64,000 nt of DNA from NCBI GenBank assembly GCA_009917445.1, contig QZEE01000012.1, forward strand, positions 1 to 64,000, given 5' to 3'. This document shows, one piece after another, positions 1-64,000 of the stretch. Under the pieces are notes generated by a model. It saw only the letters and a program-made list of their open reading frames with translations, had not been told where the DNA came from and ran no database searches. A program made the translations under genes and the position numbers. Every line of letters starts with the position of its first letter. The stretch's first letter is position 1. Source of the DNA: a bacterium D16-76 (GTDB taxonomy: Bacteria > Bacillota > Clostridia > Oscillospirales > Acutalibacteraceae).

Positions 1-45
1 CCGCTGCTGCCCTGAATTTGAAAAGGTTGATAAAGTGCTTGGGAT

Positions 46-67
46 GACGCCATGGGGCGTCTTTTTT
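46..67 (+). terminator. Rho-independent terminator of a gene left of the window
   Basis: A 6-bp GC stem (gacgcc/ggcgtc) with a 4-base loop is followed by six T residues on the plus strand. It faces the convergent minus-strand kinase gene and probably ends a plus-strand gene lying before the window. Confidence 0.7.
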
Positions 68-75
68 CTTGCTTT

Positions 76-432
76 CTATAACGTGCTTTTGGTGAATGGC
101 GGTACTTTGTCAACAGAATCTATTTGCTTCACATAATCCTCCGGCATCAGCCGGTAAATGTCAATCACCATACCATAATCCAGCTCGTCGTACTCGCCGC
201 TGTCCATCATAGCCCGCAGGAAAGGGGTCAGCTTCTGGCTTACGGAGCGCATGGTAGCCTCAGGGGTGGGCATAGCATAAGAGCCAATGCCCGTTTCCGG
301 AAAGCAGGCCTCAAAGCCCGCCACAATGGAATCCATGCTGATATGCTGGTAACCGTAGCGCTTGGCAATCATAGAAGAAACCGTGCTTTTGCCCGCCCGG
401 GGCACGCCGGAAATAATCATATGCTTTTTCAC
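76..432 (-). CDS. P-loop kinase-like protein, probably C-terminally truncated
   Basis: The 118-residue product opens with a Walker A motif, GVPRAGKST, at residues 9-17, followed by a shikimate/adenylate-kinase-like N-terminal half, so nucleotide binding is expected. Related Firmicute proteins, as I remember them, run to about 180-190 residues. Here the conserved region stops near residue 105 and a short unrelated tail (ending TKSTL) precedes a TAG stop. I find no continuation in the sequence after the stop, so the gene is probably truncated rather than simply frameshifted. An AGGAGGG Shine-Dalgarno precedes the ATG. It lies 15 bp after the ABC permease gene and is probably co-transcribed with it. 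The substrate is unknown. Confidence 0.6.
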   Translation of the reverse strand: MKKHMIISGVPRAGKSTVSSMIAKRYGYQHISMDSIVAGFEACFPETGIGSYAMPTPEATMRSVSQKLTPFLRAMMDSGEYDELDYGMVIDIYRLMPEDYVKQIDSVDKVPPFTKSTL

Positions 433-447
433 AAAATGCCCTCCTTT

Positions 448-3400
448 TTATTCCGGGGCCTTCATGCTTTCTACCATGCTGATGTTTTTCAGCTTCCTGC
501 CCATCACCAAATTCACAAGTACGCTGAAAAGCACCGTAAGCAGCGCAGACCACAAATAGCTTAAGGGATAGACGTTCCGGCCAAACATCACAATATCCAC
601 CTCAGCCGTCCGGATAACAAACTGGTGCAGCGCCACCCCCAGCGCCAGCCCGCACAGGCAGCCAATCACCGTGAGCACGGCCGTCTCCCGGTAGACATAA
701 GCGGCCACCTCCCGGTCAAAGAAGCCCAGCACCTTAATGGTAGCCAGCTCCTTTTCCCGCTCGGTAATGTTAATATTCGTCAGGTTATACAGCACCACAA
801 AAGCCAACGCCCCCGCCGAGATAATGAGCACCACCACAATCAAATTTAGGCTCTGTATGGTATTGTCAAAGCTGCGGGAAATCTCCGTGTTAAAGGTAGT
901 CATCGCCACGTCCCGGCATTGCAGCAGGGCTGTGGTAAGGGCATCCTCATCCTCTGGCGATTCGCCGCTAGGCAGGCGGCACAGCACTGAATTCACCTCC
1001 GCCGCCTGCCCAAAAGCCTCCTCATAGGCGGCGGGGGAGAGGTACACATAATGGTGCACATAGTTCTCACAGATATCCGTAATGGTAAACGAAGCTTCCT
1101 GCTCATCGTGGTTTTTCAAGGTGATTTCGTCCCCCACCCGCAGTCTCTGGCGCTCGGCCAGCTTTTCGGTGACGACCACAGAATCCTCCGTATACTCGAT
1201 AAGCTCCCCGCCCATCCGGTGCCGGAAGGTAAAATATTCCGGTAAAAGCCCCACATCTTCCGGGGCAAAAATCGTCACGCTGTCTACGGGGCAATCGCCC
1301 TGCGGCACGACCTCCCCGGCATCCTGTGCCGCCGCCAGGTATCCTTCTATCTGCCCCTTATCCTCCAGTATGGCTTTCAACTCCCGGCCTTCTAAAGCGC
1401 TGGGGTCTGTAAGCCCTATGGTCAGCTGGTAGTGGTTCAGCTCGTCAAATTGCTTGGCGGTAATGTCCGATATAGAATCCTTCACCCCAAAGCCCGTCAG
1501 CAGCAGGGCGGTACACCCGGCTATGCCCGTCACCGTCATAAAGAAGCGCTTCTTATACCGAATCAAGTTGCGAGCCGTCACCTTCTGGGTGAACTTCATG
1601 CGGCTCCACAAGGGCGTAACGCGTTCCAACAGTATGCGTTTGCCAGCCTTAGGCGCCTTAGGCAGCATCAACCGGGCAGGGGCTTCCCGCAAGGCATGCC
1701 AGCAGGCATTAAGAGTAGCCCCCATGGTGCACAGCAGGGCCGCCAGGGTGGCTATAGCGGCATAAGTCCAGTTAAAAGGCGTAAGCACATAGGGGATATC
1801 ATACATAATATTGTAAGCCGTAATAATAATAGACGGGAACAGCCACGACCCTATAGCCAGCCCCGCCGCGCACCCGGCCAGGCTGGCCGCCGCCGCGTAC
1901 AGCAGGTATTTTAAAGCAATGTGCAGGGAAGAGTACCCCAGGGCCTTTAAAGTGCCGATCTGCTGCCGGTCCTCCTCCACCATGCGGGTCATGGTAGTAA
2001 GGGCCACCAGCGCCGCCACCAGGAAAAAGAACAAAGGGAACACCGCAGCAATAGCCGCGATCTTATCGGCATTGCCCGCATAGCTTGCGTAGCTGGTGTT
2101 GTCCATGCGGTCAAAAATATACCACTGGCCCTCCTCAATCTCCCGTACCTGGGCCTCCCCATCCAAAATCTTTTCCCAAGCGTCCGCCAGCTCCTTATCA
2201 GCCTCGGCCTTGCCCTCCTCGTATTCCCTTTGGCCGTCATCCAGCTGGGTCTTCGCCTCTTCCAGCTGCCTAAGGCCATCGTCATACTGAGCTTGCGCCT
2301 GGGCAAGCTGGGCCTCAGCCTCGGCAAACTGGCTTTCCGCGCTTTGCTTCGACTGCCGCAGGGTAGCCTGGCTCTGGTCCAGCTGGGCCTTTTGGGCCGT
2401 AAGGGTAGCTTGCTGGCCCTGTAAGGCTGTGCGCTGGGCGGTAATCTCCTGCTGGCTTTCGTCCAGCTGGGCCCGGCTGGCCTGTGCTTGCTGAACACCC
2501 TGTTCATACTGGGCCCAGCCCGCATCCAAGGCCTCACGAGCCCCAGCCGTGTCGGTGCCCTGTGCCTGCAAAGCCTGCAGCCCCCCGGCCAAGCCCGAAA
2601 ATTGCCCCGCCGCTTCCGGCGCCAAGCCCCCCAGCTGTTCAATAAGCGCCAAGGCCCCCGCGTCCGAGGTATCCGTGACAGGCAAACCCAAGCCCTGGGC
2701 CGTCTGCCATAAAAGGGCTTTGCCGTTTTCCAAAGCAGAAAGGTTTGCCTCCTGCCCGTCCAGCTGGGCCTTGGACTGGGCCAGCTGAGCCTCCGCCCCC
2801 TCCAGCTGGGCGCGGCCTTCATCTAGCTGATTTTGGGCAGCGTCTATCTGCTGCCGCCCGGCATCCAGCTGGCTTTGGTAATGGTTGACCTGGGTATACC
2901 CATTGTCAATCTGCTGTTGGGCCGAAGCCGTCTGGGACTGGAAATAAGCCCGGCTATCCGCCAGCTCCGCCTGGCCCTGTGCAATCTCTGCCTGGGCGTC
3001 CGCCAGCTTCTGTTCATTTTCCGTAATCTCCCGCTGGCCATCCTCCAACTTCCGGCGGGCCTCTTCCAACTCCCTTTCCGCCTCGGCCTTGCCCTCTTCG
3101 TACTCCTTCTTAGCGTCTTCCAACTCCTCTTCCGCTTCGCCCACGATCTCCTCATACCGCACCTGGGCCCGTTCTTCCCCCAGCTCTTCCAGCTGGGCAT
3201 AAAGCCCCTCCACCGTGTCCTCATAAGCGCCGCCAAAAGAGTTCCACCCCTTCACGCCCTCTGCCGTAAGGTAAGCGCCGGTATAGGTATCCAAATCAAA
3301 GCTTTCCGGCACCGTAAAAGCAAACAAGCCTACCGTACCGCTGCCGGCGGTGGTGTGCTCCTGCTCCATAGAAAGGTAAGAGGAGCTTTTCACCGTACCC

Positions 3401-3918
3401 ACCACCGTAAAAGACTGGGGGACCATATCCTCCACATCCTGCCCCGGCTGGACCGTAAGGGTCTCGCCCAGCCAATCCTTATCCTCCATCAAGGTCTTGG
3501 TGAGGATGACCGCACACTCCCCAGCCCTTTCCGGCAGCCGCCCCGACACCAGGATAGGCGTGTTAATAGCCGGGGAATCCCCGCTTTGCAGGGTATGCAT
3601 GCGGGTAGTCAAAGCGTCGCCCTCTTGGGACTCCACCACAAAATCCAAATCCTTCACCGGCATAACACCCTCTATGCCGGGCATAGCCCGCATAAGCCCA
3701 ATATCCTCTTCCGTCATCCCCAAGGTAGAAACGGCCCGCAGGTCGTAAAAATCCGTATCGTCATAATACTTTTCCGCCGAGGCCTGCATATCCCCCGGGG
3801 AGGAAAGCAGCCCTGCCAAAAAGCCCACACCCAAGGCCACAATGGCAAAAATCGCCAAAAACCGGGATAGACTGCTGCGCACGGTACGCAGGATCGATCT
3901 GCAATAGGTCTTCTTCAT
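448..3918 (-). CDS. FtsX/MacB-type ABC transporter permease with giant coiled-coil domain
   Basis: This 1156-residue membrane protein has an N-terminal membrane segment (about 18-38) and an extracytoplasmic domain. A very long Glu/Gln/Ala-rich coiled coil spans about residues 250-600, with many repeats of the QAQLDEG and EEGKAEAE type. A first FtsX permease block follows (about 615-740), then another membrane segment and extracytoplasmic domain, and a second FtsX block at the C-terminus (about 1030-1150). That is the duplicated permease of MacB/LolCDE-like mechanotransmission exporters. Its ATPase partner lies immediately upstream, 24 bp away. The ATG follows a GAGGAGG site. The substrate cannot be read from sequence; peptide or lipoprotein export, or an envelope-remodelling role, are possibilities. 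Confidence 0.88.
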   Translation of the reverse strand: MKKTYCRSILRTVRSSLSRFLAIFAIVALGVGFLAGLLSSPGDMQASAEKYYDDTDFYDLRAVSTLGMTEEDIGLMRAMPGIEGVMPVKDLDFVVESQEGDALTTRMHTLQSGDSPAINTPILVSGRLPERAGECAVILTKTLMEDKDWLGETLTVQPGQDVEDMVPQSFTVVGTVKSSSYLSMEQEHTTAGSGTVGLFAFTVPESFDLDTYTGAYLTAEGVKGWNSFGGAYEDTVEGLYAQLEELGEERAQVRYEEIVGEAEEELEDAKKEYEEGKAEAERELEEARRKLEDGQREITENEQKLADAQAEIAQGQAELADSRAYFQSQTASAQQQIDNGYTQVNHYQSQLDAGRQQIDAAQNQLDEGRAQLEGAEAQLAQSKAQLDGQEANLSALENGKALLWQTAQGLGLPVTDTSDAGALALIEQLGGLAPEAAGQFSGLAGGLQALQAQGTDTAGAREALDAGWAQYEQGVQQAQASRAQLDESQQEITAQRTALQGQQATLTAQKAQLDQSQATLRQSKQSAESQFAEAEAQLAQAQAQYDDGLRQLEEAKTQLDDGQREYEEGKAEADKELADAWEKILDGEAQVREIEEGQWYIFDRMDNTSYASYAGNADKIAAIAAVFPLFFFLVAALVALTTMTRMVEEDRQQIGTLKALGYSSLHIALKYLLYAAAASLAGCAAGLAIGSWLFPSIIITAYNIMYDIPYVLTPFNWTYAAIATLAALLCTMGATLNACWHALREAPARLMLPKAPKAGKRILLERVTPLWSRMKFTQKVTARNLIRYKKRFFMTVTGIAGCTALLLTGFGVKDSISDITAKQFDELNHYQLTIGLTDPSALEGRELKAILEDKGQIEGYLAAAQDAGEVVPQGDCPVDSVTIFAPEDVGLLPEYFTFRHRMGGELIEYTEDSVVVTEKLAERQRLRVGDEITLKNHDEQEASFTITDICENYVHHYVYLSPAAYEEAFGQAAEVNSVLCRLPSGESPEDEDALTTALLQCRDVAMTTFNTEISRSFDNTIQSLNLIVVVLIISAGALAFVVLYNLTNINITEREKELATIKVLGFFDREVAAYVYRETAVLTVIGCLCGLALGVALHQFVIRTAEVDIVMFGRNVYPLSYLWSALLTVLFSVLVNLVMGRKLKNISMVESMKAPE

Positions 3919-3942
3919 GGCCTGCCGCGCCTCCTCTTTATT

Positions 3943-4647
3943 TTACCACTCAATATCCTGGACTGGGGTAGGGTGGGGGTTCACTTCGTTAGAAAGGGCC
4001 TTGCCGCTTTTAATGCGGATGACACGGTCAGCCATAGCCGTAAGGGCCCCGTTATGGGTTATAATAAGCACCGTGCGCCCCGTCTTCCGGCAGGTGTCCT
4101 GCAAAAGCCCCAGCACAGCCTTGCCGGTGTTGTAGTCCAGGGCGCCGGTAGGCTCATCACAAAGCAGCAGCTTAGGATTCTTAGCCAATGCCCGGGCAAT
4201 AGCCACCCGCTGCTGTTCGCCGCCGGAAAGCTGGGCCGGAAAGTTTTTCAGCCTGTCCCCCAAGCCCACATCCCGCAGGGTCTGGGCCGCATCCAGGGGG
4301 TCGCGGCATATCTCGCTGGCCAGCTCCACATTTTCCAGGGCCGTCAGGTTCTGCACCAAATTATAAAACTGGAACACAAACCCCACGTCATGCCGCCGGT
4401 AGGCCGTCAGCTGCCTGGCGTCATACCCGCTTATAACGCTGCCGTCCAAGGTAATGCGTCCTTCATCGCAGGAATCCATTCCCCCCAGCATGTTAAGCAC
4501 CGTAGTCTTCCCCGCGCCCGAGGGCCCCACAATGACGCAAAACTCCCCCTTCTCCACAAAAAAGCTAATATGGTCCGCAGCGGCAATGGTGTTGCCGCCC
4601 ATAGTATAAAACTTGCACACGTCTTCAAACTCAATAAAATGGGACAT
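3943..4647 (-). CDS. ABC transporter ATP-binding protein (MacB/LolD type)
   Basis: The 234-residue ATPase carries Walker [10 protein letters not shown], the signature [15 protein letters not shown], Walker [13 protein letters not shown] and a switch histidine in IITHN, which places it in the MacB/LolD family that powers FtsX-type permeases. The ATG at 4647 is preferred over upstream in-frame starts because GGAGGG lies just before it and family similarity begins here ([10 protein letters not shown]). It is the first gene of a probable three-gene minus-strand operon with the large permease and the kinase-like gene. An inverted repeat at 4679-4706 may be its operator. Confidence 0.92.
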
Positions 4648-4678
4648 GAAAACACCCTCCTGCCCGCAGGCCCATAAA

Positions 4679-4706
4679 CATACATAAAGCATACCCAACA
4701 TGTATG
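4679..4706. promoter_or_regulatory. Inverted repeat upstream of the ABC exporter operon
   Basis: Perfect 7-bp arms, CATACAT and ATGTATG, flank a 14-bp spacer 32 bp upstream of the ATPase start codon. The minus strand also has TTGAAA and TATGCT promoter-like hexamers here, with a long spacer of about 20 bp. The position fits a repressor or activator operator. The regulator is unknown and no regulator gene is adjacent. Confidence 0.35.
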
Positions 4707-4765
4707 AAGTTAGTTTCAAAAAAATATGAACAAATTGGTAACGCCCCAAAAAGAAGTGAAGCGTG

Positions 4766-4838
4766 GGGTTCCCCAAGGGGGGCTTCCCCCCTTGGGCGGA
4801 TTCTTAAGGCAGCGCCTTAAGCCGCCGGAGGCCAAGCG
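4766..4838. repeat. Dispersed palindromic intergenic modules
   Basis: Two hairpins lie between trmL and the ABC operon. One has ccccaagggg-type arms (about 4770-4796). The other, at 4802-4820, reads cttaaggc-agc-gccttaag and is followed by gccgccggaggcc. The second module recurs in variant form at 15280, 34889, 40373 and 45303. It probably also serves as the trmL terminator region. Confidence 0.6.
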
Positions 4839-5372
4839 CTACAGGTATTGCGAATCCGGCCGCAAGGCCCTGGCGGCGGCCCAGTCGTAGTCCCGCAGCT
4901 GGCCCTTGCAGGAAAGCTGGGGGTAGCCCCATTGCCGCAAAACCTCGAAAGCGCCGACAGCCACCGAGTTAGAAAGGTTTAAGCTGCGGGCCTTGTTCAT
5001 CATGGGGATGCGCACACAGGCGTCCGGGTGCTGCACCAAAAGGGATTCCGGCAAACCGGCGGATTCCTTGCCAAAGAAAAGATAGCAGTTGTCGGGATAC
5101 TCCACATCGCTGTGCCGGTTTTGGGCTTTTGTGGAAAAAAAGAAGAAATTCCCTTGGTTTTTCGAGAAAAAGTCGTGCAAGCTATCGTAATAAGAAAGGG
5201 TCAAATAGGGCCAGTAATCCAGGCCCGCATGGCGCAGCTTTTTATCGTCGGGAGTAAAGCCCATAGGGCCCACAAGATGCAGGGCCGCGCCGGTAACGGC
5301 GCAGGTGCGGGCAATATTCCCGGTGTTCTGGGGGATTTCCGGTTCTACAAGGACGATATGCAGGGACGCCAT
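4839..5372 (-). CDS. trmL: tRNA (cytidine(34)-2'-O)-methyltransferase TrmL
   Basis: This SPOUT-family methyltransferase 2'-O-methylates the wobble base of certain leucine tRNAs, using SAM bound in a trefoil knot. The 177-residue product has the family hallmarks LVEPEIPQNTGNIART near the N-terminus, FGKESAGLPE in the middle, and IPMMNKARSLNLSNS in the knot. The ATG at 5372 is chosen because TrmL proteins begin right at the MASLHIVLVEPE region; the longer frame upstream has no family similarity. It stands alone between hairpin-rich gaps. Confidence 0.93.
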   Translation of the reverse strand: MASLHIVLVEPEIPQNTGNIARTCAVTGAALHLVGPMGFTPDDKKLRHAGLDYWPYLTLSYYDSLHDFFSKNQGNFFFFSTKAQNRHSDVEYPDNCYLFFGKESAGLPESLLVQHPDACVRIPMMNKARSLNLSNSVAVGAFEVLRQWGYPQLSCKGQLRDYDWAAARALRPDSQYL

Positions 5373-5532
5373 AGGCGCACCGCCTTTCCTAAAAAATAAA
5401 GGTAACAGGTGGCTTTTGAAAAATATGGGGGCGCCAGCCCCCGCATAAAGAGAGGGGGCGGCGGGCATGCTGGATGGTAGGACAGCTTTGCGGCTGCTGA
5501 GATTTTACTTGATGTTATGGAGGTTTGACGCA

Positions 5533-5724
5533 ATGTACAAGCAGACCATGAACGTAGCGAAAGGCATTGGCATGGGGGTGCTGGCGGGGACGGTGGTAGC
5601 GGCCATTGGCACAAAAGCCATGGCGGGCAACCACCGCAAGGCGGCGCACATGAAAAAGAGTGCGGGCCGGGCGATCCACACCGTGGGCAGCCTGATCGGC
5701 GACGTAGAAAAAATGCTGAAATGA
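5533..5724 (+). CDS. Small conserved hypothetical membrane protein
   Basis: The 63-residue product has one hydrophobic glycine-rich segment (GIGMGVLAGTVVAAIGTKAM) and a basic tail ending in DVEKMLK, reminiscent of YtxH-like small membrane proteins. The ATG at 5533 is preceded by GGAGG at a 9-base spacing. An upstream in-frame ATG at 5467 lacks a good ribosome site. A strong hairpin follows immediately. Function unknown. Confidence 0.65.
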   Translation: MYKQTMNVAKGIGMGVLAGTVVAAIGTKAMAGNHRKAAHMKKSAGRAIHTVGSLIGDVEKMLK

Positions 5725-5730
5725 TAGGAA

Positions 5731-5762
5731 AAAGCGGGGGCCCACAGCCGGGCCCCCGCTTT
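5731..5762. terminator. Bidirectional Rho-independent terminator
   Basis: Perfect 12-bp GC-rich arms, aagcgggggccc/gggcccccgctt, with a 6-base loop and flanking A/T runs separate the convergent small membrane gene and MORN gene. Confidence 0.8.
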
Positions 5763-5792
5763 GCCGTACCGGCTGTTTCCCTTCCTTTCCCG

Positions 5793-8318
5793 CTACAGGT
5801 CCCAGTCCGGGCTGGTGTAGCCGGGGTCTGCCAGCTGGGGGTCATCAGCAGGCTTTTGATAAAGGATGCCGTTAAAATATTGGTCGTCCCGCCACTCCCC
5901 ATCAAAAACGATGGCCCCGTTTTTATCAAACTCGGTGCCATGGCCGTGGCGCATGCCGTTTTTCCAGCTGCCATAGTAAAGAAGGTTGCCCTCAGGGTCA
6001 AAGGCGGATGCCAGCCCGGTATTCTGGCCCCCGGCCCACTTGGTAACCATAACCGAGCCGTCGGCGCTGTTGACGCTTACCCCAGCGCCCTCCTTTTTCC
6101 CGTTAACGATTCGCCCGCCAAAGCGCAGGCTGCCTTCCTTGTCAAACAAAGAGACCTGCTGCCCCGGCCGCCCCTGCACCCACCGGGACACATGCAGGGC
6201 ATGGTCGCCTTCCCGGAAGGAGACGCCCAGCCCGTCTTTCTTATCGTCGCGCCAAAAGCCCGCATAGCTTAAGTCGCCGTTTTTATAATAATGGCTGCCA
6301 AAGCCCTGGCGCTTGCCATCCTGATAGTCGCCTTCGTAAGCCGTAAGCCCGCTGGGCTGCTGGGCGCGGCCCTTGCCGGTAAGCCTGCCTGCCCGCATGG
6401 CATCAAGCGGTGCTTGGGGCGCAAGCCTTTGGCCCCCAGGCGCCGTGGGCGGGGGAGAGGGCTGAGGCACAGGGCCCGTGTGCCGGGGTGGCTCCTTCTG
6501 CGCATGACGCTGGGCGCTAGGCCGCTGGACCCGGCCCATCTCCCCAGCCTGCCGCGCAGCCGAAAGGATAGAAGTATCCTCCGCCCCCGAACGGGACGGA
6601 TGCCCGCTGCCATGCCGCGTCCCCGCAGCCGCCTCCATCCCCCCAGCCTGCCGCGCAGCCGAAAGGATAGAAGCATCATCCGCCCCTAAACGGGACGGAT
6701 GCCCGCTGTCATGCCGCGTCCCCGCAGCCGCCTCCATCCCGCCAGCCTGCCGCGCAGCCGAAAGGATAGAAGTATCCTCCGCCCCCAAACGGGACGGATG
6801 ACCGCTGTCATGCCGCGTCCCCGCAGCCGCCTCCATCCCGCCAGCCTGCCGCGCAGCCGAAAGGATAGAAGCATCATCCGCCCCCAAACGGGACGGATGC
6901 CCGCTACCATGCCGCGTCCCCGCAGCCGCCTCCATTCCCCCTGCCTGCCGCGCAGCTGAAAGAATAGAAGCCTCCTCCATACCCAACTGCGGCTGGGCCG
7001 CTTTGTCCATAGCCCGCTTAGGCGGCTCTTCCTCATAGCCCGCATGAGCAGCCGGGGCAGGGGAGTAGGGGGGCTCATAAGCCCCCACCCCATAAGGGTC
7101 AGGCTCCGGCCCCTCTTCACCATAATTTTGAACAGGAGGAATCTCCGAAGAACAAGGCGCAGCCACTTCCTGCGGGACAGGGCTAGGCGGCGCCGCTTCC
7201 TGGGCCGCTTGTTCCATAGCCTCCCGCACAACAGGCAAAATAGGAGAATCCTCCTCCACCTGAACCGGGGGCAAAACCTCCTGCGCCGGGGGCAGGGGAG
7301 GGGCCGGCGCCGCCTCATCCCACACGGCAGGAAGCTCCTCGGCAGGGGCTTCCTGCCGGGCGTCCGCTAAAATAAATTCAATATCCAGCTCGTCTGTTTG
7401 GGCCGGGGGCCCTTCCGGAAGGGGCGGCGCTTCCATAGGCAAGCCTTCCAAGGCAGGCTCAGGCAAATCCCTGGCCGCGGCCTGAATAGTCAAGGGAGGG
7501 GCCGGCTTTTCTTTTTTCTCAATGCGCGCGTACTCCTCCAGGCTGGGGAAGGTGACATCCTCCCCGTCCTCCTCATCGCCGGAAAAGGCCCCCTCCTTGA
7601 TCTCCCAGGCAGGCATAAGCACCATGGTGCCGCCGCGAATCTCCTCCAATGCCTGAACCCTGGCCTGGGCTTCCTGCTGAGGGCAGTAGCAGCAGGGCCC
7701 CGCCTCAGCAGAAACGATGAGGGCAGGCTCGCCAAACCGGGCGTTGACCAATGCCTGTTCCGCAGAGCCCGGCTGATAAGGGGCCGGGTGCAGCATAACC
7801 GAACGGTACAGCTTCTTATCCGGGTCCCAATCGTAGCGGCCCACCACATCCTCCATAGGGTCCGGTTTAAACATGACTTTGGCAGTCCCCGGGTCCCAAG
7901 GCTCGTAATATTCCGACTTCTGCCAGGCGTGGTCCTTGCTGAAAAACGCCCGGCTGACAATCACGCCCTGGAAATCCCGGCTGACCAACACATAGCCGCC
8001 CTTCTGGTCAAAGGCTTCTTCCAGTGCCACACCTTTTTGGCCAGAGACGCCCAAGGCCGTTTTCTTCCAATAAAACCCCCAGCGGGAGAGCTTGCCCCGC
8101 AGGTCGCCGTCAAAGCCCTTTACAGTTTCCCTGCGCCCCACCTTCACAGCCTTGCGCCCCCCCGTGAAAAACCGCTGCCGGGCAGAAGCAAGCTCCCCTT
8201 GGAGCATTTCCAGGCTGTCCCTCTTCGGGAAGCACACACCATATACATCTTGCGAAAGCAGGCTGGCCCCTTCGGCGGGCCTGGGCTCTTTATTAGGCTC
8301 TTTTTTCCCCTTTTCCAT
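5793..8318 (-). CDS. MORN-repeat protein with 33-residue tandem repeats
   Basis: This 841-residue protein has three regions. An N-terminal domain (about 1-230, containing YGVCFPKRDSLEML) is unknown to me. The middle is low-complexity and Pro/Glu/Ala-rich, and includes four complete and one partial copy of a 33-residue unit beginning ASILSAARQAGGMEAA. The C-terminal ~190 residues contain MORN-like repeats (YEGDYQDGKRQGFG, YYGSWKNGMRHGHG, FDGEWRDDQYFNG). MORN repeats commonly form extended beta sheets for protein or membrane contacts. There is no signal peptide or membrane segment, so it is likely cytoplasmic. The ATG at 8318 has an AAGGGGAG site; the frame extends only to a TTG at 8345. A TATAAT-like -10 lies at 8364-8369. 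Confidence 0.8.
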   Translation of the reverse strand: MEKGKKEPNKEPRPAEGASLLSQDVYGVCFPKRDSLEMLQGELASARQRFFTGGRKAVKVGRRETVKGFDGDLRGKLSRWGFYWKKTALGVSGQKGVALEEAFDQKGGYVLVSRDFQGVIVSRAFFSKDHAWQKSEYYEPWDPGTAKVMFKPDPMEDVVGRYDWDPDKKLYRSVMLHPAPYQPGSAEQALVNARFGEPALIVSAEAGPCCYCPQQEAQARVQALEEIRGGTMVLMPAWEIKEGAFSGDEEDGEDVTFPSLEEYARIEKKEKPAPPLTIQAAARDLPEPALEGLPMEAPPLPEGPPAQTDELDIEFILADARQEAPAEELPAVWDEAAPAPPLPPAQEVLPPVQVEEDSPILPVVREAMEQAAQEAAPPSPVPQEVAAPCSSEIPPVQNYGEEGPEPDPYGVGAYEPPYSPAPAAHAGYEEEPPKRAMDKAAQPQLGMEEASILSAARQAGGMEAAAGTRHGSGHPSRLGADDASILSAARQAGGMEAAAGTRHDSGHPSRLGAEDTSILSAARQAGGMEAAAGTRHDSGHPSRLGADDASILSAARQAGGMEAAAGTRHGSGHPSRSGAEDTSILSAARQAGEMGRVQRPSAQRHAQKEPPRHTGPVPQPSPPPTAPGGQRLAPQAPLDAMRAGRLTGKGRAQQPSGLTAYEGDYQDGKRQGFGSHYYKNGDLSYAGFWRDDKKDGLGVSFREGDHALHVSRWVQGRPGQQVSLFDKEGSLRFGGRIVNGKKEGAGVSVNSADGSVMVTKWAGGQNTGLASAFDPEGNLLYYGSWKNGMRHGHGTEFDKNGAIVFDGEWRDDQYFNGILYQKPADDPQLADPGYTSPDWDL
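6540..6981 (-). repeat. 99-bp tandem repeats inside the MORN gene
   Basis: About 4.4 nearly identical 99-bp units, each encoding 33 residues, follow one another. Differences are a handful of substitutions (for example Gly/Asp in HGSGHPS, and the GADDAS versus GAEDTS alternation). High DNA identity points to recent duplication or gene conversion and to likely copy-number variation between strains. Confidence 0.9.
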
Positions 8319-8386
8319 ATCGGCTGCCACTCCCCTTCTGGACAAAAAGACATACTTTCCTTCATTATACTATAAAAAACGGAAAT

Positions 8387-8413
8387 AGGGAAGCCTTTTC
8401 CGGTGGCTTCCCT
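8387..8413 (-). terminator. Hairpin between purF-like and MORN genes
   Basis: Nine-base arms agggaagcc/ggcttccct with a 9-base loop are followed, six bases later on the minus strand, by a T-rich stretch. It probably ends the upstream PurF-like transcript. The MORN gene's probable -10 lies just beyond it. Confidence 0.55.
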
Positions 8414-8483
8414 AAATTTCCTTTTAGCAAAAAGCCCCGCACTCCCTCTAATATGCGGCCGGACTCGGGGCCATGCCTGGGGC

Positions 8484-9890
8484 TCAGCCCCGGCCGTCCC
8501 AGCAATAAGTGCACAGGCGGCATTTATCCAGGCCCACCGAAGCCACCATGTCGTCTAAACGGTGGTAGCGCAGGGACGTAAAATTCAGCTTTTTGCCAAT
8601 ATAGTCCACCATAGCCTGGTACTGGGGTGTCTCCGGGTCGGCATACTGGGCGATGTTCCCCGGGCTGCTGGTGCCTTCCAGTTCATGGATCACCCGCCGG
8701 GTGATCAAATCATCCTGGGAGGTAGAGCGGGAGAAGTTCAAATACTTGCAGCTGTACAGGGGCGGGGGGCAGGCCGGGCGCACATGGACCTCCCGGGCGC
8801 CGCTCTGGTACAAAAATTCCGTAGTCTCCCGCAGCTGGGTACCCCGGACAATCGAGTCGTCAATCAGCAGCAGGCTGCGGTTTTTAATAAGCTCGTGTAC
8901 AGGGATCAGCTTCATTTTGGCAATCAGGTTCCGCTGGCTTTGCATAGTAGGCATGAAAGAACGGGGCCAAGTGGGCGTATACTTGATAAAAGGCCGGGAG
9001 AAGGGGATGCCCGAGGCGTTGGCATAGCCAATGGCATGGGCGGTGCCGGAATCGGGCACACCGGCAACCGTATCAGGCTTAGCGTCGTCCCGGCTGGCCA
9101 GCATAGCCCCGCAGCGGTAGCGCATTTCTTCCACACTGATGCCCTCATAAGAAGAAGACGGGTACCCGTAATACACCCACAAAAAAGTACAAATGCGCAT
9201 GTCTTTGCCTGCCGCTGACAAAGTCTGGGCCCCTTCCGGGGTGACTATGGCAATCTCCCCAGGCCCCAGTTCCCGCAGCTGGGTGTAGCCCAGGTTCAGG
9301 TAGGCAAAGCCCTCAAAAGATACGCAGGTGGCCCCGTCCTTTACCCCCACCGAAACAGGGGTGCGCCCCAGCCTGTCCCGGGCGGCCAAAATGCCCTTGG
9401 GGGTAAGGATAAGCATGGTCATAGAGCCGTCAATGGTCTCCTGGGCGTACTGTATGCCTTCTATAAGGTTCTCTTTTTGGTTAATAACCGCCGCCACCAG
9501 CTCGGTAGCGTTCACCTCGCCGCCGCTCATCTCCAAAAAGTGGGAGTGCCCGCTTTTAAAAAGCTGGTCCACAATCTCCGTAGTGTTGTTGATCTTACCT
9601 ACAGTAACAATGGCATAGGTGCCGTGGTGGGACCGTACAATAAGGGGCTGGGGCTCATAATCGGAGATAGAGCCAATGCCCAAGCGCCCCCGCATTTCCG
9701 AAACATCCTTGTCGAACTTGGTGCGGAAAGGGGAGTTTTCAATATTGTGTATGGCCCGGTCAAAGCCCTTTTCCTGGTCGTACACAGCCATACCGGCCCG
9801 GCGGGTGCCCAGGTGGGAGTGGTAGTCGGTGCCGAAAAACAGGTCGAACATACAGTCTTCTTTAGAAGCTACGCCAAAAAAACCGCCCAT
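8484..9890 (-). CDS. PurF-like amidophosphoribosyltransferase lacking the Ntn nucleophile
   Basis: The 468-residue protein has the two-domain layout of glutamine PRPP amidotransferase: an N-terminal class II glutaminase fold and a C-terminal phosphoribosyltransferase with the PRPP loop LLLIDDSIVRGTQLRE. Cysteines equivalent to the Fe-S ligands of Bacillus PurF appear to be present (RICTF, PACPPPLYSC, CRLCTYC). However, the product starts MGGFFGVA where PurF starts MCG: the catalytic Cys1 is Gly, and the glutamine-binding motifs corresponding to RYATAG and NGNL are also lost. Ammonia-dependent synthesis or a non-catalytic role is therefore possible. The ATG at 9890 has an AAAGGA site. It is not adjacent to the other pur genes. 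Confidence 0.85.
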   Translation of the reverse strand: MGGFFGVASKEDCMFDLFFGTDYHSHLGTRRAGMAVYDQEKGFDRAIHNIENSPFRTKFDKDVSEMRGRLGIGSISDYEPQPLIVRSHHGTYAIVTVGKINNTTEIVDQLFKSGHSHFLEMSGGEVNATELVAAVINQKENLIEGIQYAQETIDGSMTMLILTPKGILAARDRLGRTPVSVGVKDGATCVSFEGFAYLNLGYTQLRELGPGEIAIVTPEGAQTLSAAGKDMRICTFLWVYYGYPSSSYEGISVEEMRYRCGAMLASRDDAKPDTVAGVPDSGTAHAIGYANASGIPFSRPFIKYTPTWPRSFMPTMQSQRNLIAKMKLIPVHELIKNRSLLLIDDSIVRGTQLRETTEFLYQSGAREVHVRPACPPPLYSCKYLNFSRSTSQDDLITRRVIHELEGTSSPGNIAQYADPETPQYQAMVDYIGKKLNFTSLRYHRLDDMVASVGLDKCRLCTYCWDGRG

Positions 9891-10221
9891 AAAAACACTG
9901 ATCCTTTCTAATTGGCCATAAGGTTTGGGCCCGCAAAAGGGCTTATTTATCACAAGTTTAACACACTTTTCCCGAAACTACAATGTGCCCAAGGCGAAAA
10001 ATAGCGGAAGACAGGGTTTTTTCCGGGAGATTCATAAGGTTGCACAGAAAAGGGGGAAATGCGGGCGGCGAATGGTGCAAAACATAAAAAATGCAGGAAA
10101 GCCAAAATCCACTTGCATTTTCAGGCGCGGTATATTACAATAATCAAAGTTTGACTTGTAAAAATGCAGACACCTTTGGTCTGCTGATTCAAAAAATTCA
10201 TTCTGACTGGGAGATGTTTTG
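9891..10221. promoter_or_regulatory. Divergent promoter region, purF-like / aminotransferase
   Basis: The minus-strand promoter TTGTAG (9978-9983)-17 bp-TAAACT (9955-9960) points to the PurF-like gene. The plus-strand promoter TTGCAT (10113-10118)-17 bp-TACAAT (10136-10141) points to the aminotransferase. The aminotransferase leader contains a short hairpin, gcagac/gtctgc, near 10164-10182. I see no gene in the gap. Confidence 0.75.
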
Positions 10222-11505
10222 ATGAAACTGGCAGCAATGGAGCTGGACGGCCTGCGTCGGGTGAACCGGGAAGCAGCCAAGCAGTATGAGGATTTCAAGT
10301 CCCTGGGCATAGAGCTGAACATGGCCAGGGGGGTACCCAGCGCCAAGCAGCTGGATTTAGCCCTGGGGGTGCTGGAAGCCCTCCACGCCCGCAGCGAGTT
10401 TGCCAATTCCAACGGCGACGACTGCCGCAACTATGGCGTGTGGAACGGCCTGCCGGAAATGCGGGCCATTTTCAGCGATATGATAGGCGTACCGGCCGGG
10501 CAGATCATCCTGGGCAACAATTCCAGCCTGCAAATGATGTTCGACGCGGTGTGCCAGGGCTACGTAAAGGGCTTTGGGGGGTATGAGCCCTGGGGGAAGC
10601 AGGGCAAGGTGAAATTCCTGTGCCCCGCCCCGGGGTATGACCGGCACTTTGCCGTCACCGAATATTTCGGCATGGAGATGATTCCCGTGCCCATGCTGAA
10701 AACCGGCCCGGACATGGACATTATCGAGCGGCTGGTAAAGGATGACAAAAGCATAAAAGGCTGCTGGTGTGTGCCGAAATATTCCAACCCCACAGGCATC
10801 ACCTACTCAGACGATACCGTGCGGCGCTTCGCGGCCCTGCGCCCGGCAGCCAAAGACTTCCGCATCATGTGGGACAACGCCTATTGCGTCCACGATTTGA
10901 CCGACACCCCCGATACCCTCCTGGACCTCTACAGCGAGTGTGTAAAACAGGGCACCCAGGACCAGGTGCTGTTCTTTGCCTCCACCTCCAAAATCTCCTT
11001 CCCCGGTGCCGGGGTAGCGGCCCTGGCCGGCAGCCCCAAGAACATCGCGGAGTTCCAAAAACGTATTACTACCCAGACCATTGGGCCAGATAAGCTCAAC
11101 CAGCTGCGGCACATCCTGTTCCTCCACGACATCAACGGCGTGCGTACGCTGATGAAGGGGCACCGGGACATTTTAGTCCCCAAGTTCAAAATCGTGCGGG
11201 AGACCTTAGAAAAAGAGCTGGGGGACTTGGGCATAGCCAAGTGGAGCAACCCCCAGGGCGGGTACTTCGTCAACCTGGACGTCATGAACGGCTGCGCCAA
11301 GCGGGTGGTAGAGCTGTGCAAAAACGGCGGCGTCACCCTAACAAGCGCCGGGGCCACCTTCCCCTATGGGGCCGACCCCAACGACAGCAACATCCGCATC
11401 GCGCCCTCCTTCCCGCCTGAAGAGGAGCTTTCCCAGGCCGTGCACCTGCTGTGCATCTGCGTAAAGCTGGCGGCCTCTGAAAAGCTGCTGGATGAAAGGC
11501 AATAA
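10222..11505 (+). CDS. PLP-dependent aminotransferase, aspartate aminotransferase Ic / MocR-type
   Basis: The 427-residue fold-type I aminotransferase resembles the Aminotran_MocR (type Ic aspartate aminotransferase) family. Recognisable sites are LGNNSSLQMMFD (cofactor phosphate region), KYSNPTGITYS (the Asn that contacts PLP), MWDNAYCVHDL (PLP-ring Asp/Tyr) and FFASTSKISFPGAG (Schiff-base Lys). Transfer of amino groups between aspartate or a related amino acid and 2-oxoglutarate is the family role; the exact substrate is not assignable. The start is ATG 10222 with GGGAG upstream. It is monocistronic between its own promoter and a terminator. Confidence 0.88.
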   Translation: MKLAAMELDGLRRVNREAAKQYEDFKSLGIELNMARGVPSAKQLDLALGVLEALHARSEFANSNGDDCRNYGVWNGLPEMRAIFSDMIGVPAGQIILGNNSSLQMMFDAVCQGYVKGFGGYEPWGKQGKVKFLCPAPGYDRHFAVTEYFGMEMIPVPMLKTGPDMDIIERLVKDDKSIKGCWCVPKYSNPTGITYSDDTVRRFAALRPAAKDFRIMWDNAYCVHDLTDTPDTLLDLYSECVKQGTQDQVLFFASTSKISFPGAGVAALAGSPKNIAEFQKRITTQTIGPDKLNQLRHILFLHDINGVRTLMKGHRDILVPKFKIVRETLEKELGDLGIAKWSNPQGGYFVNLDVMNGCAKRVVELCKNGGVTLTSAGATFPYGADPNDSNIRIAPSFPPEEELSQAVHLLCICVKLAASEKLLDERQ

Positions 11506-11522
11506 AGCGAACCAGGCACAAC

Positions 11523-11552
11523 AAAGCGCGGGCCCTTACGGGTCCGCGCTTT
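11523..11552. terminator. Bidirectional terminator overlapping the ytvI 3' end
   Basis: The arms aaagcgcgggccc and gggtccgcgcttt, with one G-T pair and a 4-base loop, sit between the convergent aminotransferase and ytvI genes. They overlap the last codons and stop of ytvI, so the minus-strand stem forms partly from coding sequence. Confidence 0.75.
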
Positions 11553-12636
11553 GTTGTGCAGGCGGGTTTTTAGGGGGCAGGACGGGGGGCAAAAGCTGGG
11601 CCTCCTTCAAAAACGCATACAGCATGCACAGGCCCATAACGTAAAGCAGCACCCAAAAGCTGCCGCCCACTAAGGAGAAATATACCGCCGCCAGCATAGC
11701 CAAGGGGTGCACCTTAGCCGTAGAAGCCACCAACTTAGGCTCCATGACCTGGCGGATGCAGGTAATGGTCAGCCACCCAATAAATAACCCCGCCGCCTTG
11801 CCGTACTCCCCAATAAGCACCTGGTACACAGCCAGAGGCGTGAAGACAATACCAGGGCCCAGCACAGGCAGCAAGTCCGCCGCCGCCGTAACAAGGCCAA
11901 TAGTGAGAGGGTAGGGGATATGCAGCAGGGAGAGGATAACGCAAGTCTCACAAAAGGTAATAAAATAAAGGAATAAATAAGACAGGAAATACCGCCGCCC
12001 CGTGCCAGCCGTGCTCTCCAGGCCAGCCTTCACTTTCCCCACAGCGCTGTCGCTGAAAAAACGCCGCGCCCAAGCCCGCAGCCGGCCCATATCCCGTGAG
12101 AAGCAGAAAGTGGCAAACCCCGTAGTAAGAGCCAGGGCCAGCAGGGTAGGCAGGGAAGCAGCCAACCCCAAAAGGGCTTTCAAAAAAGAGAGCACCAAAC
12201 CCATGCTGCCCTTAAAAAATTCCAAAATTTCCTCCTGGTTCTGGCGTATGAAGTTCAAATCAAGGCCGTCCAAAAAATTCCCCACCCGGCGGAAGAACGC
12301 CTGTACCGGCGGTGTAAAATCCGGAAAGCCCCCACTAGAAGCCTTTACCAAGAAAGCGGCGGCTTCCCGCACGCCATAGTACCCTATAAGCCCAGCCCCC
12401 GCCGCCACAGCCGCCAGGGCCAGGGCCGCCGCCAAAGCCGAGGCCCCCCCGTGGGTGCAGGGCAGGTGCTTCTCAAAAAAAACGATGACAGGCTGCACAG
12501 CCGCTGCGGCCAGCAGCCCCAGCAGAAAGGGCAGGGAATAAAGGAAGGTCTTGACCCATAAGAAGAAAATAAGGGTATACACAGCGAAAAAGACCAGCAG
12601 GGGCCGCAGCCGCCGCAGCTCACCTTTTTGCAGCAC
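11536..12636 (-). CDS. ytvI: AI-2E family / sporulation membrane protein YtvI-like
   Basis: The 366-residue polytopic membrane protein has hydrophobic segments at both ends and the AI-2E transporter family arrangement: two or three N-terminal helices, an amphipathic middle region, then a C-terminal helix bundle containing PYPLTIGLVTAAADLLPVLG and GPGIVFTPLAVYQ. In spore formers this subfamily is represented by YtvI, a mother-cell sporulation protein of unclear function. The start is GTG 12636 with AAAGGGGGG upstream. The sporulation assignment is inferred from family and host type; other AI-2E homologues are exporters. Confidence 0.75.
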   Translation of the reverse strand: MLQKGELRRLRPLLVFFAVYTLIFFLWVKTFLYSLPFLLGLLAAAAVQPVIVFFEKHLPCTHGGASALAAALALAAVAAGAGLIGYYGVREAAAFLVKASSGGFPDFTPPVQAFFRRVGNFLDGLDLNFIRQNQEEILEFFKGSMGLVLSFLKALLGLAASLPTLLALALTTGFATFCFSRDMGRLRAWARRFFSDSAVGKVKAGLESTAGTGRRYFLSYLFLYFITFCETCVILSLLHIPYPLTIGLVTAAADLLPVLGPGIVFTPLAVYQVLIGEYGKAAGLFIGWLTITCIRQVMEPKLVASTAKVHPLAMLAAVYFSLVGGSFWVLLYVMGLCMLYAFLKEAQLLPPVLPPKNPPAQQSADP

Positions 12637-12704
12637 AGGCCGCGCCCCCCTTTCACCGTAAGCCGTTTTCTTTACTATAAAATAAAGTATGCCCCAGCGC
12701 CATG

Positions 12705-12736
12705 AAAAAATGCCCCCGGGTTCAACCCAGAGGCAT
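12705..12736 (-). terminator. Rho-independent terminator of the XRE gene
   Basis: On the minus strand the stem tgcctctgggtt/aacccgggggca, with an imperfect G-rich middle, is followed by six T residues. Confidence 0.75.
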
Positions 12737-12781
12737 CCTTTACACGTGTTTCGGTTGCTTTGCGGCCTGCCGCCTTTCCGG

Positions 12782-13033
12782 CTATCGTTCCTTGCCGGTA
12801 AGCAGCCAATCGACGGAAACGTTCAAAATGTCGGACAGAGCCAGCAGTTCCACGTCGGTGACAAAGCGCAGCTGCCCTTCCAGCTTAGACAGGCCCGAGG
12901 CGTTCAAATCCACGCCGCGCACCTGCAGCTGGGCCAAAAGCTCCTTCTGCTTCATACCCTGGCTTTTCCGGGCAGACTCTACTCTGGCACCTACCAAGTT
13001 TTTTGAGCCCAAGGGCTGGCTGCGCAATCTCAT
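12782..13033 (-). CDS. XRE-family helix-turn-helix regulator
   Basis: The 83-residue protein consists almost entirely of a Cro/C1-type DNA-binding domain: MKQKELLAQLQ (helix 2), SGLSKLEGQL (recognition helix) and LALSDILNVSVDWLLTG (the usual C-terminal helix). There is no ligand domain. The ATG at 13033 has AGAGGG before it; an in-frame extension to 13075 has no better site. It is divergent from pncB, so autoregulation or control of pncB is possible but unproven. Confidence 0.8.
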   Translation of the reverse strand: MRLRSQPLGSKNLVGARVESARKSQGMKQKELLAQLQVRGVDLNASGLSKLEGQLRFVTDVELLALSDILNVSVDWLLTGKER

Positions 13034-13205
13034 AGCTGTACCCTCTTTCCCAAAAAGTTTCAGTGTCCTACCCATATTATAAGGAAGGGGGGCGGGGAAA
13101 TCAATCTACTTTAAAGAATTATACAGAAAAATTTTGAAATTTACACAGTTTGTTTTCCCATAGGGTTTTATTCTTTCACAAAGGGCATAGACTTGCAAAA
13201 AAGCA

Positions 13206-13234
13206 CTGTACTTTTCGGTAAAAGCTGGTATAAT
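13206..13234 (+). promoter_or_regulatory. Probable pncB promoter
   Basis: A perfect TATAAT -10 lies at 13229-13234, with a weak -35 (CTGTAC) 17 bp upstream. Transcription from here would begin near 13241, which argues for translation from the ATG at 13300 rather than the one at 13240. Confidence 0.6.
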
Positions 13235-13299
13235 AGGTCATGGCGAAAAACTTAACAGAAAACCACGCCTTTAGTGCAGGGAAAGGAAGGCACACCGCC

Positions 13300-14760
13300 A
13301 TGGGAAAGAATTTTACAAGCGATGAACGGAACCTGACCATGCTCACCGATTTTTATGAGCTGACAATGGCAAACGGCTATTTCCAAAACGGCCTGCAGGA
13401 CACCATCTGTTATTTTGACATGTTCTTCCGCAAGGTGCCGGACAACGGCGGCTTTGCCATTATGGCCGGGGTAGAACAGCTGGTGGACTACCTGCGAAAC
13501 CTTGCCTTTTCCCAAGAGGACATCGACTATCTGAAAGGCAAGCATATCTTCTGCAAAGAATTTTTGGAGTACCTGCGGGACTTCAAATTCCAGTGCGACG
13601 TCTGGGCCGTGCCAGAGGGCACGCCTATTTTCCCCGGCGAGCCCATCGTGACAGTCCGGGGCCCAGCTATACAGGCCCAGTTTGTGGAGACCATGGTGCT
13701 TTTATGCATAAACCACCAAAGCCTGGTCGCCACCAAAACCAACCGCATTGTGCGGGCCGCCCAGGGTCGGGCTGTCATGGAGTTCGGCTCCCGCCGGGCC
13801 CAGGGCTTTGACGGCGCGGTATACGGGGCCCGGGCGGCCTTTATCGGCGGGTGCGCGGGCACAGCCTGCACCATCAGCGACCAGATGTTCGGTGTACCGG
13901 CCTTAGGCACCATGGCCCACAGCTGGGTGCAGCTGTTTGACAGCGAGTACGATGCCTTTAAAGCCTATGCCGAGGCTTACCCGCAAAACTGTGTGCTGCT
14001 GGTAGACACCTACAACGTGCTGAAATCCGGCGTACCCAACGCTATCAAAGTGTTTAACGAGGTGCTGGTGCCCCAGGGCTTCCGCCCGGCGGGCATACGC
14101 ATAGACAGCGGCGACATCACCTACCTGTCCCGCAAGGCCCGGAAGCTGCTGGATGACGCAGGGTTTGAAGACTGCGCCATCTGCGCCTCCAACTCCCTGG
14201 ACGAGTATATCATACGGGACATGCTGATCCAGGGGGCAAGGGTAGATTCCTTTGGCGTAGGCGAACGCCTCATTACCTCTTCCTCCGAGCCCGTGTTCGG
14301 CGGGGTGTATAAGCTGGTAGCCGTAGAAAAGCCAGACGGCTCGGTAACGCCAAAAATCAAGATTAGCGAAAACGTGGCAAAGATCACCACCCCCTGTTTC
14401 AAAAACGTCTGGAGGCTTTTTGATAAAGAGACCGACAAAGCGATCGCCGACGTAATCACCCTGCACGACGAGATCATCGACGATACCAAGCCCTACACCA
14501 TCTTTGACCCCAACCATACCTGGAAACGCAAAACCGTGCAGAACTTCTACGCGGTGTCGCTGATGACGCAGATTTTCAAAGGCGGCACGTGCACCTATAC
14601 CCCCCGGGCCCTCAAGGCCATCAAAGCCTACTGCATGGCCCAGGTAGACACGCTGTGGGAGGAAGTGACACGTTTTGAGAACCCCCACACCTATTATGTA
14701 GACCTTTCGCAGCCGCTGTGGGAGGAGAAGAACCGCCTGCTTTCCGCAGAATCCTTTTAA
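13300..14760 (+). CDS. pncB: Nicotinate phosphoribosyltransferase
   Basis: It converts nicotinate plus PRPP to nicotinate mononucleotide (the Preiss-Handler NAD salvage entry), with ATP hydrolysis. The 486-residue length and landmarks match the family: LTDFYELTMANGYF at the N-terminus, EFGSRRAQGFDGAVYGARAA in the barrel, GIRIDSGDITYLSRKAR (phosphate and substrate binding) and FGVGERLITSSSEPVFGGVYKL. The ATG at 13300 is preceded by AAAGGAAGG. It lies 42 bp before rnpB, which may be partly read from the same transcript. Confidence 0.94.
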   Translation: MGKNFTSDERNLTMLTDFYELTMANGYFQNGLQDTICYFDMFFRKVPDNGGFAIMAGVEQLVDYLRNLAFSQEDIDYLKGKHIFCKEFLEYLRDFKFQCDVWAVPEGTPIFPGEPIVTVRGPAIQAQFVETMVLLCINHQSLVATKTNRIVRAAQGRAVMEFGSRRAQGFDGAVYGARAAFIGGCAGTACTISDQMFGVPALGTMAHSWVQLFDSEYDAFKAYAEAYPQNCVLLVDTYNVLKSGVPNAIKVFNEVLVPQGFRPAGIRIDSGDITYLSRKARKLLDDAGFEDCAICASNSLDEYIIRDMLIQGARVDSFGVGERLITSSSEPVFGGVYKLVAVEKPDGSVTPKIKISENVAKITTPCFKNVWRLFDKETDKAIADVITLHDEIIDDTKPYTIFDPNHTWKRKTVQNFYAVSLMTQIFKGGTCTYTPRALKAIKAYCMAQVDTLWEEVTRFENPHTYYVDLSQPLWEEKNRLLSAESF

Positions 14761-14802
14761 AAACGCGGGCAGCAGCGCAAAAACGATGAAGACCTGATTT
14801 GT

Positions 14803-15160
14803 GTGAGCAGGCCGGACAGTTGCGGGCGCTTTGCGAAAGCGGGCGTCTGAGGAAAGTCCGGGCTCCAAAGGGCGAGGATAACGGCTAACGGCCGCCGGGG
14901 GCGACCCCAGGGAAAGTGCAACAGAGATATACCGCCGGGGGCAACCCCGGTAAGGATGGAAAGGCGAGGTAAGAGCTCACCGGCGCGCGGGGAACTGCGC
15001 GGCCCTGTAAACCCTATCCGGAGCAACACCGTGGAAGGACAGCAGTTCAGCCTGCAAGCGCGGCCCGCGTGTCCTGAGGAGGTGGCGTGAGCCTGCCGGC
15101 GACGGCAGGCCAAGATAGATGGCTGTCCGCGACAGAACCCGGCTTACAGGCCTGGTCACA
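14803..15160 (+). ncRNA. rnpB: RNase P RNA, bacterial class A
   Basis: The conserved core is unmistakable: GAGGAAAGTCCGGGCTCC at about 14848-14866 (CR I), the agatagatggctgtcc segment near 15114-15129 and ACAGAACCCGGCTTACAGG at about 15132-15150 (CR IV/V). The ends gtgagcaggcc and ggcctggtcac pair with one mismatch to make helix P1, which sets the approximate boundaries. This is the catalytic RNA that matures tRNA 5' ends. A strong terminator follows at 15178. Confidence 0.96.
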
Positions 15161-15177
15161 TAAAAAGGACTTTATAC

Positions 15178-15214
15178 AAGGGGCGGCATGGCTTATAGGC
15201 CGTGCCGCCCCTTT
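15178..15214 (+). terminator. Rho-independent terminator of rnpB
   Basis: The stem aaggggcggcatggc pairs with gccgtgccgcccctt with minor mismatches and is followed by TTT. Confidence 0.85.
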
Positions 15215-15239
15215 CATCATAGAGCAGCGCCAGAGAAAG

Positions 15240-15404
15240 CGGCGGGAGGGGTCCAGGGGCCCGTGGCCCCTGGCAGGTTCTTAGGACAGCGTCCTAAGTG
15301 GGGTTTGGGGCAAGCCCCAAGGTCTTGCCGCAGGGGGCGCCCTTTGCCCCCGGAGGCTCAAAACGCGTCAGCGGGGTTTGGGGTAAACCCCCAAGGTCTT
15401 CTTA
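15240..15404. repeat. Mosaic of dispersed intergenic repeat modules
   Basis: Several modules are strung together: gtccaggggcccgtggcccctgg, the hairpin cttaggac-agc-gtcctaag (15280-15298), two copies of gcggggtttggggYaa-ccccaaggtctt (about 15299-15328 and 15371-15402), and a gccgcagggggc...gcccccggaggctc unit between them. The same units recur near 34845-34910, 55640-55800 and 62375-62505, sometimes inverted. Confidence 0.75.
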
Positions 15405-15408
15405 AAAT

Positions 15409-15485
15409 CAGAAAAGAGGCAGAAAAGAGGCAGAAAAGAGGCAGAAAAGAGGCAGAAAAGAGGCAGAAAAGAGGCAGAAAAGAGG
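15409..15485 (+). repeat. Seven 11-bp tandem repeats upstream of the MATE start
   Basis: Seven perfect head-to-tail copies of cagaaaagagg end seven bases before the MATE start codon at 15493. Every unit carries an AGAGG core that could pair with the 16S rRNA tail, and the last one is placed as the ribosome binding site. The array is purine-only apart from one C per unit. Confidence 0.95.
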
Positions 15486-15492
15486 AGAAACC

Positions 15493-16836
15493 ATGGCCGC
15501 AGAAGAAAAAGACTTTTCCGTAGGCTCAGTCAAACGGCGCATTATCGCCCAGGCCGTGCCGCTTACGGTGGCCCAGGTGGTGCAGCTGCTATACAACGTA
15601 GTAGACCGCATCTATATCGGCCACCTGGAAAGCATTGGCGACGTAGCCCTAACCGGGCTGGGCATCACCTTCCCGGTAATCGTGCTCATCGCCGCCTTTA
15701 CCAGCCTTTTCGGCAGCGGCGGCACCGCCCTGTTTTCCATTGCCCGGGGCAAACGGGACGAGACCGAAGCCGAGGCCATTTTAGGCAATGTATTCTCTCT
15801 GCTGCTGGCCTCCTCGGCGGTGCTGTTCGGGGTCTGCTACTTTTTGCGCAGGCCCATCCTGTTCCTCTTCGGGGCCAGCGAGCTTTCGGTGTTGTACGCC
15901 GACCAATATTTGCAAATCTACGTCTTTGGCACCGCCTTTTCCATGCTGGCAACCGGACTTAACGGCTACATAAACGCCCAGGGCTTCCCCCGGGTAGGCA
16001 TGCTAACAACCATCCTGGGGGCGGCAGTCAATATCCTTTTAGACCCCCTGTTCATTTTCGCCCTTGATATGGGGGTGCGGGGCGCGGCCCTGGCCACCGT
16101 TATCAGCCAGGGCATCTCCGCCCTGTGGGTGCTGCGGTTCTTAACAGGGAAAAAAGCCCTGCTGCGCATCAAAATAAGCCGCATGCGCCCCACCTGGAAA
16201 CGCGCCAAATCCATTATAGCCATTGGCCTGCCAGGCTTTGTGATGCAGGGCACCAACAGCCTGGTGCAAATCGTCTGCAACAACCAGCTGCAAGCCTACG
16301 GCGGCGACCTGTACGTGGGCATCCTGACCGTGTTAGGCTCCGTGCGGGAAATCCTTTCCCTGCCGGTCATGGGGGTAAGCAACGGGGCCCAGCCGGTCTT
16401 AGGCTATAACTACGGCGCAGGGAAAAACGAACGGGTAAAAGAAGGCATACGCTTCACAGCCGTGTTAGGCTTTGTATACACCATGCTGGCCTGGATCGTG
16501 GTAATGCTGATACCCCGGCAGCTCATAGGCGTCTTTTCCAGCGACCCCCGAACCGTCTCCACTGGCGCGCAGATGCTGGGCCTGTACTTTTTCGGCTTCT
16601 TTTTCATGGCCTTCCAGTTTGTGGGGCAGACCACCTTCCAGGCCTTGGGCAAGGCCAAACAGGCCATCTTTTTCTCCCTTTTCCGCAAGGCGATCATTGT
16701 GGTGCCCCTTACCCTGCTGCTGCCCGCGGCGGGCTTTGGGGTAGAAGGGGTATTCCTGGCCGAGCCTATCTCCAACGCCATAGGCGGGCTTGCCTGCTTC
16801 ATTACCATGTGGGTGATGATCTACCGGAAGCTATAG
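15493..16836 (+). CDS. MATE family efflux transporter
   Basis: The 447-residue protein has about twelve membrane helices arranged as two homologous halves. The N-half contains AQVVQLLYNVVDRIYIGHL and TSLFGSGGTALFSIARG; the C-half contains LSLPVMGVSNGAQPVLGYNYGAG. These are typical of NorM/DinF-like MATE exporters, which extrude cationic compounds in exchange for Na+ or H+. The substrate is unknown. The ATG lies just after the 11-bp repeat array that supplies its ribosome binding site, so expression may change with repeat number. Confidence 0.93.
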   Translation: MAAEEKDFSVGSVKRRIIAQAVPLTVAQVVQLLYNVVDRIYIGHLESIGDVALTGLGITFPVIVLIAAFTSLFGSGGTALFSIARGKRDETEAEAILGNVFSLLLASSAVLFGVCYFLRRPILFLFGASELSVLYADQYLQIYVFGTAFSMLATGLNGYINAQGFPRVGMLTTILGAAVNILLDPLFIFALDMGVRGAALATVISQGISALWVLRFLTGKKALLRIKISRMRPTWKRAKSIIAIGLPGFVMQGTNSLVQIVCNNQLQAYGGDLYVGILTVLGSVREILSLPVMGVSNGAQPVLGYNYGAGKNERVKEGIRFTAVLGFVYTMLAWIVVMLIPRQLIGVFSSDPRTVSTGAQMLGLYFFGFFFMAFQFVGQTTFQALGKAKQAIFFSLFRKAIIVVPLTLLLPAAGFGVEGVFLAEPISNAIGGLACFITMWVMIYRKL

Positions 16837-16880
16837 CCCCCTTTTCCCAAAAGAACCCAAGGCTTTATCTTGAATCCTGG

Positions 16881-17041
16881 AGTCTGTTTTCAAACCGGAG
16901 GGATGCCAGGATTTTTAAATAAAATGGAACGGATTCAAGGAAAAACCCGCAAGAAAGGCTGTGGCCTCTCAAGGATTTTTGACGCAGAAGCCGTCCGTTT
17001 TAGACGTAAAGACGGCGCTTCGGAGTTTTAAAACAGACGCT
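16881..17041 (-). mobile_element. MITE-like dispersed element, copy 1 (reverse orientation)
   Basis: About 160 bp with inverted ends, agtctgttttcaaaccgg at the left and ttttaaaacagacgct at the right. Its reverse complement matches 62572-62735 over nearly the whole length, including gccgtctttacgtctaaaa, ggcttctgcgtcaaaaatcc and ggccacagcctttct. It contains no open reading frame of note but an internal gccgtc/gacggc palindrome. It ends 19 bp before the recQ start codon. Short length, terminal inverted repeats and dispersal suggest a non-autonomous transposable element. Confidence 0.75.
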
Positions 17042-17060
17042 AGACAATAGGGGGATTTTT

Positions 17061-18896
17061 ATGGACAAGCTCACGCTGCTAAAAGTGCTCTTCGGCCACG
17101 ACGGCTTCCGCGAAGGCCAAGAGCCCTTGGTAGACGCCCTCCTTTCCGGCCGGGACGTGCTGGGGGTCATGCCCACTGGCGCCGGCAAGTCGATATGCTA
17201 CCAGCTGCCCGCCATGGGGCTGCCCGGCTTTGCCCTGGTGGTCTCGCCGCTTATTTCTTTAATGAAAGACCAGGTAGCCGCCCTGGTACACAGCGGGGTG
17301 CCCGCGGCGTATATCAATTCCTCCCTCACCCCCGCCCAGCAGCGGGAGGTCCTGCAGCGGGCCGATACGGGGGCATACAAGCTGATCTACGTGGCCCCAG
17401 AACGCCTCATGGCCCCAGATTTCCTGCGGCTGGCCCAAAAAGGCGGCGTCTCCCTGGTGGCAGTCGACGAAGCCCACTGTGTTTCCCAGTGGGGGCAGGA
17501 TTTCCGGCCCAGCTACCTGGACATCGCCCCGTTTTTAGAGAAGCTGCCCCAGCGCCCGGTGGTAGGGGCCTTTACAGCCACAGCCACCGGCCAGGTCCAG
17601 GCAGACATAGAAAAGCTCTTGCTGCTGCAAAACCCCCTGCGGGTGACTACCGGCTACGACAGGCCCAACCTCTATTTTGAGGTGGCCCGCCCCAAAGATA
17701 AAGACGCCTGGCTGCGGCATTTCCTGGCTGGCCGCGAAGGGCAAAGCGGCATTATCTACTGCGCCACCCGCAAGGCCGTAGAAGCCGTGTGCGGCAGCCT
17801 GCAGGAGAGAGGCATCACAGCCACCCGCTACCACGCCGGCCTGGAGGACGAAGAGCGCCGGCAGAACCAGGAAGATTTTGTCTACGACCGCTGCCGGATA
17901 ATGGTAGCCACCAATGCTTTCGGCATGGGCATCGACAAATCCAACGTAGGCTTTGTGGTGCACTACAACATGCCCAAAAACATCGAAAGCTATTACCAAG
18001 AGGCAGGCCGTGCCGGCCGTGACGGCGCGCCGGCACACTGTGCGCTGCTGTTTTCCCCCCGGGACGTGCAAACAGCCAAATTCCTCCTTGCAAACCCCAC
18101 AGAGAACGAAGCCCTTTCCGAAGAAGAGCGCCAAAGCGTGCGGGAAAAGGACTTGCAGCGCCTGTCCCAAATGACCGCCTACTGCAAGACTACCAGCTGC
18201 CTGCGCGGTTTTTTGCTGGGGTATTTTGGGCAGAGGGCCCCCATCCAGTGTAACGGCTGCGGGAACTGCCAGGGGGAAGTGCAAAGCTGGGACATTACCT
18301 TGGAAGCCCAGAAAATCCTTTCAGGCGTAGCCCGGGTAGAGCGCAAATACACCAAAAGCCTGGGTGCGTCGCTGATCGTAGATATGCTGCGGGGCAGCAA
18401 AAGCCAGCGGGTAACCCAGCTGGGCCTAGATACCCTTTCCACCTACGGTGTCATGGCAGACGTCCCCCGGGCCCGTCTGGTGTCTTATGTAGACTTCCTC
18501 ACCCTGGAAGGCTACATAAAACAAGACAGCGGGGAGTACCCCGTGCTCCGTCTAGGCCCCCGGGCCCGTGGGGTGCTGCTTCACGGGGAAAAGGTCGCCT
18601 ACACATGCGTAGGGCAGGCCGAAGCCGACCGCCTGGCCCCCGCCAAGACCGCGGAGGCCAACCGCGAAGAACCAGGCGGCTTGTACGAGGCCCTGCGTTC
18701 CCTGCGCACCCGCCTGGCCGCAGAAGAGAACGTGCCCGCCTATATCATATTTTCCAATACCGCCCTGGCCGACATGGCTGCCAAGCAGCCCACAACCCTG
18801 GAAGAGTTCCGCTTAGTATCCGGCGTAGGGGAGGTAAAAGCCAAAAAATACGGGCAGGCCTTTTTAGAAGGGATCGCCGCCTGGCAAGGGTCATAA
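17061..18896 (+). CDS. recQ: ATP-dependent DNA helicase RecQ
   Basis: This 611-residue 3'-5' superfamily 2 helicase acts in recombination and replication-fork repair. It shows Walker A PTGAGKS (about residues 38-44), DEAH (about 136-139), QWGQDFRP, the motif VI region ESYYQEAGRAGRDG and the RecQ zinc cysteines (CKTTSC with CNGCGNC). A winged-helix RQC region follows, and a C-terminal HRDC-like domain contains RLVSGVGEVKAKKYG. The start ATG follows TAGGGGGATTTTT. The MITE copy at 16881-17041 occupies most of the upstream gap. Confidence 0.96.
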   Translation: MDKLTLLKVLFGHDGFREGQEPLVDALLSGRDVLGVMPTGAGKSICYQLPAMGLPGFALVVSPLISLMKDQVAALVHSGVPAAYINSSLTPAQQREVLQRADTGAYKLIYVAPERLMAPDFLRLAQKGGVSLVAVDEAHCVSQWGQDFRPSYLDIAPFLEKLPQRPVVGAFTATATGQVQADIEKLLLLQNPLRVTTGYDRPNLYFEVARPKDKDAWLRHFLAGREGQSGIIYCATRKAVEAVCGSLQERGITATRYHAGLEDEERRQNQEDFVYDRCRIMVATNAFGMGIDKSNVGFVVHYNMPKNIESYYQEAGRAGRDGAPAHCALLFSPRDVQTAKFLLANPTENEALSEEERQSVREKDLQRLSQMTAYCKTTSCLRGFLLGYFGQRAPIQCNGCGNCQGEVQSWDITLEAQKILSGVARVERKYTKSLGASLIVDMLRGSKSQRVTQLGLDTLSTYGVMADVPRARLVSYVDFLTLEGYIKQDSGEYPVLRLGPRARGVLLHGEKVAYTCVGQAEADRLAPAKTAEANREEPGGLYEALRSLRTRLAAEENVPAYIIFSNTALADMAAKQPTTLEEFRLVSGVGEVKAKKYGQAFLEGIAAWQGS

Positions 18897-19051
18897 GGTT
18901 GGGCCCCGCCCGAACCCGCCAAGGGGCGGTCTCGCCTGCCGGCTCGGTCCGTCGCTGGACGTGCCCCACTGGGGCGCAGCGCCCCCCTGGACACCCACCG
19001 CCCTTCAAAAAGGGCGGCCCTAAACTTCACTTTTTGCGTTGTCGATAAAAG
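18897..19051. other. Gap between recQ and the DUF4097 gene
   Basis: The gap holds GC-rich partial palindromes (for example actggggcgcagcgccccc near 18970) that resemble, but do not exactly match, the dispersed modules found elsewhere. No gene is evident. The first part may act as recQ's terminator region. Confidence 0.4.
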
Positions 19052-19087
19052 AAAAAGGCCAAGGCTTATTTCAGCCCTGGCCTTTGC
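19052..19087 (-). terminator. Terminator of the PadR operon
   Basis: On the minus strand the stem aaaggccagggc/gccttggccttt, with an 8-base loop, is followed by a T-rich run (TTTTTCTTTT). Confidence 0.8.
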
Positions 19088-19106
19088 TATTCTCCAGATT
19101 ACAAGA

Positions 19107-20117
19107 TTAAGCCTCTAAAATTTGGATATTGCCAGAAGTGGTAGAGAAGTGGAACCGCCCAGCAGGACGCCCTGTACCGTAGGTATTTTCACTCTCCTGC
19201 CCTCCTTGGCTGGGGAACCCGCAGGAAAACTGGCCAGAGATCGTATCATGCCCGGCGGTAAAGCAGGCAGAAGAGGGCAGCTCCAAGGTAAGGGAGCCGG
19301 AAACCGAGTCCATGTCAACCTCTTCCGGGCAGGCAGACAAAGCCCCATGGCACAAACCGGAAACGGTTTCGGTGCTGAAAACCTCAGCCTTGCCCCCATA
19401 GTAGATTTCGCCGCTGGTAGTGCTGGCGTTGGCCGACCCAGCCGCCGCGTCCGAAAAATATATACTGCCGCTGGTGCTGCTGGACTCGATAGCCTGGGCC
19501 GTAAGGCCCTCTGAAACAATATCACCGCTGGTGGTGCTTATGGAACAGCTGTCGCTAAAGGTAAGGGGTGCGGCAAGGTGGATGTCCCCCGAGACAGAGG
19601 AAAACTCCCCTTCCTCCGCGGTAAGCCCGCCAACCTCTAGATCGCCGGAAATCGTAGAGCAGTCTACCTCTTCCAGCCCTTGGGCCAAAGCCTGCGGCAG
19701 CTCTAAAGTCAGGGACTTTTCCAGGCCTCCGAAGCCGAACAGGTTGAAGGAAAAAAACCTAAAACGGTTATGGTCCCAGTCAATGGAAAGGGTGCCGCTG
19801 CCAAAGCCTACCCGCATCTGCTCGTTATCTTCCAACAGGCGCGAGCTGGTCTCTGTGATGCGTATTTTCCCCCCAGGCACGACTTTAACCAAAACCGGGC
19901 CCGCCTCCCAGCTGATTTCCAGCTTTTCCAAAGGCTCGTCTTCGGGGTCCAGCTCGACCAGATTGTCAAAGCCGTAAGGCTGGGGCCTATCCCCGTGGGC
20001 CGAAGCCCGCAGCAGGCCAAACCCGTCGCTGTTTAACCCCACCATCAAAATCCCGCCCAGAAAAAGCACGGCAATAGAGCAGGCGATAATCGTAAAGACA
20101 GCTCTTTTCTTACTCAT
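19107..20117 (-). CDS. DUF4097 beta-helix protein, membrane anchored
   Basis: The 336-residue protein has one N-terminal membrane segment (about 7-27) and a repetitive domain of short beta strands. Phrases of the type STTSGDI, STSGSIYF and SVSGDI recur, which is the DUF4097 adhesin-like pattern also seen in LiaG/YvlB. Such proteins are tied to cell-envelope stress operons but their activity is unknown. An ATG with GGAGGG starts 19 bp after the permease-prefix gene. It is the last gene of a PadR-controlled operon, so it is probably induced by the same signal. Confidence 0.85.
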   Translation of the reverse strand: MSKKRAVFTIIACSIAVLFLGGILMVGLNSDGFGLLRASAHGDRPQPYGFDNLVELDPEDEPLEKLEISWEAGPVLVKVVPGGKIRITETSSRLLEDNEQMRVGFGSGTLSIDWDHNRFRFFSFNLFGFGGLEKSLTLELPQALAQGLEEVDCSTISGDLEVGGLTAEEGEFSSVSGDIHLAAPLTFSDSCSISTTSGDIVSEGLTAQAIESSSTSGSIYFSDAAAGSANASTTSGEIYYGGKAEVFSTETVSGLCHGALSACPEEVDMDSVSGSLTLELPSSACFTAGHDTISGQFSCGFPSQGGQESENTYGTGRPAGRFHFSTTSGNIQILEA

Positions 20118-20136
20118 GGCGCGTCCCTCCTTTTCG

Positions 20137-20832
20137 TTATTTGCCGTTGCGGTCTTGCAGGGACAGCACAGCGCTGATAATGCTGTCCACCGCCGGGGCG
20201 ATCAAAAAAAGAACCCAGGTAATGTACCACTTGCCCGTGCCAAAGCTCAGCAGGAAATAAAGGGCCAGCACCAAAGGCCAATAAGCGGCCCGTATAGACT
20301 TCATCAGCTGCTTTTTCTGGGACTTCCCCGACTGCCACTCCTTAAAATCCTGCACCACCGTGCCGGGCATCACATAAGGCTGGGCCTTTGGCTTTGTCAT
20401 GTGGTTATAGATCAACAGGCCCGTAGCACAGGCGATCATCACAAACATCATCGCCACGCCCAATACCGCGCCGTCACCATGACCGCCGAACAGGGCAGAA
20501 AGCACAATAAGGGGCACCACGCTTAAAATATACAGCATAACCGCAATCGTGACCACCAAAGCGCTGCGGCTGCTGCCAGGCACCGGCACAGCCTGGGGCA
20601 CAGGGGGCTCTGGCGGTGCGTCTTCCGTAAGTCCCGCAAAAAGCTCCTGCACGTCGCCAATGCTCATAACCGTCAGGTTATAGGCGTCGTCCTGGCTTTT
20701 GCCTTCGCTTAACAGGGCAAAGTATTTGTCTAAAAGGTTCTGGGTCAGCTCCACCTTCAGCTCATAGGCCCGCTGGGTGCGGGGGGCGCTTTGGAAAAGC
20801 TCATCTACATAGGCGCGGATACGGTATTCCAT
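20137..20832 (-). CDS. Permease-prefix / DUF1700-like membrane protein
   Basis: The 231-residue protein begins with a short amphipathic helical domain (MEYRIRAYVDELFQSAP, then KVELTQNLLDKY and SIGDVQELF), the permease-prefix module found beside PadR regulators. Four or so membrane helices follow. The ATG at 20832 has GAAAGGATGG upstream; the longer frame overlaps padR and is rejected. PadR, permease-prefix and DUF4097 genes form a conserved three-gene unit in Firmicutes, thought to sense or respond to envelope perturbation. Confidence 0.82.
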   Translation of the reverse strand: MEYRIRAYVDELFQSAPRTQRAYELKVELTQNLLDKYFALLSEGKSQDDAYNLTVMSIGDVQELFAGLTEDAPPEPPVPQAVPVPGSSRSALVVTIAVMLYILSVVPLIVLSALFGGHGDGAVLGVAMMFVMIACATGLLIYNHMTKPKAQPYVMPGTVVQDFKEWQSGKSQKKQLMKSIRAAYWPLVLALYFLLSFGTGKWYITWVLFLIAPAVDSIISAVLSLQDRNGK

Positions 20833-20858
20833 CTTCAAAAACCATCCTTTCAAAAAAC

Positions 20859-21188
20859 TTATTCCGGGTAGATCAGCCGCTGCAAAAGCCCGGCAGACTG
20901 TTCCCACTGGGCCACCATGCGGTTGTACTCTTCCACGCCGTGGGGGGTAATCGAGTAATATTTCCGGCGGGCCCCCGTGTTTTCGTCCCCCCAGTACGAG
21001 GTGATGCAGCCGGACTGCTCCAACCGCCGGAAGGCTGTGTACAGGGTAGCTTCTTTCAATTCAAAAAGCCCGCCGGTCTTCTCCACAATAGCCCGGTTGA
21101 TCTTGTAGCCATAGCTGTCCTCTTTCAGCAGCTGGGCCAGTATAATCGTGTCCGTATGCCCACGGATCATATCCGATGCAAGGGACAA
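20859..21188 (-). CDS. PadR-family transcriptional regulator
   Basis: The 109-residue winged-helix repressor contains LAQLLKEDSYGYKINRAI and LKEATLYTAFRRLEQSG (recognition helix) and the wing GARRKYYSITPHG, followed by a short C-terminal dimerisation helix, as in subfamily 2 PadR proteins. The start is TTG 21188, supported by AAGGAGG at an 8-base spacing; the next in-frame ATG lies six codons in. It heads the operon and probably represses it through the palindrome at 21230-21258. Confidence 0.92.
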   Translation of the reverse strand: MSLASDMIRGHTDTIILAQLLKEDSYGYKINRAIVEKTGGLFELKEATLYTAFRRLEQSGCITSYWGDENTGARRKYYSITPHGVEEYNRMVAQWEQSAGLLQRLIYPE

Positions 21189-21219
21189 GCTTCTCGCCTC
21201 CTTCCTTTTGTCTGGTTTG

Positions 21220-21258
21220 ATTATAAGCCTTATATACCTCGTCTGTCAAGGTATATAA
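21220..21258 (-). promoter_or_regulatory. padR operon promoter with overlapping 10-bp palindrome
   Basis: On the minus strand, consensus TTGACA (21244-21249) and TATAAT (21220-21225) are 18 bp apart. A perfect inverted repeat, TTATATACCT-9 bp-AGGTATATAA (21230-21258), covers the -35 and spacer. That is the layout expected for a PadR operator that blocks RNA polymerase. Confidence 0.85.
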
Positions 21259-21397
21259 CCACGAGAAATACTTACAGATTTCTTAACATCATAATCCCCC
21301 CGCCGTAAACCTACCATAACCCCAAAAGAGCTGCCATTTGCCGCACAGCAGCCCACCCCCGCGGCCGCCTCACCCTGCTTTTGCAAGGGGATTATCT

Positions 21398-21596
21398 ATG
21401 TGCAATACCGATGTTCCCATTTGGGAAAAGTACACGCTTACCATTGAAGAATCGTCAAAATATTTTCGTATCGGGAAAAACAAGCTGCGCAAGCTGGCAG
21501 AGGAAAGCCCCGCCGCTGGCTGGGTGATTATGAACGCCAACCGTATTCAGATCAAGCGGAAGCAGTTTGAAAAAATCCGCGTTGGACGTGATTTAA
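21398..21596 (+). pseudogene. Frameshifted Tn916-type excisionase (xis)
   Basis: From the ATG at 21398 the frame encodes [18 protein letters not shown] and [12 protein letters not shown], very close to the small excisionase of Tn916-family conjugative elements (about 67 residues), which aids excision by binding the element ends. After codon 60 (atc, 21575-21577) an extra or left-over C shifts the frame. In the shifted frame the expected ending, Ala-Leu-Asp-Val-Ile-stop, reads at 21579-21596. In the original frame translation runs on without homology to 21769. The C-terminus is therefore broken. Confidence 0.85.
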
Positions 21597-21607
21597 GAAA
21601 AAAGAAC

Positions 21608-21667
21608 GTGCAAAAGGGCCTTGAATATGCTATAATAGATGCAGCATATCAAGGCCCTTTCCGTCTT
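21608..21667 (+). promoter_or_regulatory. Hairpin and -10 between xis and int remnants
   Basis: The arms aaagggccttga-atatgc and gcatat-caaggcccttt form a long imperfect hairpin with TATAAT in its loop region (about 21633-21638). An equivalent inter-xis-int segment is usual in this element family. It may have carried the int promoter. Confidence 0.5.
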
Positions 21668-21686
21668 TGGAAAGGAGCAGCGCAGT

Positions 21687-22134
21687 ATGTCAGAGAAAAG
21701 GCGGGCGGTATGCTTACAAATACGTTGATACCTTTGGGAAACCGCAATTCGTCTACGCATGGAAGTTAGTGCCCAAAACCCCAGCCGGAAAACGGGAGGA
21801 CATATCCCTGCGGGAAAAGGAAATCCAGCAAGACCTTGACGACGGGATAGACCCGTGCGGCCGCAAAATGACGGTCTGCCAGCTCTACGCGAAGCAGAAC
21901 CGCCACCGGGGGAATGTGCGGCACAACACCGTAAAGAGCCGGGAACGACTGATGAAGCTATTGGAGAGCGGCCCGCTGGGCGCGTGTCCGATTGAGAGTG
22001 TGAAAATGTCCGACGCGAAAGAATGGGCCTTACGCATGAGAGATCGGGGCATAGCCTACCGTACCATCAGCAACGACAAGCGTTCTCTGAAAGCAGCCTT
22101 TTATACGGCGATAATGGAACGGCTGGCAGCATAG
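21687..22134 (+). pseudogene. Truncated Tn916-type tyrosine recombinase (int)
   Basis: The ATG at 21687 begins MSEKRR as in Tn916 integrase, but the next ~16 residues are missing and the frame changes. Homology then resumes at [19 protein letters not shown] and runs through KREDISLREKEIQ, KMTVCQLYAKQN, NTVKSRERLMKLLE and SDAKEWALRM to KRSLKAAFYTAI, where the frame ends with an unrelated MERLAA. Only the arm-binding and core-binding domains remain. The whole catalytic domain (R-H-R-Y residues) is gone, so integration activity is impossible. Confidence 0.9.
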
Positions 22135-22300
22135 GCAGGACGAGGTTTTACTACTTTCGTACTACCTTTGAGAGCGAAAACCTAAAAACTTCCGAGAGTA
22201 TATGTGAGCTTCCCCCGACAGCAAAAATGCCGAGAGCCCTTGAAAAATCAAGGCTTGGCGGCATTTAGGAACTTATAAAGAGATAGTCAGAAATCCCTTT
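22135..22300 (+). other. Distal remnant of the integrative element
   Basis: Following the int remnant is a stretch rich in short repeats (ttttactactttcgtactacc) and a terminator-like hairpin, aaatgcc...gcccttga/tcaaggc...ggcattt, at about 22224-22267. No other cargo or conjugation gene is present, and I could not define flanking direct repeats for an attachment site. Confidence 0.4.
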
Positions 22301-22329
22301 GGATTTTACTTGCAAAAGTGCAATATAAT
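22299..22329 (+). promoter_or_regulatory. Probable murC promoter
   Basis: TATAAT at 22324-22329 has a TTGGAT-like -35 at 22299-22304 (19-bp spacer). It lies just downstream of the element remnant, 50 bp before the murC GTG. Confidence 0.5.
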
Positions 22330-22379
22330 AAAAGAAGCGCTTGGCTGCGTGTAAATTTGAAATAAGGAGATCGATCACC

Positions 22380-23768
22380 GTGAACCCATATCCCAAGGAC
22401 CTTTTAGACCATGTAAAGCGCCTGCACTTTGTGGGCATCGGCGGCTCGGGCATGTGCCCTATGGCTGAGCTTCTGCACCACGCCGGCTACCAGCTTACAG
22501 GCTCAGACCGCAGCGAATCAGACACCCTGGACCGGGTGCGGGCCATGGGCATACCGGTCTTTACGGAGCACCGGGCCGAAAATATCGGCGACGCCCAGGC
22601 GGTGGTCTACACCGCCGCCTGCCGGGACGACAACCCCGAACTGATGGCCGCCCGGGAAAAGGGCCTGCCCACCCTGGAACGGGCGGTGCTGCTGGGCATG
22701 CTCACCCGGCAATATGAACAGACCATCGGCGTCTCCGGCACCCACGGCAAGACCACCACCACGGCCATGCTCACCCAAATCCTTATGGAGTGCGGCATGG
22801 ACCCCAGCGCCATCATCGGGGGTAAGCTGCCCCTGATTGGGGGCAACAGCCGGGCCGGGGGCAGCGGGACTATGGTGTGCGAGGCCTGCGAGTATATGGA
22901 TCATTTCTTCCAGCTTACCCCGGCGGTGTCGGTGATTTTAAATGTGGAAGCCGACCATCTGGACTACTTCAAGACCCTGGAGAACATCGTGAAATCCTTC
23001 CGCCAGTTCGCCAGCCAGACCACCCGCCTGCTGGTGGTAAACGGCGATGACCCCAAGGTCATGGAAAGCGTGCGGGGGCTGGGGAAGGAAACGGTTACCT
23101 TTGGCCTGGCAGACACCAACGATTATTACCCCGCCAGCCGGAACGAGGAGCCTTCGACCTGCGAAAGCTTCACCCTGATGCACAAGGGGAAGCCCTTGGG
23201 GCGGGTAGGGCTTTCGGTGCCCGGCCAGCATAATATGCTCAACGCCCTGGCAGCCGCGGCCTGCGCCCACAGCCTTGGCGCAGGCCCTGCCGCCCTGTGC
23301 CAGGCCCTGCACCATTTCACCGGAGTCCACCGGCGCTTTGAGGTGCTGGGCCAGTTTGGCGGCATCACCGTGGCCGATGATTTTGCCCACCATCCCACAG
23401 AGCTTACGGCCACCCTTACATCAGCCATGCGCATGGGGTACCGCAAGGTATGGGCTATTTTCCAGCCCCATACCTACTCCCGCACCAGCACCCTGCTGGA
23501 CGACTTTGCCAAAGCCCTTTCCATCCCCGACCACCTGATTATGACGGAGATCCTGGCCGTGCGGGAGGAGAACGTTTACGGCATCACCACCGCCGACCTG
23601 GCGGCAAAGGTGCCCGGCAGCGTCTGGTTCCCGGGCTTTGAAGAGGTGGCGGGCTACGCCATGGCCCACGCCCAGCCCGGCGACCTGCTTTTGACCTTAG
23701 GCGGCGGGGATGTGTACAAGTGCGCCAACCTGATCGTAAAAAAATATAAGGACAGCCAAGGGGAATAG
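22380..23768 (+). CDS. murC: UDP-N-acetylmuramate--L-alanine ligase MurC
   Basis: It adds L-alanine to UDP-MurNAc, the first amino acid of the peptidoglycan stem, with ATP hydrolysis in the cytoplasm. The 462-residue product has the N-terminal Rossmann motif FVGIGGSGM, the ATP loop GVSGTHGKTTTT, EADHLDYF, PGQHNMLNALAA and DDFAHHPTELTATL, all as in MurC. The start is GTG 22380, with AAGGAG ten bases upstream. A HAD phosphatase gene follows after 4 bp and is probably co-transcribed. Other mur genes are not in the window. Confidence 0.96.
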   Translation: MNPYPKDLLDHVKRLHFVGIGGSGMCPMAELLHHAGYQLTGSDRSESDTLDRVRAMGIPVFTEHRAENIGDAQAVVYTAACRDDNPELMAAREKGLPTLERAVLLGMLTRQYEQTIGVSGTHGKTTTTAMLTQILMECGMDPSAIIGGKLPLIGGNSRAGGSGTMVCEACEYMDHFFQLTPAVSVILNVEADHLDYFKTLENIVKSFRQFASQTTRLLVVNGDDPKVMESVRGLGKETVTFGLADTNDYYPASRNEEPSTCESFTLMHKGKPLGRVGLSVPGQHNMLNALAAAACAHSLGAGPAALCQALHHFTGVHRRFEVLGQFGGITVADDFAHHPTELTATLTSAMRMGYRKVWAIFQPHTYSRTSTLLDDFAKALSIPDHLIMTEILAVREENVYGITTADLAAKVPGSVWFPGFEEVAGYAMAHAQPGDLLLTLGGGDVYKCANLIVKKYKDSQGE

Positions 23769-23772
23769 GAAC

Positions 23773-24555
23773 ATGAAACCGGAAATCAAGGCCTGCTTTT
23801 TTGACATTGACGGCACCCTCATCGACCACGAGGGGGGCAGCGTCATGCCCGCCTCTACCAAAGAGAGCCTGCAAGCCCTGCGGGAAAAGGGCGTAAAGCT
23901 CTTTGTAGCTACGGGGCGCATCCCGACCATGCTGGGCTTTTTGGAGAAATACTTTATTTTTGACGGCTATGTGTCCCTAAACGGGCAGCTGGTGGTGCTG
24001 CGGGACGGCACGGTGCTCCACCGCATGGCCCACGACCCGGGGGACATCCGGCAGCTGATGGAGCTGGTGCGGGAAAAGGGGTTCCCCTGCCTTATCATTG
24101 AGGAGGAGGAAAGCTTCTGCGCTGCTTACAGCCCGGCCATTGCCCAGCACTTTGGCTGGGAAGATTTGTCTACCCCCAAGCTTTACGACATTTCCCGGCT
24201 GGACACCCACCCGGTCCTGCAATTCCTGGTTTACGGGGCAGAGAACCTGCCCTACATTGCCGGCCTGCCCCACATTGAGCCCACCAGCGCCGGGGGGCAT
24301 ATCCACGATATTATCCCCAAAGGCGGCGGTAAAGAGGTGGGCATTGCCGCGGCGGCGGATTATTACGGCATAAAGCGGGAAGAGATCATGGTCTTTGGCG
24401 ACGGCGACAACGACCAGCGGATGCTGCGCTGGGCGGGCATCGGCGTGGCCATGGGCAATGGCTCTGAAAAGGCCAAGGCTGCGGCGGACTACATATCGAC
24501 CCACACAGGGAAAGACGGCATTTACAACGCCCTGCGGCATTTTGGGGTGCTGTAA
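23773..24555 (+). CDS. Cof-type HAD superfamily hydrolase
   Basis: The 260-residue protein has HAD motif I FFDIDGTLID (nucleophile and acid Asp), motif II FVATGR, a Cof-type C2 cap between about residues 80 and 180, motif III lysine in KGGGKEVGI, and motif IV FGDGDNDQRML. Cof-type enzymes dephosphorylate sugar phosphates, flavin or pyridoxal phosphates; the substrate here is unknown. It starts four bases after murC and ends at a strong terminator. Confidence 0.92.
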   Translation: MKPEIKACFFDIDGTLIDHEGGSVMPASTKESLQALREKGVKLFVATGRIPTMLGFLEKYFIFDGYVSLNGQLVVLRDGTVLHRMAHDPGDIRQLMELVREKGFPCLIIEEEESFCAAYSPAIAQHFGWEDLSTPKLYDISRLDTHPVLQFLVYGAENLPYIAGLPHIEPTSAGGHIHDIIPKGGGKEVGIAAAADYYGIKREEIMVFGDGDNDQRMLRWAGIGVAMGNGSEKAKAAADYISTHTGKDGIYNALRHFGVL

Positions 24556-24580
24556 GGGCGCTTCGGTTTTACGCAGAAGG

Positions 24581-24630
24581 CCCCCTTTTGGTGTGTTTGG
24601 CTTTGCGGCCCGCACCAAAAGGGGGTTTTA
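24581..24630 (+). terminator. Terminator of the murC-HAD unit
   Basis: Perfect 13-bp arms cccccttttggtg/caccaaaaggggg, with a 19-base loop, are followed by TTTTATGTTTT. Confidence 0.85.
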
Positions 24631-25044
24631 TGTTTTGCCAGTATGGGCGGGCCTTTTGGATAAGCGGCCCTATGGGGGTGGCAGGGAGGATTTGAAGTGA
24701 AGTTATTTCACTAAAAATTTGCGGTTGGAAAGCCGTTTTTAAAAATATACAAAAAGTATATTCTATACTTACAGTAGAAATACTGCTTTCTTCGACGGGC
24801 AAATCTGCCATGTGTCTACAATTTTTTCACGCACATTATATGGTGGTTATGAAAAAAATTACCAGAAAATATTGTCGTTTTCCGGCTGTTGAAATTTGTC
24901 GCTCTTGGTTTTTTAGATTTTTTTCGAGCTTTTCCAACCGCTTTTGGCAGAATGTTTTTTTACTTTTTTGTGCGAAAGCCCTTGCGGGAAATCCGATTAT
25001 ATGGTAAAATTTATTCACTTCAAAAAAATACCGGGAGGTTCGGC
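24631..25044 (+). promoter_or_regulatory. AT-rich spo0A regulatory region
   Basis: This 414-bp gap is far more AT-rich than its surroundings. A promoter, TTGCGG (24982-24987)-17 bp-TAAAAT (25005-25010), lies just before spo0A. Three partial matches to the Spo0A box TGTCGAA are seen: TTCGACG (24791, reverse sense), TGTCGTT (24873) and TGTCGCT (24897). I see no credible gene; a longer in-frame spo0A extension to 24889 is low-complexity. Confidence 0.6.
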
Positions 25045-25857
25045 ATGGAAAAGCAAATAAAGATACTGATATGTTCGGATGACGGCGAATGGGGCCGGGA
25101 GCCGTTGGAAAAAATAAAGCAGCAGGGCGGCCAGGCCCTGTTCGTCCAGCGGGACGGGACAAAGGTAGTGCAGCGGATTAAAGAAGAAAAGCCCGCTGTA
25201 GTGCTGATGGACCTGTTCATGCCCGGGCTTGACGCCATCGGCGTAATACACGCGGTGGCCCAGGGCCCGGCTTCCGAACGCCCGATGTACATAGTTACGG
25301 CGTCATACACCACGCCTATTTTAGAGCGGGAGGTCATTGGCGCCGGGGCCGCGTATTTTGCCCTTTCCCCCTACGACAAGGACGAAATGGTGGAGCGCAT
25401 TTTCTCTCTAAGCACCCTGCGGGGCCGGCATTTTGATTCGGAGCCGGTAAGCCCCGGCCTGCGGGTACAGGTAACGGAGATCCTGCACCAGATCGGGGTG
25501 CCGGCCCATATCAAGGGCTACCACTACCTGCGGGATTCTATCATTATGGCCATTGAGGACCCAGAGGTCATCAACGCGGTTACAAAGCAGCTTTACCCCA
25601 GCGTGGCAAAGCGGTACAGCACCACCAGCTCCCGTGTAGAGCGGGCCATCCGCCATGCCATCGAGGTTGCTTGGGACCGGGGCGATGTGGATGTGCTCAA
25701 CTCCTATTTCGGTTACACCATCCACAACACCCGTGGCAAGCCCACCAACAGCGAATTTATTGCCATGATTTCTGACAAGCTCTGCCTGCAGCGGGAACAG
25801 CACCAGCGCGACACCACGCCCGTAACGCGGGAACGCTCCCGTTCCCTGGCTGGTTAA
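25045..25857 (+). CDS. spo0A: Sporulation master regulator Spo0A
   Basis: The 270-residue response regulator governs entry into sporulation. The receiver domain has the acidic pair Asp12-Asp13, phosphoacceptor Asp56 in [10 protein letters not shown] and Thr85 in IVTAS. The position of the conserved receiver lysine holds Ser108 (YFALSPYD where YFxLKPFD is expected). The C-terminal DNA-binding domain is highly conserved: [40 protein letters not shown] and [18 protein letters not shown]. The ATG at 25045 has GGGAGG upstream. It is not next to spoIVB, the usual neighbour. Confidence 0.95.
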
Positions 25858-26223
25858 GCCGCATCTGTGTACCTGTTTTGCCATTTCCACGCCGTGCTGG
25901 CAGGGGTAACGCGTACCGGGCGTTGTCCTTGCCCCAGGGCAGTGGCTTGGGGTATGGCCGCAGTTGGTAAGCAAAGTATAACAAACCAAGCGGGTGAATC
26001 TTGTCGAAATATGGAAGTAAGACACATTTTATTGTAAAAAAAGCGTGAACGGGCCCAATATATGGTAGATTTTTGCTAGACAAGAATTATATAAGACAAT
26101 ATATAAGGCATAATCTTGTCAACCCATGGTCTAAATCATCGCTTCCGGGGCCGCGCCGCCAAAAGCAGAAAAGCGGGGGGAGAGCCGGCCGTTCCCTGGC
26201 CAGCCCAGCTTTCCGGATATAGC
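25858..26223. other. Gap between spo0A and livF
   Basis: No gene is evident. An AT-rich inverted repeat, gacaagaattat...ataatcttgtc (26079-26120, arms differing by one base, 19-bp loop), is the main structure. It contains tataagacaatatataagg. It may be a spo0A 3' structure or an operator; nothing in the sequence decides this. Confidence 0.35.
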
Positions 26224-26256
26224 AAAGGCCCCCGGGGCATACACCCTGGGGGCCCT
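26224..26256 (-). terminator. Terminator of the liv operon
   Basis: On the minus strand the stem ggcccccaggg/cccgggggcc, with a 7-base loop, is followed by TTT. It lies about 25 bp after the livF stop. Confidence 0.7.
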
Positions 26257-26281
26257 GTTATATGCGGCCGGTGGGGAGGGG

Positions 26282-26995
26282 TCACCCACCCAAATAAGCC
26301 TTGCGGATCTCCTCACTGGCCGCCAGCTCCGGCCCGGTGCCGGACATGACCACCCGGCCCGATTCCAGCACATAGGCCCGGTCGGCGATCTGCAGGGCCA
26401 TTTCAGCGTTCTGCTCTACCAGCAGGATGGTGGTGCCGGACTTGTGCAGCTCCCGTATAATGTCAAAAATCTGCTCTACCAGGATGGGGGAGAGGCCCAT
26501 GCTGGGCTCGTCCAGCATCAGCAGCTGGGGGTGGCTCATCAGGGCCCGGCCCATGGCCAGCATCTGCTGCTCGCCGCCGGAAAGGGTGCCCGCCACCTGT
26601 TTCTTCCGTTCCTCCAGCCGGGGGAAGCGGGCGAACACATTTTCCAAATCCTCCTTAGAGGCCTTGCCCTTGCAGAAGGCCCCCATTTCCAGGTTTTCCA
26701 GCACGGTCATCTGCAAAAAGATGCGCCTGCCCTCGGGCACGTGGGCCAGGCCCATAGACACCAGCTTGTGGGGCGGCAGCTTGGCCAGGTCCTGCCCGGC
26801 CCCGTCCCCGGCGGCATAGGTGATGCTGCCGCTTTCCGGGCGTATCAGCCCGGTGATGGTCTGCAGGGTGGTGGTCTTGCCCGCGCCGTTGGCGCCAATA
26901 AGGGCCACCACTTCCCCGGCGTTTACTTCAAAGCTTACATCCTTAATGGCGTGTATTTTCTCGTAGTATACGTTGATCTTCTCCACCTTTAGCAT
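26282..26995 (-). CDS. livF: Branched-chain amino acid ABC transporter ATPase LivF
   Basis: The 237-residue ATPase has Walker A GANGAGKTT, signature LSGGEQQMLAMGRAL, Walker B LLMLDEPSMGLSP and the LivF-type segment HVPEGRRIFLQMTVLENL. It energises uptake of leucine, isoleucine and valine together with LivG. It is the last gene of livJHMGF and overlaps livG by 7 bp, implying translational coupling. Substrate specificity within the family (branched-chain amino acids, urea, amides) is inferred from the standard operon layout. Confidence 0.94.
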   Translation of the reverse strand: MLKVEKINVYYEKIHAIKDVSFEVNAGEVVALIGANGAGKTTTLQTITGLIRPESGSITYAAGDGAGQDLAKLPPHKLVSMGLAHVPEGRRIFLQMTVLENLEMGAFCKGKASKEDLENVFARFPRLEERKKQVAGTLSGGEQQMLAMGRALMSHPQLLMLDEPSMGLSPILVEQIFDIIRELHKSGTTILLVEQNAEMALQIADRAYVLESGRVVMSGTGPELAASEEIRKAYLGG

Positions 26996-27846
26996 GCCTG
27001 CGCCCCCTTCTTGCCCAAATACGCCTCGACCACCGTGGGGTTCGACCGGATATCCTCTGCCGTGCCCTTGGCAATGACCTCGCCGAAATTCAGCACGCAG
27101 ATGCCCTCGCAGATTCCCATGACCAGCTTCATGTCGTGCTCAATCAGCAGCACCGCGATCTGGAACTTATCCCGTATCTTCACAATGTTCTCCATCAGCT
27201 CCGCGGTCTCCGCCGGGTTCATGCCGGCGGCGGGCTCGTCCAGAAGCAGCAGGCAGGGGTCCGTGGCCAAAGCCCGCACGATTTCCAGCCGCCGCTGGGC
27301 CCCATAGGGCAGGTTGCCGGCCCGCCAGTTGGCCATGTACTCCATGTTGAAGATGGACAGCAGCTCCATAGCCCGCTCATGGGCTTCCTTTTCCTTTTTC
27401 CAGTAAGAGGGCAGGCGCAGGATGCCTTCCAGGGCGCTGTACTTTTTCTGGTTGTGCAGGCCGATCTTCACGTTGTCCTCCACCGAAAGGTTGGAGAACA
27501 GCCGGATATTCTGGAAGGTACGGGCAATGCCCATCTTGTTGATCTGCACCGTAGTCTTCCCGTGGGTGTCCATGCCGTTGAGCAGGATCGTCCCCCGGGT
27601 AGGGGTATATACCTTGGTAAGCAGGTTGAACACCGTGGTCTTGCCCGCGCCGTTAGGGCCGATAAGCCCTGCAATCTCGGTGCGGCCGATGGTAAAGTTA
27701 AAGTCGTTTACCGCCCGCAGCCCGCCGAAATCCACCCCCAGGTGGCTGCATTCCAGCACTGGGGCATGGCCCAGGTCCCGCTCGGGTATGATGGAGTGGC
27801 TGGGCACCGGCACCATTTTACCCTTTTCAAATTTCAACTCAGGCAT
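26989..27846 (-). CDS. livG: Branched-chain amino acid ABC transporter ATPase LivG
   Basis: The 285-residue ATPase has Walker A GPNGAGKTT, the LivG-specific segment IARTFQNIRLFSNLSVEDNV, signature LPYGAQRRLEIVRAL and Walker B LLLLDEPAAGMNP. An N-terminal extension of about 28 residues (rich in Pro, Ser and charged residues) precedes the usual ATPase start. The ATG has AAAAGGAGGG upstream and overlaps the livM stop by 8 bp. It pairs with LivF to drive the LivHM permease. Confidence 0.94.
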   Translation of the reverse strand: MPELKFEKGKMVPVPSHSIIPERDLGHAPVLECSHLGVDFGGLRAVNDFNFTIGRTEIAGLIGPNGAGKTTVFNLLTKVYTPTRGTILLNGMDTHGKTTVQINKMGIARTFQNIRLFSNLSVEDNVKIGLHNQKKYSALEGILRLPSYWKKEKEAHERAMELLSIFNMEYMANWRAGNLPYGAQRRLEIVRALATDPCLLLLDEPAAGMNPAETAELMENIVKIRDKFQIAVLLIEHDMKLVMGICEGICVLNFGEVIAKGTAEDIRSNPTVVEAYLGKKGAQAC

Positions 27847-28912
27847 CCCCTTGGCCCTCCTTTTCCTTGGTTTTTTTCTGGGGCAGCAGCTTCCCCAGCA
27901 GCGTGCGTACCTTCTGGCTGTTGGTCACCAGCATCATCCCAATGAGCACCACCGCGTAAATCAGCATGCGGTAGTCGGAGAACTGCCGCAGCCAGGTTTC
28001 CGGCAGGATATACAGCACCGTAGCCGCCACAATGCTGCCCAGCATGTTGCCCAGCCCCCCCAGCACCACAAACACCAGGATGAGGATGGAGGTGTTAAAG
28101 TCAAACTTGCTGGCGGTCACGGTGTTCTGGCTTAAGGCGTACAGGGCCCCGGCGGCCCCGGCCATAGCGGCGGAGAGCACAAAGGCCATCAGCTTATACT
28201 TGGTGGCGTTGATGCCCACGCTTTCAGCGGCAATACGGTTGTCCCGCAGGGCCATAATGGCCCTGCCCGAGCGGCTGTCCACCAGGTTAAAGATGACCAC
28301 CAGGCACAGCAGGATAATGAGGAACCCCGCTGTCAGGGTCGAGATTTTCTCAATGCCCGAAATGCCGTTGGGCCCGTTTACAATCATCTTGCCGCCTTTG
28401 CCCAGGCCGATGTCCGGCTTTAAAAAGCCAAAATGCAGGCCCTGGGGGTCTATGCCGATGTAAAGGTTTGTCACCACGGTCTTGATGATCTCCCCAAAGG
28501 CCAGGGTGACAATGGCCAGATAGTCCCCCTGCAGCCGCAGCACCGGCACGCCCACCAGGGCGCCGGCGGCCGCCGCCAGCAAAGAGCCTACCACCACAGC
28601 CGCCGCCATGCGCCCCCAGCTAGGCATGCCGGAGTTTGCCAAAGCCATAGCCGCCGTGCAGCCGGTAAAGGCCCCCACGCTCATAAAGCCCGCGTGCCCC
28701 AGGGACAGTTCCCCCAGCACGCCCACGGTCAGGTTTAAAGATACCGCGGCAATGATGTAGGCGCACATGGGCACCAGCAGCCCCTGTATGGCCGAGGGCA
28801 TGGCCCCTGCCGCCATTACGGCCATCAGCGCCACATATGCCGCCACTACGATGCCGTAGGTGAGGAAATTTTTGCGGGATTTTTTCCGGATTATCAAACG
28901 TTTCATAAGCAC
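27839..28912 (-). CDS. livM: Branched-chain amino acid ABC transporter permease LivM
   Basis: The 357-residue membrane protein has about nine helices and LivM landmarks: LGELSLGHAGFMSVGAFTG near the N-terminus, VLRLQGDYLAIVTLAFGEII and ALRDNRIAAESVGINATKYK in the cytoplasmic loop. The start is either GTG 28912, one base after the livH stop with AGAAGG at a good distance, or ATG 28906 with GAGG closer; the former is listed. It pairs with LivH as the translocation channel. Confidence 0.93.
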   Translation of the reverse strand: MLMKRLIIRKKSRKNFLTYGIVVAAYVALMAVMAAGAMPSAIQGLLVPMCAYIIAAVSLNLTVGVLGELSLGHAGFMSVGAFTGCTAAMALANSGMPSWGRMAAAVVVGSLLAAAAGALVGVPVLRLQGDYLAIVTLAFGEIIKTVVTNLYIGIDPQGLHFGFLKPDIGLGKGGKMIVNGPNGISGIEKISTLTAGFLIILLCLVVIFNLVDSRSGRAIMALRDNRIAAESVGINATKYKLMAFVLSAAMAGAAGALYALSQNTVTASKFDFNTSILILVFVVLGGLGNMLGSIVAATVLYILPETWLRQFSDYRMLIYAVVLIGMMLVTNSQKVRTLLGKLLPQKKTKEKEGQGDA

Positions 28913-28913
28913 C

Positions 28914-29792
28914 TCACACCTTCTCGCGGATCTTTTTGCCCAAAAGCCCCGTAGGCTTTACCAGCAAAATGACGATAAGCACCAGGAACACGATGGCGTT
29001 GGCCAGCTCGGTAGAAAGGTAGGCGCTGGAAAAAATCTCGATGATGCCCAAAAGGATGCCCCCCAAAAAGGCCCCGGGGATAGAGCCGATGCCTCCAAAC
29101 ACCGCCGCCGTAAAGGCCTTGATGCCGGGCATAGAGCCCGTAGTGGGGATAAGCTTGGGGTATGCGGAGCACAGCAGCACCCCAGCCACAGCAGCCAAAG
29201 CCGAGCCAATGGCAAAGGTGAGGGAAATGGTAGCGTTCACGTTGATGCCCATAAGCTGGGCGGCGTCCTTGTCCTCGCTGCAGGCCCGCATGGCCTTGCC
29301 GGTGCGGGTCTTGCCGGTAAAGAGGATGAGCCCCACCATGATAACGACGCAGGCGCAGATGGTTACCAGGGTCTTATAGGGGATGGTAAGCTCCCCGCCC
29401 AGCTGGATGCCCCCATTGCCGAAAAGGGCCGGGAAGATGCGGGGGTTAGAGGTCCACATAAGCTGGGCAGCGTTTTGCAGAAAGTAGCTGACGCCAATGG
29501 CGGTGATGAGCACCGCCAGGCTGGTCACTTGCCGCAGGGGCTTATAGGCCAGCTGCTCGATGAGGATACCCAGCACCGTGCATACAAGGATAGCCGTCAA
29601 GATGCCCAGCACCGGCGGCAGCCCAAAGCCGGTACAAGCAAAAAAGCACATATATGCGCCCACCATGATAATGTCCCCGTGGGCAAAGTTAAGCATTTTG
29701 GCAATGCCATAGACCATCGTGTAGCCCAGCGCAATAATGGCGTACACGCTGCCCAGGCTGATGCCGTTGATTAAGTTATTGACAAATGACAA
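28914..29792 (-). CDS. livH: Branched-chain amino acid ABC transporter permease LivH
   Basis: The 292-residue permease has LivH hallmarks: LINGISLGSVYAIIALGYTM at the N-terminus, YGIAKMLNFAHGDIIMVGAY and ACSEDKDAAQLMGINVNATI. I place the start at TTG 29792, because GAGGTGG sits five bases upstream and LivH proteins begin at exactly this MSFxNxLINGxSLG segment. The open frame extends 49 codons further into a repeat-rich gap with no homology. Confidence 0.93.
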   Translation of the reverse strand: MSFVNNLINGISLGSVYAIIALGYTMVYGIAKMLNFAHGDIIMVGAYMCFFACTGFGLPPVLGILTAILVCTVLGILIEQLAYKPLRQVTSLAVLITAIGVSYFLQNAAQLMWTSNPRIFPALFGNGGIQLGGELTIPYKTLVTICACVVIMVGLILFTGKTRTGKAMRACSEDKDAAQLMGINVNATISLTFAIGSALAAVAGVLLCSAYPKLIPTTGSMPGIKAFTAAVFGGIGSIPGAFLGGILLGIIEIFSSAYLSTELANAIVFLVLIVILLVKPTGLLGKKIREKV

Positions 29793-30016
29793 AAATACCA
29801 CCTCAAGGTCGCCTCCGGCGGCCAAAGGGTCAAAGACCCTTTGGAAACCCACGCTTCGCTTCCCGCGTTTTTGGGGGGTGGGGGAGGGAGGGGGTGCCCG
29901 CGCCGGTGGGTTGTTTTGGATTTTGGAGTTATATAGCAAGAAGAGGGCTGCCGAACTGGGGTCAGCCCTCTTGTGTTGCTATCCTTATTTATGGGGCCCT
30001 TTTTCCCTTCTTGGGG
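29793..30016. repeat. livJ-livH spacer with hairpins
   Basis: The gap holds a GC-rich repeat module (gcctccggcggccaaagggtcaaagaccctttgg, about 29812-29845) and a hairpin, agagggctg/cagccctct, at about 29942-29971. In liv operons such hairpins after the binding-protein gene usually trim the transcript so that livJ is made in excess; that role is inferred here. Confidence 0.5.
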
Positions 30017-31282
30017 TTAGTCCATGCCTACGTAGGCGCCCTCTTTGATTACCATGCCTTTGGGGGACTTGCTTACCGCGCCGGTTTCGTCCCAGGTCAT
30101 GTTCTCGCCGGTCAAGCCATCATAGCTGAAATCGCTGCTGGTGAACTTGGCAATCAGCTTGTCGCACAGGTCGCTGGCAGAGATATCGCTTGCTACCTCT
30201 TCATCCTTTAGGGCGTTGTAGATGGACCACACGCAGTCGTAAGAGTCGGCGGCAAACTGGTTGGGCACGTCGCCAAACTGCTCTTTATAGGTAGAGACGA
30301 ATTTGCTGGTGGCTTCGTCGTCGCTGTCGGCGTTAAAGGGGGTCAGCAGCATGACGCCTTCGGCTAAAGCCGTGTCAAAGCCGTCCAGGGTCAAAATGCC
30401 GTCCATGCCGTCCACGCCGAACCACTGGGGCTTGTACCCTACCGAGTCCGCCTGAATCAAGATCATGGAAGCCGCCTCGTAGTACATGGGCAGGAATACC
30501 AGGTCGGCCCCGTTGTCTTTGGCGTCGGCAATCTGCACCGAGAAGTCTGTGGAGGTGTCGTCGGTGAACGTGGTGGTCGAGACAATTTCAATCTCCAGCT
30601 CCTGGGCCTTAGCGGCAAAGCTGTTGTAGATGCCGGTAGAGTATACGTCGTCGTTTTTATAGATGACAGCTACCTTCTCGCCCAGCTTCTGGTCGTAAAT
30701 GTATTGGGCCGAGGCCGAGCCCTGGTTGGGGTCCACAAAGCACATTTGGAAAATGTTGTCCTTGCGCTCGATCTCCACGGTTTCCGTCAAGGGGTTCTCC
30801 ACGCCGCCCAGCACGTCTGTAGAAGAGGCGGAGGGGGTCAAAAAGAAGATATGGTCGCTGTTGGCCTCTGTAGAGGTAGCCACCGCAGGCTTCGAGGTAA
30901 CCGAGCCCAGGAAGACCTGCATGCCCCAGTCCTTTAGGGTGTTGTAGGCGGTCACGGCCTTTTCGGGGTCGTGCACGTCGTCTTCATAGCGCAGCTCAAA
31001 CTGTAGGCCGCCCAGGGCGTTGATTTCATCCACCGCGATCTGCGCCCCGTTTTTGGCCGCGTTGCCGTAAATGGCCGCGCCGCCCGTCAGGGGCCCGGTG
31101 CCGCCGATTTTAATAGCGCCCTCCGCAGCAGAAGCGTCCCCCTGGGCCTGGCTGGCCTCAGAAGCCGCGCCGCCCTGGCTGGAAGACCCGCCGTCCTGGC
31201 TGGAAGACCCGTCGCCGCAGCCGGCAAAGCAGGTGGCCGCCAGCAGCAGGCACAGTGCCAAAGCCAAAATTTTCTTACTCAT
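30017..31282 (-). CDS. livJ: Branched-chain amino acid ABC transporter substrate-binding lipoprotein
   Basis: The 421-residue lipoprotein has a signal peptide ending in the lipobox CFAGC with Cys22, then a Ser/Gly/Gln/Ala linker to about residue 55. The periplasmic-binding type I fold follows, starting IKIGGTGPLTGGAAIYGNAAKNG. It captures the substrate outside the membrane and delivers it to LivHM. An ATG with AAGGAAAGG is preceded by its own promoter (31427-31455). Being first, it is likely the most abundant product of the operon. Confidence 0.94.
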   Translation of the reverse strand: MSKKILALALCLLLAATCFAGCGDGSSSQDGGSSSQGGAASEASQAQGDASAAEGAIKIGGTGPLTGGAAIYGNAAKNGAQIAVDEINALGGLQFELRYEDDVHDPEKAVTAYNTLKDWGMQVFLGSVTSKPAVATSTEANSDHIFFLTPSASSTDVLGGVENPLTETVEIERKDNIFQMCFVDPNQGSASAQYIYDQKLGEKVAVIYKNDDVYSTGIYNSFAAKAQELEIEIVSTTTFTDDTSTDFSVQIADAKDNGADLVFLPMYYEAASMILIQADSVGYKPQWFGVDGMDGILTLDGFDTALAEGVMLLTPFNADSDDEATSKFVSTYKEQFGDVPNQFAADSYDCVWSIYNALKDEEVASDISASDLCDKLIAKFTSSDFSYDGLTGENMTWDETGAVSKSPKGMVIKEGAYVGMD

Positions 31283-31426
31283 TTTCTATCACCTTTCCTT
31301 ATTTCAGGGCCCGCAAGGCATCATATCCCCCGGCCCTGTTTCTTGCGGGGATTCGCCCGGCCCCAAAGCCTGGCAAATGCAGGATTGCAAAAGCAATATT
31401 GCAGAACGCCTTTCCCCGTGACAACC

Positions 31427-31455
31427 ATTATACCCAGATTTTTGTCCGGTTTCAA
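31427..31455 (-). promoter_or_regulatory. livJHMGF promoter
   Basis: On the minus strand TTGAAA (31450-31455) and TATAAT (31427-31432) are exactly 17 bp apart. The ~135-nt leader contains the palindrome gcaatattgc (around 31392-31401). The rest of the 31283-31587 gap holds nothing else I can identify. Confidence 0.8.
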
Positions 31456-31587
31456 TAGGGAATTTGCACAAACGTAACCTAACACCAAGGGCTGTGGGCA
31501 GACATTTTAGCAACGGCTTCCAGCTCTGTTTTGCAGTTTCCAGTTTTCAAAACTGCAAATAGTTTCGATTTTGTAACTTTTTCAGAC

Positions 31588-32538
31588 CTATCCACCCCTT
31601 TGCTGCTGCAAAGCCCGGGTGGCCGCCTGCACAGCGGCCCGGTACTCCTTGGGGGTAGAGCCTGTATGGGCCTTAAACTGCTTCGAAAAGTAGCTGGGGC
31701 TGGAAAAGCCGCAGTCCAGCGCAATGCCGGTAATGGGGTCGTCTGTCAGCGACAGCCGCTGCGCCGCCGCAAACACCCGCCGCCTTTGCAGGTATTCCAT
31801 AGGCGAGCAGTGCAGGTACTTCTGAAAGGCTTTTTGGCAGGCCCTGGGGCACAGGTTCACATGGCCCGAAATATCCTTTAGCGTGATGGGCTCCCGCAGG
31901 CGGCTTTCCATCCATTGCAGGGCCGCCTTCACCCGTTTTTCCTGTTCGGCGGTGGCTTGCCCGGGGGGGGCTATCTGCCCCTTGTGCTTGGCCAGCAGCA
32001 CCATCTGGGACAAAGCATCCCGCACGGCAAATTCGTACCCTGGCGGTTGGTCCCGGCACAGCTGGAAAATACGGGAGAACGCTTCGAAAAACAGCCAGTC
32101 CCCCTCTTCCTGGCGGTTAAAAGCCAGCACCCGCGCGCCCCGCTCCTGCAAGGGCCGCACGTATACCGAATCAAACACGCTGCCCGGCGCGCCCCCCACA
32201 ATGCCCGGGTCAAACAGGAAAGACCGGTACTCCACAGGCCCCTGTAAAAACGTAAAGGCATGCAGCGCCTCCGAGTTGATAAAGTACGCCTGCCCCGGCT
32301 CCACTTCATAAGTTTCCCCGTCCACCACCATCTGGGCCCGCCCGGCCATCATCAGGAAGGCTTCCATTTCCCTGTGCCAGTGGGAGGGGATAAGTTCATT
32401 GTGGAAATCCTGCCCTGCCCCGGTTATATCGTTCATGACCAGGTCAAAGAAATGGGGGATGTCCTCCGTAAGCTCCTGGGCGCGGTCGTCCAGGTGCATG
32501 CTGGGCCGGTTGATGCCCAATGGGTTGCGCCGGATCAT
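31588..32538 (-). CDS. AraC-family transcriptional regulator
   Basis: The 316-residue protein has an N-terminal cupin-like sensor domain (HWHREMEAFLMMAGRAQMVV, EVEPGQAYFINSEALHAF) and a C-terminal pair of helix-turn-helix motifs (ITLKDISGHVNLCPRACQKAF; ITGIALDCGFSSPSYFSKQF), the AraC/XylS signature. The effector is unknown. The ATG has GGAGGGG. It has its own promoter and lies upstream of, and co-directional with, the liv operon, so control of liv genes is possible but not shown. Confidence 0.9.
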   Translation of the reverse strand: MIRRNPLGINRPSMHLDDRAQELTEDIPHFFDLVMNDITGAGQDFHNELIPSHWHREMEAFLMMAGRAQMVVDGETYEVEPGQAYFINSEALHAFTFLQGPVEYRSFLFDPGIVGGAPGSVFDSVYVRPLQERGARVLAFNRQEEGDWLFFEAFSRIFQLCRDQPPGYEFAVRDALSQMVLLAKHKGQIAPPGQATAEQEKRVKAALQWMESRLREPITLKDISGHVNLCPRACQKAFQKYLHCSPMEYLQRRRVFAAAQRLSLTDDPITGIALDCGFSSPSYFSKQFKAHTGSTPKEYRAAVQAATRALQQQRGG

Positions 32539-32573
32539 AAAAAAGCCCCTCCTAACTTGTTCGTTTTTGTTAT

Positions 32574-32602
32574 AGTATATGCCGCAATCGTGAAAGCGTC
32601 AA
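32574..32602 (-). promoter_or_regulatory. Promoter of the AraC-type gene
   Basis: On the minus strand TTGACG (32597-32602) and TATACT (32574-32579) are 17 bp apart, 36 bp before the start codon. The remaining sequence to the exoA terminator (32603-32837) shows no gene or clear motif. Confidence 0.75.
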
Positions 32603-32837
32603 GTAGGGTTTTTCGTTATACTAAAAAAGACGAAAGCAAAGGAACCCTGGCTTTTCCCCATTCTGTTTAGGGCAAACCCCTCTTTAGCTTTAATGGAGCC
32701 CTGCCAAAAGCGCCGCGGCGCCGGGTTCGCTTTCCACCAAATTTTGTGTATAAGAGGGTATATACTTCCTTCAACCCCGGGGGCCGCAAGACGGATGCGG
32801 CTTCCCGCACTTTTTATGAGGATGTCTAAAATGGCAC

Positions 32838-32874
32838 AGCAAAAGCCCCGGGGAAAAGCCTCGGGGCTTTTGCT
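32838..32874 (-). terminator. Terminator after exoA
   Basis: Perfect 13-bp arms agcaaaagccccg/cggggcttttgct sit directly after the exoA stop; the T run is weak on both strands. Confidence 0.65.
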
Positions 32875-32875
32875 G

Positions 32876-33643
32876 TTAGTTTTCCAGGATAAGCTCCACC
32901 GGGCAGTGGTCGCTGCCCTGTACATGGCTTAAAATGCGGGCTTCCCGCAGGCGGGGGGCCAGGCGCTGGTCCGCCAGAAAATAGTCGATGCGCCACCCCA
33001 CGTTGTTCTGCCGGGAGTTGTACATGTAGCTCCACCAGGAGTAAGCCTCTGCCTCTTGGGGATGGAAATGCCGGAAGGTGTCCAAAAACCCGCAGGCCAA
33101 AAGCTCCGCAAACTTGCCCCGCTCTTCATAAGAAAAACCCGCGTTGCCGATGTTGGGCTTGGGGTTTTTCAAGTCAATGGGCCGGTGGGCCACGTTCAGG
33201 TCCCCGCATACCACCACGGGCTTGTCCTGCTGCAGCCTCTGCAGATATTCCCGGAAAGCGTCCTCAAAGGCCATGCGGAAGCCCAGCCTTTCCAGTCCCC
33301 GCTGGGAGTTGGGCGTGTACACCGTCACCAGGAAATACCCGGGGAATTCCGCGCAGATTACCCGCCCTTCCTGGTCAAATTCCTCCACCCCGATCCCATA
33401 GCTCACCTGGACCGGCTGGATTTTCGTAAAGACCGCCGTACCCGAATAGCCCTTCCTGGCCTGACAGGAATTCCAGTAGGGCTGGTAGCCGGGAAAGGCA
33501 AAGTCGGCCTGTTCGGGCAGCATCTTGGTTTCCTGCAGGCACACCACGTCTGGCGATTCGCCCTCCAGAAAGTCCCCAAACCCCTTGCCCACGCAGGCCC
33601 GCAGGCCGTTCACGTTCCACGAGACCAGCTTGATTGTATCCAC
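32876..33643 (-). CDS. exoA: Exodeoxyribonuclease III / AP endonuclease ExoA
   Basis: This 255-residue EEP-family nuclease incises DNA at abasic sites for base excision repair. The catalytic motifs are complete: LVSWNVNGLRA (Asn), CLQETK (metal-binding Glu), VYTPNSQRG, CGDLNVAH (Asp-Asn), WWSYMYNSRQNNVGWRIDY and GSDHCPV (Asp-His). The open frame extends far upstream through the antisense of the repeat protein, but family length (252 in B. subtilis) and the N-terminal motif place the start at GTG 33643. Confidence 0.95.
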   Translation of the reverse strand: MDTIKLVSWNVNGLRACVGKGFGDFLEGESPDVVCLQETKMLPEQADFAFPGYQPYWNSCQARKGYSGTAVFTKIQPVQVSYGIGVEEFDQEGRVICAEFPGYFLVTVYTPNSQRGLERLGFRMAFEDAFREYLQRLQQDKPVVVCGDLNVAHRPIDLKNPKPNIGNAGFSYEERGKFAELLACGFLDTFRHFHPQEAEAYSWWSYMYNSRQNNVGWRIDYFLADQRLAPRLREARILSHVQGSDHCPVELILEN

Positions 33644-33729
33644 TTGCGCACCCCATTTCCTGTTTCTGGGCCTATTGTACCACGTTTGAAACCAGGGCGC
33701 AAGGGGGAGGCAGGCGTTTCCCGCTTTCC

Positions 33730-33758
33730 TTGACATCCCCGGTTCTGTATGGTAAAAT
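33730..33758 (+). promoter_or_regulatory. Promoter of the repeat membrane protein gene
   Basis: TTGACA (33730-33735) and TAAAAT (33753-33758) are exactly 17 bp apart, 36 bp before the ATG. Confidence 0.85.
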
Positions 33759-33794
33759 TTTACAAAGCAAAACCACTTTGAAAAGGGGATTTTT

Positions 33795-34808
33795 ATGGAA
33801 AACAAGAACGACTTTTTATCGAAAATGACCCAGAAAGCCCAAGAAGCCATGCAAAGCGAAACCGCCCAGAAAGCCAAAGAAAAAGCGAAAGAGCTGGCCG
33901 AGGGCGCAGCCCAGAAAGCCCAGGAAGCCATGCAGAGCGAAACCGCCCAGAAAGCCAAAGAAAAAGCGAAAGAGCTGGCCGAGGGCGCAGCCCAGAAAGC
34001 CCAGGAAGCCATGCAGAGCGAAACCGCCCAGAAAGCCAAAGAAAAAGCGAAAGAGCTGGCCGAGGGCGCAGCCCAGAAAGCCCAGGAAGCCATGCAGAGC
34101 GAAACCGCCCAGAAAGCCAAAGCCATGGCCGGCGCCGCCGTGCAGGAGGCCCAGCAGGCCGTAAGCGAAGCCGTAGCCGAAACGGCAGGGCAGGCCCAGC
34201 AGGTGTACGCCGCTGCCCAGGCGGGGGAGGGCTTGGCCGCGGTGAAAAAGGCAAAGTTCAGCAAGAAGACAGTGGTTACCTTTGGCGTGGTGGCCGTGCT
34301 TATTCTTGTATTGCTGGGCATTGCGGGCATAACCTCTGGGGGCGGCTTGACGGTCAAAGACCTGGGGAAAAAGCTGGAGAAAAATACGCCCAATGGTTTT
34401 TTCTGCTGGAATTACACCCAGAAAGAAGGCGACTTTGACCACGGGATGTGCAGCCTGGCCTTTGCCAACTCCCAGACAAACCCCGGCGCAGGGAGCACCT
34501 CCCCCATGTTGGACAGTAGCGTGCGGGTAAATTTTTCCAGGGCAAACGGGAATCTGGCCACCAAGCCCGGGGATAAAGTCGCTTCGATTGGATGCACCAT
34601 CCATTCCAACAGCCTTATGGGTGATTTAGCCACCGTATCCGCTGCCTGCATAAAGACCTTGCAGCCCTCCATAGACGACGCCGGCTGCCTGGGCATGGTC
34701 AGCTCTGCTTTTGCGGCCCAGGGTGCCCCTTATACGGACAACGGCCTGGCCGTCACCTATGAAGTACACGATGGCTTTGTGACTTTGACCATAGCGATAA
34801 AAGATTAG
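33795..34808 (+). CDS. LEA-like helical repeat membrane protein
   Basis: In this 337-residue protein, residues 13-93 are three identical 27-residue units beginning QKAQEAMQSETAQKAKEK, followed by a partial fourth. The pattern of Ala, Lys, Glu and Gln resembles the amphipathic repeats of late-embryogenesis-abundant proteins. One membrane segment (about 158-178) follows a lysine-rich stretch, then a ~150-residue outer domain with four cysteines that I do not recognise. The topology is probably cytoplasmic repeats with an extracytoplasmic C-terminus. The gene has its own promoter and terminator. Function unknown; membrane or protein protection under stress is only a guess. Confidence 0.8.
   Translation: MENKNDFLSKMTQKAQEAMQSETAQKAKEKAKELAEGAAQKAQEAMQSETAQKAKEKAKELAEGAAQKAQEAMQSETAQKAKEKAKELAEGAAQKAQEAMQSETAQKAKAMAGAAVQEAQQAVSEAVAETAGQAQQVYAAAQAGEGLAAVKKAKFSKKTVVTFGVVAVLILVLLGIAGITSGGGLTVKDLGKKLEKNTPNGFFCWNYTQKEGDFDHGMCSLAFANSQTNPGAGSTSPMLDSSVRVNFSRANGNLATKPGDKVASIGCTIHSNSLMGDLATVSAACIKTLQPSIDDAGCLGMVSSAFAAQGAPYTDNGLAVTYEVHDGFVTLTIAIKD
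33831..34121 (+). repeat. 81-bp tandem repeats in the LEA-like gene
   Basis: Three complete copies (33831-34073) and about 48 bp of a fourth are almost identical at the DNA level, differing at only a few third positions in the first copy. This indicates recent expansion and likely length variation. Confidence 0.92.
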
Positions 34809-34839
34809 TGCAATCGTGCTGTTTTTTCGGAGTAGGTTT

Positions 34840-34945
34840 CGGCCTCCGGGGGCAAAGGCCGCCCCCTGCGGCAAGGTCGTCTCCGACGGCTTAGGGCGCT
34901 GCCCTAAGGACCCGCAAGGTGCCTGACGCACCTTGACCGCGAAAT
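34840..34945. repeat. Dispersed modules downstream of the repeat protein gene
   Basis: The segment holds gcctccgggggcaaaggccgccccctgcggc (inverse of the 15328-15360 module), cgtctccgacggc, the hairpin cttagggc-gct-gccctaag (34889-34907) and gcaaggtgcctgacgcaccttg. Confidence 0.65.
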
Positions 34946-34978
34946 TTGGCAGCCATTCCGGTTTTACAGATGCCGTGC

Positions 34979-35010
34979 AAAAAGCCTGGGGGTACCCAGG
35001 CTTCTTTGTT
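34979..35010. terminator. Bidirectional terminator
   Basis: Nine-base arms aagcctggg/cccaggctt are flanked by A and T runs on the two sides and separate convergent genes. Confidence 0.8.
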
Positions 35011-35056
35011 TTCTATAGTAGTGGGGGCCGCGTCCTGCGATTTCCCAACTCCCCAT

Positions 35057-35578
35057 TCATTTCTTGATTTTATGCCAATCCCCGTCGTCCGGGTCATAAT
35101 ACATATCCCCCGAGCTATTTACCCGCAAATCCTGCCGTCCGCCGTTTTCCGTCCGCCGCCAGACCTCCACCTTCTGTTCCGCTGGCGGTTCAGTAGGCTG
35201 CTGCACAGGCACAAAATTTTCCTCTTGGGCCGGGGCCGACCCGGAAATCAACCGGAAAATAGCCGACAGCGGATGGAACCCCAAAAAAGTCAGCACAACG
35301 CACAGCAAAACCGCCACCAGGATAATCGGGATGATAAACTGCAGCAGGAAATACCCCACTATCCATATGGCCGCATGGATGCCCAACACGATCAGCTTGT
35401 TTTTGGCAGGCTTAGCCGGTATCACGGTAAGCAAAACGCCAATGACTGTAAGGACCACAGCCAGGCCCGTAAAGAGCGAATTGGTAAAACCCGCGTTCCC
35501 GCCAGTTTCCCCGCCTGCCAAGGCGTCCACACATGCCTTGCAGATAACGCCGATCAACGTACAAATAAACCCTCCCAT
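35057..35578 (-). CDS. Hypothetical membrane protein
   Basis: The 173-residue protein has a short N-terminal hydrophobic stretch, two or three membrane helices between about residues 30 and 110, and a polar C-terminal tail (PVQQPTEPPAEQK, then GDMYYDPDDGDWHKIKK). I do not recognise a family. It has a strong promoter at 35633-35661 and a GAGGAGG ribosome site, so it is probably well expressed and monocistronic. Confidence 0.7.
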   Translation of the reverse strand: MGGFICTLIGVICKACVDALAGGETGGNAGFTNSLFTGLAVVLTVIGVLLTVIPAKPAKNKLIVLGIHAAIWIVGYFLLQFIIPIILVAVLLCVVLTFLGFHPLSAIFRLISGSAPAQEENFVPVQQPTEPPAEQKVEVWRRTENGGRQDLRVNSSGDMYYDPDDGDWHKIKK

Positions 35579-35632
35579 AACGTAGAAACCTCCTCTTTGA
35601 TTCCCTATGTGAAATAAGGAATGATTTTGTCA

Positions 35633-35661
35633 AGTATAGCATCTTTGGTAAAAACTGTCAA
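35633..35661 (-). promoter_or_regulatory. Strong promoter of the hypothetical membrane protein gene
   Basis: On the minus strand TTGACA (35656-35661) and TATACT (35633-35638) are exactly 17 bp apart. The leader contains attcc...ggaat arms. Confidence 0.85.
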
Positions 35662-35810
35662 GAAAAATGGATTTTTTACATTTTTTATGTATTATTTTGC
35701 ACATTTCCCACCCAAAAAGCAACCCCTCCGGACTGTCCCCGCTTTCTGCGCCCAGGCCAAAAGCCGTCTCCCCGCAGGGGTATCTTCCACATTTCTCCCG
35801 CCCTTTTCTA

Positions 35811-35840
35811 TTGACGGCAGGCGCTTTCTGGTGGTATAAT
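35811..35840 (+). promoter_or_regulatory. Promoter of the XRE-cupin / acyl-CoA ligase unit
   Basis: TTGACG (35811-35816) and TATAAT (35835-35840) are separated by 18 bp, 36 bp before the XRE-cupin GTG. Confidence 0.85.
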
Positions 35841-35875
35841 TTTTCAAAATCGTTTTTCAAAGGAGCGTGACGGCT

Positions 35876-36424
35876 GTGAACGAAATCAACGAGATCGGCG
35901 CCAGGCTGCGCGAGCTGCGCGAGGCCAGCGACTACACCACGGCCCAGCTGGCCGCCGAGCTGGGCTTGGAAGAAGCCACCCTGCAGGGCTACGAGGAGGA
36001 CGGCAAAGATATCCCCATCAGCGTCATTTATGAGATTGCCAACAAATTTAAGGTGGATTTTACCGAGATCGTCACCGGCGTCCCTGCCCGGCTGGACACC
36101 TACCACATCGTCCGCCGGGGCGAGGGCCGGGTGGTCAACCGCAACCCGGAATACCACTTCGAGGACCTGGCTTTCCGCTACGCCGATAAGATCATGCAGC
36201 CCCTTTTGGTGACCCTGGAGCCTACCGACGCCCCGGCCAAGCTCATCACCCATCCCGGCCAGGAGTTTAACCTGGTGTTGGAGGGGACAGTGGTGCTCTG
36301 CATCGGCGAAAAAGAATTTCAGCTGCACGCCGGGGATTCTATCTACTTCAACCCCACCCTGCCCCACGGCCAGCGCTGCGGCGGTGCCGAAAAGGCCCGC
36401 TTTGTAACCGTTATAACCGAATAG
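35876..36424 (+). CDS. XRE-cupin transcriptional regulator
   Basis: The 182-residue protein has an N-terminal Cro/C1 helix-turn-helix (IGARLRELREASDYTTAQLA, EEATLQGYEEDG) and a C-terminal cupin (HPGQEFNLVLEGTVVLCIG, FQLHAGDSIYFNPTLPHGQ). Such two-domain regulators usually sense a small metabolite in the cupin and control an adjacent metabolic gene. The GTG at 35876 is chosen over the GTG at 35867 because AAAGGAG is ten bases upstream of it. The acyl-CoA ligase follows 115 bp later on the same strand. Confidence 0.9.
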   Translation: MNEINEIGARLRELREASDYTTAQLAAELGLEEATLQGYEEDGKDIPISVIYEIANKFKVDFTEIVTGVPARLDTYHIVRRGEGRVVNRNPEYHFEDLAFRYADKIMQPLLVTLEPTDAPAKLITHPGQEFNLVLEGTVVLCIGEKEFQLHAGDSIYFNPTLPHGQRCGGAEKARFVTVITE

Positions 36425-36439
36425 CCAGTTGTTTGTATC

Positions 36440-36535
36440 CGTCACGCAGCCGCGCTTTCCTGCCGGGGCAAGCCCCCAAAAGCGCCGCGTGGGAGCCAGG
36501 GGCCCCGCCCCCAGACAGAGAAGGGAAGGAAGAAG
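36440..36535. repeat. Partial intergenic module between regulator and ligase
   Basis: The segment ggggcaagccccc...cgtgggagccaggggccccgccccc resembles the gtgggagtccag/gtccaggggc modules at 15250 and 55637. It could form a hairpin between the two genes. Confidence 0.4.
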
Positions 36536-36539
36536 AAAT

Positions 36540-38210
36540 ATGGATTTGCTTTTAAAGCGGTACATGCCCCGCATTGAATTTGACAGCTACGAGGATTTCC
36601 GGGACAACTACACCATGAACGTCCCCCCGGACTTCAATTTCGGCTACGACGTAGTAGACGCCTGGGCCCAGGCCGAGCCCGAAAAGCGGGCCCTGGTCTG
36701 GTGCGACGAATCCGGGGACGAAAAGGTGTTCACCTTTACAGATATCCGCCGCCTTTCCAACCAGGCCGCCAACTTTTTCCAGGCCCAGGGGGTGGGGAAG
36801 GGCTCTGTGGTCATGCTCATCCTGCGCAGGCGCTGGGAGTATTGGGTCTGCGCCACGGCCCTGCACAAGCTGGGGGCGGTGCTCATCCCCGGCAGCCTGC
36901 AGCTGACCAAAAAAGACATTGCCTACCGGGGCAACGCCGCTAAAATCCACGGCATCGTCTGTGTAGACGACCCCTTTGTCACCGCCCAGGTAGAAGCCGC
37001 CCAAGAGGAAATGGGGACCCTGCGGTTTAAAGCCCTGGTGCCCGGCAGCCGCCCCGGCTGGCTGGATTTTGACCAGGAAATGGCTAAGTACCCCCCCGAC
37101 TTCCAGCGCCCCACCGGGGACAAAGCCACGAAAAAGGACGATATCATGCTGGTCTACTTTACCTCTGGCACCACGGGCATGCCTAAAATGGTGCAGCACA
37201 ATTTTGCCCACCCCCTGGGCCATGTGACTACCGCCCGCTACTGGCAGTGCGTAGAGGAAAACAAGCTCCACATGAGCGTATCCGATTCCGGCTGGGCCAA
37301 ATTCGGCTGGGGCAAGATTTACGGCCAGTGGCTGTGCGGGGCCACGGTCTTCTGCTACGACATGCTGGGCAAGTTCCAGCCTGCCAAGCTTTTAGAGCAC
37401 CTGGAAAAGTACCGGGTGACCACCTTCTGCGCCCCGCCCACGATGTTCCGCTTTATGCTGCAAGAGGACGTGTCCCGATACGACCTGTCCTCCATCCGCC
37501 ATTGCGCCACCGCCGGCGAGCCCTTGAACCCCGAGGTGGTAAAGCAGTGGAAGGAGCTTACGGGCCTGCAGATCTACGAGGGCTTTGGCCAAAGCGAGGG
37601 CCCGGTGCTCTTGGCCAATTTCAAGTGGGTAAAACCCATCCCCGGCTCTACCGGCAAGCCCAACCCCCTTTTTGACATGCAGCTGGTAGACGCCCAGGGC
37701 CGCCTCAGCGAAGACGGCGAGGAGGGCACCATCGCCATTATGGACGTAAAAAACCACCCGCCGGTGGGCCTTTTCACCGGCTACTACCAAAACCCCCAAA
37801 TGACCGGGGAAAAGCTGGGCGGCCCCTACTACGACACCGGCGACGTGGCCTGGCGGGACAGCAACGGCTATTTCTGGTTTGTAGGCCGCAACGACGACGT
37901 GATTAAGTGCTCTGGCTACCGCATCGGCCCCTTTGAGGTGGAATCGGCCCTGGTAGAGCATCCGGCTGTGGTAGAGTGCGCCATCACCGGCGCGCCGGAC
38001 CCCATACGGGGCCAGGTGGTAAAGGCCACCGTGGTGCTGGCAAAGGGCTACACCGGCACCCCCGAGCTTACCAAAGAACTGCAAAGCTATGTAAAAAAAG
38101 CCACAGCCCCCTATAAATACCCCCGTGTCATCGAATATGTAGACGAGCTGCCCAAAACCCTGGGCGGCAAAATCAAGCGGGCCGAAATACGCAAAGCGGA
38201 CGAGGCCTAA
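36540..38210 (+). CDS. AMP-dependent acyl-CoA synthetase (acetyl/medium-chain type)
   Basis: The 556-residue ANL-superfamily ligase adenylates a carboxylate and transfers it to CoA. Motifs: VYFTSGTTGMPKMVQHN (ATP loop), YEGFGQSEGPVLLANF, YYDTGDVAWRDSNGYFWFVGR with NDDVIKCSGYRIGPFEVE (hinge), and the catalytic lysine region LPKTLGGKIKRAEIR. It resembles the AcsM/medium-chain branch more than true acetyl-CoA synthetase, so the acyl substrate is open. The ATG at 36540 is preceded by GAAGGGAAGGAAG. It is probably controlled by the XRE-cupin gene. Confidence 0.9.
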   Translation: MDLLLKRYMPRIEFDSYEDFRDNYTMNVPPDFNFGYDVVDAWAQAEPEKRALVWCDESGDEKVFTFTDIRRLSNQAANFFQAQGVGKGSVVMLILRRRWEYWVCATALHKLGAVLIPGSLQLTKKDIAYRGNAAKIHGIVCVDDPFVTAQVEAAQEEMGTLRFKALVPGSRPGWLDFDQEMAKYPPDFQRPTGDKATKKDDIMLVYFTSGTTGMPKMVQHNFAHPLGHVTTARYWQCVEENKLHMSVSDSGWAKFGWGKIYGQWLCGATVFCYDMLGKFQPAKLLEHLEKYRVTTFCAPPTMFRFMLQEDVSRYDLSSIRHCATAGEPLNPEVVKQWKELTGLQIYEGFGQSEGPVLLANFKWVKPIPGSTGKPNPLFDMQLVDAQGRLSEDGEEGTIAIMDVKNHPPVGLFTGYYQNPQMTGEKLGGPYYDTGDVAWRDSNGYFWFVGRNDDVIKCSGYRIGPFEVESALVEHPAVVECAITGAPDPIRGQVVKATVVLAKGYTGTPELTKELQSYVKKATAPYKYPRVIEYVDELPKTLGGKIKRAEIRKADEA

Positions 38211-38338
38211 GCCCCGCCCACTACCGAGATCCGGCGCAGGCCGGGGTCCATGGTTTGGGTGGTGGTGGTGACGGCGGCGCAGCCCGTCAAATAAAAACAA
38301 ATAAAACAGGCGAACAGCAGGCATACAGTCCTTTTCAA
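38207..38338 (-). CDS. Small lipoprotein, 43 residues
   Basis: A short gene starts at TTG 38338, with GAGGGG six bases upstream. It encodes a basic N-terminus (LKRTV), a hydrophobic core and the lipobox YLTGCAA, then a short tail of threonines (VTTTTQTMDPG). It is convergent with the acyl-CoA ligase gene and their 3' ends overlap by four bases. The signal sequence and ribosome site are good, but with only 43 residues and no recognised family the call is tentative. Confidence 0.5.
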   Translation of the reverse strand: MKRTVCLLFACFICFYLTGCAAVTTTTQTMDPGLRRISVVGGA

Positions 38339-38388
38339 AATAGGCCCCTCTTTTCTCTTTTGATTCGGCAGCCCGCTCCCCACAGCAG

Positions 38389-38424
38389 AAAGCCCCGGCC
38401 TTCCAAGCAGAAGGCCAGGGCTTT
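38389..38424 (-). terminator. Terminator of the tatD-rSAM unit
   Basis: The arms aaagccctggcctt/aaggccggggcttt, with one mismatch and an 8-base loop, lie about 40 bp after the radical SAM stop. Confidence 0.65.
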
Positions 38425-38462
38425 CCCCTTTCCCGCAGCAGGCGCTACGGGTATTCTTTGCG

Positions 38463-39113
38463 TCAATCGGCAATATATTCGCGTATATGGAAATCCGCGC
38501 CCACGTTTTCACAAATCCGCCGGCACTCCTCAATTTCCGCCGGGTCCATGGTGCTCACCACGGTCATGCGCACATGGGGCACGTTCAAAACGGCGTCTGC
38601 CGTAAAGCGCAGGATAGCCGGGAACGCCTCCAGCCCAAACCGGCTGTGGCACAGGTCGTCATACTTCTTCGCCGTGCTGGCGTTCAGGCTGACCGACACC
38701 GAATCCACCCGCCCGTCCAGCTCTAAAGACGCCTTGCGCCCAGTAAGCAGGTTGGCCAGGCCATTTGTATTGATGCGGATAAAGTGGGACCCATGCTCCC
38801 GCAGCTTGTCGCACAGCCACATCATGTCATCCCACCGGCAGGCGGGCTCCCCATAGCCGCAGAACACAATCTCATGGTACTGGTTCAAATCCCGCTTGGC
38901 CAGGCTCTCCCAAATCTCTTCCTTGGTGGGCTCGCCGCGCTTATACCACAAATTGTTGGCATACAGGCTGCCATCGCTGTTGTTCCGCAGGCAGAACGCG
39001 CAGCGGTTGGGGCACTGGTTCGTCATGTTTATGTACAGGTTTTTCCCGTATTCATAGGTGACGCTGGCCCCGAACTTTGGGTCTACTTCTTCTGGCTTAC
39101 TACCGTACAACAT
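38463..39113 (-). CDS. TatD-associated radical SAM protein
   Basis: The 216-residue iron-sulfur protein has the cluster motif C34-x3-C38-x2-C41 in NQCPNRCAFCLRN, and FCGYGEPACRWDD, corresponding to the SAM-contact GGEP-like motif. Its short length and position directly downstream of tatD (68 bp) match the family described as radical SAM, TatD-associated. The reaction is unknown; the constant pairing with a TatD nuclease/hydrolase suggests a nucleic-acid or repair-linked role, which is inference. Confidence 0.85.
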   Translation of the reverse strand: MLYGSKPEEVDPKFGASVTYEYGKNLYINMTNQCPNRCAFCLRNNSDGSLYANNLWYKRGEPTKEEIWESLAKRDLNQYHEIVFCGYGEPACRWDDMMWLCDKLREHGSHFIRINTNGLANLLTGRKASLELDGRVDSVSVSLNASTAKKYDDLCHSRFGLEAFPAILRFTADAVLNVPHVRMTVVSTMDPAEIEECRRICENVGADFHIREYIAD

Positions 39114-39181
39114 GGTACACGCTCCATTCCTGTCATTTCTTGCCTATTTGCTCCGCAGGCCCCCAAGGGCAGCCCACGGGT

Positions 39182-39988
39182 TCAGCCAATAGAAAATAGC
39201 TTTTTGGTATTGGAAAGGGCGGCGCCCGCCACTGCCTCCGGCCCCACGCCCCGAATCTCCGCCACCCGCTGAATCACATAGCGGATCAAAGAAGAATCGT
39301 TGCGCATGCCCCGAAAAGGAACCGGGGCCATATAAGGGGCGTCGGTTTCCAGCAGCAGCCGTTCCAGGGGGATCTCCCTGGCCACATCCACCGCGTGCCG
39401 GGCGTTCTTAAAGGTGACCACCCCGCCCAGCCCAATGTACATCCCCAAAGAAAGCACCTCCCGGGCTGTTTCCAAGCTGCCCGAAAAGCAATGCACCACG
39501 CCCTTGGGCCGGGCGCGCCGCAAAAAATCCAAGGTGTCGGCGTGGGCCTCCCGATCATGGACCACAACAGGCAGGCCCAGGCGGTTAGCCAATTGAAGCT
39601 GGGCTTCAAAAACCTCCTGCTGGCGCTCCTTTGGGCAGGCATCCAGCCAGTGGTAGTCTAAACCGATCTCGCCCACAGCCACGATCTTTTCCTGGCCCAG
39701 CCATCCTTCCACCTGGGAAAGCCAGTCCTCCGGCAGATCCTTGGCACACTCCGGGTGGATGCCCACCGCGCCGTACACATAGTCAAAGCGCTTGCACAAA
39801 TCCAGCGTAGCCAGGCACCCCGGCAAGTCGCTGCCCATGTTTATAACGCCCACCACACCCTTTTGGGGCAGGGCGTTGCTTAGAAGGGGCTCCCGGTCGG
39901 CGTCAAACTGTTCGCTGTCGTAATGGGCATGGGAATCGAAAATAGGGAAAGGGGGGGCCTCTAAAACCGGCAAACATTCCTTACTCAT
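39182..39988 (-). CDS. tatD: TatD family metal-dependent hydrolase
   Basis: The 268-residue TIM-barrel hydrolase carries the metal ligands of the TatD family: HxH in FDSHAHYD, Glu in VGEIGLDYHW, His in VVVHDREA, His in VVHCFSGS and Asp in LLLETDAPYMAP. TatD enzymes are 3'-5' DNases or D-aminoacyl-tRNA deacylase-like proteins. The start is ATG 39988, which overlaps the stop of the preceding membrane gene (ATGAGTAA), implying translational coupling; ATG 39994 is the alternative. Confidence 0.9.
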   Translation of the reverse strand: MSKECLPVLEAPPFPIFDSHAHYDSEQFDADREPLLSNALPQKGVVGVINMGSDLPGCLATLDLCKRFDYVYGAVGIHPECAKDLPEDWLSQVEGWLGQEKIVAVGEIGLDYHWLDACPKERQQEVFEAQLQLANRLGLPVVVHDREAHADTLDFLRRARPKGVVHCFSGSLETAREVLSLGMYIGLGGVVTFKNARHAVDVAREIPLERLLLETDAPYMAPVPFRGMRNDSSLIRYVIQRVAEIRGVGPEAVAGAALSNTKKLFSIG

Positions 39989-40319
39989 AATCATCCGCTT
40001 TATATTTCTTGTAGATTTTTTGGTAAACAAAGATAAGCACGGGCAAGCCGCCCAGGCAGGCGGCGGCCATCAAAATGCCGGCCCAACCCGGCCACCAAAA
40101 GGCCAGCAGCCCAGAGGCCCAAAAGGGCAGGGAGAACACCGTCCACATGCGGCTGTTGGCCCGGTTGTAAGAAGATATGTTAGCAATAGAAGCCGGGTCC
40201 ACCTTGCTGCCGGACCAAAACCACATAGGCTTCTTATACCGCCGGGCAAACAGGGCAATGCCCAAAAAGATGGCCGCGCAAATCCAGCAGCAAACAATCA
40301 ACAGCACATTCCCAAACAT
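39981..40319 (-). CDS. Small membrane protein, DUF3784-like
   Basis: The 112-residue protein has an N-terminal helix (NVLLIVCCWICAAIFLGIAL), the polar stretch WFWSGSKVDPASIANISSYN, then two helices. This matches the general plan of DUF3784-type small membrane proteins. The ATG at 40319 has AAGGAGA before it. It overlaps tatD by eight bases. Function unknown. Confidence 0.7.
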   Translation of the reverse strand: MFGNVLLIVCCWICAAIFLGIALFARRYKKPMWFWSGSKVDPASIANISSYNRANSRMWTVFSLPFWASGLLAFWWPGWAGILMAAACLGGLPVLIFVYQKIYKKYKADDYE

Positions 40320-40361
40320 GACCAAATCTCTCCTTTCTAAACACGAGCACAGCAAAAAGTT

Positions 40362-40429
40362 TTTTGAAGGTTCTTAGGGAACTTTTTTCCAAAAAAGTTC
40401 CCTAAGCGGGGCCAGGGGCAGAGCCCCCA
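40362..40429. repeat. Palindromic module after metG
   Basis: The hairpin cttagggaactttttt/aaaaaagttccctaag (40374-40407), preceded by aaagttttttgaaggtt, is closely related to the one at 45290-45338. It is followed by ggggccaggggcagagccccca. It lies directly after metG and may terminate it. Confidence 0.7.
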
Positions 40430-42388
40430 TCAGCACAGCTTAGCGCCGGCCGGTATAGCGTCATCCACCATAAGCAGGTGTAAAGCCTCTTCGCCTTTCT
40501 CCTTGTGTACGGCAGAAATGAGCATGCCGCAGCTTTCCAGGCCCATCATCTTGCGGGGGGGCAGGTTCACGATGGCAATAAGGGTCTTGCCGACCAAATC
40601 CTCCGGCTGGTACCACTTGTGTATGCCAGAAAGGATCTGCCGGTCTACCCCGGTGCCGTCGTCCAGTATAAAGCGCAAGAGCTTGTCACTCTTCTTGACG
40701 GCCTCACAGGCCTTTACCTTTACAGCCCGGAAATCGGACTTGCAGAAGGTGTCAAAGTCTACCTTTTCATCCAACTGGGGCTCTACCTCGATGGCAGGGG
40801 CGGGCTTGGCGGCTTCCATAAGGGCCTGGGCCTTTTGCAGTACCTCTTCCATGTCCAACCTGGCAAAGAGGATCTCCGGCTTCTCCGTCACCTTGCTGCC
40901 GCTGGGGTACAGGCCGGTTTTATCCAATTCCTCCCAAACCCGGGGCTTGGCGCAGAGCTGGGCGAAAATCTTCCCACAGGTGCCGGGCATAAAGGGCTGC
41001 AGCAAAGAAGCCCCCACACAGATCGAATCCACCAAATTATACAGCACAGTCTGCAGGCGGGGCAGCTTGGCTTCGTCTTTGGCCAGGGCCCAGGGCATGG
41101 TCTCGTCAATATATTTGTTGCAGCGCTTAAACAGCGTAAAAATCTCGCTGATGGCGTCGGCCACCCGCAGGCTGGCCATTTTTTCGGCGGCCTTGTCCCG
41201 GCAGGCGGTTACCACCGCTTTCAGTTCCCCGTCCACGGCTTCTTCTGCGTGGGCGTCGCTTACCACGCCGCCAAAATACTTGTTGCTCATGGAGATGGTG
41301 CGGTTTACCAGGTTGCCCAGTACGTTTGCCAGGTCGGTGTTGGTGCGCTCTGTCACCAGCTCCCAGGTAAGGTTGCCGTCGTTGTCATAGGGCATCTCGT
41401 GCAGGACAAAATACCGCACCGCGTCCACGCCGAAAACCTCTACCAGCTGGTCGGCGTAAATAGTGTTGCCCTTTGACTTGCTCATTTTGCCGCCGCCCAT
41501 CAGCAGCCAGGGGTGGCCAAACACCTGCCTGGGCAGGGGCAGGCCCAGGGCCATCAGGAAGATAGGCCAGTAAATGGTATGGAACCGGATGATATCCTTG
41601 CCAATCAAATGCAGGTCGGCGGGCCATAGGGCGCCCATCTTTTCCTCAGACTGCCCGCCGCAGTGGTAGCCGATGCCCGTAATATAGTTGGTCAAAGCGT
41701 CCAGCCACACATATACCACGTGCTTAGGGTCAAATTCCACCGGTATGCCCCAGCTGAAGGAGGTGCGGGACACGCACAAATCCTGCAGGCCCGGCAGCAG
41801 GAAGTTATTCATCATCTCGTTTTTCCGGGACACAGGCTGGATAAACTCCGGGTGGCTGTTGATATGGTCGATCAGCCGCTGGGCATACTTGCTCATCCGG
41901 AAGAAATAGGCCTCCTCCTGGGCGGGGTGGACTTCCCGGCCGCAGTCGGGGCACTTGCCGTCCACCAGCTGGCTTTCGGTAAAGAAGGACTCGCAGTCGG
42001 TGCAGTAAAGCCCTTCATAAGCGCCCTTGTAGATGTCCCCCTGGTCGTAAAGCTTCTTGAAGATTTTCTGGACTTCCTTCTCGTGGTACCCATCTGTAGT
42101 GCGGATGAAATAGTCATAAGACACATCCATCAAATCAAACTGCCCCTTAATAACAGCGGCCACCTTATCCACATACTCCTTGGGGGTGACGCCTGCGGCG
42201 GCGGCCTTCAGCTCGTTTTTCTGGCCGTGCTCGTCGGTGCCGGTCTGGAACCACACATCGTACCCTTCCAGCCGCTTAAAGCGGGCAATGGCGTCTGCCA
42301 GCACGATTTCATATACATTGCCGATATGGGGCTTGCCCGAGGTATAGGCAATGGCGGTCGTCAAATAATATTTGCCTTTGTTTTCCAT
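40430..42388 (-). CDS. metG: Methionyl-tRNA synthetase
   Basis: The 652-residue class I synthetase charges tRNA-Met. It has the HIGH-type motif in SGKPHIGNVYE, a zinc knuckle (YCTDCESFF...GKCPDCGREV), GGGKMSKSKGN as the KMSKS loop, the anticodon-binding helical domain, and a C-terminal EMAP-like tRNA-binding domain (about 550-652, ending with VNLPPRKMMGLESCGMLIS). No T-box leader is evident. A 35-codon gene lies 77 bp upstream and probably shares the promoter at 42615-42643. Confidence 0.96.
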   Translation of the reverse strand: MENKGKYYLTTAIAYTSGKPHIGNVYEIVLADAIARFKRLEGYDVWFQTGTDEHGQKNELKAAAAGVTPKEYVDKVAAVIKGQFDLMDVSYDYFIRTTDGYHEKEVQKIFKKLYDQGDIYKGAYEGLYCTDCESFFTESQLVDGKCPDCGREVHPAQEEAYFFRMSKYAQRLIDHINSHPEFIQPVSRKNEMMNNFLLPGLQDLCVSRTSFSWGIPVEFDPKHVVYVWLDALTNYITGIGYHCGGQSEEKMGALWPADLHLIGKDIIRFHTIYWPIFLMALGLPLPRQVFGHPWLLMGGGKMSKSKGNTIYADQLVEVFGVDAVRYFVLHEMPYDNDGNLTWELVTERTNTDLANVLGNLVNRTISMSNKYFGGVVSDAHAEEAVDGELKAVVTACRDKAAEKMASLRVADAISEIFTLFKRCNKYIDETMPWALAKDEAKLPRLQTVLYNLVDSICVGASLLQPFMPGTCGKIFAQLCAKPRVWEELDKTGLYPSGSKVTEKPEILFARLDMEEVLQKAQALMEAAKPAPAIEVEPQLDEKVDFDTFCKSDFRAVKVKACEAVKKSDKLLRFILDDGTGVDRQILSGIHKWYQPEDLVGKTLIAIVNLPPRKMMGLESCGMLISAVHKEKGEEALHLLMVDDAIPAGAKLC

Positions 42389-42465
42389 ATTGGTAAATTT
42401 TCCCAGCCTTTCAGCTTTTATATTTTATTTTAAACCCGGCTCTTTCCCTGCCGGTCCAGGGCCCT

Positions 42466-42573
42466 TCAGCGGAAAATAAGGGCGGAGAGCACGGAGGCCG
42501 CCATGAGCAGGGCCAGTGCCGCCGCCGTAATGCGCACAAACAGCTTACGGCGCCTGTCGTTATAGCCCTTCAT
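42466..42573 (-). CDS. 35-residue single-membrane-segment peptide
   Basis: A short gene encodes a basic start (MKGYNDRRRKLFVR) followed by one alanine/leucine-rich membrane helix and a TGA stop. GGGGGA at an appropriate distance from ATG 42573 and the promoter at 42615-42643 support translation. It precedes metG on the same strand. Peptides of this layout are widespread in Clostridia as I recall, but I know no function. Confidence 0.65.
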   Translation of the reverse strand: MKGYNDRRRKLFVRITAAALALLMAASVLSALIFR

Positions 42574-42614
42574 GATCCATCCCCCTTTCCATACGTTTTT
42601 TGATATACCTGTTT

Positions 42615-42643
42615 AGTTTAGCACATTTTTCCCCATTTGTAAA
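42615..42643 (-). promoter_or_regulatory. Promoter of the short peptide / metG unit
   Basis: On the minus strand TTTACA (42638-42643) and TAAACT (42615-42620) are exactly 17 bp apart. Confidence 0.75.
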
Positions 42644-42652
42644 CAGCAGGGT

Positions 42653-42681
42653 TTGACTTTGCCCCCAGAAAGGTTTACAAT
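42653..42681 (+). promoter_or_regulatory. Promoter of the pyridoxal kinase-like gene
   Basis: TTGACT (42653-42658) and TACAAT (42676-42681) are 17 bp apart. It is back to back with the metG-side promoter. Confidence 0.75.
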
Positions 42682-42753
42682 CTTTAGCAGGGCCAATTTT
42701 AAGGAAGCCCACAGGGAAACTTTCGGAAAGAAGAAAAGGCTAAGAAAGAAGGG

Positions 42754-43623
42754 ATGACCTTGCAAATGTACAAAAAAAGCTGTGCCGCCGTCCACGACAT
42801 CTCCGGCTTTGGCAAATGCTCTCTCACGGTGGCGCTGCCGGTGCTTTCCGCCTGCGGGGTAGAGGCCTCGGCCCTGCCCACGGCGGTGCTCTCTACCCAT
42901 ACCGGCGGCTTTACCGGCTTTACTTACCGGGACCTTACCGATGACCTGCTGCCCATAGCCCGCCACTGGAAAAGCGTGGGGGCGGGCTTTGGCTCGGTGT
43001 ACACGGGCTTTTTGGGCAGCGGGAAGCAGATTGGCATGGTGGAGGAGATTATCGCCATGTTCCGCACGCCCCAGACCCTGGTGCTGGTAGACCCGGTCAT
43101 GGGCGACGATGGCAAGCTCTACAGCACCTATACCCCCGAAATGGCCGACGGCATGGCCCGCCTGTGCCGGGGCGCCGACGTAGTGGCCCCCAACATGACA
43201 GAGGCCAGCCATATCCTGGGCATACCCTACCACCCGGGCCCTTATACAGAGGGCTTTTTGCGTGAGGTGCTGCAAGGCCTGTGCGCTTTGGGGCCCACTA
43301 TGGCGGTACTGACCGGGGCCTGCCTGGACGATAAGCAGCTGGGCGCCGCCTGCTACGACGCCCGCACCGGCGAGATGCATTTATCCTTAAAAGAGCGTGT
43401 GCCCGGCTACTTCCACGGCACCGGCGACCTGTTTGCCTCGGCGCTGCTGGGGGGCCTTTTGTGCGGCATGGCCCTGCCCCAAGCCTGCGGCGTGGCCGTG
43501 GAGTTTGTCCACAAGACCATTGTCACCACCGCCCAAAGCGGCGCGGACAGGCGCTTCGGCCCGAAATTTGAGGGCCATTTGGCGTGGCTGAGCCAGGTTA
43601 TGGCCGAAGCCTCTAAAAAGTAA
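42754..43623 (+). CDS. Pyridoxal/pyridoxamine kinase (PfkB-like)
   Basis: The 289-residue ribokinase-superfamily kinase starts VHDISGFGKCSLTVALPVLS and has LVDPVMGDDGKLYSTYTPEM and ADVVAPNMTEA. The catalytic Gly-Thr-Gly-Asp lies in YFHGTGDLFASALLGG. This is the PdxY/PdxK pattern; it would phosphorylate vitamin B6 vitamers to the PLP series. The ATG at 42754 is listed; an in-frame ATG four codons in (42766) is possible. It has its own promoter. Confidence 0.88.
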   Translation: MTLQMYKKSCAAVHDISGFGKCSLTVALPVLSACGVEASALPTAVLSTHTGGFTGFTYRDLTDDLLPIARHWKSVGAGFGSVYTGFLGSGKQIGMVEEIIAMFRTPQTLVLVDPVMGDDGKLYSTYTPEMADGMARLCRGADVVAPNMTEASHILGIPYHPGPYTEGFLREVLQGLCALGPTMAVLTGACLDDKQLGAACYDARTGEMHLSLKERVPGYFHGTGDLFASALLGGLLCGMALPQACGVAVEFVHKTIVTTAQSGADRRFGPKFEGHLAWLSQVMAEASKK

Positions 43624-43947
43624 CAGAACGGTTACAAACAGCGTTTTTGCTGTGCTTTTGCCCGTGTTTTTACGAAAAAGTGTTGTTTTGTAAACGGTTT
43701 GTAATCTTGTAACGGTTTTGTCATTTTTGCGTTTTGCGGGTTGTAGAGAGGCTTTTGGGGCGGAAAGGCTGGGGGGGCCTGCGATGTTTCTGGTTCCGGG
43801 GCCTGTGCTGGGGCGCACCCTAAAAGGCTGCGGGTTTGGCGGGATTTTTGTTGCAATTTCACAATATATACGGTACAATAAAAGAGGAAAAGCCCCCCGC
43901 GCCCTGGGCCGATGGGTGGCTACTCAACGGGAAAGGAAGGGAGAACG
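43624..43947 (+). promoter_or_regulatory. Gap and promoter before the paaK-ior locus
   Basis: A good promoter, TTGCAA (43851-43856)-17 bp-TACAAT (43874-43879), precedes paaK. Upstream lie three ACGGTT motifs (43628, 43694 and 43712; the last two 18 bp apart) within a T-rich stretch, which could be regulator sites. No gene is evident. Confidence 0.65.
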
Positions 43948-45267
43948 GTGGGGGTCAGGTACTTTCAAAAAGACATAGAGACCATGCCGCGGGCCCAGCT
44001 GGAAGCCTTGCAGCTGGAACGCCTGCGCCGCATGGTGGACTACTGCTATAACAACGTGCCCTTTTACCACAAAAGGCTGGGGGAGGCGGGCATCGAAGGG
44101 GGCGGCAAAATCAAGGCCCTGAGCGATGTGCAGTACATCCCCTTTACCACGAAGGACGACATACGGGACAACTACCCCTTTGGCATGATGGCGGTACCCA
44201 TGAAGGACATCGTGCGGATACACGCAAGCTCGGGCACCACGGGCAAGCCCACGGTGGGGGTGTACACCCAGGGGGACATTGACCAGTGGGCCCAGTACAT
44301 GGCCCGGGTGGTAACGGCCGCCGGGGTAACGGCAGAGGACATCATCCAGATCTCGTTTGGATACGGGCTGTTTACGGGGGCGCTGGGGCTGCACTTTGGC
44401 CTGGAGAAGATCGGGGCCACGGTGATACCGGCGTCCAGCGGGAATTCGGAAAAACAGTTGATGATGCTGCGGGATTTTGGGGTGACGGGCCTGGTGGCCA
44501 CGCCCTCTTACGCCTTGTACCTGGGTGAGCTGGTGCGGGAAAGCGGCTACCCGCAAGAGGCCTATGCCAAGCTGCGCCACGGCATCCTGGGCAGCGAGGG
44601 CTGCACGGAGGAAATGCGCAGGCGGATCGAAGAAAGCCTGGGCGTCACGGTGACCGACAACTACGGCATGACCGAGCTGCAGGGCCCCGGGGTCTCTGGG
44701 GAGTGCACGGAGCGCTGCGGCCTGCATTTTAACGAAGACGGCTTTTTGCCGGAGGTCATAGACCCGGACACCCTGCAGCCCAAAGGCCGGGGCGAGGCCG
44801 GGGAGCTGGTGGTGACCACCCTAACAAGGCAGGGCATGCCGGTGCTGCGGTACCGCACAAAAGACATCACCCGCCTGCACTACGAGCCCTGCGCCTGCGG
44901 GCGCACCCATGCCCGCATGGAAAAGGTCATGGGCCGCACGGACGACATGCTGATCATCAAGGGGGTAAACGTGTTCCCGTCACAGATTGAAAGCGTGCTG
45001 GTGGGCATGGACAACGTAGGCCCCCACTACCAGCTGGTAGTCACCCGGAAAAATTACCTGGACCGCCTGGAAGTCAAGGTTGAGCTGACCGACAGCTCGC
45101 TGCTGGAAAGCTTTGGGGAATTGCAGGGCCTGCAAAAGCGCATACACGACAAGCTCCGCAGCGTTCTGGGCCTGGAAACCAAAGTCACCCTGGTAGAACC
45201 CAAAAGCTTAGAACGCTTCCAAGGCAAAGCCAAACGCGTGCAAGACCTGCGAAACACCAAAAATTGA
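43948..45267 (+). CDS. paaK: Phenylacetate--CoA ligase (aryl-CoA ligase), copy 1
   Basis: The 439-residue ANL-superfamily ligase activates phenylacetate or a related aryl acid with ATP and CoA. It has RIHASSGTTGKPTVGVYT (ATP loop), ISFGYGLFTGALGLHFG, DNYGMTELQGPGVSGEC and GRTDDMLIIKGVNVFPSQIE. The start is GTG 43948 with GGAAGGGAG upstream; a longer frame from 43912 lacks a site. It precedes iorAB, which make aryl-acyl-CoA from arylpyruvates, so it probably works in the same aromatic amino acid route. Confidence 0.92.
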   Translation: MGVRYFQKDIETMPRAQLEALQLERLRRMVDYCYNNVPFYHKRLGEAGIEGGGKIKALSDVQYIPFTTKDDIRDNYPFGMMAVPMKDIVRIHASSGTTGKPTVGVYTQGDIDQWAQYMARVVTAAGVTAEDIIQISFGYGLFTGALGLHFGLEKIGATVIPASSGNSEKQLMMLRDFGVTGLVATPSYALYLGELVRESGYPQEAYAKLRHGILGSEGCTEEMRRRIEESLGVTVTDNYGMTELQGPGVSGECTERCGLHFNEDGFLPEVIDPDTLQPKGRGEAGELVVTTLTRQGMPVLRYRTKDITRLHYEPCACGRTHARMEKVMGRTDDMLIIKGVNVFPSQIESVLVGMDNVGPHYQLVVTRKNYLDRLEVKVELTDSSLLESFGELQGLQKRIHDKLRSVLGLETKVTLVEPKSLERFQGKAKRVQDLRNTKN

Positions 45268-45284
45268 CCGCCACGCCCGCCGGC

Positions 45285-45360
45285 AAAGTTTTTTGAAGAT
45301 TCTTAAGGGGCTTTTTTCCAAAAAAGCCCCTTAAGCCGCCGGAGGCAAAAAAGCGGACAT
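45285..45360. repeat. Palindromic module between paaK and iorA
   Basis: The hairpin cttaaggggctttttt/aaaaaagccccttaag (45303-45336) is followed by ccgccggaggc, and is closely related to the copies at 40362 and 4802. It may attenuate transcription into iorA. Confidence 0.7.
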
Positions 45361-45378
45361 TAAGGAAAGGATGGGAAA

Positions 45379-47103
45379 ATGAAAGAGCTTTTGTTGGGAA
45401 ATGAAGCGGTAGCCCGGGGCCTGTTTGAAGCGGGGGTGCGGGTGGTGTCCAGCTACCCGGGGACGCCCAGTACGGAAATCACCGAAGCGGCGGCGAAGTT
45501 TCCGGAAATAAACTGCGAGTGGGCCCCCAATGAAAAGGTGGCGGCCGAGGTAGCCGCCGGGGCGTCCATAGGGGGGGCCAGGAGCTTCTGCGCCATGAAG
45601 CATGTGGGCCTAAACGTGGCGGCGGACCCGGTGTTCACCATGAGCTATATTGGCGTGAACGGGGGCATGGTGCTGGCCGTGGCCGACGACCCGGGCATGC
45701 ATTCCTCCCAGAACGAACAGGATTCGCGGAATTACGCCCGGGCGGCCAAGCTGCCTATGCTGGAGCCCGCCGATGCCGGGGAGTGCCGGGATTTTACCAA
45801 GCTTGCTTACGGGCTTTCGGAGGAATTCGACACGCCGGTGGTTTTGCGGCTTACTACACGCATCGCCCACGCCAGGGGCGTGGTGGACTGCGGGGAGCGG
45901 GTAGAAGCCCCTTTAAAGGATTACCAGAAGGACGCCGCTAAAAACGTGATGCTGCCCGCCTTTGCCCGGCCCAAGCACGGCAAGGTGGAGGAACGCACCC
46001 GGGCCCTGGTACAGTGGGCAGAGGGGTGCGAGGTCAACCGGATTGAGAATAACGGCAAGAAGACGGGGGTCATCTGCGCCGGGGCGGTGTACCAGTATGC
46101 CAGGGAAGCCCTGGGGGACAGCGTCAACTACCTGAAGCTGGGGCTGGTGTGGCCCCTGCCGGAGAAGCTCATCTTAAACTTTGCGGCCCTGTGCGATACG
46201 GTCTATGTGGCCGAGGAGCTGGACGATTTCATCGAACAGCACTGCAAGGCCCTGGGGGTAAAGGCTGTGGGCAAAGAGCTCTTCCCCCGGTGTGGCGAGC
46301 TTTCCCAGCGGCTGATACGGAAGCTGGTGGCAGGGGAGGAGCTGCCCGCCCAGGAACTTTTGGAGCCTTTGCCGGTGCGGCCCCCTGTCATGTGCTGCGG
46401 GTGCCCGCACCGGGGGCTGTTCTACGCCTTGAAGCGGGCGGGGGTGTTTGTCAGCGGGGACATTGGCTGCTATACCCTGGGGGCTTCGGCGCCCCTTTCG
46501 GCTATGGATGCCTGTATCTGCATGGGGGCCTCGGTGTCGGCGCTGCACGGGTTTAACAAGGCCCGGGAGGGCCAATGGGCCCAGAAAGCCGTGGCGGTGA
46601 TCGGGGATTCTACCTTTATCCACTCGGGCATTACCAGCCTTATCGACATCGCCTACAACCGCACCGACTCTACGGTGATTATCTTAGACAACTCCATTAC
46701 CGGCATGACGGGCCACCAGCAGAACCCCTCTACCGGGTACAACATCTACAACGAGCCCGCCCAGGCTGTGGATTTGGAGGCGCTGTGCCGGGCTGTGGGC
46801 ATACATAGGGTGCGGGTGGTAGACCCCTATGACTTGAAAGGGACCCAGCAGGCCTTAGCGGAAGAGCTGGCGGCAAAGGAGCCTTCGGTCCTTATCAGCC
46901 GCAGGCCCTGCGCGCTGCTGAAATCGGTAAAGCACAAGGCCCCCCTGGCGGTGGACCCGGAAAAATGCGTGGGCTGCAAAAGCTGCATGGGCATTGGGTG
47001 CCCGGCTGTTTCCATGCGGGAGGGCCGGGCCGTAATAGACGCCACCCAGTGCGTGGGCTGCGGCGTGTGTGCCGCCCTGTGCGGGAAAGGAGCAATGGCA
47101 TGA
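45379..47103 (+). CDS. iorA: Indolepyruvate ferredoxin oxidoreductase alpha subunit
   Basis: The 574-residue TPP-dependent subunit oxidatively decarboxylates arylpyruvates to aryl-acetyl-CoA, reducing ferredoxin. Domain order is the pyrimidine-binding domain (SYPGTPSTEITEAAAKF), the TPP pyrophosphate domain (GDIGCYTLGASAPLSAMDACICMGAS; GDSTFIHSGITSL; DNSITGMTGHQQNP), then two ferredoxin-like cluster motifs at the C-terminus (CVGCKSCMGIGCP near 529; CVGCGVCAALC near 560). Its stop overlaps the iorB start by four bases. Confidence 0.96.
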   Translation: MKELLLGNEAVARGLFEAGVRVVSSYPGTPSTEITEAAAKFPEINCEWAPNEKVAAEVAAGASIGGARSFCAMKHVGLNVAADPVFTMSYIGVNGGMVLAVADDPGMHSSQNEQDSRNYARAAKLPMLEPADAGECRDFTKLAYGLSEEFDTPVVLRLTTRIAHARGVVDCGERVEAPLKDYQKDAAKNVMLPAFARPKHGKVEERTRALVQWAEGCEVNRIENNGKKTGVICAGAVYQYAREALGDSVNYLKLGLVWPLPEKLILNFAALCDTVYVAEELDDFIEQHCKALGVKAVGKELFPRCGELSQRLIRKLVAGEELPAQELLEPLPVRPPVMCCGCPHRGLFYALKRAGVFVSGDIGCYTLGASAPLSAMDACICMGASVSALHGFNKAREGQWAQKAVAVIGDSTFIHSGITSLIDIAYNRTDSTVIILDNSITGMTGHQQNPSTGYNIYNEPAQAVDLEALCRAVGIHRVRVVDPYDLKGTQQALAEELAAKEPSVLISRRPCALLKSVKHKAPLAVDPEKCVGCKSCMGIGCPAVSMREGRAVIDATQCVGCGVCAALCGKGAMA

Positions 47104-47672
47104 GCGTGAAAAGTGTGATGATCGTAGGCGTGGGGGGCCAGGGCACCTTGCTTGCCAGCCGGATATTAGGGGCCGCCATGCTGGAAAAGGGCTTTGACGT
47201 AAAGGTGGGCGAAGTCCACGGCATGAGCCAGAGGGGGGGCTCTGTGGTAACGTATGTGCGCTATGGGGAGAAGGTGGCCTCGCCGGTGATCGAGCGGGGG
47301 GAGGCGGATGTGCTGCTGGCTTTTGAACAGCTGGAAGCCGCCAGGGCTTTGCCGTATTTGAAAAGCGGCGGCACGGCGGTAGTCAACACCCAGCAGGTGG
47401 ACCCCATGCCCGTGGTCACCGGCCAGGCGGTGTACCCCCAAGGGCTTTTGCCGGCCATGAAGGGGATGGGCGTGGAGGTCTTTGACGTGGACGCCTTGGG
47501 GCTGGCGGAAAAGGCTGGGTCCCAAAAGGCGGTAAACGTGGTGCTGATAGGCGCCATGGCCCGGCGCCTTGAGCCCGATGAAGGGCTGTGGCTGCGGGCG
47601 GTAAAGGCCTGCGTGCCGGAAAAGTTCTACGGGCTTAACGAGCGGGCGTTCCGCTTGGGCTTTGGGGCGTAA
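47100..47672 (+). CDS. iorB: Indolepyruvate ferredoxin oxidoreductase beta subunit
   Basis: The 190-residue gamma-type subunit of the 2-oxoacid:ferredoxin oxidoreductase family begins MIVGVGGQGTLLASRILG and contains EVHGMSQRGGSVVTYVRYG, both diagnostic. It completes the IorAB dimer. The ATG at 47100 overlaps the iorA stop (ATGA), which fixes the start. Confidence 0.95.
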   Translation: MSVKSVMIVGVGGQGTLLASRILGAAMLEKGFDVKVGEVHGMSQRGGSVVTYVRYGEKVASPVIERGEADVLLAFEQLEAARALPYLKSGGTAVVNTQQVDPMPVVTGQAVYPQGLLPAMKGMGVEVFDVDALGLAEKAGSQKAVNVVLIGAMARRLEPDEGLWLRAVKACVPEKFYGLNERAFRLGFGA

Positions 47673-47717
47673 GGGCCTTTGAGCCTGTCAGGAATTTAGA
47701 GAAGGGAAGGATGCGTC

Positions 47718-49019
47718 ATGCCAAATTATTTCCAGCCGGATATCGAATGTGCCCCCAGGGAGAAGCTGCGGGAGATACAGTCCCAGCGGCTTGTAAAGAT
47801 GGTGAAAAGCTGCTATGAGAACGTGCCCTTTTACAAAAGGAAGTTTGACGCCATGGGCTTGCAGCCTGGGGACATCCGGTCTATCGATGACATTGTAAAG
47901 CTGCCCTTTACTGAAAAGCAGGACCTGCGGGATACGTACCCCTTCGGCCTTTTGGCCGTACCCAGGGGGGAGCTGGCCCGCATACACGCCAGCAGCGGCA
48001 CCACGGGCAAGCAGACCGTGGTGGCCTACACCCAAAACGACCTGGACGCCTGGGCCACCGGCGCGGCCCGGGCCATTGTAGCCGTGGGCGGCAGGCGGGA
48101 AGACCTGGTGCACGTGTCTTACGGGTACGGGCTGTTTACCGGGGGCCTGGGCCTGCACGACGGGGCGGAAAAGCTGGGGGCGGCGGTGATCCCGGTGTCC
48201 AGCGGCAACACCAACCGGCAGGTGCAGATTTTGCAGGACTATGGCAGCGACATCCTCTGCTGTACGCCCAGCTATGCCATGTACATTGGCGAGACGGTGC
48301 GGGACAAGGGGATAGACCCCAAAAGCCTGCGGGTGCGCATCGGCATTTTTGGGGCGGAGCCCTGGACCGAGGAAATGCGCCGGGAGATCGAAAAGTCTTT
48401 GGCCATTAAGGCTTACGACATTTACGGCCTTTCGGAGATCGCGGGGCCGGGGGTCTCCTGCGAGTGCCAGGAACAGGCGGGCATGCATGTGCAGGAGGAC
48501 TACTTCTACCCGGAGATCATCGACCCGGTGACCGGGGAGGTGCTGCCGGACGGGGCGGAAGGGGAGCTGGTGTTTACCTGCATCGGCAAGGAGGCCCTGC
48601 CCCTGGTGCGGTACCGCACCAGGGACATCTGTTCTTTGACCCACCAGGTGTGCCGGTGCGGCCGCACCACGGTGCGCATGCAAAAGCCAAAGGGCCGCAC
48701 GGACGACATGCTCATTATACGGGGCATCAACGTGTTCCCGTCCCAGATTGAAAGCGTGCTGCTGGATTTGGGCATGGACCCCAACTACCACATGGTGGTG
48801 GACCGCAAGAACAACCTGGACACCCTGGAGGTGCAGGTGGAGATGAACAGCCATATGTTCTCGGACACGGTGCGCAATCTGGAAAGGGTGGGCAAGCGCA
48901 TCGAGGGCGCGTTGCAGTCTACGCTGAACATTGCGGCCAAGGTCACGCTGCTGGAGCCCAAGTCCTTGCAGCGGTCGGAGGGCAAGGCCAAGCGGGTAGA
49001 GGACCGGCGGAAGTTTTAA
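47718..49019 (+). CDS. paaK: Phenylacetate--CoA ligase (aryl-CoA ligase), copy 2
   Basis: The 433-residue ligase is clearly paralogous to the one at 43948: ARIHASSGTTGKQTVVAYT, VSYGYGLFTGGLGLHDG, YDIYGLSEIAGPGVSCEC and GRTDDMLIIRGINVFPSQIE. The two copies on either side of iorAB may differ in aryl acid preference (phenylacetate, indoleacetate or hydroxyphenylacetate). An ATG with GAAGGGAAGG lies 45 bp after iorB in a probable operon. Confidence 0.93.
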   Translation: MPNYFQPDIECAPREKLREIQSQRLVKMVKSCYENVPFYKRKFDAMGLQPGDIRSIDDIVKLPFTEKQDLRDTYPFGLLAVPRGELARIHASSGTTGKQTVVAYTQNDLDAWATGAARAIVAVGGRREDLVHVSYGYGLFTGGLGLHDGAEKLGAAVIPVSSGNTNRQVQILQDYGSDILCCTPSYAMYIGETVRDKGIDPKSLRVRIGIFGAEPWTEEMRREIEKSLAIKAYDIYGLSEIAGPGVSCECQEQAGMHVQEDYFYPEIIDPVTGEVLPDGAEGELVFTCIGKEALPLVRYRTRDICSLTHQVCRCGRTTVRMQKPKGRTDDMLIIRGINVFPSQIESVLLDLGMDPNYHMVVDRKNNLDTLEVQVEMNSHMFSDTVRNLERVGKRIEGALQSTLNIAAKVTLLEPKSLQRSEGKAKRVEDRRKF

Positions 49020-49044
49020 TTTCACTTGTTAGGAGGCGGGGCCC

Positions 49045-49500
49045 ATGTGGGTGCGGCAGGCCCGGCGGGAGGATATCCCGCGGGTGGCGGAGATTTTTGT
49101 GTTTGTGCGGCGGGAGAAGTTTTTCCCGGTCTTCCAGTATGAGCCCTATTCCTTTGGGGAGCTGCAGGTGCTGCCGGTAGCCCGGGAGTATGAGGCGAGC
49201 CCCGGGAGGCTTGGGAATGTGCTGGTGTATGACGACGGCATCGTCCGGGGGTTTTTGGAGCTGGACGGGGAGGAAGTCAAGCACCTGTATGTAGAGCCCT
49301 TTTTCCGGGGCCGGGGCATTGGCGCGGCGCTGCTGGAATACGCTGTAAAGGCCCGGGGGGCCCGGTGGCTGTGGGTGCTGGAAAAGAACCCACAGGCCGT
49401 GCGGTTTTATGAGCGGCACGGGTTTGCCCTTACCGGCGAAAAGGAGCGGGAAGAGGGCACAGAGGAATATTTGCTGCGGATGGAAAAACCCGCGGTGTAA
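49045..49500 (+). CDS. GNAT family N-acetyltransferase
   Basis: The 151-residue acetyltransferase has the acetyl-CoA loop VEPFFRGRGIGAALLEYA (R/Q-x-x-G-x-G/A form) and the C-terminal AVRFYERHGF segment. It uses acetyl-CoA; the acceptor is unknown. The ATG has TAGGAGG upstream. It lies 25 bp after paaK copy 2 and is probably co-transcribed, which hints at acylation of a pathway amine or amino acid, without proof. Confidence 0.88.
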   Translation: MWVRQARREDIPRVAEIFVFVRREKFFPVFQYEPYSFGELQVLPVAREYEASPGRLGNVLVYDDGIVRGFLELDGEEVKHLYVEPFFRGRGIGAALLEYAVKARGARWLWVLEKNPQAVRFYERHGFALTGEKEREEGTEEYLLRMEKPAV

Positions 49501-49528
49501 CCAAGATTCTTTTTAAGGAGGAGCGAAT

Positions 49529-49960
49529 ATGCAGATTCAACAGTTGTCCGTTTTTATTGAGAACAAGCCGGGGCGCCTGGCGGAAATTACCGAGGTGCTG
49601 GCAGGGGCCCAAATCGACATAAGGGCTATTTCGGTGGCCGATACCAGCGATTTCGGGATTCTGCGGGTCATTGTGGACCAGCCCCAGGCCGCGGTGGCGG
49701 CGCTGAAGGAGCACGGCATGACGGTGTCGCTGACCAACGTGATCGCGGTGGGGATACCGGATGTGTCGGGGTCTTTTGCAAAAGTGGTGCGGCTGCTTTC
49801 GGACAAAGGGTTTGATTTGGAATATATGTATGCTTTCATCAGCCGGGACAAAGGCAAGGCTTTTGTTATCGTCCGGGTAGACCAGGGCCAGAAGGCCGCC
49901 GAGGCTTTGCAGGCGGACGGGTGGGAGATCCTCACCCAAGACGCGTTGAGCCATATGTGA
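49529..49960 (+). CDS. Tandem ACT domain protein
   Basis: The 143-residue protein consists of two ACT domains: LSVFIENKPGRLAEITEVLA with ILRVIVDQPQAAVAAL, then VIAVGIPDVSGSFAKVVRLL with FVIVRVDQGQKAAEAL. ACT domains bind amino acids and act as allosteric sensors. Stand-alone tandem ACT proteins are usually found at the end of paaK-ior loci, where sensing of an aromatic amino acid is the natural inference. It has a GGAGGAG site and starts 28 bp after the GNAT gene. Confidence 0.92.
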   Translation: MQIQQLSVFIENKPGRLAEITEVLAGAQIDIRAISVADTSDFGILRVIVDQPQAAVAALKEHGMTVSLTNVIAVGIPDVSGSFAKVVRLLSDKGFDLEYMYAFISRDKGKAFVIVRVDQGQKAAEALQADGWEILTQDALSHM

Positions 49961-50220
49961 GGCTGGCGGGCCTCTGCCGGCTGTAGGCCGATATGCCTGA
50001 GGGGCTTGAGGCTGCCTAAAGGGGGAAGGGGACGAGCTTCCCATTGGAGGCGCCGGGCCCGTGGCCTTCCTGATTAAAATTAGAAAAGGGAAATAGCTTG
50101 TCACCTTTTCTTGTAAAGGGAAGGCGTGGGATTATTTGTCCCTTTTTCGGCAGATTTGGGGAAACCGGCTGTTGTGAATTACTGCTATGCAAGATTATTC
50201 TTTGCGGAAAAGAATAGGAA
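49961..50220. other. Gap before yabM
   Basis: Repeated short purine-rich motifs (ttagaaaagggaaatag, tgtaaagggaagg) occur, but no gene or clear promoter. Long frames on the minus strand here are rich in Pro and Arg and lack a start site, so they are rejected. Confidence 0.4.
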
Positions 50221-50248
50221 AGGGCGCCCTTCGGGGCGTCCTTTTTTG
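50221..50248 (+). terminator. Rho-independent terminator before yabM
   Basis: The stem gggcgccc/gggcgtcc with a tetraloop-like ttcg is followed by TTTTTT. It probably ends the paaK-ior-ACT transcript. Confidence 0.7.
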
Positions 50249-50346
50249 CTGTTTTTTGGCTGGGGCCTGCCTTTGGGCGGGCGGGACAAATAAACCCGCG
50301 CCCCCGGGCATACCTATGGGGTAGAAAACAGGAAAGGCGTGGTAGC

Positions 50347-52116
50347 ATGCGGGGAACGGGCAAAGAAAAGGCCGGGGGGCAGAGCTTCCTTTGGGGGGCG
50401 CTGGTGCTGACGGCCGGGATGGCTGTGGTGAAGGTGATCGGGGCGCTGTTTAAGGTGCCGCTGCAGCGGATTGTAGGGGAATACGGCATGGGGCTTTTTA
50501 ACGTGGCCTATAATTTCTATGGGCCCATTTTCAGCCTGGCTACGGCGGGCTTCCCGGTGGCGGTGTCCCGGCTGGTGTCGGAGAGCGCCAGCCTGGGGCG
50601 CTGGAAGGACGTGGGGGAGATCAAAAAAGCGGCCATGCCTTTGTTTTTGGGGGCGGGGGCGGCGGGCACTATAGCGATCACCCTGTGCGCGCCCTTTTAC
50701 TGCCGCTACGCGGTGGGCAGCCCCCAGGCCCTGCTGCCCATGCTGGCATTGGCCCCGGCGGTGCTGTTCGCCTGCGGCGGGGCGGTGTATCGGGGGTATT
50801 TTGCGGGGCTGGGGGACATGGCCCCCACAGCGGTGTCGGAGGTAGCCGAGGCGGCTATCAAGCTGGCCTTGGGGCTGTGGTGCGCGGGGGCGCTGGCCCG
50901 GGCCGGCGGGCAGGAGCTGGCCCAGTACGGCACGGTGTTCGGCATTTTGCCAGAGAGCCGAGACGCCGGGGTGTTTTTGGTGCTGGCCTTTGGGGCGGCG
51001 GGGGCTATTTTGGGTGTGACGGCCGGGTCCTTGGGGTCCCTTTTGTACCTGTGGGCCCGGTACGGGCTGCGGGGGCGTGTGGACCCGCGAATCGCAAAGG
51101 ACGCGCCCCCGGCTGCCGGGCGGCGGGAGATACGCAGGCGGCTGCTGAAGATCACCCTGCCGGTGGCGGCGGGGTCGGTGGCCATGAACGCCGGGGGGCT
51201 TATTGACGCCACCTTTTTGCAGAACCGCCTGCAGGACATTATGGCCATAGACCCGGAGGGTTTATTAGGGGCGTACGGGGGCATGATACCCAGTGTGTAC
51301 CGGGACAACCCGGGAAGCGTGCCCACCTTTTTGTACGGGTGCTACACCATGGCCCTGACCCTGTACCTGCTGGTGCCGGCCATCACCCAGGCTTTTGGGG
51401 TGAGCGCCCTGCCCGCCGTCACCCAGGCGTGGACAGAGCGGGCCCGCACCGGCCAAAAGGCGCTGGAGGCCCGGATGGCCTCGGTGCTGCGGCTGACGGG
51501 GCTGTTCTGCTTCCCGGCGGGGCTGGGGCTTACAGCCCTGAGCGCGCCTATTGTAGAGGTACTGTACGGGGGCGGGCCCTCGGCGCCGGTGGTGGCGGGG
51601 GTGCTGCGGGTGCTGGGCCCGGCGTCCCTGTTGACGGCGCTGAGCACGCCTTTAGCCAGCATGCTGCAGGCGGTGGGCCGGGCTGACCTGCCGGTTAAGG
51701 CGCTGGCCGGGGCTATGGGGCTGAAGATCGCCATAAACTGGGTGCTGTGCGGTGTGCCGGAAATCAACCTGATGGGTGCGGGGGTAGGCACCCTGCTGAG
51801 CTACCTGTTTTTGGTGGGGCTTGAAATCGCCATGCTGCAAAAGGCGGCGGGGGTGCGGCTGCGGGTAAAGGCCCTTTTGGGCCCGGCCTTTGGCAGCGCC
51901 CTGCTGTGCGCGGGGGGGGCCTGGGCCGGGTACACGGCGCTGGCAAGGGCCCTGCCGGGGCGGGAGGTCCTGTGCCTGGGGGCGGCGGTGGCTTTGGGGG
52001 CTGTGCTGTACCTGTGGGGGGCTTTGCAGCTGGGGGCCGTGACGGCAAAAGATATACGCATGGTACCGGGCGGGCAAAAAATTGCAAAAACCCTTGAAAA
52101 ATGGGGTGGGATATGA
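50347..52116 (+). CDS. Polysaccharide/lipid flippase, SpoVB/YabM family
   Basis: The 589-residue MVF/MOP-superfamily transporter has about 14 membrane helices, opening FLWGALVLTAGMAVVKVIGA and VPLQRIVGEYGMGLFNVAYN, typical of SpoVB and YabM. Family members flip lipid-linked sugars such as peptidoglycan precursors; in sporulation they serve cortex synthesis. Its position at the head of hup-rqcP-yabP-yabQ-divIC-S1 corresponds to yabM in B. subtilis, so the YabM-equivalent role is preferred. Confidence 0.88.
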   Translation: MRGTGKEKAGGQSFLWGALVLTAGMAVVKVIGALFKVPLQRIVGEYGMGLFNVAYNFYGPIFSLATAGFPVAVSRLVSESASLGRWKDVGEIKKAAMPLFLGAGAAGTIAITLCAPFYCRYAVGSPQALLPMLALAPAVLFACGGAVYRGYFAGLGDMAPTAVSEVAEAAIKLALGLWCAGALARAGGQELAQYGTVFGILPESRDAGVFLVLAFGAAGAILGVTAGSLGSLLYLWARYGLRGRVDPRIAKDAPPAAGRREIRRRLLKITLPVAAGSVAMNAGGLIDATFLQNRLQDIMAIDPEGLLGAYGGMIPSVYRDNPGSVPTFLYGCYTMALTLYLLVPAITQAFGVSALPAVTQAWTERARTGQKALEARMASVLRLTGLFCFPAGLGLTALSAPIVEVLYGGGPSAPVVAGVLRVLGPASLLTALSTPLASMLQAVGRADLPVKALAGAMGLKIAINWVLCGVPEINLMGAGVGTLLSYLFLVGLEIAMLQKAAGVRLRVKALLGPAFGSALLCAGGAWAGYTALARALPGREVLCLGAAVALGAVLYLWGALQLGAVTAKDIRMVPGGQKIAKTLEKWGGI

Positions 52117-52271
52117 TATCATTGCAAATGTTACGACATTTTAACCCTTTGTGGGCCAGCCGCGCTATGGGGCGCGGGGGCGGCCTACCTGACAGCCCGC
52201 CATAAAGACGCCGGCCGGCCCTGTGGCTTTGGGGGCAGGCCAGATCAAATTTATTTGGAGGTACGTGTAAC

Positions 52272-52547
52272 ATGAATAAGTCTGAACTGATCGCCGATGT
52301 GGCCCTACGGGCCGATATCACCAAAAAAGATGCTGACGCCGCCGTCAATGCCATCATCGACTCGATTACCCACGCCCTGGAGACCGGCGACAAGGTGCAG
52401 CTGGTGGGCTTTGGCACCTTTGAGGTACGCACACGCGGCGCCCGCACGGGCCGCAACCCCCGGAACAATGAAGAAATCAGCATCCCGGAATCCAAGGCCC
52501 CGGCGTTTAAGGCTGGCAAGGCTTTGAAGGATGTTGTGAATAAGTAA
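52272..52547 (+). CDS. hup: DNA-binding protein HU
   Basis: The 91-residue nucleoid protein starts [20 protein letters not shown] and has the DNA-binding arm [20 protein letters not shown], a complete HU fold. It bends and compacts DNA as a dimer. A GGAGG site precedes ATG 52272. It sits between yabM and rqcP, where B. subtilis carries mazG (yabN); hup in this place is common in Clostridia. Confidence 0.96.
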
Positions 52548-52565
52548 GCTTTTTCACGGCTTTAG

Positions 52566-52598
52566 CGGGCCCGGGGGTATCCGGGCCTGTTGTTTTTA
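52566..52598 (+). terminator. Terminator after hup
   Basis: The stem ggcccgg/ccgggcc with a 6-base loop is followed by TGTTGTTTTT. Read-through to rqcP, 27 bp later, is possible. Confidence 0.7.
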
Positions 52599-52624
52599 TA
52601 GGGATTCAGGAAAGGAGAAAACCT

Positions 52625-52870
52625 ATGCGGCTGGATAAGTATTTGAAAATTTCCCGTTTGATCAAGCGGCGTACCGTGGCAAACGAGGCCTGCGACGCGG
52701 GGCGGGTGTTTGTAAACGGCAAGCAGGCCCGGGCCTCTTACGAGGTAAAGGCAGGGGACGTGCTGGAAATCACCATGGGCGAACGGGTGCTGAAGGCGGA
52801 GGTGCTGGCGGTGACGGAATACGCCCGGAAAGAGGAAGCGGGGTCTTTGTACCGGATGATAGAGGAATAA
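52625..52870 (+). CDS. rqcP: RqcP, S4-domain ribosome quality control protein (YabO)
   Basis: This 81-residue S4 RNA-binding protein begins MRLDKYLKISRLIKRRTVAN and has VFVNGKQARASYEVKAGD, the RqcP/YabO pattern. RqcP binds the 50S subunit with RqcH and supports alanine-tail synthesis on stalled nascent chains. An AGGAGA site precedes the ATG. It occupies the yabO position of the conserved cluster. Confidence 0.94.
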   Translation: MRLDKYLKISRLIKRRTVANEACDAGRVFVNGKQARASYEVKAGDVLEITMGERVLKAEVLAVTEYARKEEAGSLYRMIEE

Positions 52871-52928
52871 CCGGCGGGGCGGAGGCATATGCATGTCTTG
52901 ACTGGGGGCTCTACCCCCGGAGAAAGGG

Positions 52929-53222
52929 ATGGAAAGCATGCCAGAGACCCAAAAGCCCATGAAGCCCATGAAGCGCCACGAGCTGCGCCTAGAGGCCCGG
53001 GAACGCCTGACCGCCACGGGCATACGCCGGGTGGATTTTTTCAGCGACGAGCTGATTACGGCCCAGACCGACCTGGGGCAGCTGAACCTGAAAGGCGAAG
53101 CCCTGCACATTGAAAGCCTTTCAGCCGAAACCGGCGACATGCTGGTGCGGGGCAAGGTGGCGGCTGTATCGTACACAGAGGCCAGCCCGGCGGTGTCGTT
53201 TTTGGGCAGGCTGTTTAAATGA
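52929..53222 (+). CDS. yabP: Sporulation protein YabP
   Basis: The 97-residue protein has the YabP signature: RHELRLEARERLTATGIRRV and DLGQLNLKGEALHIESL. YabP acts with YabQ in the forespore or cortex during sporulation; its molecular activity is unknown. The ATG at 52929 has GGAG six bases upstream; ATG 52938 is an alternative. The stop overlaps the yabQ start, indicating coupling. Confidence 0.93.
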   Translation: MESMPETQKPMKPMKRHELRLEARERLTATGIRRVDFFSDELITAQTDLGQLNLKGEALHIESLSAETGDMLVRGKVAAVSYTEASPAVSFLGRLFK

Positions 53223-53680
53223 CTGGGGCAGGGCTGCCGGTTATCTTCCTGTGCCTGGGGACGGGCTGCGCCCTGGGGGCGCTGTTTTTGCTGCTGAAAG
53301 CGGTGCGCCTGGCCCTGGGGGCGGGCAAATGGGCCACGGCGGGGCTGGATGTGGCCTTTGGCCTGGTGTGCGGGGGCGTGGCCTTTTTGACGGCTTTGGT
53401 GGTGGATAAGGGCCGCATGCGGTTTTTACAGGGGGCGCTGCAAATGCTGGGGGCCTGGGGCTGCGTGGCGGCGCTGGACCCCTTTATGAGCGGGCTGGGG
53501 CGGGGGGTCAGGCGCTTTTGCGGGAAGCTGGGCCGGGCCCTCTGGCGGCCGGTTCGCTGGGCGTGGGGGAAAATCCCCAAGCCGGAAAAGAAAGCCCGGC
53601 CGAAAAAGAAGGGCCCTGGGCGTAAGGGCCGGAAGGGCAAGAGGCCCAAAAAATTCAAGTGTTTGCCAAAAAAGACTTGA
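53219..53680 (+). CDS. yabQ: Spore cortex biosynthesis protein YabQ
   Basis: The 153-residue membrane protein has three or so helices in the first 95 residues (FLCLGTGCALGALFLLLKAV, TAGLDVAFGLVCGGVAFLTA, MLGAWGCVAALDPFM) and a very basic lysine/arginine-rich tail. YabQ is required for cortex formation in B. subtilis. The start overlaps the yabP stop by four bases (ATGA). The highly basic tail is longer than I expect for the family. Confidence 0.88.
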   Translation: MTGAGLPVIFLCLGTGCALGALFLLLKAVRLALGAGKWATAGLDVAFGLVCGGVAFLTALVVDKGRMRFLQGALQMLGAWGCVAALDPFMSGLGRGVRRFCGKLGRALWRPVRWAWGKIPKPEKKARPKKKGPGRKGRKGKRPKKFKCLPKKT

Positions 53681-53706
53681 AAAACTTATGTCGACTATTA
53701 TATAAT
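53677..53706 (+). promoter_or_regulatory. divIC promoter
   Basis: TTGAAA (53677-53682) and TATAAT (53701-53706) are separated by 18 bp. The spacer contains TGTCGAC (53689-53695), six of seven bases of the Spo0A box. The -35 overlaps the end of yabQ. Confidence 0.7.
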
Positions 53707-53765
53707 GGGTATAGCAGGTGTCCGTGCCGCCGTGTGTTACTGGACCCGGAAAGGGGCATAGCCTT

Positions 53766-54068
53766 TTGAAAGAGAAAAAAAACCGTAAATATAAGGGCAG
53801 CCTCCTTTTGAAGTTCGCCGTATTCTGCCTGGCTGTGTTTGTGGCCGGGGTGCTTATCAGCAAGCAGCTGGAGATCGCGGAAAAGCGCCGCACCTTGGAC
53901 GGCTTGCAGAAGCAGCTGGACCAGCAGTCCATACGCAATGAGGAATTGCAGGACCAGCTGGAAAACAGCAGCGGCCTGACGGAATACGCGGAAAAAAAGG
54001 CCCGGCGTGACCTGGACTATGCCCGCCCTGACGAGCGCATCTATGTGGACGTAGGGGGCGGCGAATAG
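53766..54068 (+). CDS. divIC: Cell division protein DivIC/FtsB family
   Basis: The 100-residue protein has a short basic N-terminus (KEKKNRKYKG), one membrane helix (about 12-32) and a coiled coil outside the membrane (LEIAEKRRTLDGLQKQLDQ), ending in a short conserved tail containing ARRDLDYARPDERIYVDV. It is a divisome scaffold that partners FtsL and DivIB. The start is TTG 53766, supported by AAAGGGG nine bases upstream. The order yabQ-divIC-S1 matches B. subtilis. Confidence 0.92.
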   Translation: MKEKKNRKYKGSLLLKFAVFCLAVFVAGVLISKQLEIAEKRRTLDGLQKQLDQQSIRNEELQDQLENSSGLTEYAEKKARRDLDYARPDERIYVDVGGGE

Positions 54069-54112
54069 CCTGTGATTCAGATTTCGGGAAGCCTAGGAGG
54101 ATAAATCGGTTT

Positions 54113-54646
54113 ATGCAGCTTGAGGTTGGAGAGATCTATGAGGGTAAGGTGACCGGCATCACCAAGTTTGGGGCGTTTGTCAGCTTTGAAGGGGGACGCA
54201 CCGGCATGGTGCACATCTCAGAGGTAGCGCCGGTGTTTGTCAACGAGATCAAGGATTTTGTCACCGAGGGGCAGACGGTGAAGGTGAAGGTGCTTTCCAT
54301 CAGCGAGGAAGGGAAAGTGAGCCTGTCTATAAAAAAAGCGCTGCCAGAGGACCAGCAGCGCAGGCCCGCCCCCAAGCGCCCAGAGGGTGAGCGGGGGGAC
54401 CGGGGCGGCCACGCCCGCCGGGGCCAGGGGGCCGGCCGGCCGCCCAGGGGGCCCAGGCCCGCGCCCCAGCCCAGCCCGGGGCGGCCGGGGGACTTTGAAT
54501 GGCAGAGCCGCCGCAACGACAGCGGCAGCTTTGAGGACATGATGTCCCGGTTTAAGCAGACCAGCGATGAGAAGATGTCGGACCTGAAGCGGGCTACGGA
54601 TTCCCGCCGGGGGGGAGGGTACTCCCGCCGGGGGCCCAAGGGCTGA
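54113..54646 (+). CDS. S1 RNA-binding domain protein (YabR-like)
   Basis: The 177-residue protein has an N-terminal S1 domain (residues 3-73: GEIYEGKVTGITKFGAFVSF, GMVHISEV, GKVSLSIK) and a disordered, Arg/Gly/Pro-rich C-terminal half, with short RGGGYSRRG-type segments at the end. It corresponds to YabR downstream of divIC in B. subtilis. RNA or ribosome binding is expected; the precise role is unknown. Confidence 0.9.
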   Translation: MQLEVGEIYEGKVTGITKFGAFVSFEGGRTGMVHISEVAPVFVNEIKDFVTEGQTVKVKVLSISEEGKVSLSIKKALPEDQQRRPAPKRPEGERGDRGGHARRGQGAGRPPRGPRPAPQPSPGRPGDFEWQSRRNDSGSFEDMMSRFKQTSDEKMSDLKRATDSRRGGGYSRRGPKG

Positions 54647-54777
54647 TTGAGGCAGGCACAGATACATAGGGCAGGGCACAGCGGCTGCGCGGTGCCCTGG
54701 TAAAGTGCGCGGATGGGGGCCCAGGTTGGGCCCTTTACTCATATTTTATTCGGATATTTTGGCAAGGAGGAAGGGGC

Positions 54778-55617
54778 ATGCGCAGGATAAGTGCGGAGGA
54801 GATCTCGGCGGCGGTAGCCAAGCTGTGCGTGGAGGCAAACCGGCAGCTGCCCGGCAGCCTGGAAAAAAGGGTGCGGGAAAGCGCGGCTGGGGAGACAAGC
54901 CCGCTAGGGAAAGCCATTTTGGGGGACTTGGCGGAAAATTTGGACGCGGCCCGGGAAATGGGGGTGCCGATTTGCCAGGACACAGGCATGGCCGTGGTTT
55001 TCGCGGAAGTAGGGCAGGAGGTCTACATAGAAGGCGCTTTTGAGGAAGCGGTGCATGAGGGCGTACGCCGGGGCTATGTGGGGGGGCTTCTGCGGTGCTC
55101 GGTGGTGGCGGACCCGCTGCGCCGGGGGAACACAGGGGACAATACCCCGGCGGTGCTGCACACGCGGCTGGTGCCGGGGGACAAGCTCACCTTGACGGTG
55201 GCCCCCAAGGGCTTTGGCAGCGAGAACATGAGCCGTCTGCGGATGCTTACGCCGGCGGCTTCCCCGGAAGACATTGTAGGCTTTGTGGCGGAAACGGTGA
55301 AGACGGCCGGGGCCAACCCCTGTCCGCCGGTGGTGCTGGGCGTGGGCATTGGGGGAGATTTTGAGATGTGCGCTTACCTGGCGAAAAAGGCCCTTTGCCG
55401 GGATGTGGACGTGAGGCACTCGGACCCCTATTATGCGGAATTGGAGAGGCGGATGCTGGAAGAGGTCAACGAGACGGGGGTGGGGCCCCAGGGTTTTGGG
55501 GGGGAAGTGACAGCGTTGTGCGTCAATATTGAAACGTACCCGACCCATATCGCAGGATTGCCGGTGGCGGTAAATGTGGGGTGCCATGTAACGCGGCATC
55601 AATCGATGACGTTGTAA
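54778..55617 (+). CDS. fumA: Fumarate hydratase class I, alpha subunit
   Basis: The 279-residue subunit of the two-component, oxygen-sensitive [4Fe-4S] fumarase or tartrate dehydratase family contains PICQDTGMAVVFAEVGQEVY, RRGNTGDNTPAVLH, CPPVVLGVGIGGDFEMC and VGCHVTRH, with the three cluster cysteines. It hydrates fumarate to malate only with a beta subunit, which normally follows directly but is absent here: repeats and hpf follow. An ATG with AGGAGGAAGGGGC. Confidence 0.9.
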   Translation: MRRISAEEISAAVAKLCVEANRQLPGSLEKRVRESAAGETSPLGKAILGDLAENLDAAREMGVPICQDTGMAVVFAEVGQEVYIEGAFEEAVHEGVRRGYVGGLLRCSVVADPLRRGNTGDNTPAVLHTRLVPGDKLTLTVAPKGFGSENMSRLRMLTPAASPEDIVGFVAETVKTAGANPCPPVVLGVGIGGDFEMCAYLAKKALCRDVDVRHSDPYYAELERRMLEEVNETGVGPQGFGGEVTALCVNIETYPTHIAGLPVAVNVGCHVTRHQSMTL

Positions 55618-55624
55618 GAAGCAA

Positions 55625-55800
55625 AGGAAGCGAAGCGTGGGAGTCCAGAGGGCCCATGGCCCTTTGGTGGGGGACTTGGGGGCGAAGCCCACGAGTGGGG
55701 TTTGGGGCAAGGCCCCGGGGTCTTGCCGCAGGCGCGACCTTTGCGCCGGAGGCTCTAAACAGCGTTAGCGGGGTTTGGGGTGTAACCCCAAGGTCTTGGT
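55625..55800. repeat. Mosaic of dispersed intergenic repeat modules
   Basis: Modules in order: gcgtgggagtccagagggcccatggccctttgg, gtggggtttggggcaaggccccggggtcttg, ccgcaggcgcgacctttgcgccggaggctc and gcggggtttggggtgtaaccccaaggtcttg. The order module B, module C, module B is the same as at 15299-15402. No gene is present. Confidence 0.75.
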
Positions 55801-55947
55801 TAGTTTTTAAGTACCAATGGGGAGTGCGGGTGAGCGGTTGCCGTGTGGTGAAGGGTGCTACTGTGGGTGATGTTTGTAGGCGGCGGCTTCTTCCGGGGCG
55901 TCGGGAGGCGAATCGGCGGGGAAAATAAATAATTTTCTTAATGGGAG

Positions 55948-55976
55948 TTGCATTTTTTTATTTATTGTGCTACAAT
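55948..55976 (+). promoter_or_regulatory. hpf promoter
   Basis: TTGCAT (55948-55953) and TACAAT (55971-55976) are exactly 17 bp apart in an AT-rich patch, 62 bp before the ATG. The rest of the 55801-55947 gap holds nothing identifiable. Confidence 0.8.
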
Positions 55977-56038
55977 GGAAATACAGAGAGACGGCGTCCC
56001 GGCTTTCTGAATCCGCAGCAGAAAGAAAGGTGCACACT

Positions 56039-56566
56039 ATGAAGATCACGATCGTGGGAAGAAAGGTCAATCTGCGCAGTAATTTTAAAGAGCTGGTGGA
56101 AAAAAAGCTCTCGAAATTTGACAGGATCTTCGACGACGACGCGGAGGCGGTGGTCACCGTTACGGTGGAGCGCAACCGGCAGACCGTGGAAATCACCATA
56201 AAGCAAAGGGGGATGCTGTGCCGGGCCGAGGATACCGCTATGGAAATGAACGAGGCGCTGGACCATGTGGTGGCGGCGCTGGGGAAACAGATCCGGCGGA
56301 ACAAGACCAGGCTGGAAAAGGCCAAAAAGATGGACCCAGGGGTTGTGATTGCCGACGACTATTACGACGAGCCGGACGAGGAAATCAAGATTACCCGCAG
56401 CAAGACCTTCTTTGTGAAGGTGATGTCGCCGGAAGAGGCCGTTATGCAGATGAACATGCTGGGGCACACGTTCTTTATGTTCCGCAACGACGAGAACGGG
56501 GAAGTAAACGTAGTGTACCGGCGCAAGGACGGCGATTACGGCCTGCTGGCGCCAGAAGGGAAATAA
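56039..56566 (+). CDS. hpf: Ribosome hibernation promoting factor, long form
   Basis: The 175-residue protein has an N-terminal beta-alpha-beta domain (MKITIVGRKVNLRSNFKELV) that binds the 30S decoding region, a charged linker (about 95-120), and the C-terminal dimerisation domain typical of long HPF (ITRSKTFFVKVMSPEEAVMQ; MLGHTFFMFRNDENGEVNVV). It pairs 70S ribosomes into 100S dimers in stationary phase. The ATG at 56039 has AAAGGTG upstream; the frame extends further but crosses the promoter. Confidence 0.95.
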   Translation: MKITIVGRKVNLRSNFKELVEKKLSKFDRIFDDDAEAVVTVTVERNRQTVEITIKQRGMLCRAEDTAMEMNEALDHVVAALGKQIRRNKTRLEKAKKMDPGVVIADDYYDEPDEEIKITRSKTFFVKVMSPEEAVMQMNMLGHTFFMFRNDENGEVNVVYRRKDGDYGLLAPEGK

Positions 56567-56588
56567 AAGGTAAGCTTTTGCCTGTGTG

Positions 56589-56616
56589 GGGGAGGGCGGT
56601 GCGCCCTCCCCTTTTT
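56589..56616 (+). terminator. Terminator of hpf
   Basis: Perfect 9-bp arms ggggagggc/gccctcccc with a short loop are followed by TTTTT. Confidence 0.85.
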
Positions 56617-56640
56617 GCTGCGGAGGGAAAGGAGAGCGGT

Positions 56641-57768
56641 ATGGGCTATTTAGGGGATCATCAATTTTGCGCCACGTGCCTGCTGGGGCTGGAAGGGCTG
56701 GTGGCCCAGGAGCTGCGGGACATGGGCTGCGAGGGCGTGCAGGCCGAAAACGGGCGGGTCCTGTTTGCCGGGGACGAAAGGGCCCTGGCCCGGGCCAGCC
56801 TGGGCCTGCGGTGCGCCGAACGGTTGCTGGTGCTGGTGGGGGAGTTTGAAGCCAGGAGCTTTGAAGAGCTTTTCCAGGGGGTGAAAGCCCTGGAATGGGA
56901 AGGGCTGCTGCCCAAGGACGCGCAGTTCCCGGTGAGCGGGGCCAGCCTGAACAGCCAGCTGCACAGCGTGCCGGACTGCCAGGCCATCATCAAAAAAGCC
57001 ATTGTAGAGCGGCTGGGGGCGCGGTACGGGGTGTCCTGGTTTGAAGAGACGGGGCCGGTGTACCGGGTGCGGTTCCGGCTGATGAAGGACAAGGTGAGCC
57101 TGATGGTGGATGCCTCTGGCGCGGGGCTGCACAAGCGGGGGTACCGGCCGGCGGCTACCCAGGCGCCGATCAAGGAGACCCTGGCCGCGGCCCTGGCTAT
57201 GCTGGCCCGGGTACGGCGGGACGGGCATTTTATTGACCCGTTCTGCGGGTCGGGCACGCTGCTGATTGAGGCGGCTATGCTGGCCAGGCAAATAGCCCCG
57301 GGGCTGGGCAGGCGGTTTATGGCCGAAACCTGGGCGGGGTCGGACAAAGGGCTGTGGAAGCAGGAACGCCTGGCCGCCCGGGAAAGGGTGCTGCCGGGCA
57401 CGGGGTTTTCGGCGGAGGGGTTTGACATCGACCCCCAGGCCGTGGAGCTGGCGGCCCAGAACGCGGCCCGGGCCGGGGTAGGGGGCCAGGTGCGCACGGC
57501 GGTGCGGGACATTGCGGATTTTGACGGCGCAAGCCAATATGGGTGCGTGGTGTGCAACCCGCCCTATGGGGAACGGCTGCTGGACGTGGAATCGGCCCGG
57601 GAACTGTGCAGGGTGATGGGCCGGGTGTTTGCGCGCAAGCGGGGGTGGAGCTATGGGGTCATCACCCCGGAGGAGGACTTTGAGGAGCTGTTTGGGCGCA
57701 GGGCGGACAAGCGGCGGAAGCTTTATAATGGGATGATCAAGTGCCAGTTTTACCAGTATTTTAAGTGA
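56641..57768 (+). CDS. THUMP-domain class I SAM-dependent RNA methyltransferase (RlmL/YpsC-like)
   Basis: The 375-residue protein has an N-terminal ferredoxin-like/THUMP RNA-binding region (CLLGLEGLVAQELRDMGCEG...LHKRGYR) and a methyltransferase domain with DPFCGSGTLLIEAAMLARQ and the catalytic CNPPYGERL. It matches the YpsC/RlmL N2-guanine 23S rRNA methyltransferase group. The ATG at 56641 has AAAGGAGAG before it; the open frame begins earlier but overlaps hpf in another frame. Confidence 0.92.
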   Translation: MGYLGDHQFCATCLLGLEGLVAQELRDMGCEGVQAENGRVLFAGDERALARASLGLRCAERLLVLVGEFEARSFEELFQGVKALEWEGLLPKDAQFPVSGASLNSQLHSVPDCQAIIKKAIVERLGARYGVSWFEETGPVYRVRFRLMKDKVSLMVDASGAGLHKRGYRPAATQAPIKETLAAALAMLARVRRDGHFIDPFCGSGTLLIEAAMLARQIAPGLGRRFMAETWAGSDKGLWKQERLAARERVLPGTGFSAEGFDIDPQAVELAAQNAARAGVGGQVRTAVRDIADFDGASQYGCVVCNPPYGERLLDVESARELCRVMGRVFARKRGWSYGVITPEEDFEELFGRRADKRRKLYNGMIKCQFYQYFK

Positions 57769-57803
57769 GGGCCCGAGCGGGGGTTAGTTTAATAGGCAGG
57801 ATG

Positions 57804-57835
57804 AGCCGTATAAACTTTAAGTTTATACGGCTTTG
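57804..57835 (+). terminator. Terminator of the THUMP methyltransferase gene
   Basis: The 14-bp perfect palindromic arms agccgtataaactt/aagtttatacggct, with a minimal loop, are followed by TTTGC. Confidence 0.7.
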
Positions 57836-57932
57836 CTGCGTTTGGGCATTTTCTGTTTAGGGGGCGCCCCTGGGTGTGACAAAATTTGAGGGCGGGGCTG
57901 TGGTATGCTGGGGAAAAAGGAGGCGCTTTCTT

Positions 57933-59336
57933 ATGAGGAAATGTGTGCTGTTTTGTTTTGTATGGATGCTGGCGGTGCTGGCGCCGGGGGCTTTGGCAAG
58001 GGCTTACGGGGGGCAGGTCCAGGTGGAAAGGGAGATTGTGCAGAGCAGCCGGGAGGATGGGCGGGAGTTTACCTTGACAGCCCGGGTATGGACCGAAGAC
58101 CCGCTGGGCCCCCGGGAGCCCGGCCGGGTGCTGGTGGCGGACGGGGGCCGGGAGGAGCTGGCCCCGGCCCTGGCGCGCCTGGCAGCGGAAGCCGAGCGGG
58201 AAGAGGGGCCTGTGTGCCTGGTGATACTGGCCGGGGCGGGGGAGGCCCCGGCCGGGGAAGAAGGGCTGAAAATGCAGAGGAGCGTCCAGCGGGTGCGGGA
58301 GCGGGGCGGGCAGTCTTTTGTGTGCGGGGGGGACGGGTGGCAGGTGCTGGCAAGCGCGCCGGCAGAGGGGCATTTCTTCCCGCTGGGGGAAGAGGAGGCC
58401 TGCCGGGAAGCGGCCCGGAAGCAGGCGGAGGGGGCCTATGAAGTGGCAATACGGGAGGTGGTGGACGGGCGGTTCACCCTTACGGTGGAGGAGCGGGAGC
58501 GCTTGAAGGAGGAAGGGGCCAAGGTGCGGGCTGTGGGGGACAACTGGGTGATCGAATGGCTGGCAGAGATGCCCCGGGGCCGGGAAGAGGCCTGGGCGGG
58601 GCAATGGACGGTAGAGGCCAAGGAGGGTTTCTTGGGAGGGAACGGGGTGGCCGTGAGCGGCGGGGGCTCGGGGGTGTTTTTAGAGGGGAGGCTTGTGCGG
58701 GCCATGCCGGAGTCCCTGGCCAATGTGGGGGTAAAGCTGCGGATACGGGATGCGGAGGCAAGGGTCTTTTTAGGGGAGACTGTGCCGACGGCTTTGGGTG
58801 GACAGGCATTGGAAGAATGGATGGCCGGCTGGGGGGAGGAGCTGGACCTATATTGGGAGGACGTGGGGACAACGGAACAGCTGGGGAGGCTGAAGCCCTG
58901 GCAGAGCACGGTGTATACCCTGCGGGCGGTGTTTACCCCAAAAGGCAATGGGGCCGGGGCTGCCGGGCCGCCGGTGGGGGCGGTGTCGGCAGAAGGCCAA
59001 TATGAAGTGCGGGTGCTGCCGGGGGTCTTGCAGGTGCGGGTAGAAGGGGACGGGCTCAGCCGGGGGGACCGGCTGCCTTTGCGGGTGGAAGGCGGGGGGC
59101 AGGTGGCCAACCTTACCGCCAGGGCCGAGGCGGACCCCCAGGGCGGGGGGCTGGTGCTGGGTGCGTCCTTAGGGGGCCTGCCTTACGGCAAATATACGGT
59201 GACGCCTTTGGGGGCGGTGGGGGGCAGCCTGCTGCCCGCTCAGGAATGTCTGCTGGGGGTGTGCCGGGAGGACGACACGGTGGACGTGGCCAGGCGGTTT
59301 GGGGTAGTGAAGTTTACAGCGGGAGGCGAATCATAA
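57933..59336 (+). CDS. Secreted protein of unknown function
   Basis: The 467-residue protein has a Sec signal peptide (MRKCVLFCFVWMLAVLAPGA, cleavage probably near residue 22-24) and no further membrane segment. The mature part is rich in Glu, Gly, Arg and Val. It has a small alpha/beta portion (VLVADGGREELAPALARLAA...VCLVILAG), then mostly beta-rich sequence, and an Ig-like end (QYEVRVLPGVLQVRVEGDGL). I recognise no family. An ATG with AAGGAGG. It lies alone between two hairpins. Confidence 0.7.
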   Translation: MRKCVLFCFVWMLAVLAPGALARAYGGQVQVEREIVQSSREDGREFTLTARVWTEDPLGPREPGRVLVADGGREELAPALARLAAEAEREEGPVCLVILAGAGEAPAGEEGLKMQRSVQRVRERGGQSFVCGGDGWQVLASAPAEGHFFPLGEEEACREAARKQAEGAYEVAIREVVDGRFTLTVEERERLKEEGAKVRAVGDNWVIEWLAEMPRGREEAWAGQWTVEAKEGFLGGNGVAVSGGGSGVFLEGRLVRAMPESLANVGVKLRIRDAEARVFLGETVPTALGGQALEEWMAGWGEELDLYWEDVGTTEQLGRLKPWQSTVYTLRAVFTPKGNGAGAAGPPVGAVSAEGQYEVRVLPGVLQVRVEGDGLSRGDRLPLRVEGGGQVANLTARAEADPQGGGLVLGASLGGLPYGKYTVTPLGAVGGSLLPAQECLLGVCREDDTVDVARRFGVVKFTAGGES

Positions 59337-59342
59337 AAGGGA

Positions 59343-59371
59343 AAGGGCCCTGGCGGAATGCCGGGGCCCTT
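59343..59371. terminator. Bidirectional terminator
   Basis: The arms aagggccctggc/gccggggccctt, with one mismatch and a 5-base loop, lie between convergent genes. Confidence 0.75.
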
Positions 59372-59389
59372 GGTTCATATTTTTGTGGG

Positions 59390-59875
59390 TCAGGGCGTGG
59401 GGGCGCGCATAAGGTGGGCGATGAAAGCGATGGCAAAGCCCAGGGCCGCGCCGCAGATCACTTCGCGGACCCGGTGGCCCAGGGACTCGTTGAGGCGGGG
59501 GATCAGGTCGTGGAGGGCCTGGCGGCTGGTTTCGTCGTCGCTTTGCTCCAGATACTCTACAATATGGTTGATGGCCCGGGCGTGGAGGCCGGCTGCCCAG
59601 CGCACGCCGGTGGCGTCGTACATGACGATAAGGGCCAGGACAAAGGCCAGGGCAAAAACCGGATGGTTGAAGCCGTAGAGGTAATAAGAGGTCAACAGCA
59701 CCGAACAGGTTACCGCCGAATGGGAGCTGGGCATGCCGCCGGCGCCGGCCAGGCGGTGGCGGTCAAAGGACTTGTGCTTAATGGTGTCCAGCAGGGTTTT
59801 CAGCAGCTGGGCGGCCAGCCAGGAAATGACGCTGACGTTAATAAGGGGGTTGGAAAGGAAGAAGGATAAATCCAT
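59390..59875 (-). CDS. Divergent PAP2 family (DUF212/YuiD) membrane protein
   Basis: The 161-residue membrane protein contains AGAGGMPSSHSAVTCSVLLT, the acid-phosphatase-like PSSH signature of PAP2-related proteins, then YDATGVRWAAGLHA and the C-terminal LGHRVREVICGAALGF. The family (YuiD, DUF212) may act on lipid or isoprenoid phosphates but is uncharacterised. The ATG has an AGGCGGT site. It is single and faces the secreted protein gene. Confidence 0.88.
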   Translation of the reverse strand: MDLSFFLSNPLINVSVISWLAAQLLKTLLDTIKHKSFDRHRLAGAGGMPSSHSAVTCSVLLTSYYLYGFNHPVFALAFVLALIVMYDATGVRWAAGLHARAINHIVEYLEQSDDETSRQALHDLIPRLNESLGHRVREVICGAALGFAIAFIAHLMRAPTP

Positions 59876-60111
59876 GAGGGTACCGCCTAACTGCGCGCCA
59901 GGGCGCGGGAGATGTTTTTCATCGGGAAAGGGACGGGCTTTTCTTTATGCCTTTATGATACAATATTTGTGGGGCAGGTGTCAACTTCGAAATTGCGGGG
60001 GCCGTTTGGGGGTGTTTTGGCCTTAGGCCTTGTAAGGGGTTGGGGCTGGGCGCTTGCAATCTGGGGCGGGCTGTGATAAACTGGGGTAAAATCTATGGTG
60101 TGGAGGCGTTT

Positions 60112-60753
60112 ATGGCGCAGGCGGTAAGGAATTATGCGAAGGAGCTGGAGGGGCTGGAAGCCACCCTGGCCCAGAAGGGGGAGCGGCCCAAGCTGCTGCT
60201 GCACGTGTGCTGCGCCCCCTGCGCCAGCGGGGTGTTGGAGGGCGTGGCGCGGTTTTTCCAGGTGGCGCTGGTGTTTTATAACCCCAACATTGGGCCCCGG
60301 GAGGAATATGACCGGCGGCTTTTGGAATTGAAGCGGCTGGTAGGGGAAATGCCCCTAGAGAGCCCGGTGGAGCTGCTGGAAGCCCCCTATGACGGCGGGG
60401 CCTTTGAAGAGGCGGCAAGGGGCTTGGAGGGCGAGCCCGAGGGGGGGAGCCGGTGCCTGGGGTGCTTCCGGCTGCGGCTGGGGTATACGGCGAAGCTGGC
60501 AAAGGAACGGGGGTTCGATTATTTTACCACGACCCTTTCCATCAGCCCGCTGAAAAACGCGCGGGCCCTAAACCAGATTGGGGAAGAGATGGGGCGGCGG
60601 TATGGGGTAAAGCACCTGCCCTCAGATTTTAAGAAGCGGGACGGGTACAAGCTTTCGGTCCAGCGCTCTCGGGAATACGGGCTTTACAGGCAGGATTACT
60701 GCGGATGCGTGTACTCGAAGCGGGAGCGTGGGGCTGGGGAATCGGAAAAATAG
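60112..60753 (+). CDS. queH: Epoxyqueuosine reductase QueH
   Basis: QueH catalyses the last step of queuosine synthesis in the tRNA wobble position, reducing epoxyqueuosine. This 213-residue protein has the N-terminal LHVCCAPCASGVLE (Cys33, 34, 37), VFYNPNIGPREEYDRR, RCLGCFRLRLGYTA and the C-terminal YRQDYCGCVYSKR. These cysteines ligate its Fe-S cluster and metal. The ATG at 60112 has GGAGG five bases upstream. Other que genes are not in the window. Confidence 0.94.
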   Translation: MAQAVRNYAKELEGLEATLAQKGERPKLLLHVCCAPCASGVLEGVARFFQVALVFYNPNIGPREEYDRRLLELKRLVGEMPLESPVELLEAPYDGGAFEEAARGLEGEPEGGSRCLGCFRLRLGYTAKLAKERGFDYFTTTLSISPLKNARALNQIGEEMGRRYGVKHLPSDFKKRDGYKLSVQRSREYGLYRQDYCGCVYSKRERGAGESEK

Positions 60754-60807
60754 CCTGCGGGACGGCCCGCAGAGTATGGATTTTTTATAGAAGGGCGATG
60801 TTTGATT

Positions 60808-61629
60808 ATGGTGGAGTTTGCAGGAGTTTCTTACCGGGCGGCGGACGCGCACGCCCATATTTACCCGGGGAAGATCGCGGAAAAGGCCACGGCTTCGGTG
60901 GGGGATTTTTACGGCATACCCATGCAGAACGTGGGGCTGCCCCATGTGCTGGCCCAGCGCGGGAAGGAAGCGGGCATCGACCGGTTTTTGGTGTGCTCGG
61001 TGGCTACGAAGGTGGAACAGGTGGGATCCATCAACCGGTTTATTGGGGAGAAGTGCAGGCAGTATCCGGAGTTTGTGGGGCTGGGGGCCTGGCACCAGGA
61101 CGTGGAGGACATTGGCGGGGAGATGGACGAAATAGAACGGCTGGGGCTTAAGGGCATCAAACTGCACCCGGATTTCCAGAAATTCCCCATAGACGCCCCG
61201 GGGATGCTGCCGGTGTATGAAGAGGCGAGCCGCCGGGGGCTGGTAGTGCTGTTCCATACGGGGGACAGGCGGATGGATTTTTCATCGCCCAGGCGGCTGG
61301 CGGCGGTGCTGGAAAAGCTGCCGGATTTTACCTGCATAGCCGCCCATCTGGGGGGCTATACGGAGTGGGAAGAAGCAAAGGCCTGCCTGCGGGGGACGAA
61401 TGTGTATATCGATACGTCCAGTTCGCTGTTTATGGTGAGCCCGGAAAAGGCCAGGGAGAGCATTGCCCATTTTGGGGTGGGGCATACGCTTTTCGGGACG
61501 GATTTCCCCATGTGGCAGCCGGGGGAGGAATTGGAAAGGTTTTGGGGGCTGGGGCTTTCGGAGGAAGAGAACCGGGCTGTTTTATATGAAAACTTTGCCA
61601 GGCTGTTTGGGCTGGGGGATGCGCTGTGA
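60808..61629 (+). CDS. Amidohydrolase (TIM-barrel, ACMSD-like)
   Basis: The 273-residue metal-dependent hydrolase has HxH in AADAHAHIYPG, GIKLHPDFQKFP, VLFHTGD, IAAHLGGY and the terminal metal Asp in FGTDFPMW, the amidohydrolase 2 (PF04909-type) pattern that includes decarboxylases such as ACMSD. The substrate is unknown. ATG 60808 is listed, but TTG 60802 has better spacing from AGAAGGG and is equally plausible. The stop overlaps the next gene's GTG by four bases, so the two are translationally coupled. Confidence 0.85.
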   Translation: MVEFAGVSYRAADAHAHIYPGKIAEKATASVGDFYGIPMQNVGLPHVLAQRGKEAGIDRFLVCSVATKVEQVGSINRFIGEKCRQYPEFVGLGAWHQDVEDIGGEMDEIERLGLKGIKLHPDFQKFPIDAPGMLPVYEEASRRGLVVLFHTGDRRMDFSSPRRLAAVLEKLPDFTCIAAHLGGYTEWEEAKACLRGTNVYIDTSSSLFMVSPEKARESIAHFGVGHTLFGTDFPMWQPGEELERFWGLGLSEEENRAVLYENFARLFGLGDAL

Positions 61630-62369
61630 AGGTGACGCAGAGCGCCTTTTTGCAGGCCTGCCGGGAAGAGATGGCTGGGGGGCGGGTGCGGGAGGGGATC
61701 GGCACCTTGGGGGAGAAGACCCAGCACGCGGTGCTGAAGCGGCTGTTTGGGCCGGAGGAAAGCAGCCGGGAGGTAAGGGTGGGCCCCTATGTGGCGGACG
61801 TGTGGGGGGAAGAGGGGATTGTGGAGATACAGACCCGGGGGTTTGAACGGCTGCGGGAAAAGCTGGATTACTTTTTGCAGGCGGCGCCGGTGACGGTGGT
61901 GTACCCGGTGGGGGCGGTAAAGTGGCTTTTGAAGGTCCAGGAGGACGGGAGCTTGGGGAAGCGGCGGAAGAGCCCCAAGCGGCCGGGGGCCTTTGAGATT
62001 TTGCCGGAGCTTTACCGGATAAAGCCCCTTTTAGGACGGGAGGGGCTGCGGTTTTGCGTGATGCTGCTGGAAGTGGAGGAATACCGGCTGGAGAGGCCGG
62101 AGGTAAAGGTAGGGCGCAAGCGCACGGCCTGTTATGAGCGGATGCCAGTTTCTCTGCTGGATGTGGTGTGGATGGGGGAAGGGGATTTTTCCCCGCTGGT
62201 GCCGGAGGGGATGACAGGGGAGTTTACGGCCAAGGAGTTTGGGAAAGCGGCAGGGCTGTCGCTGGGGAAAGCACAAACGGGATTGAATGTACTGCGAGCC
62301 GTAGGGGCGGTAGAGCTTGCGGGTAAAAGGGGAAGAGCCTACCTATACCGAAAGGCAGAGGGAGGCTAA
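61626..62369 (+). CDS. Conserved hypothetical, PD-(D/E)XK-like with C-terminal winged helix
   Basis: In this 247-residue protein, residues 20-75 (TLGEKTQHAVLKRLF, GPYVADVWGEEGIVEIQTRG) resemble a PD-(D/E)XK nuclease core: Asp in ADVW, Glu in EIQ with Gln where Lys is usual. A basic RRKSPKRPG segment follows, then a C-terminal helix-turn-helix-like region (FTAKEFGKAAGLSLGKAQTG). The start is GTG 61626, overlapping the amidohydrolase stop. Similar proteins are scattered through Firmicutes as I recall, without known function. The nuclease assignment is inference. Confidence 0.7.
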   Translation: MKVTQSAFLQACREEMAGGRVREGIGTLGEKTQHAVLKRLFGPEESSREVRVGPYVADVWGEEGIVEIQTRGFERLREKLDYFLQAAPVTVVYPVGAVKWLLKVQEDGSLGKRRKSPKRPGAFEILPELYRIKPLLGREGLRFCVMLLEVEEYRLERPEVKVGRKRTACYERMPVSLLDVVWMGEGDFSPLVPEGMTGEFTAKEFGKAAGLSLGKAQTGLNVLRAVGAVELAGKRGRAYLYRKAEGG

Positions 62370-62374
62370 GGCGC

Positions 62375-62505
62375 TGGGGTCCAAAGGGATCATCCCCCTG
62401 GCGGGGGCCTTGGGGGCGGAGCCCCTGAGCCGTCGGAGACGGCCTTGCCGAAGGCCATAAAAGCGTTAGCCGGGGTTTGGGGCGCAGCCCCAAGGTCTTG
62501 CCCGG
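62375..62505. repeat. Mosaic of dispersed intergenic repeat modules
   Basis: Modules: ggggtccaaagggatcatccccctgg, gggggccttgggggcggagccc, gccgtcggagacggc and gcgttagccggggtttggggcgcagccccaaggtcttg. They match units at 15250-15402, 34886 and 55640-55798. Confidence 0.7.
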
Positions 62506-62571
62506 GGATAATAAGGGCCCGCCGTGGGACGAGGCGGCTTTGGGGCGTTAGGCGGCTTTAAAGCCAGGCTT

Positions 62572-62735
62572 AGAGCCTGTTTCAAAACTCCGAAACGCCG
62601 TCTTTACGTCTAAAATGGACGGCTTCTGCGTCAAAAATCCTCGAAAGGCCACAGCCTTTCTCGCGTCTCTTTCCTTAAATCCGTTCCATTTTAGACAAAA
62701 GCCCCGGCATTTCTCCGGTTTTAAAACAGACCCTA
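62572..62735 (+). mobile_element. MITE-like dispersed element, copy 2
   Basis: About 164 bp with ends agagcctgtttcaaaactccg and ccggttttaaaacagaccct, nearly the exact reverse complement of the element at 16881-17041. The internal palindrome gccgtc...gacggc and the ggccacagcctttct segment are shared. It has no coding capacity. It lies about 80 bp before the purM promoter, and the frames crossing it are not genes. Confidence 0.75.
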
Positions 62736-62817
62736 GCAACTGGTAAGATGAATAGCCTGCTTTCTGTTGAGACGGGCGTGGGGGCGCGTGGGCGCTATAC
62801 TCTGTGTAGTGTGTCGA

Positions 62818-62846
62818 TTGACGGGGGTGGACAAATCTGGTATAAT
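62818..62846 (+). promoter_or_regulatory. purMN promoter
   Basis: TTGACG (62818-62823) and TATAAT (62841-62846) are exactly 17 bp apart, 54 bp before the purM ATG. No PurR box or purine riboswitch is evident in the short leader. Confidence 0.85.
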
Positions 62847-62899
62847 GGGAAAAGACTGCGTGGGCAGGGCGAATCTGAACAAAAACAAGGAGGCAGGAC

Positions 62900-63940
62900 A
62901 TGAAAAGCTACAGCGACAGCTACAAGAGCGCGGGCGTGGACGTGACCGCGGGGTATGAGTCGGTGGAACTGATGAAAAAGCACGTGGCACGCACCAGGAT
63001 ACCCGGGGTGGTCTCGGGGATTGGAGGCTTTGGGGGGCTGTTCGCGCCGCCGGTGGAAGGCATGAAGGAGCCTGTGCTGGTGTCTGGTACCGACGGGGTG
63101 GGGACAAAGCTGAAAATCGCTATGCTGATGGACAAGCACGACACCATTGGCATTGACGCGGTGGCCATGTGCGTCAATGATGTGATCTGCTGCGGGGCAA
63201 AGCCCCTGTTCTTCTTGGATTACATTGCCTGTGGGCGGAATTTCCCGGAGAAGATCGCGCAGATCGTGGCCGGGGTGGCCGAGGGCTGCGTGCAGGCCGG
63301 CTGCGCGCTGATCGGCGGGGAGACGGCCGAGCACCCGGGCATGATGCCGGAGGAGGAGTACGATCTGGCCGGGTTCACGGTAGGGCTGGTGGACCGGGAG
63401 AAAATTGTGGACGGCAGCCGGCTGGAAGCGGGGGACGTGCTGATCGGGGTGCGGTCCTCGGGGGTGCACTCCAATGGGTTTTCGCTGGTGCGCAAGGTGT
63501 TTGGCATAGGGGACAGCCCGGAAGCGGTGGAGAAACCCTACAGCGAGCTGGGGGGCGCCCTGGGTGAAGCGCTGCTGACCCCTACACGCATTTATGTAAA
63601 GCCCCTGCTGGCGGCTATGGAGGCAGCGGACGTAAAGGCGGTGTCCCACATTACCGGGGGCGGTTTTTATGAGAACATACCCCGTATGATGAAAGAGGGG
63701 CTTACCGCTAAAATCGAAAAGGCCGCGGTGCCGAAGCTGCCGGTTTTTGACCTGATTGCCAAAGAAGGGGGCATACCGGAGCGGGATATGTTCAACACCT
63801 TCAACATGGGCGTGGGGCTGTGCGTGGCGGCCTCGAAGGGCACGGCCCAGAAAGCCCTGGACGCTTTGCGGGAGGCAGGCGAACAGGCGGACGTCATAGG
63901 CGAGGTGACGGCTGGGGAAGAGGGGATCGTGCTATGGTAA
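62900..63940 (+). CDS. purM: Phosphoribosylformylglycinamidine cyclo-ligase PurM
   Basis: The 346-residue AIR synthetase closes the imidazole ring in purine synthesis (FGAM plus ATP to AIR). It has VSGTDGVGTKLKIAMLMD, DAVAMCVNDVICCGAKPLFFLDYI, GCALIGGETAEHPGMM and the C-terminal NMGVGLCVAA. An ATG with AAGGAGGC. The stop overlaps the purN start by seven bases; purMN is a common operon pair. Confidence 0.96.
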   Translation: MKSYSDSYKSAGVDVTAGYESVELMKKHVARTRIPGVVSGIGGFGGLFAPPVEGMKEPVLVSGTDGVGTKLKIAMLMDKHDTIGIDAVAMCVNDVICCGAKPLFFLDYIACGRNFPEKIAQIVAGVAEGCVQAGCALIGGETAEHPGMMPEEEYDLAGFTVGLVDREKIVDGSRLEAGDVLIGVRSSGVHSNGFSLVRKVFGIGDSPEAVEKPYSELGGALGEALLTPTRIYVKPLLAAMEAADVKAVSHITGGGFYENIPRMMKEGLTAKIEKAAVPKLPVFDLIAKEGGIPERDMFNTFNMGVGLCVAASKGTAQKALDALREAGEQADVIGEVTAGEEGIVLW

Positions 63941-64000
63941 ACATGGGGGTGCTGGTCTCCGGCGGGGGGACGAACCTGCAAAAAATCCTGGACGCCCAGC
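63934..64000 (+). CDS. purN: Phosphoribosylglycinamide formyltransferase PurN, 5' end only
   Basis: The last 67 bases encode the PurN N-terminus, MVNMGVLVSGGGTNLQKILD, with the SGGGTNLQ phosphate-binding motif. PurN transfers a formyl group from 10-formyl-THF to GAR. It overlaps the purM stop (ATG inside the terminal codons). The gene runs out of the window. Confidence 0.92.
   Translation, partial: MVNMGVLVSGGGTNLQKILDAQ

Follow-up and report, generated by a model that had tools for sequence, protein, structure and literature searches.

The window, the whole 64-kb stretch of DNA analysed here, carries two copies of a short palindromic element in opposite orientation. Copy 1 lies between a gene for a MATE-family efflux transporter and recQ, its limits set by the target dinucleotides, and copy 2 lies upstream of purM. 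The two copies and their neighbours are arranged as follows.

15493–16836 (+): MATE-family efflux transporter gene, upstream neighbour of copy 1 (TIGR00797 matE, 183.6 bits, over cutoff)
16878–16879: left target dinucleotide of copy 1, TG, a mutated TA (TA in most copies)
16880–17040 (+): MITE copy 1, 161 bp
16880–16895 (+): left terminal inverted repeat (TIR) of copy 1, GAGTCTGTTTTCAAAC
16924–16997 (+): conserved structured core of copy 1 (model R2, 51.9 bits, E 2.9e-13)
17025–17040 (−): right TIR of copy 1, GTTTTAAAACAGACGC as written on the + strand
17041–17042: right target dinucleotide of copy 1, TA
17061–18896 (+): recQ, downstream neighbour of copy 1 (TIGR01389 recQ, 690.6 bits, over cutoff)
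62571–62572 and 62734–62735: target dinucleotides of copy 2, TA on both sides
62573–62733 (−): MITE copy 2, 161 bp
62616–62689 (−): conserved structured core of copy 2 (model R2, 51.5 bits, E 3.8e-13)
62900–63499 (+): 5' part of purM, neighbour of copy 2 (TIGR00878 purM, 287.3 bits across the first 200 aa)

In a repeat search of the 64 kb, the inverted pair at 16877–17042 and 62571–62736 is by far the longest in the window, with 166 nt at 86% complementarity, and both copies measure exactly 161 bp. The reverse-complement pair, the terminal inverted repeats and the internal palindrome described in the first-pass annotation are all borne out: the ends of copy 1 read GAGTCTGTTTTCAAAC and GTTTTAAAACAGACGC, and its whole-element palindrome folds as RNA to −54.7 kcal/mol (z = −3.2 against dinucleotide shuffles). 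The same annotation saw no transposase nearby, and the open reading frames of 12000–20000, around copy 1, contain none. Up to E = 10, the window holds just two R2 matches, the two element copies.

The element ends 20 bp before the ATG of recQ and leaves a Shine-Dalgarno-like GGGGG outside. A promoter scan of 16780–17120 finds no sigma-70-like site, so that a supply of a promoter to recQ is rejected and the suggested influence on recQ transcription is unsupported. Eighteen relatives have a match to recQ; the element is missing from all 15 of their recQ loci that were examined, and the insertion before recQ is lineage-specific. The earlier proposal that the copy replaces the usual upstream region of recQ holds as far as the lineage-specific insertion goes; there is no single usual region, since the recQ upstream regions differ among relatives. 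The copy before recQ is most likely a neutral, tolerated insertion of this lineage.

Several other features are visible in the window. A bacterial class A RNase P RNA lies at 14804–15162 (+; 256.8 bits), and an array of the 11-bp unit CAGAAAAGAGG at 15409–15496, directly before the start of the MATE gene at 15493. Direct repeats at 6437–7030 (spacing 99) and 33829–34122 (spacing 81) have spacings in multiples of three and are possibly coding repeats. A second interspersed family consists of GC-rich palindromes centred on GGGGTTTGGGGC..GCCCCAAGGTCTTGCC, at 15300–15400, 34837–34896, 55698–55797 and 62423–62507, one of which adjoins MITE copy 2. A 52-nt repeat in two copies that are 87% alike (40356–40407 and 45285–45336) forms a long, terminator-like palindrome (..GGAACTTTTTTCCAAAAAAGTTCC..).

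The family in the own genome

A BLAST search with the window copy finds 21 places in the own assembly (3.78 Mb, 148 contigs). After joining of split pieces these become 17 elements, of which nine are full length, three truncated and five internally deleted, with one deletion joint common to three of the five. The elements are short (161 bp), multi-copy (17) and located at dispersed sites. The guess that two copies in the window imply many genome-wide is thus confirmed by the 17 BLAST-detected elements of the draft genome. The other full-length copies are 82–91% identical to the window copy, the nearest 90–91%, and full-length relatives in other species of the genus show about 71–79% identity. 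Beyond the reach of BLAST, R2 finds cores at C89:6478–6551, C116:91182–91255 and C65:14323–14396, which are further subfamilies in the own genome.

With 2 mismatches allowed, the end pattern is found at 43 sites of the own genome and its reversed control at 9. At four of these places both ends meet as a 26-bp palindrome with nothing in between. Such solo palindromes are seen at L092, L093, L094 and L095 in the own genome and at L086 and L087 in two others (G022 and G009, respectively); among the matches listed, the genus core model R1 has none in G022 and one weak match in G009. In a comparison of ten loci the shared sequence is essentially the palindrome alone, so the sites do not look orthologous, and a conserved terminator is rejected on the same comparison. 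A deletion between two GTTTTAAAAC direct repeats would explain the solo palindromes.

Ends, target site and IS5-family partners

Automatic typing of 109 elements by their ends gives 43 with type I at both ends (the type of the window copy), 57 with type II at both ends and 9 mixed; 85 of the 109 were taken from loci retrieved for this genus, and the remaining 24 from elsewhere, in part again from this genus. TA stands at both ends in 86 of the 109. Within these 86, a Y precedes TA in 81 and an R follows it in 81; the end-search patterns contain TA themselves, not the outer bases. The outer-base combinations are CG (27), CA (20), TG (17), TA (13) and other (9), with left and right independent. 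Comparison of the flanks shows a single isolated identity excess, +0.17 at −2/+2, with no diagonal of the kind expected from a longer duplication. This fits YTAR as the target, probably with duplication of TA, the duplication resting on the flank statistics. A four-base duplication of YTAR is rejected, since the outer bases vary independently and a TA duplication fits better.

The length from TA to TA is exactly 165 bp in 77 of the 109 elements (22/43 for I/I, 49/57 for II/II, 6/9 for mixed ends). Of the nine mixed-end copies, at least three (L275, L292, L405) are from a single other genome and possibly carry a TIR type of their own. In L071, the flanks of a type-I copy match type-II elements, which indicates an insertion into another MITE. 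All eleven complete TIR pairs of the Burkholderiaceae genome G355 span 162 bp; the eight TIR pairs of Janthinobacterium G350 range from 162 bp (in two pairs) to 292 bp. The first-pass annotation had pointed to empty sites as the place to look for target duplications. An element of G017 is absent at the orthologous place in G018, where the flanks also differ by indels; no clean empty site is found for G017 in the comparison with G009, G018 and G022.

In three other species of the genus (G004 L102, G010 L101 and G022 L103), type-I ends spaced 0.7–1.0 kb enclose degraded IS5-family transposases, and three of four type-I IS fragments match NF033580 under its cutoff, at 61 to 107.3 bits. The IS5-family genes of L104 and L109 lie between type-II ends, and the IS of L114 has a related third end, TAGAGTCTGTTCTCACAA. 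In L109 and L114 there are two overlapping open frames each, all four at or above the NF033580 (IS5 transposase) cutoff of 110 bits; the frames of L104 reach 109.4 and 68.7 bits. The two end types of the genus pair with separate IS5 lineages.

The search for a transposase with the same terminal repeats, as the first-pass annotation had proposed, thus succeeds in the genus, with three degraded IS5-family ISs, and yields none in the own assembly. No intact transposase with type-I ends is found, all three type-I ISs being degraded. In the own assembly, neither the TIR-pair search nor the transposase search finds an IS with type-I ends; the latter gives a single IS5-family gene, on contig C72, with no type-I ends near it. 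The window elements therefore appear to be left without a partner, or to rely on an IS that the assembly lacks. Given the degraded type-I ISs and the divergence among the full-length copies of the own genome, activity today is unlikely in this strain. For the Burkholderiaceae, a search for a partner IS that allowed 1 mismatch in the local TIR finds no two copies of it at the distance of a transposase gene, so that the link to IS5 is shown only inside this genus.

The assignment to the MITEs is supported by copy number, terminal repeats, the YTAR target and the same-ended IS5-family ISs of the genus. Bacterial MITEs are commonly described as IS remnants (in the available text of PMC5896051). 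In the ISs with the same ends, no R2 core is found inside (matches up to E = 1), and an origin of the MITE interior as a remnant of the partner IS is rejected on this ground. The one weak R2 match in L101 lies outside the IS, and the core-bearing MITE about 0.25 kb from the IS5 relic L108 has its own two ends and is read as a neighbour, not as the interior of the IS. Like other MITEs of IS5-family elements, the window element has TIRs in common with IS5-family ISs, a YTAR target and no visible coding capacity. It differs from an ordinary IS5 MITE in that it is not an internal deletion of the partner IS, and in its conserved structured core, which occurs also with another end type in the genus and with others elsewhere. 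RUP of Streptococcus pneumoniae, proposed to be moved by IS630-Spn1 (available text of PMC2229807), is alike as a MITE thought to be moved in trans by a same-ended IS and in its TA target; it is unlike in that IS630-Spn1 belongs to another IS family.

The structured core and its spread

The core consists of about 60 nt at the apex of the hairpin, with the layout CAAGG..AAAASCGCA-hairpin-CGAGSATTTT..ACRCAG. In its outer part, the stem leads to CAAGG opposite ACRCAG, followed by AAAASC paired with GSATTTT around one bulged A. In its inner part, GCA stands opposite GA, and a 7-bp stem carries a small loop. The element of L072 folds as one long hairpin (−78.4 kcal/mol, z = −10.7). Two core-bearing elements contain one hairpin more: in L074 (1391–1575) it is a second stem-loop, of 18 bases, and in L120 (1989–2177) a 24-base palindrome.

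The genus alignment A2 (41 sequences) has 92.7% of cells paired and 10 of 20 pairs doubly changed. None of 500 shuffles reaches its paired percentage, double-change cells or covariation score, and 17 of 500 reach its number of pairs with double changes. The broad alignment A4 (39 sequences) has 91.6% of cells paired and 18 of 23 pairs doubly changed; its double-change cells number 191 against 66.6 in shuffles, its covariation score is 0.506 against 0.130, and none of 500 shuffles is as high on any of five measures. Slid structures pair at most 44.4% of cells, a comparison in which the scoring favours the A2 and A4 structures, since these were drawn by hand from the very alignments scored. Of the rows of A4, 23 of 39, like all of A3, were found by pattern and the other 16 by model R1. 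The loop bases CAAG, GCA and GA are invariant or at least 90% conserved in A4, across phyla; positions fixed by the search pattern are conserved by construction in A3 and in 23 A4 rows, and this pattern placed no constraint on the stems, on CAAG or on whether the two free S positions pair.

In 119 distinct cores, which include close relatives, so that the counts are not independent events, the S–S pair is GC in 61, CG in 56 and other in 2 (one AT, one mismatch). Beside the A-rich helix, 60 of these cores have C.A, 51 have A.G and 8 another combination, and this position is a coupled non-Watson-Crick pair.

A comparison with Rfam assigns the core to no family: in the window only the RNase P RNA reaches its gathering score, with nothing at the element, and across 20 loci, 90.5 kb in all, the sole families to do so are a T-box and an L10 leader, neither at a core. 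Hairpin models far under their gathering scores match the palindrome (MIR2646 with 37 of the 245 bits needed, E 9.5e-6, and others), and these matches are taken as chance. The T-box leader of L244 (1202–1424) stands about 70 bp before a core-bearing element.

R1, the model of the genus core, matches at least 15 of 29 genomes of the genus, with at least 125 matches in one genome, and at least 105 of 300 sampled genomes of the family, from at least 62 of 135 genera. In a phylum-wide draw of 398 genomes, 16 have an R2 match, the own genome among them; the E-values of the models are rough. A pattern scan of named genomes returns at least 118 stretches, against a chance expectation, estimated by hand, of less than 0.1 matches in the collection. 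Among the matches listed (80), the carriers are Oscillospiraceae-type gut bacteria, isolates of Diaphorobacter caeni and Ideonella paludis, a Janthinobacterium MAG, and MAGs of Saprospiraceae, Lewinella and Chitinophagales. On the Burkholderiaceae side, R2 counts at least 28 copies in Diaphorobacter, at least 9 in Ideonella, at least 7 in Janthinobacterium and at least 39 in another Burkholderiaceae MAG. On the Bacteroidota side it counts at least 35 and at least 68 in Saprospiraceae, at least 5 in Lewinella and at least 84 in Chitinophagales. Of the 17 genomes so counted, 16 were chosen by pattern match and one (G316) by R1 match, and only the copy numbers are informative. Where the flanks extend far enough for the ends to be read (for example in L316, L318, L333, L298 and L319), the core sits inside palindromes with other ends, several of which begin YTAG. 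A structured, portable MITE core that is not in Rfam spans phyla.

Correia and ERIC elements look alike in the order of their motifs, a likeness that suggested ERIC as the same family. Correia is a MITE of about 107–155 bp with TA at its termini, and ERIC a palindromic element of 127 bp with TA ends (both in the available text of PMC2229807). The motif order of Correia, CAAGGCGA..GCCGCAG..hairpin..GGCGAGG.CAACGC, is like that of the core; its ends are TATAGTGGATTAA, in place of TAGAGTCTGTTTT here, and its inner helix is shortened. On 16 Neisseria viral contigs (135 kb), R2, with no training row known from Neisseria, has five matches at an E of 10 or less, every one of them on a Correia element. 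The scores are weak (12.1–18.5 bits, E 0.013 to 1.2), and two of the five are identical in sequence. The contigs were chosen for carrying Correia elements, so the result tests position, not presence. Of 17 Correia places found by pattern, three of them cut by a contig end, R2 misses 12, mostly of the form of about 155 bp. On the Neisseria viral contig L382, only the ends of a Correia element are left, apparently because the stretch between two direct CAAGGCGA repeats was deleted, in parallel to the solo palindromes of the present family.

ERIC is like the window element in being palindromic with TA ends. It is rejected as a member of the same family, R2 having no match in 55 kb around the one E. 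coli ERIC tested; with filters off, R2 reaches at most 5.5 bits at this element, off its centre. The available text of PMC2229807 and of PMC10969869 mentions no core common to Correia and ERIC. Searches of the open-access literature list no title or abstract that joins Correia or other MITEs by a shared core, and a prior description is possible.

Readings of the core

The element is best read, with a probability of about 0.7, as a MITE of two exchangeable modules, IS5-family ends and a portable structured core that most likely acts in the spread of the element. The basis of this reading is directly observed: ends in common with IS5, a target preference, a conserved structure, and differing ends on one core. 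The ends module is the IS5-family terminal repeats, which would be bound in trans by the transposase of that family; this would move the element to YTAR and duplicate TA. The core module is the roughly 60 nt at the apex of the long hairpin, with two near-fixed internal loops and covarying stems; it does not derive from the IS, and it would persist for very long periods as its ends are replaced. As every end re-creates the YTAR target, elements may insert into or beside one another, and an exchange of ends may follow from such nesting, with mispaired ends or recombination between nested elements giving mixed-end copies. The core most likely serves the spread of the element as folded DNA: as a cruciform or single strand, it may join the ends of the element of about 161 bp or recruit a host factor.

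The main alternative, that the core works as RNA, is less likely on the present evidence. The core would then be co-transcribed, bind a protein or RNase, protect or process the mRNA, and be kept by the hosts. Its internal loops and coupled non-canonical pair do resemble RNA structure, and transcripts of Correia and ERIC are reportedly cleaved by RNase III and RNase E (available text of PMC10969869 and PMC2229807). The genomic setting is also compatible with such a role. With genes called by a simple codon-usage gene caller in three genomes, 0 of 52 copies lie inside called genes (24 copies from G004, 18 from G027 and 10 from G000, with two copies each in loci L436, L437, L443 and L445), and 50 of the 51 copies with both neighbours called lie 3' of at least one neighbour. 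These 51 comprise 37 between co-directional genes (core sense 21, antisense 16), 13 between convergent genes and 1 between divergent genes; for at most 1 of 14 being divergent, the one-sided binomial probability is about 0.001 by hand, if convergent and divergent gaps are equally available. However, avoidance of divergent regions is also expected if insertions into promoters are harmful. The near balance of sense and antisense means that many copies would be transcribed as the complement, and with no clear preference for one orientation, a strand-specific function as RNA is disfavoured at most sites. Nor is the element conserved at recQ between species.

An improbable rival of the two-module reading is an ordinary MITE, formed by internal deletion of one IS5-family element, with a junk interior whose symmetry is due to template switching. 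The whole element is palindromic, and in a palindrome template switching copies arm onto arm and mimics compensatory change; the internally deleted copies and the 26-bp end-to-end palindromes show that deletions happen. Template switching would not, however, conserve the unpaired CAAG, GCA and GA across phyla or couple C.A with A.G, and the core is not found inside same-ended ISs. The interior does have the conserved, covarying structure (A2, A4) that the first-pass annotation had weighed against a MITE, without the syntenic position it had coupled to this, as judged at the recQ loci. A conserved cis-regulatory RNA, a riboswitch-like leader of recQ or other genes, can be dismissed, for although a covarying core stands close upstream of recQ, there is no synteny at the 15 recQ loci, one genome alone has well over a hundred matches, and no Rfam family reaches its gathering score on the element; a conserved leader of recQ in particular is rejected on the synteny.

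Beyond the two-module reading, a wider proposal is tentative, at somewhat less than even odds: a bacteria-wide mobile superfamily, defined by the portable folded core of about 60 nt as a functional DNA or RNA device, with Correia as one branch. The core would survive phylum-scale distances by acquiring the ends of whichever IS5-type or other TA-targeting transposases are available. Such a core would be to bacteria what the conserved heads of SINEs are to eukaryotes, rather than IS debris.

In conclusion, the element is confirmed as a MITE, and what is new here is its portable covarying core, which, like its spread across phyla, is absent from the first-pass annotation. That one covarying core is found with varied ends in gut Clostridia, in Burkholderiaceae and in Bacteroidota, and by weak matches in Correia, implies that something inside the element is selected. 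Whether bacterial MITEs do anything for themselves becomes testable through mutation of the core. The core model is a search tool for many unannotated repeats, often at contig ends in draft gut genomes, and the family offers a natural system for how non-autonomous elements change their transposase.
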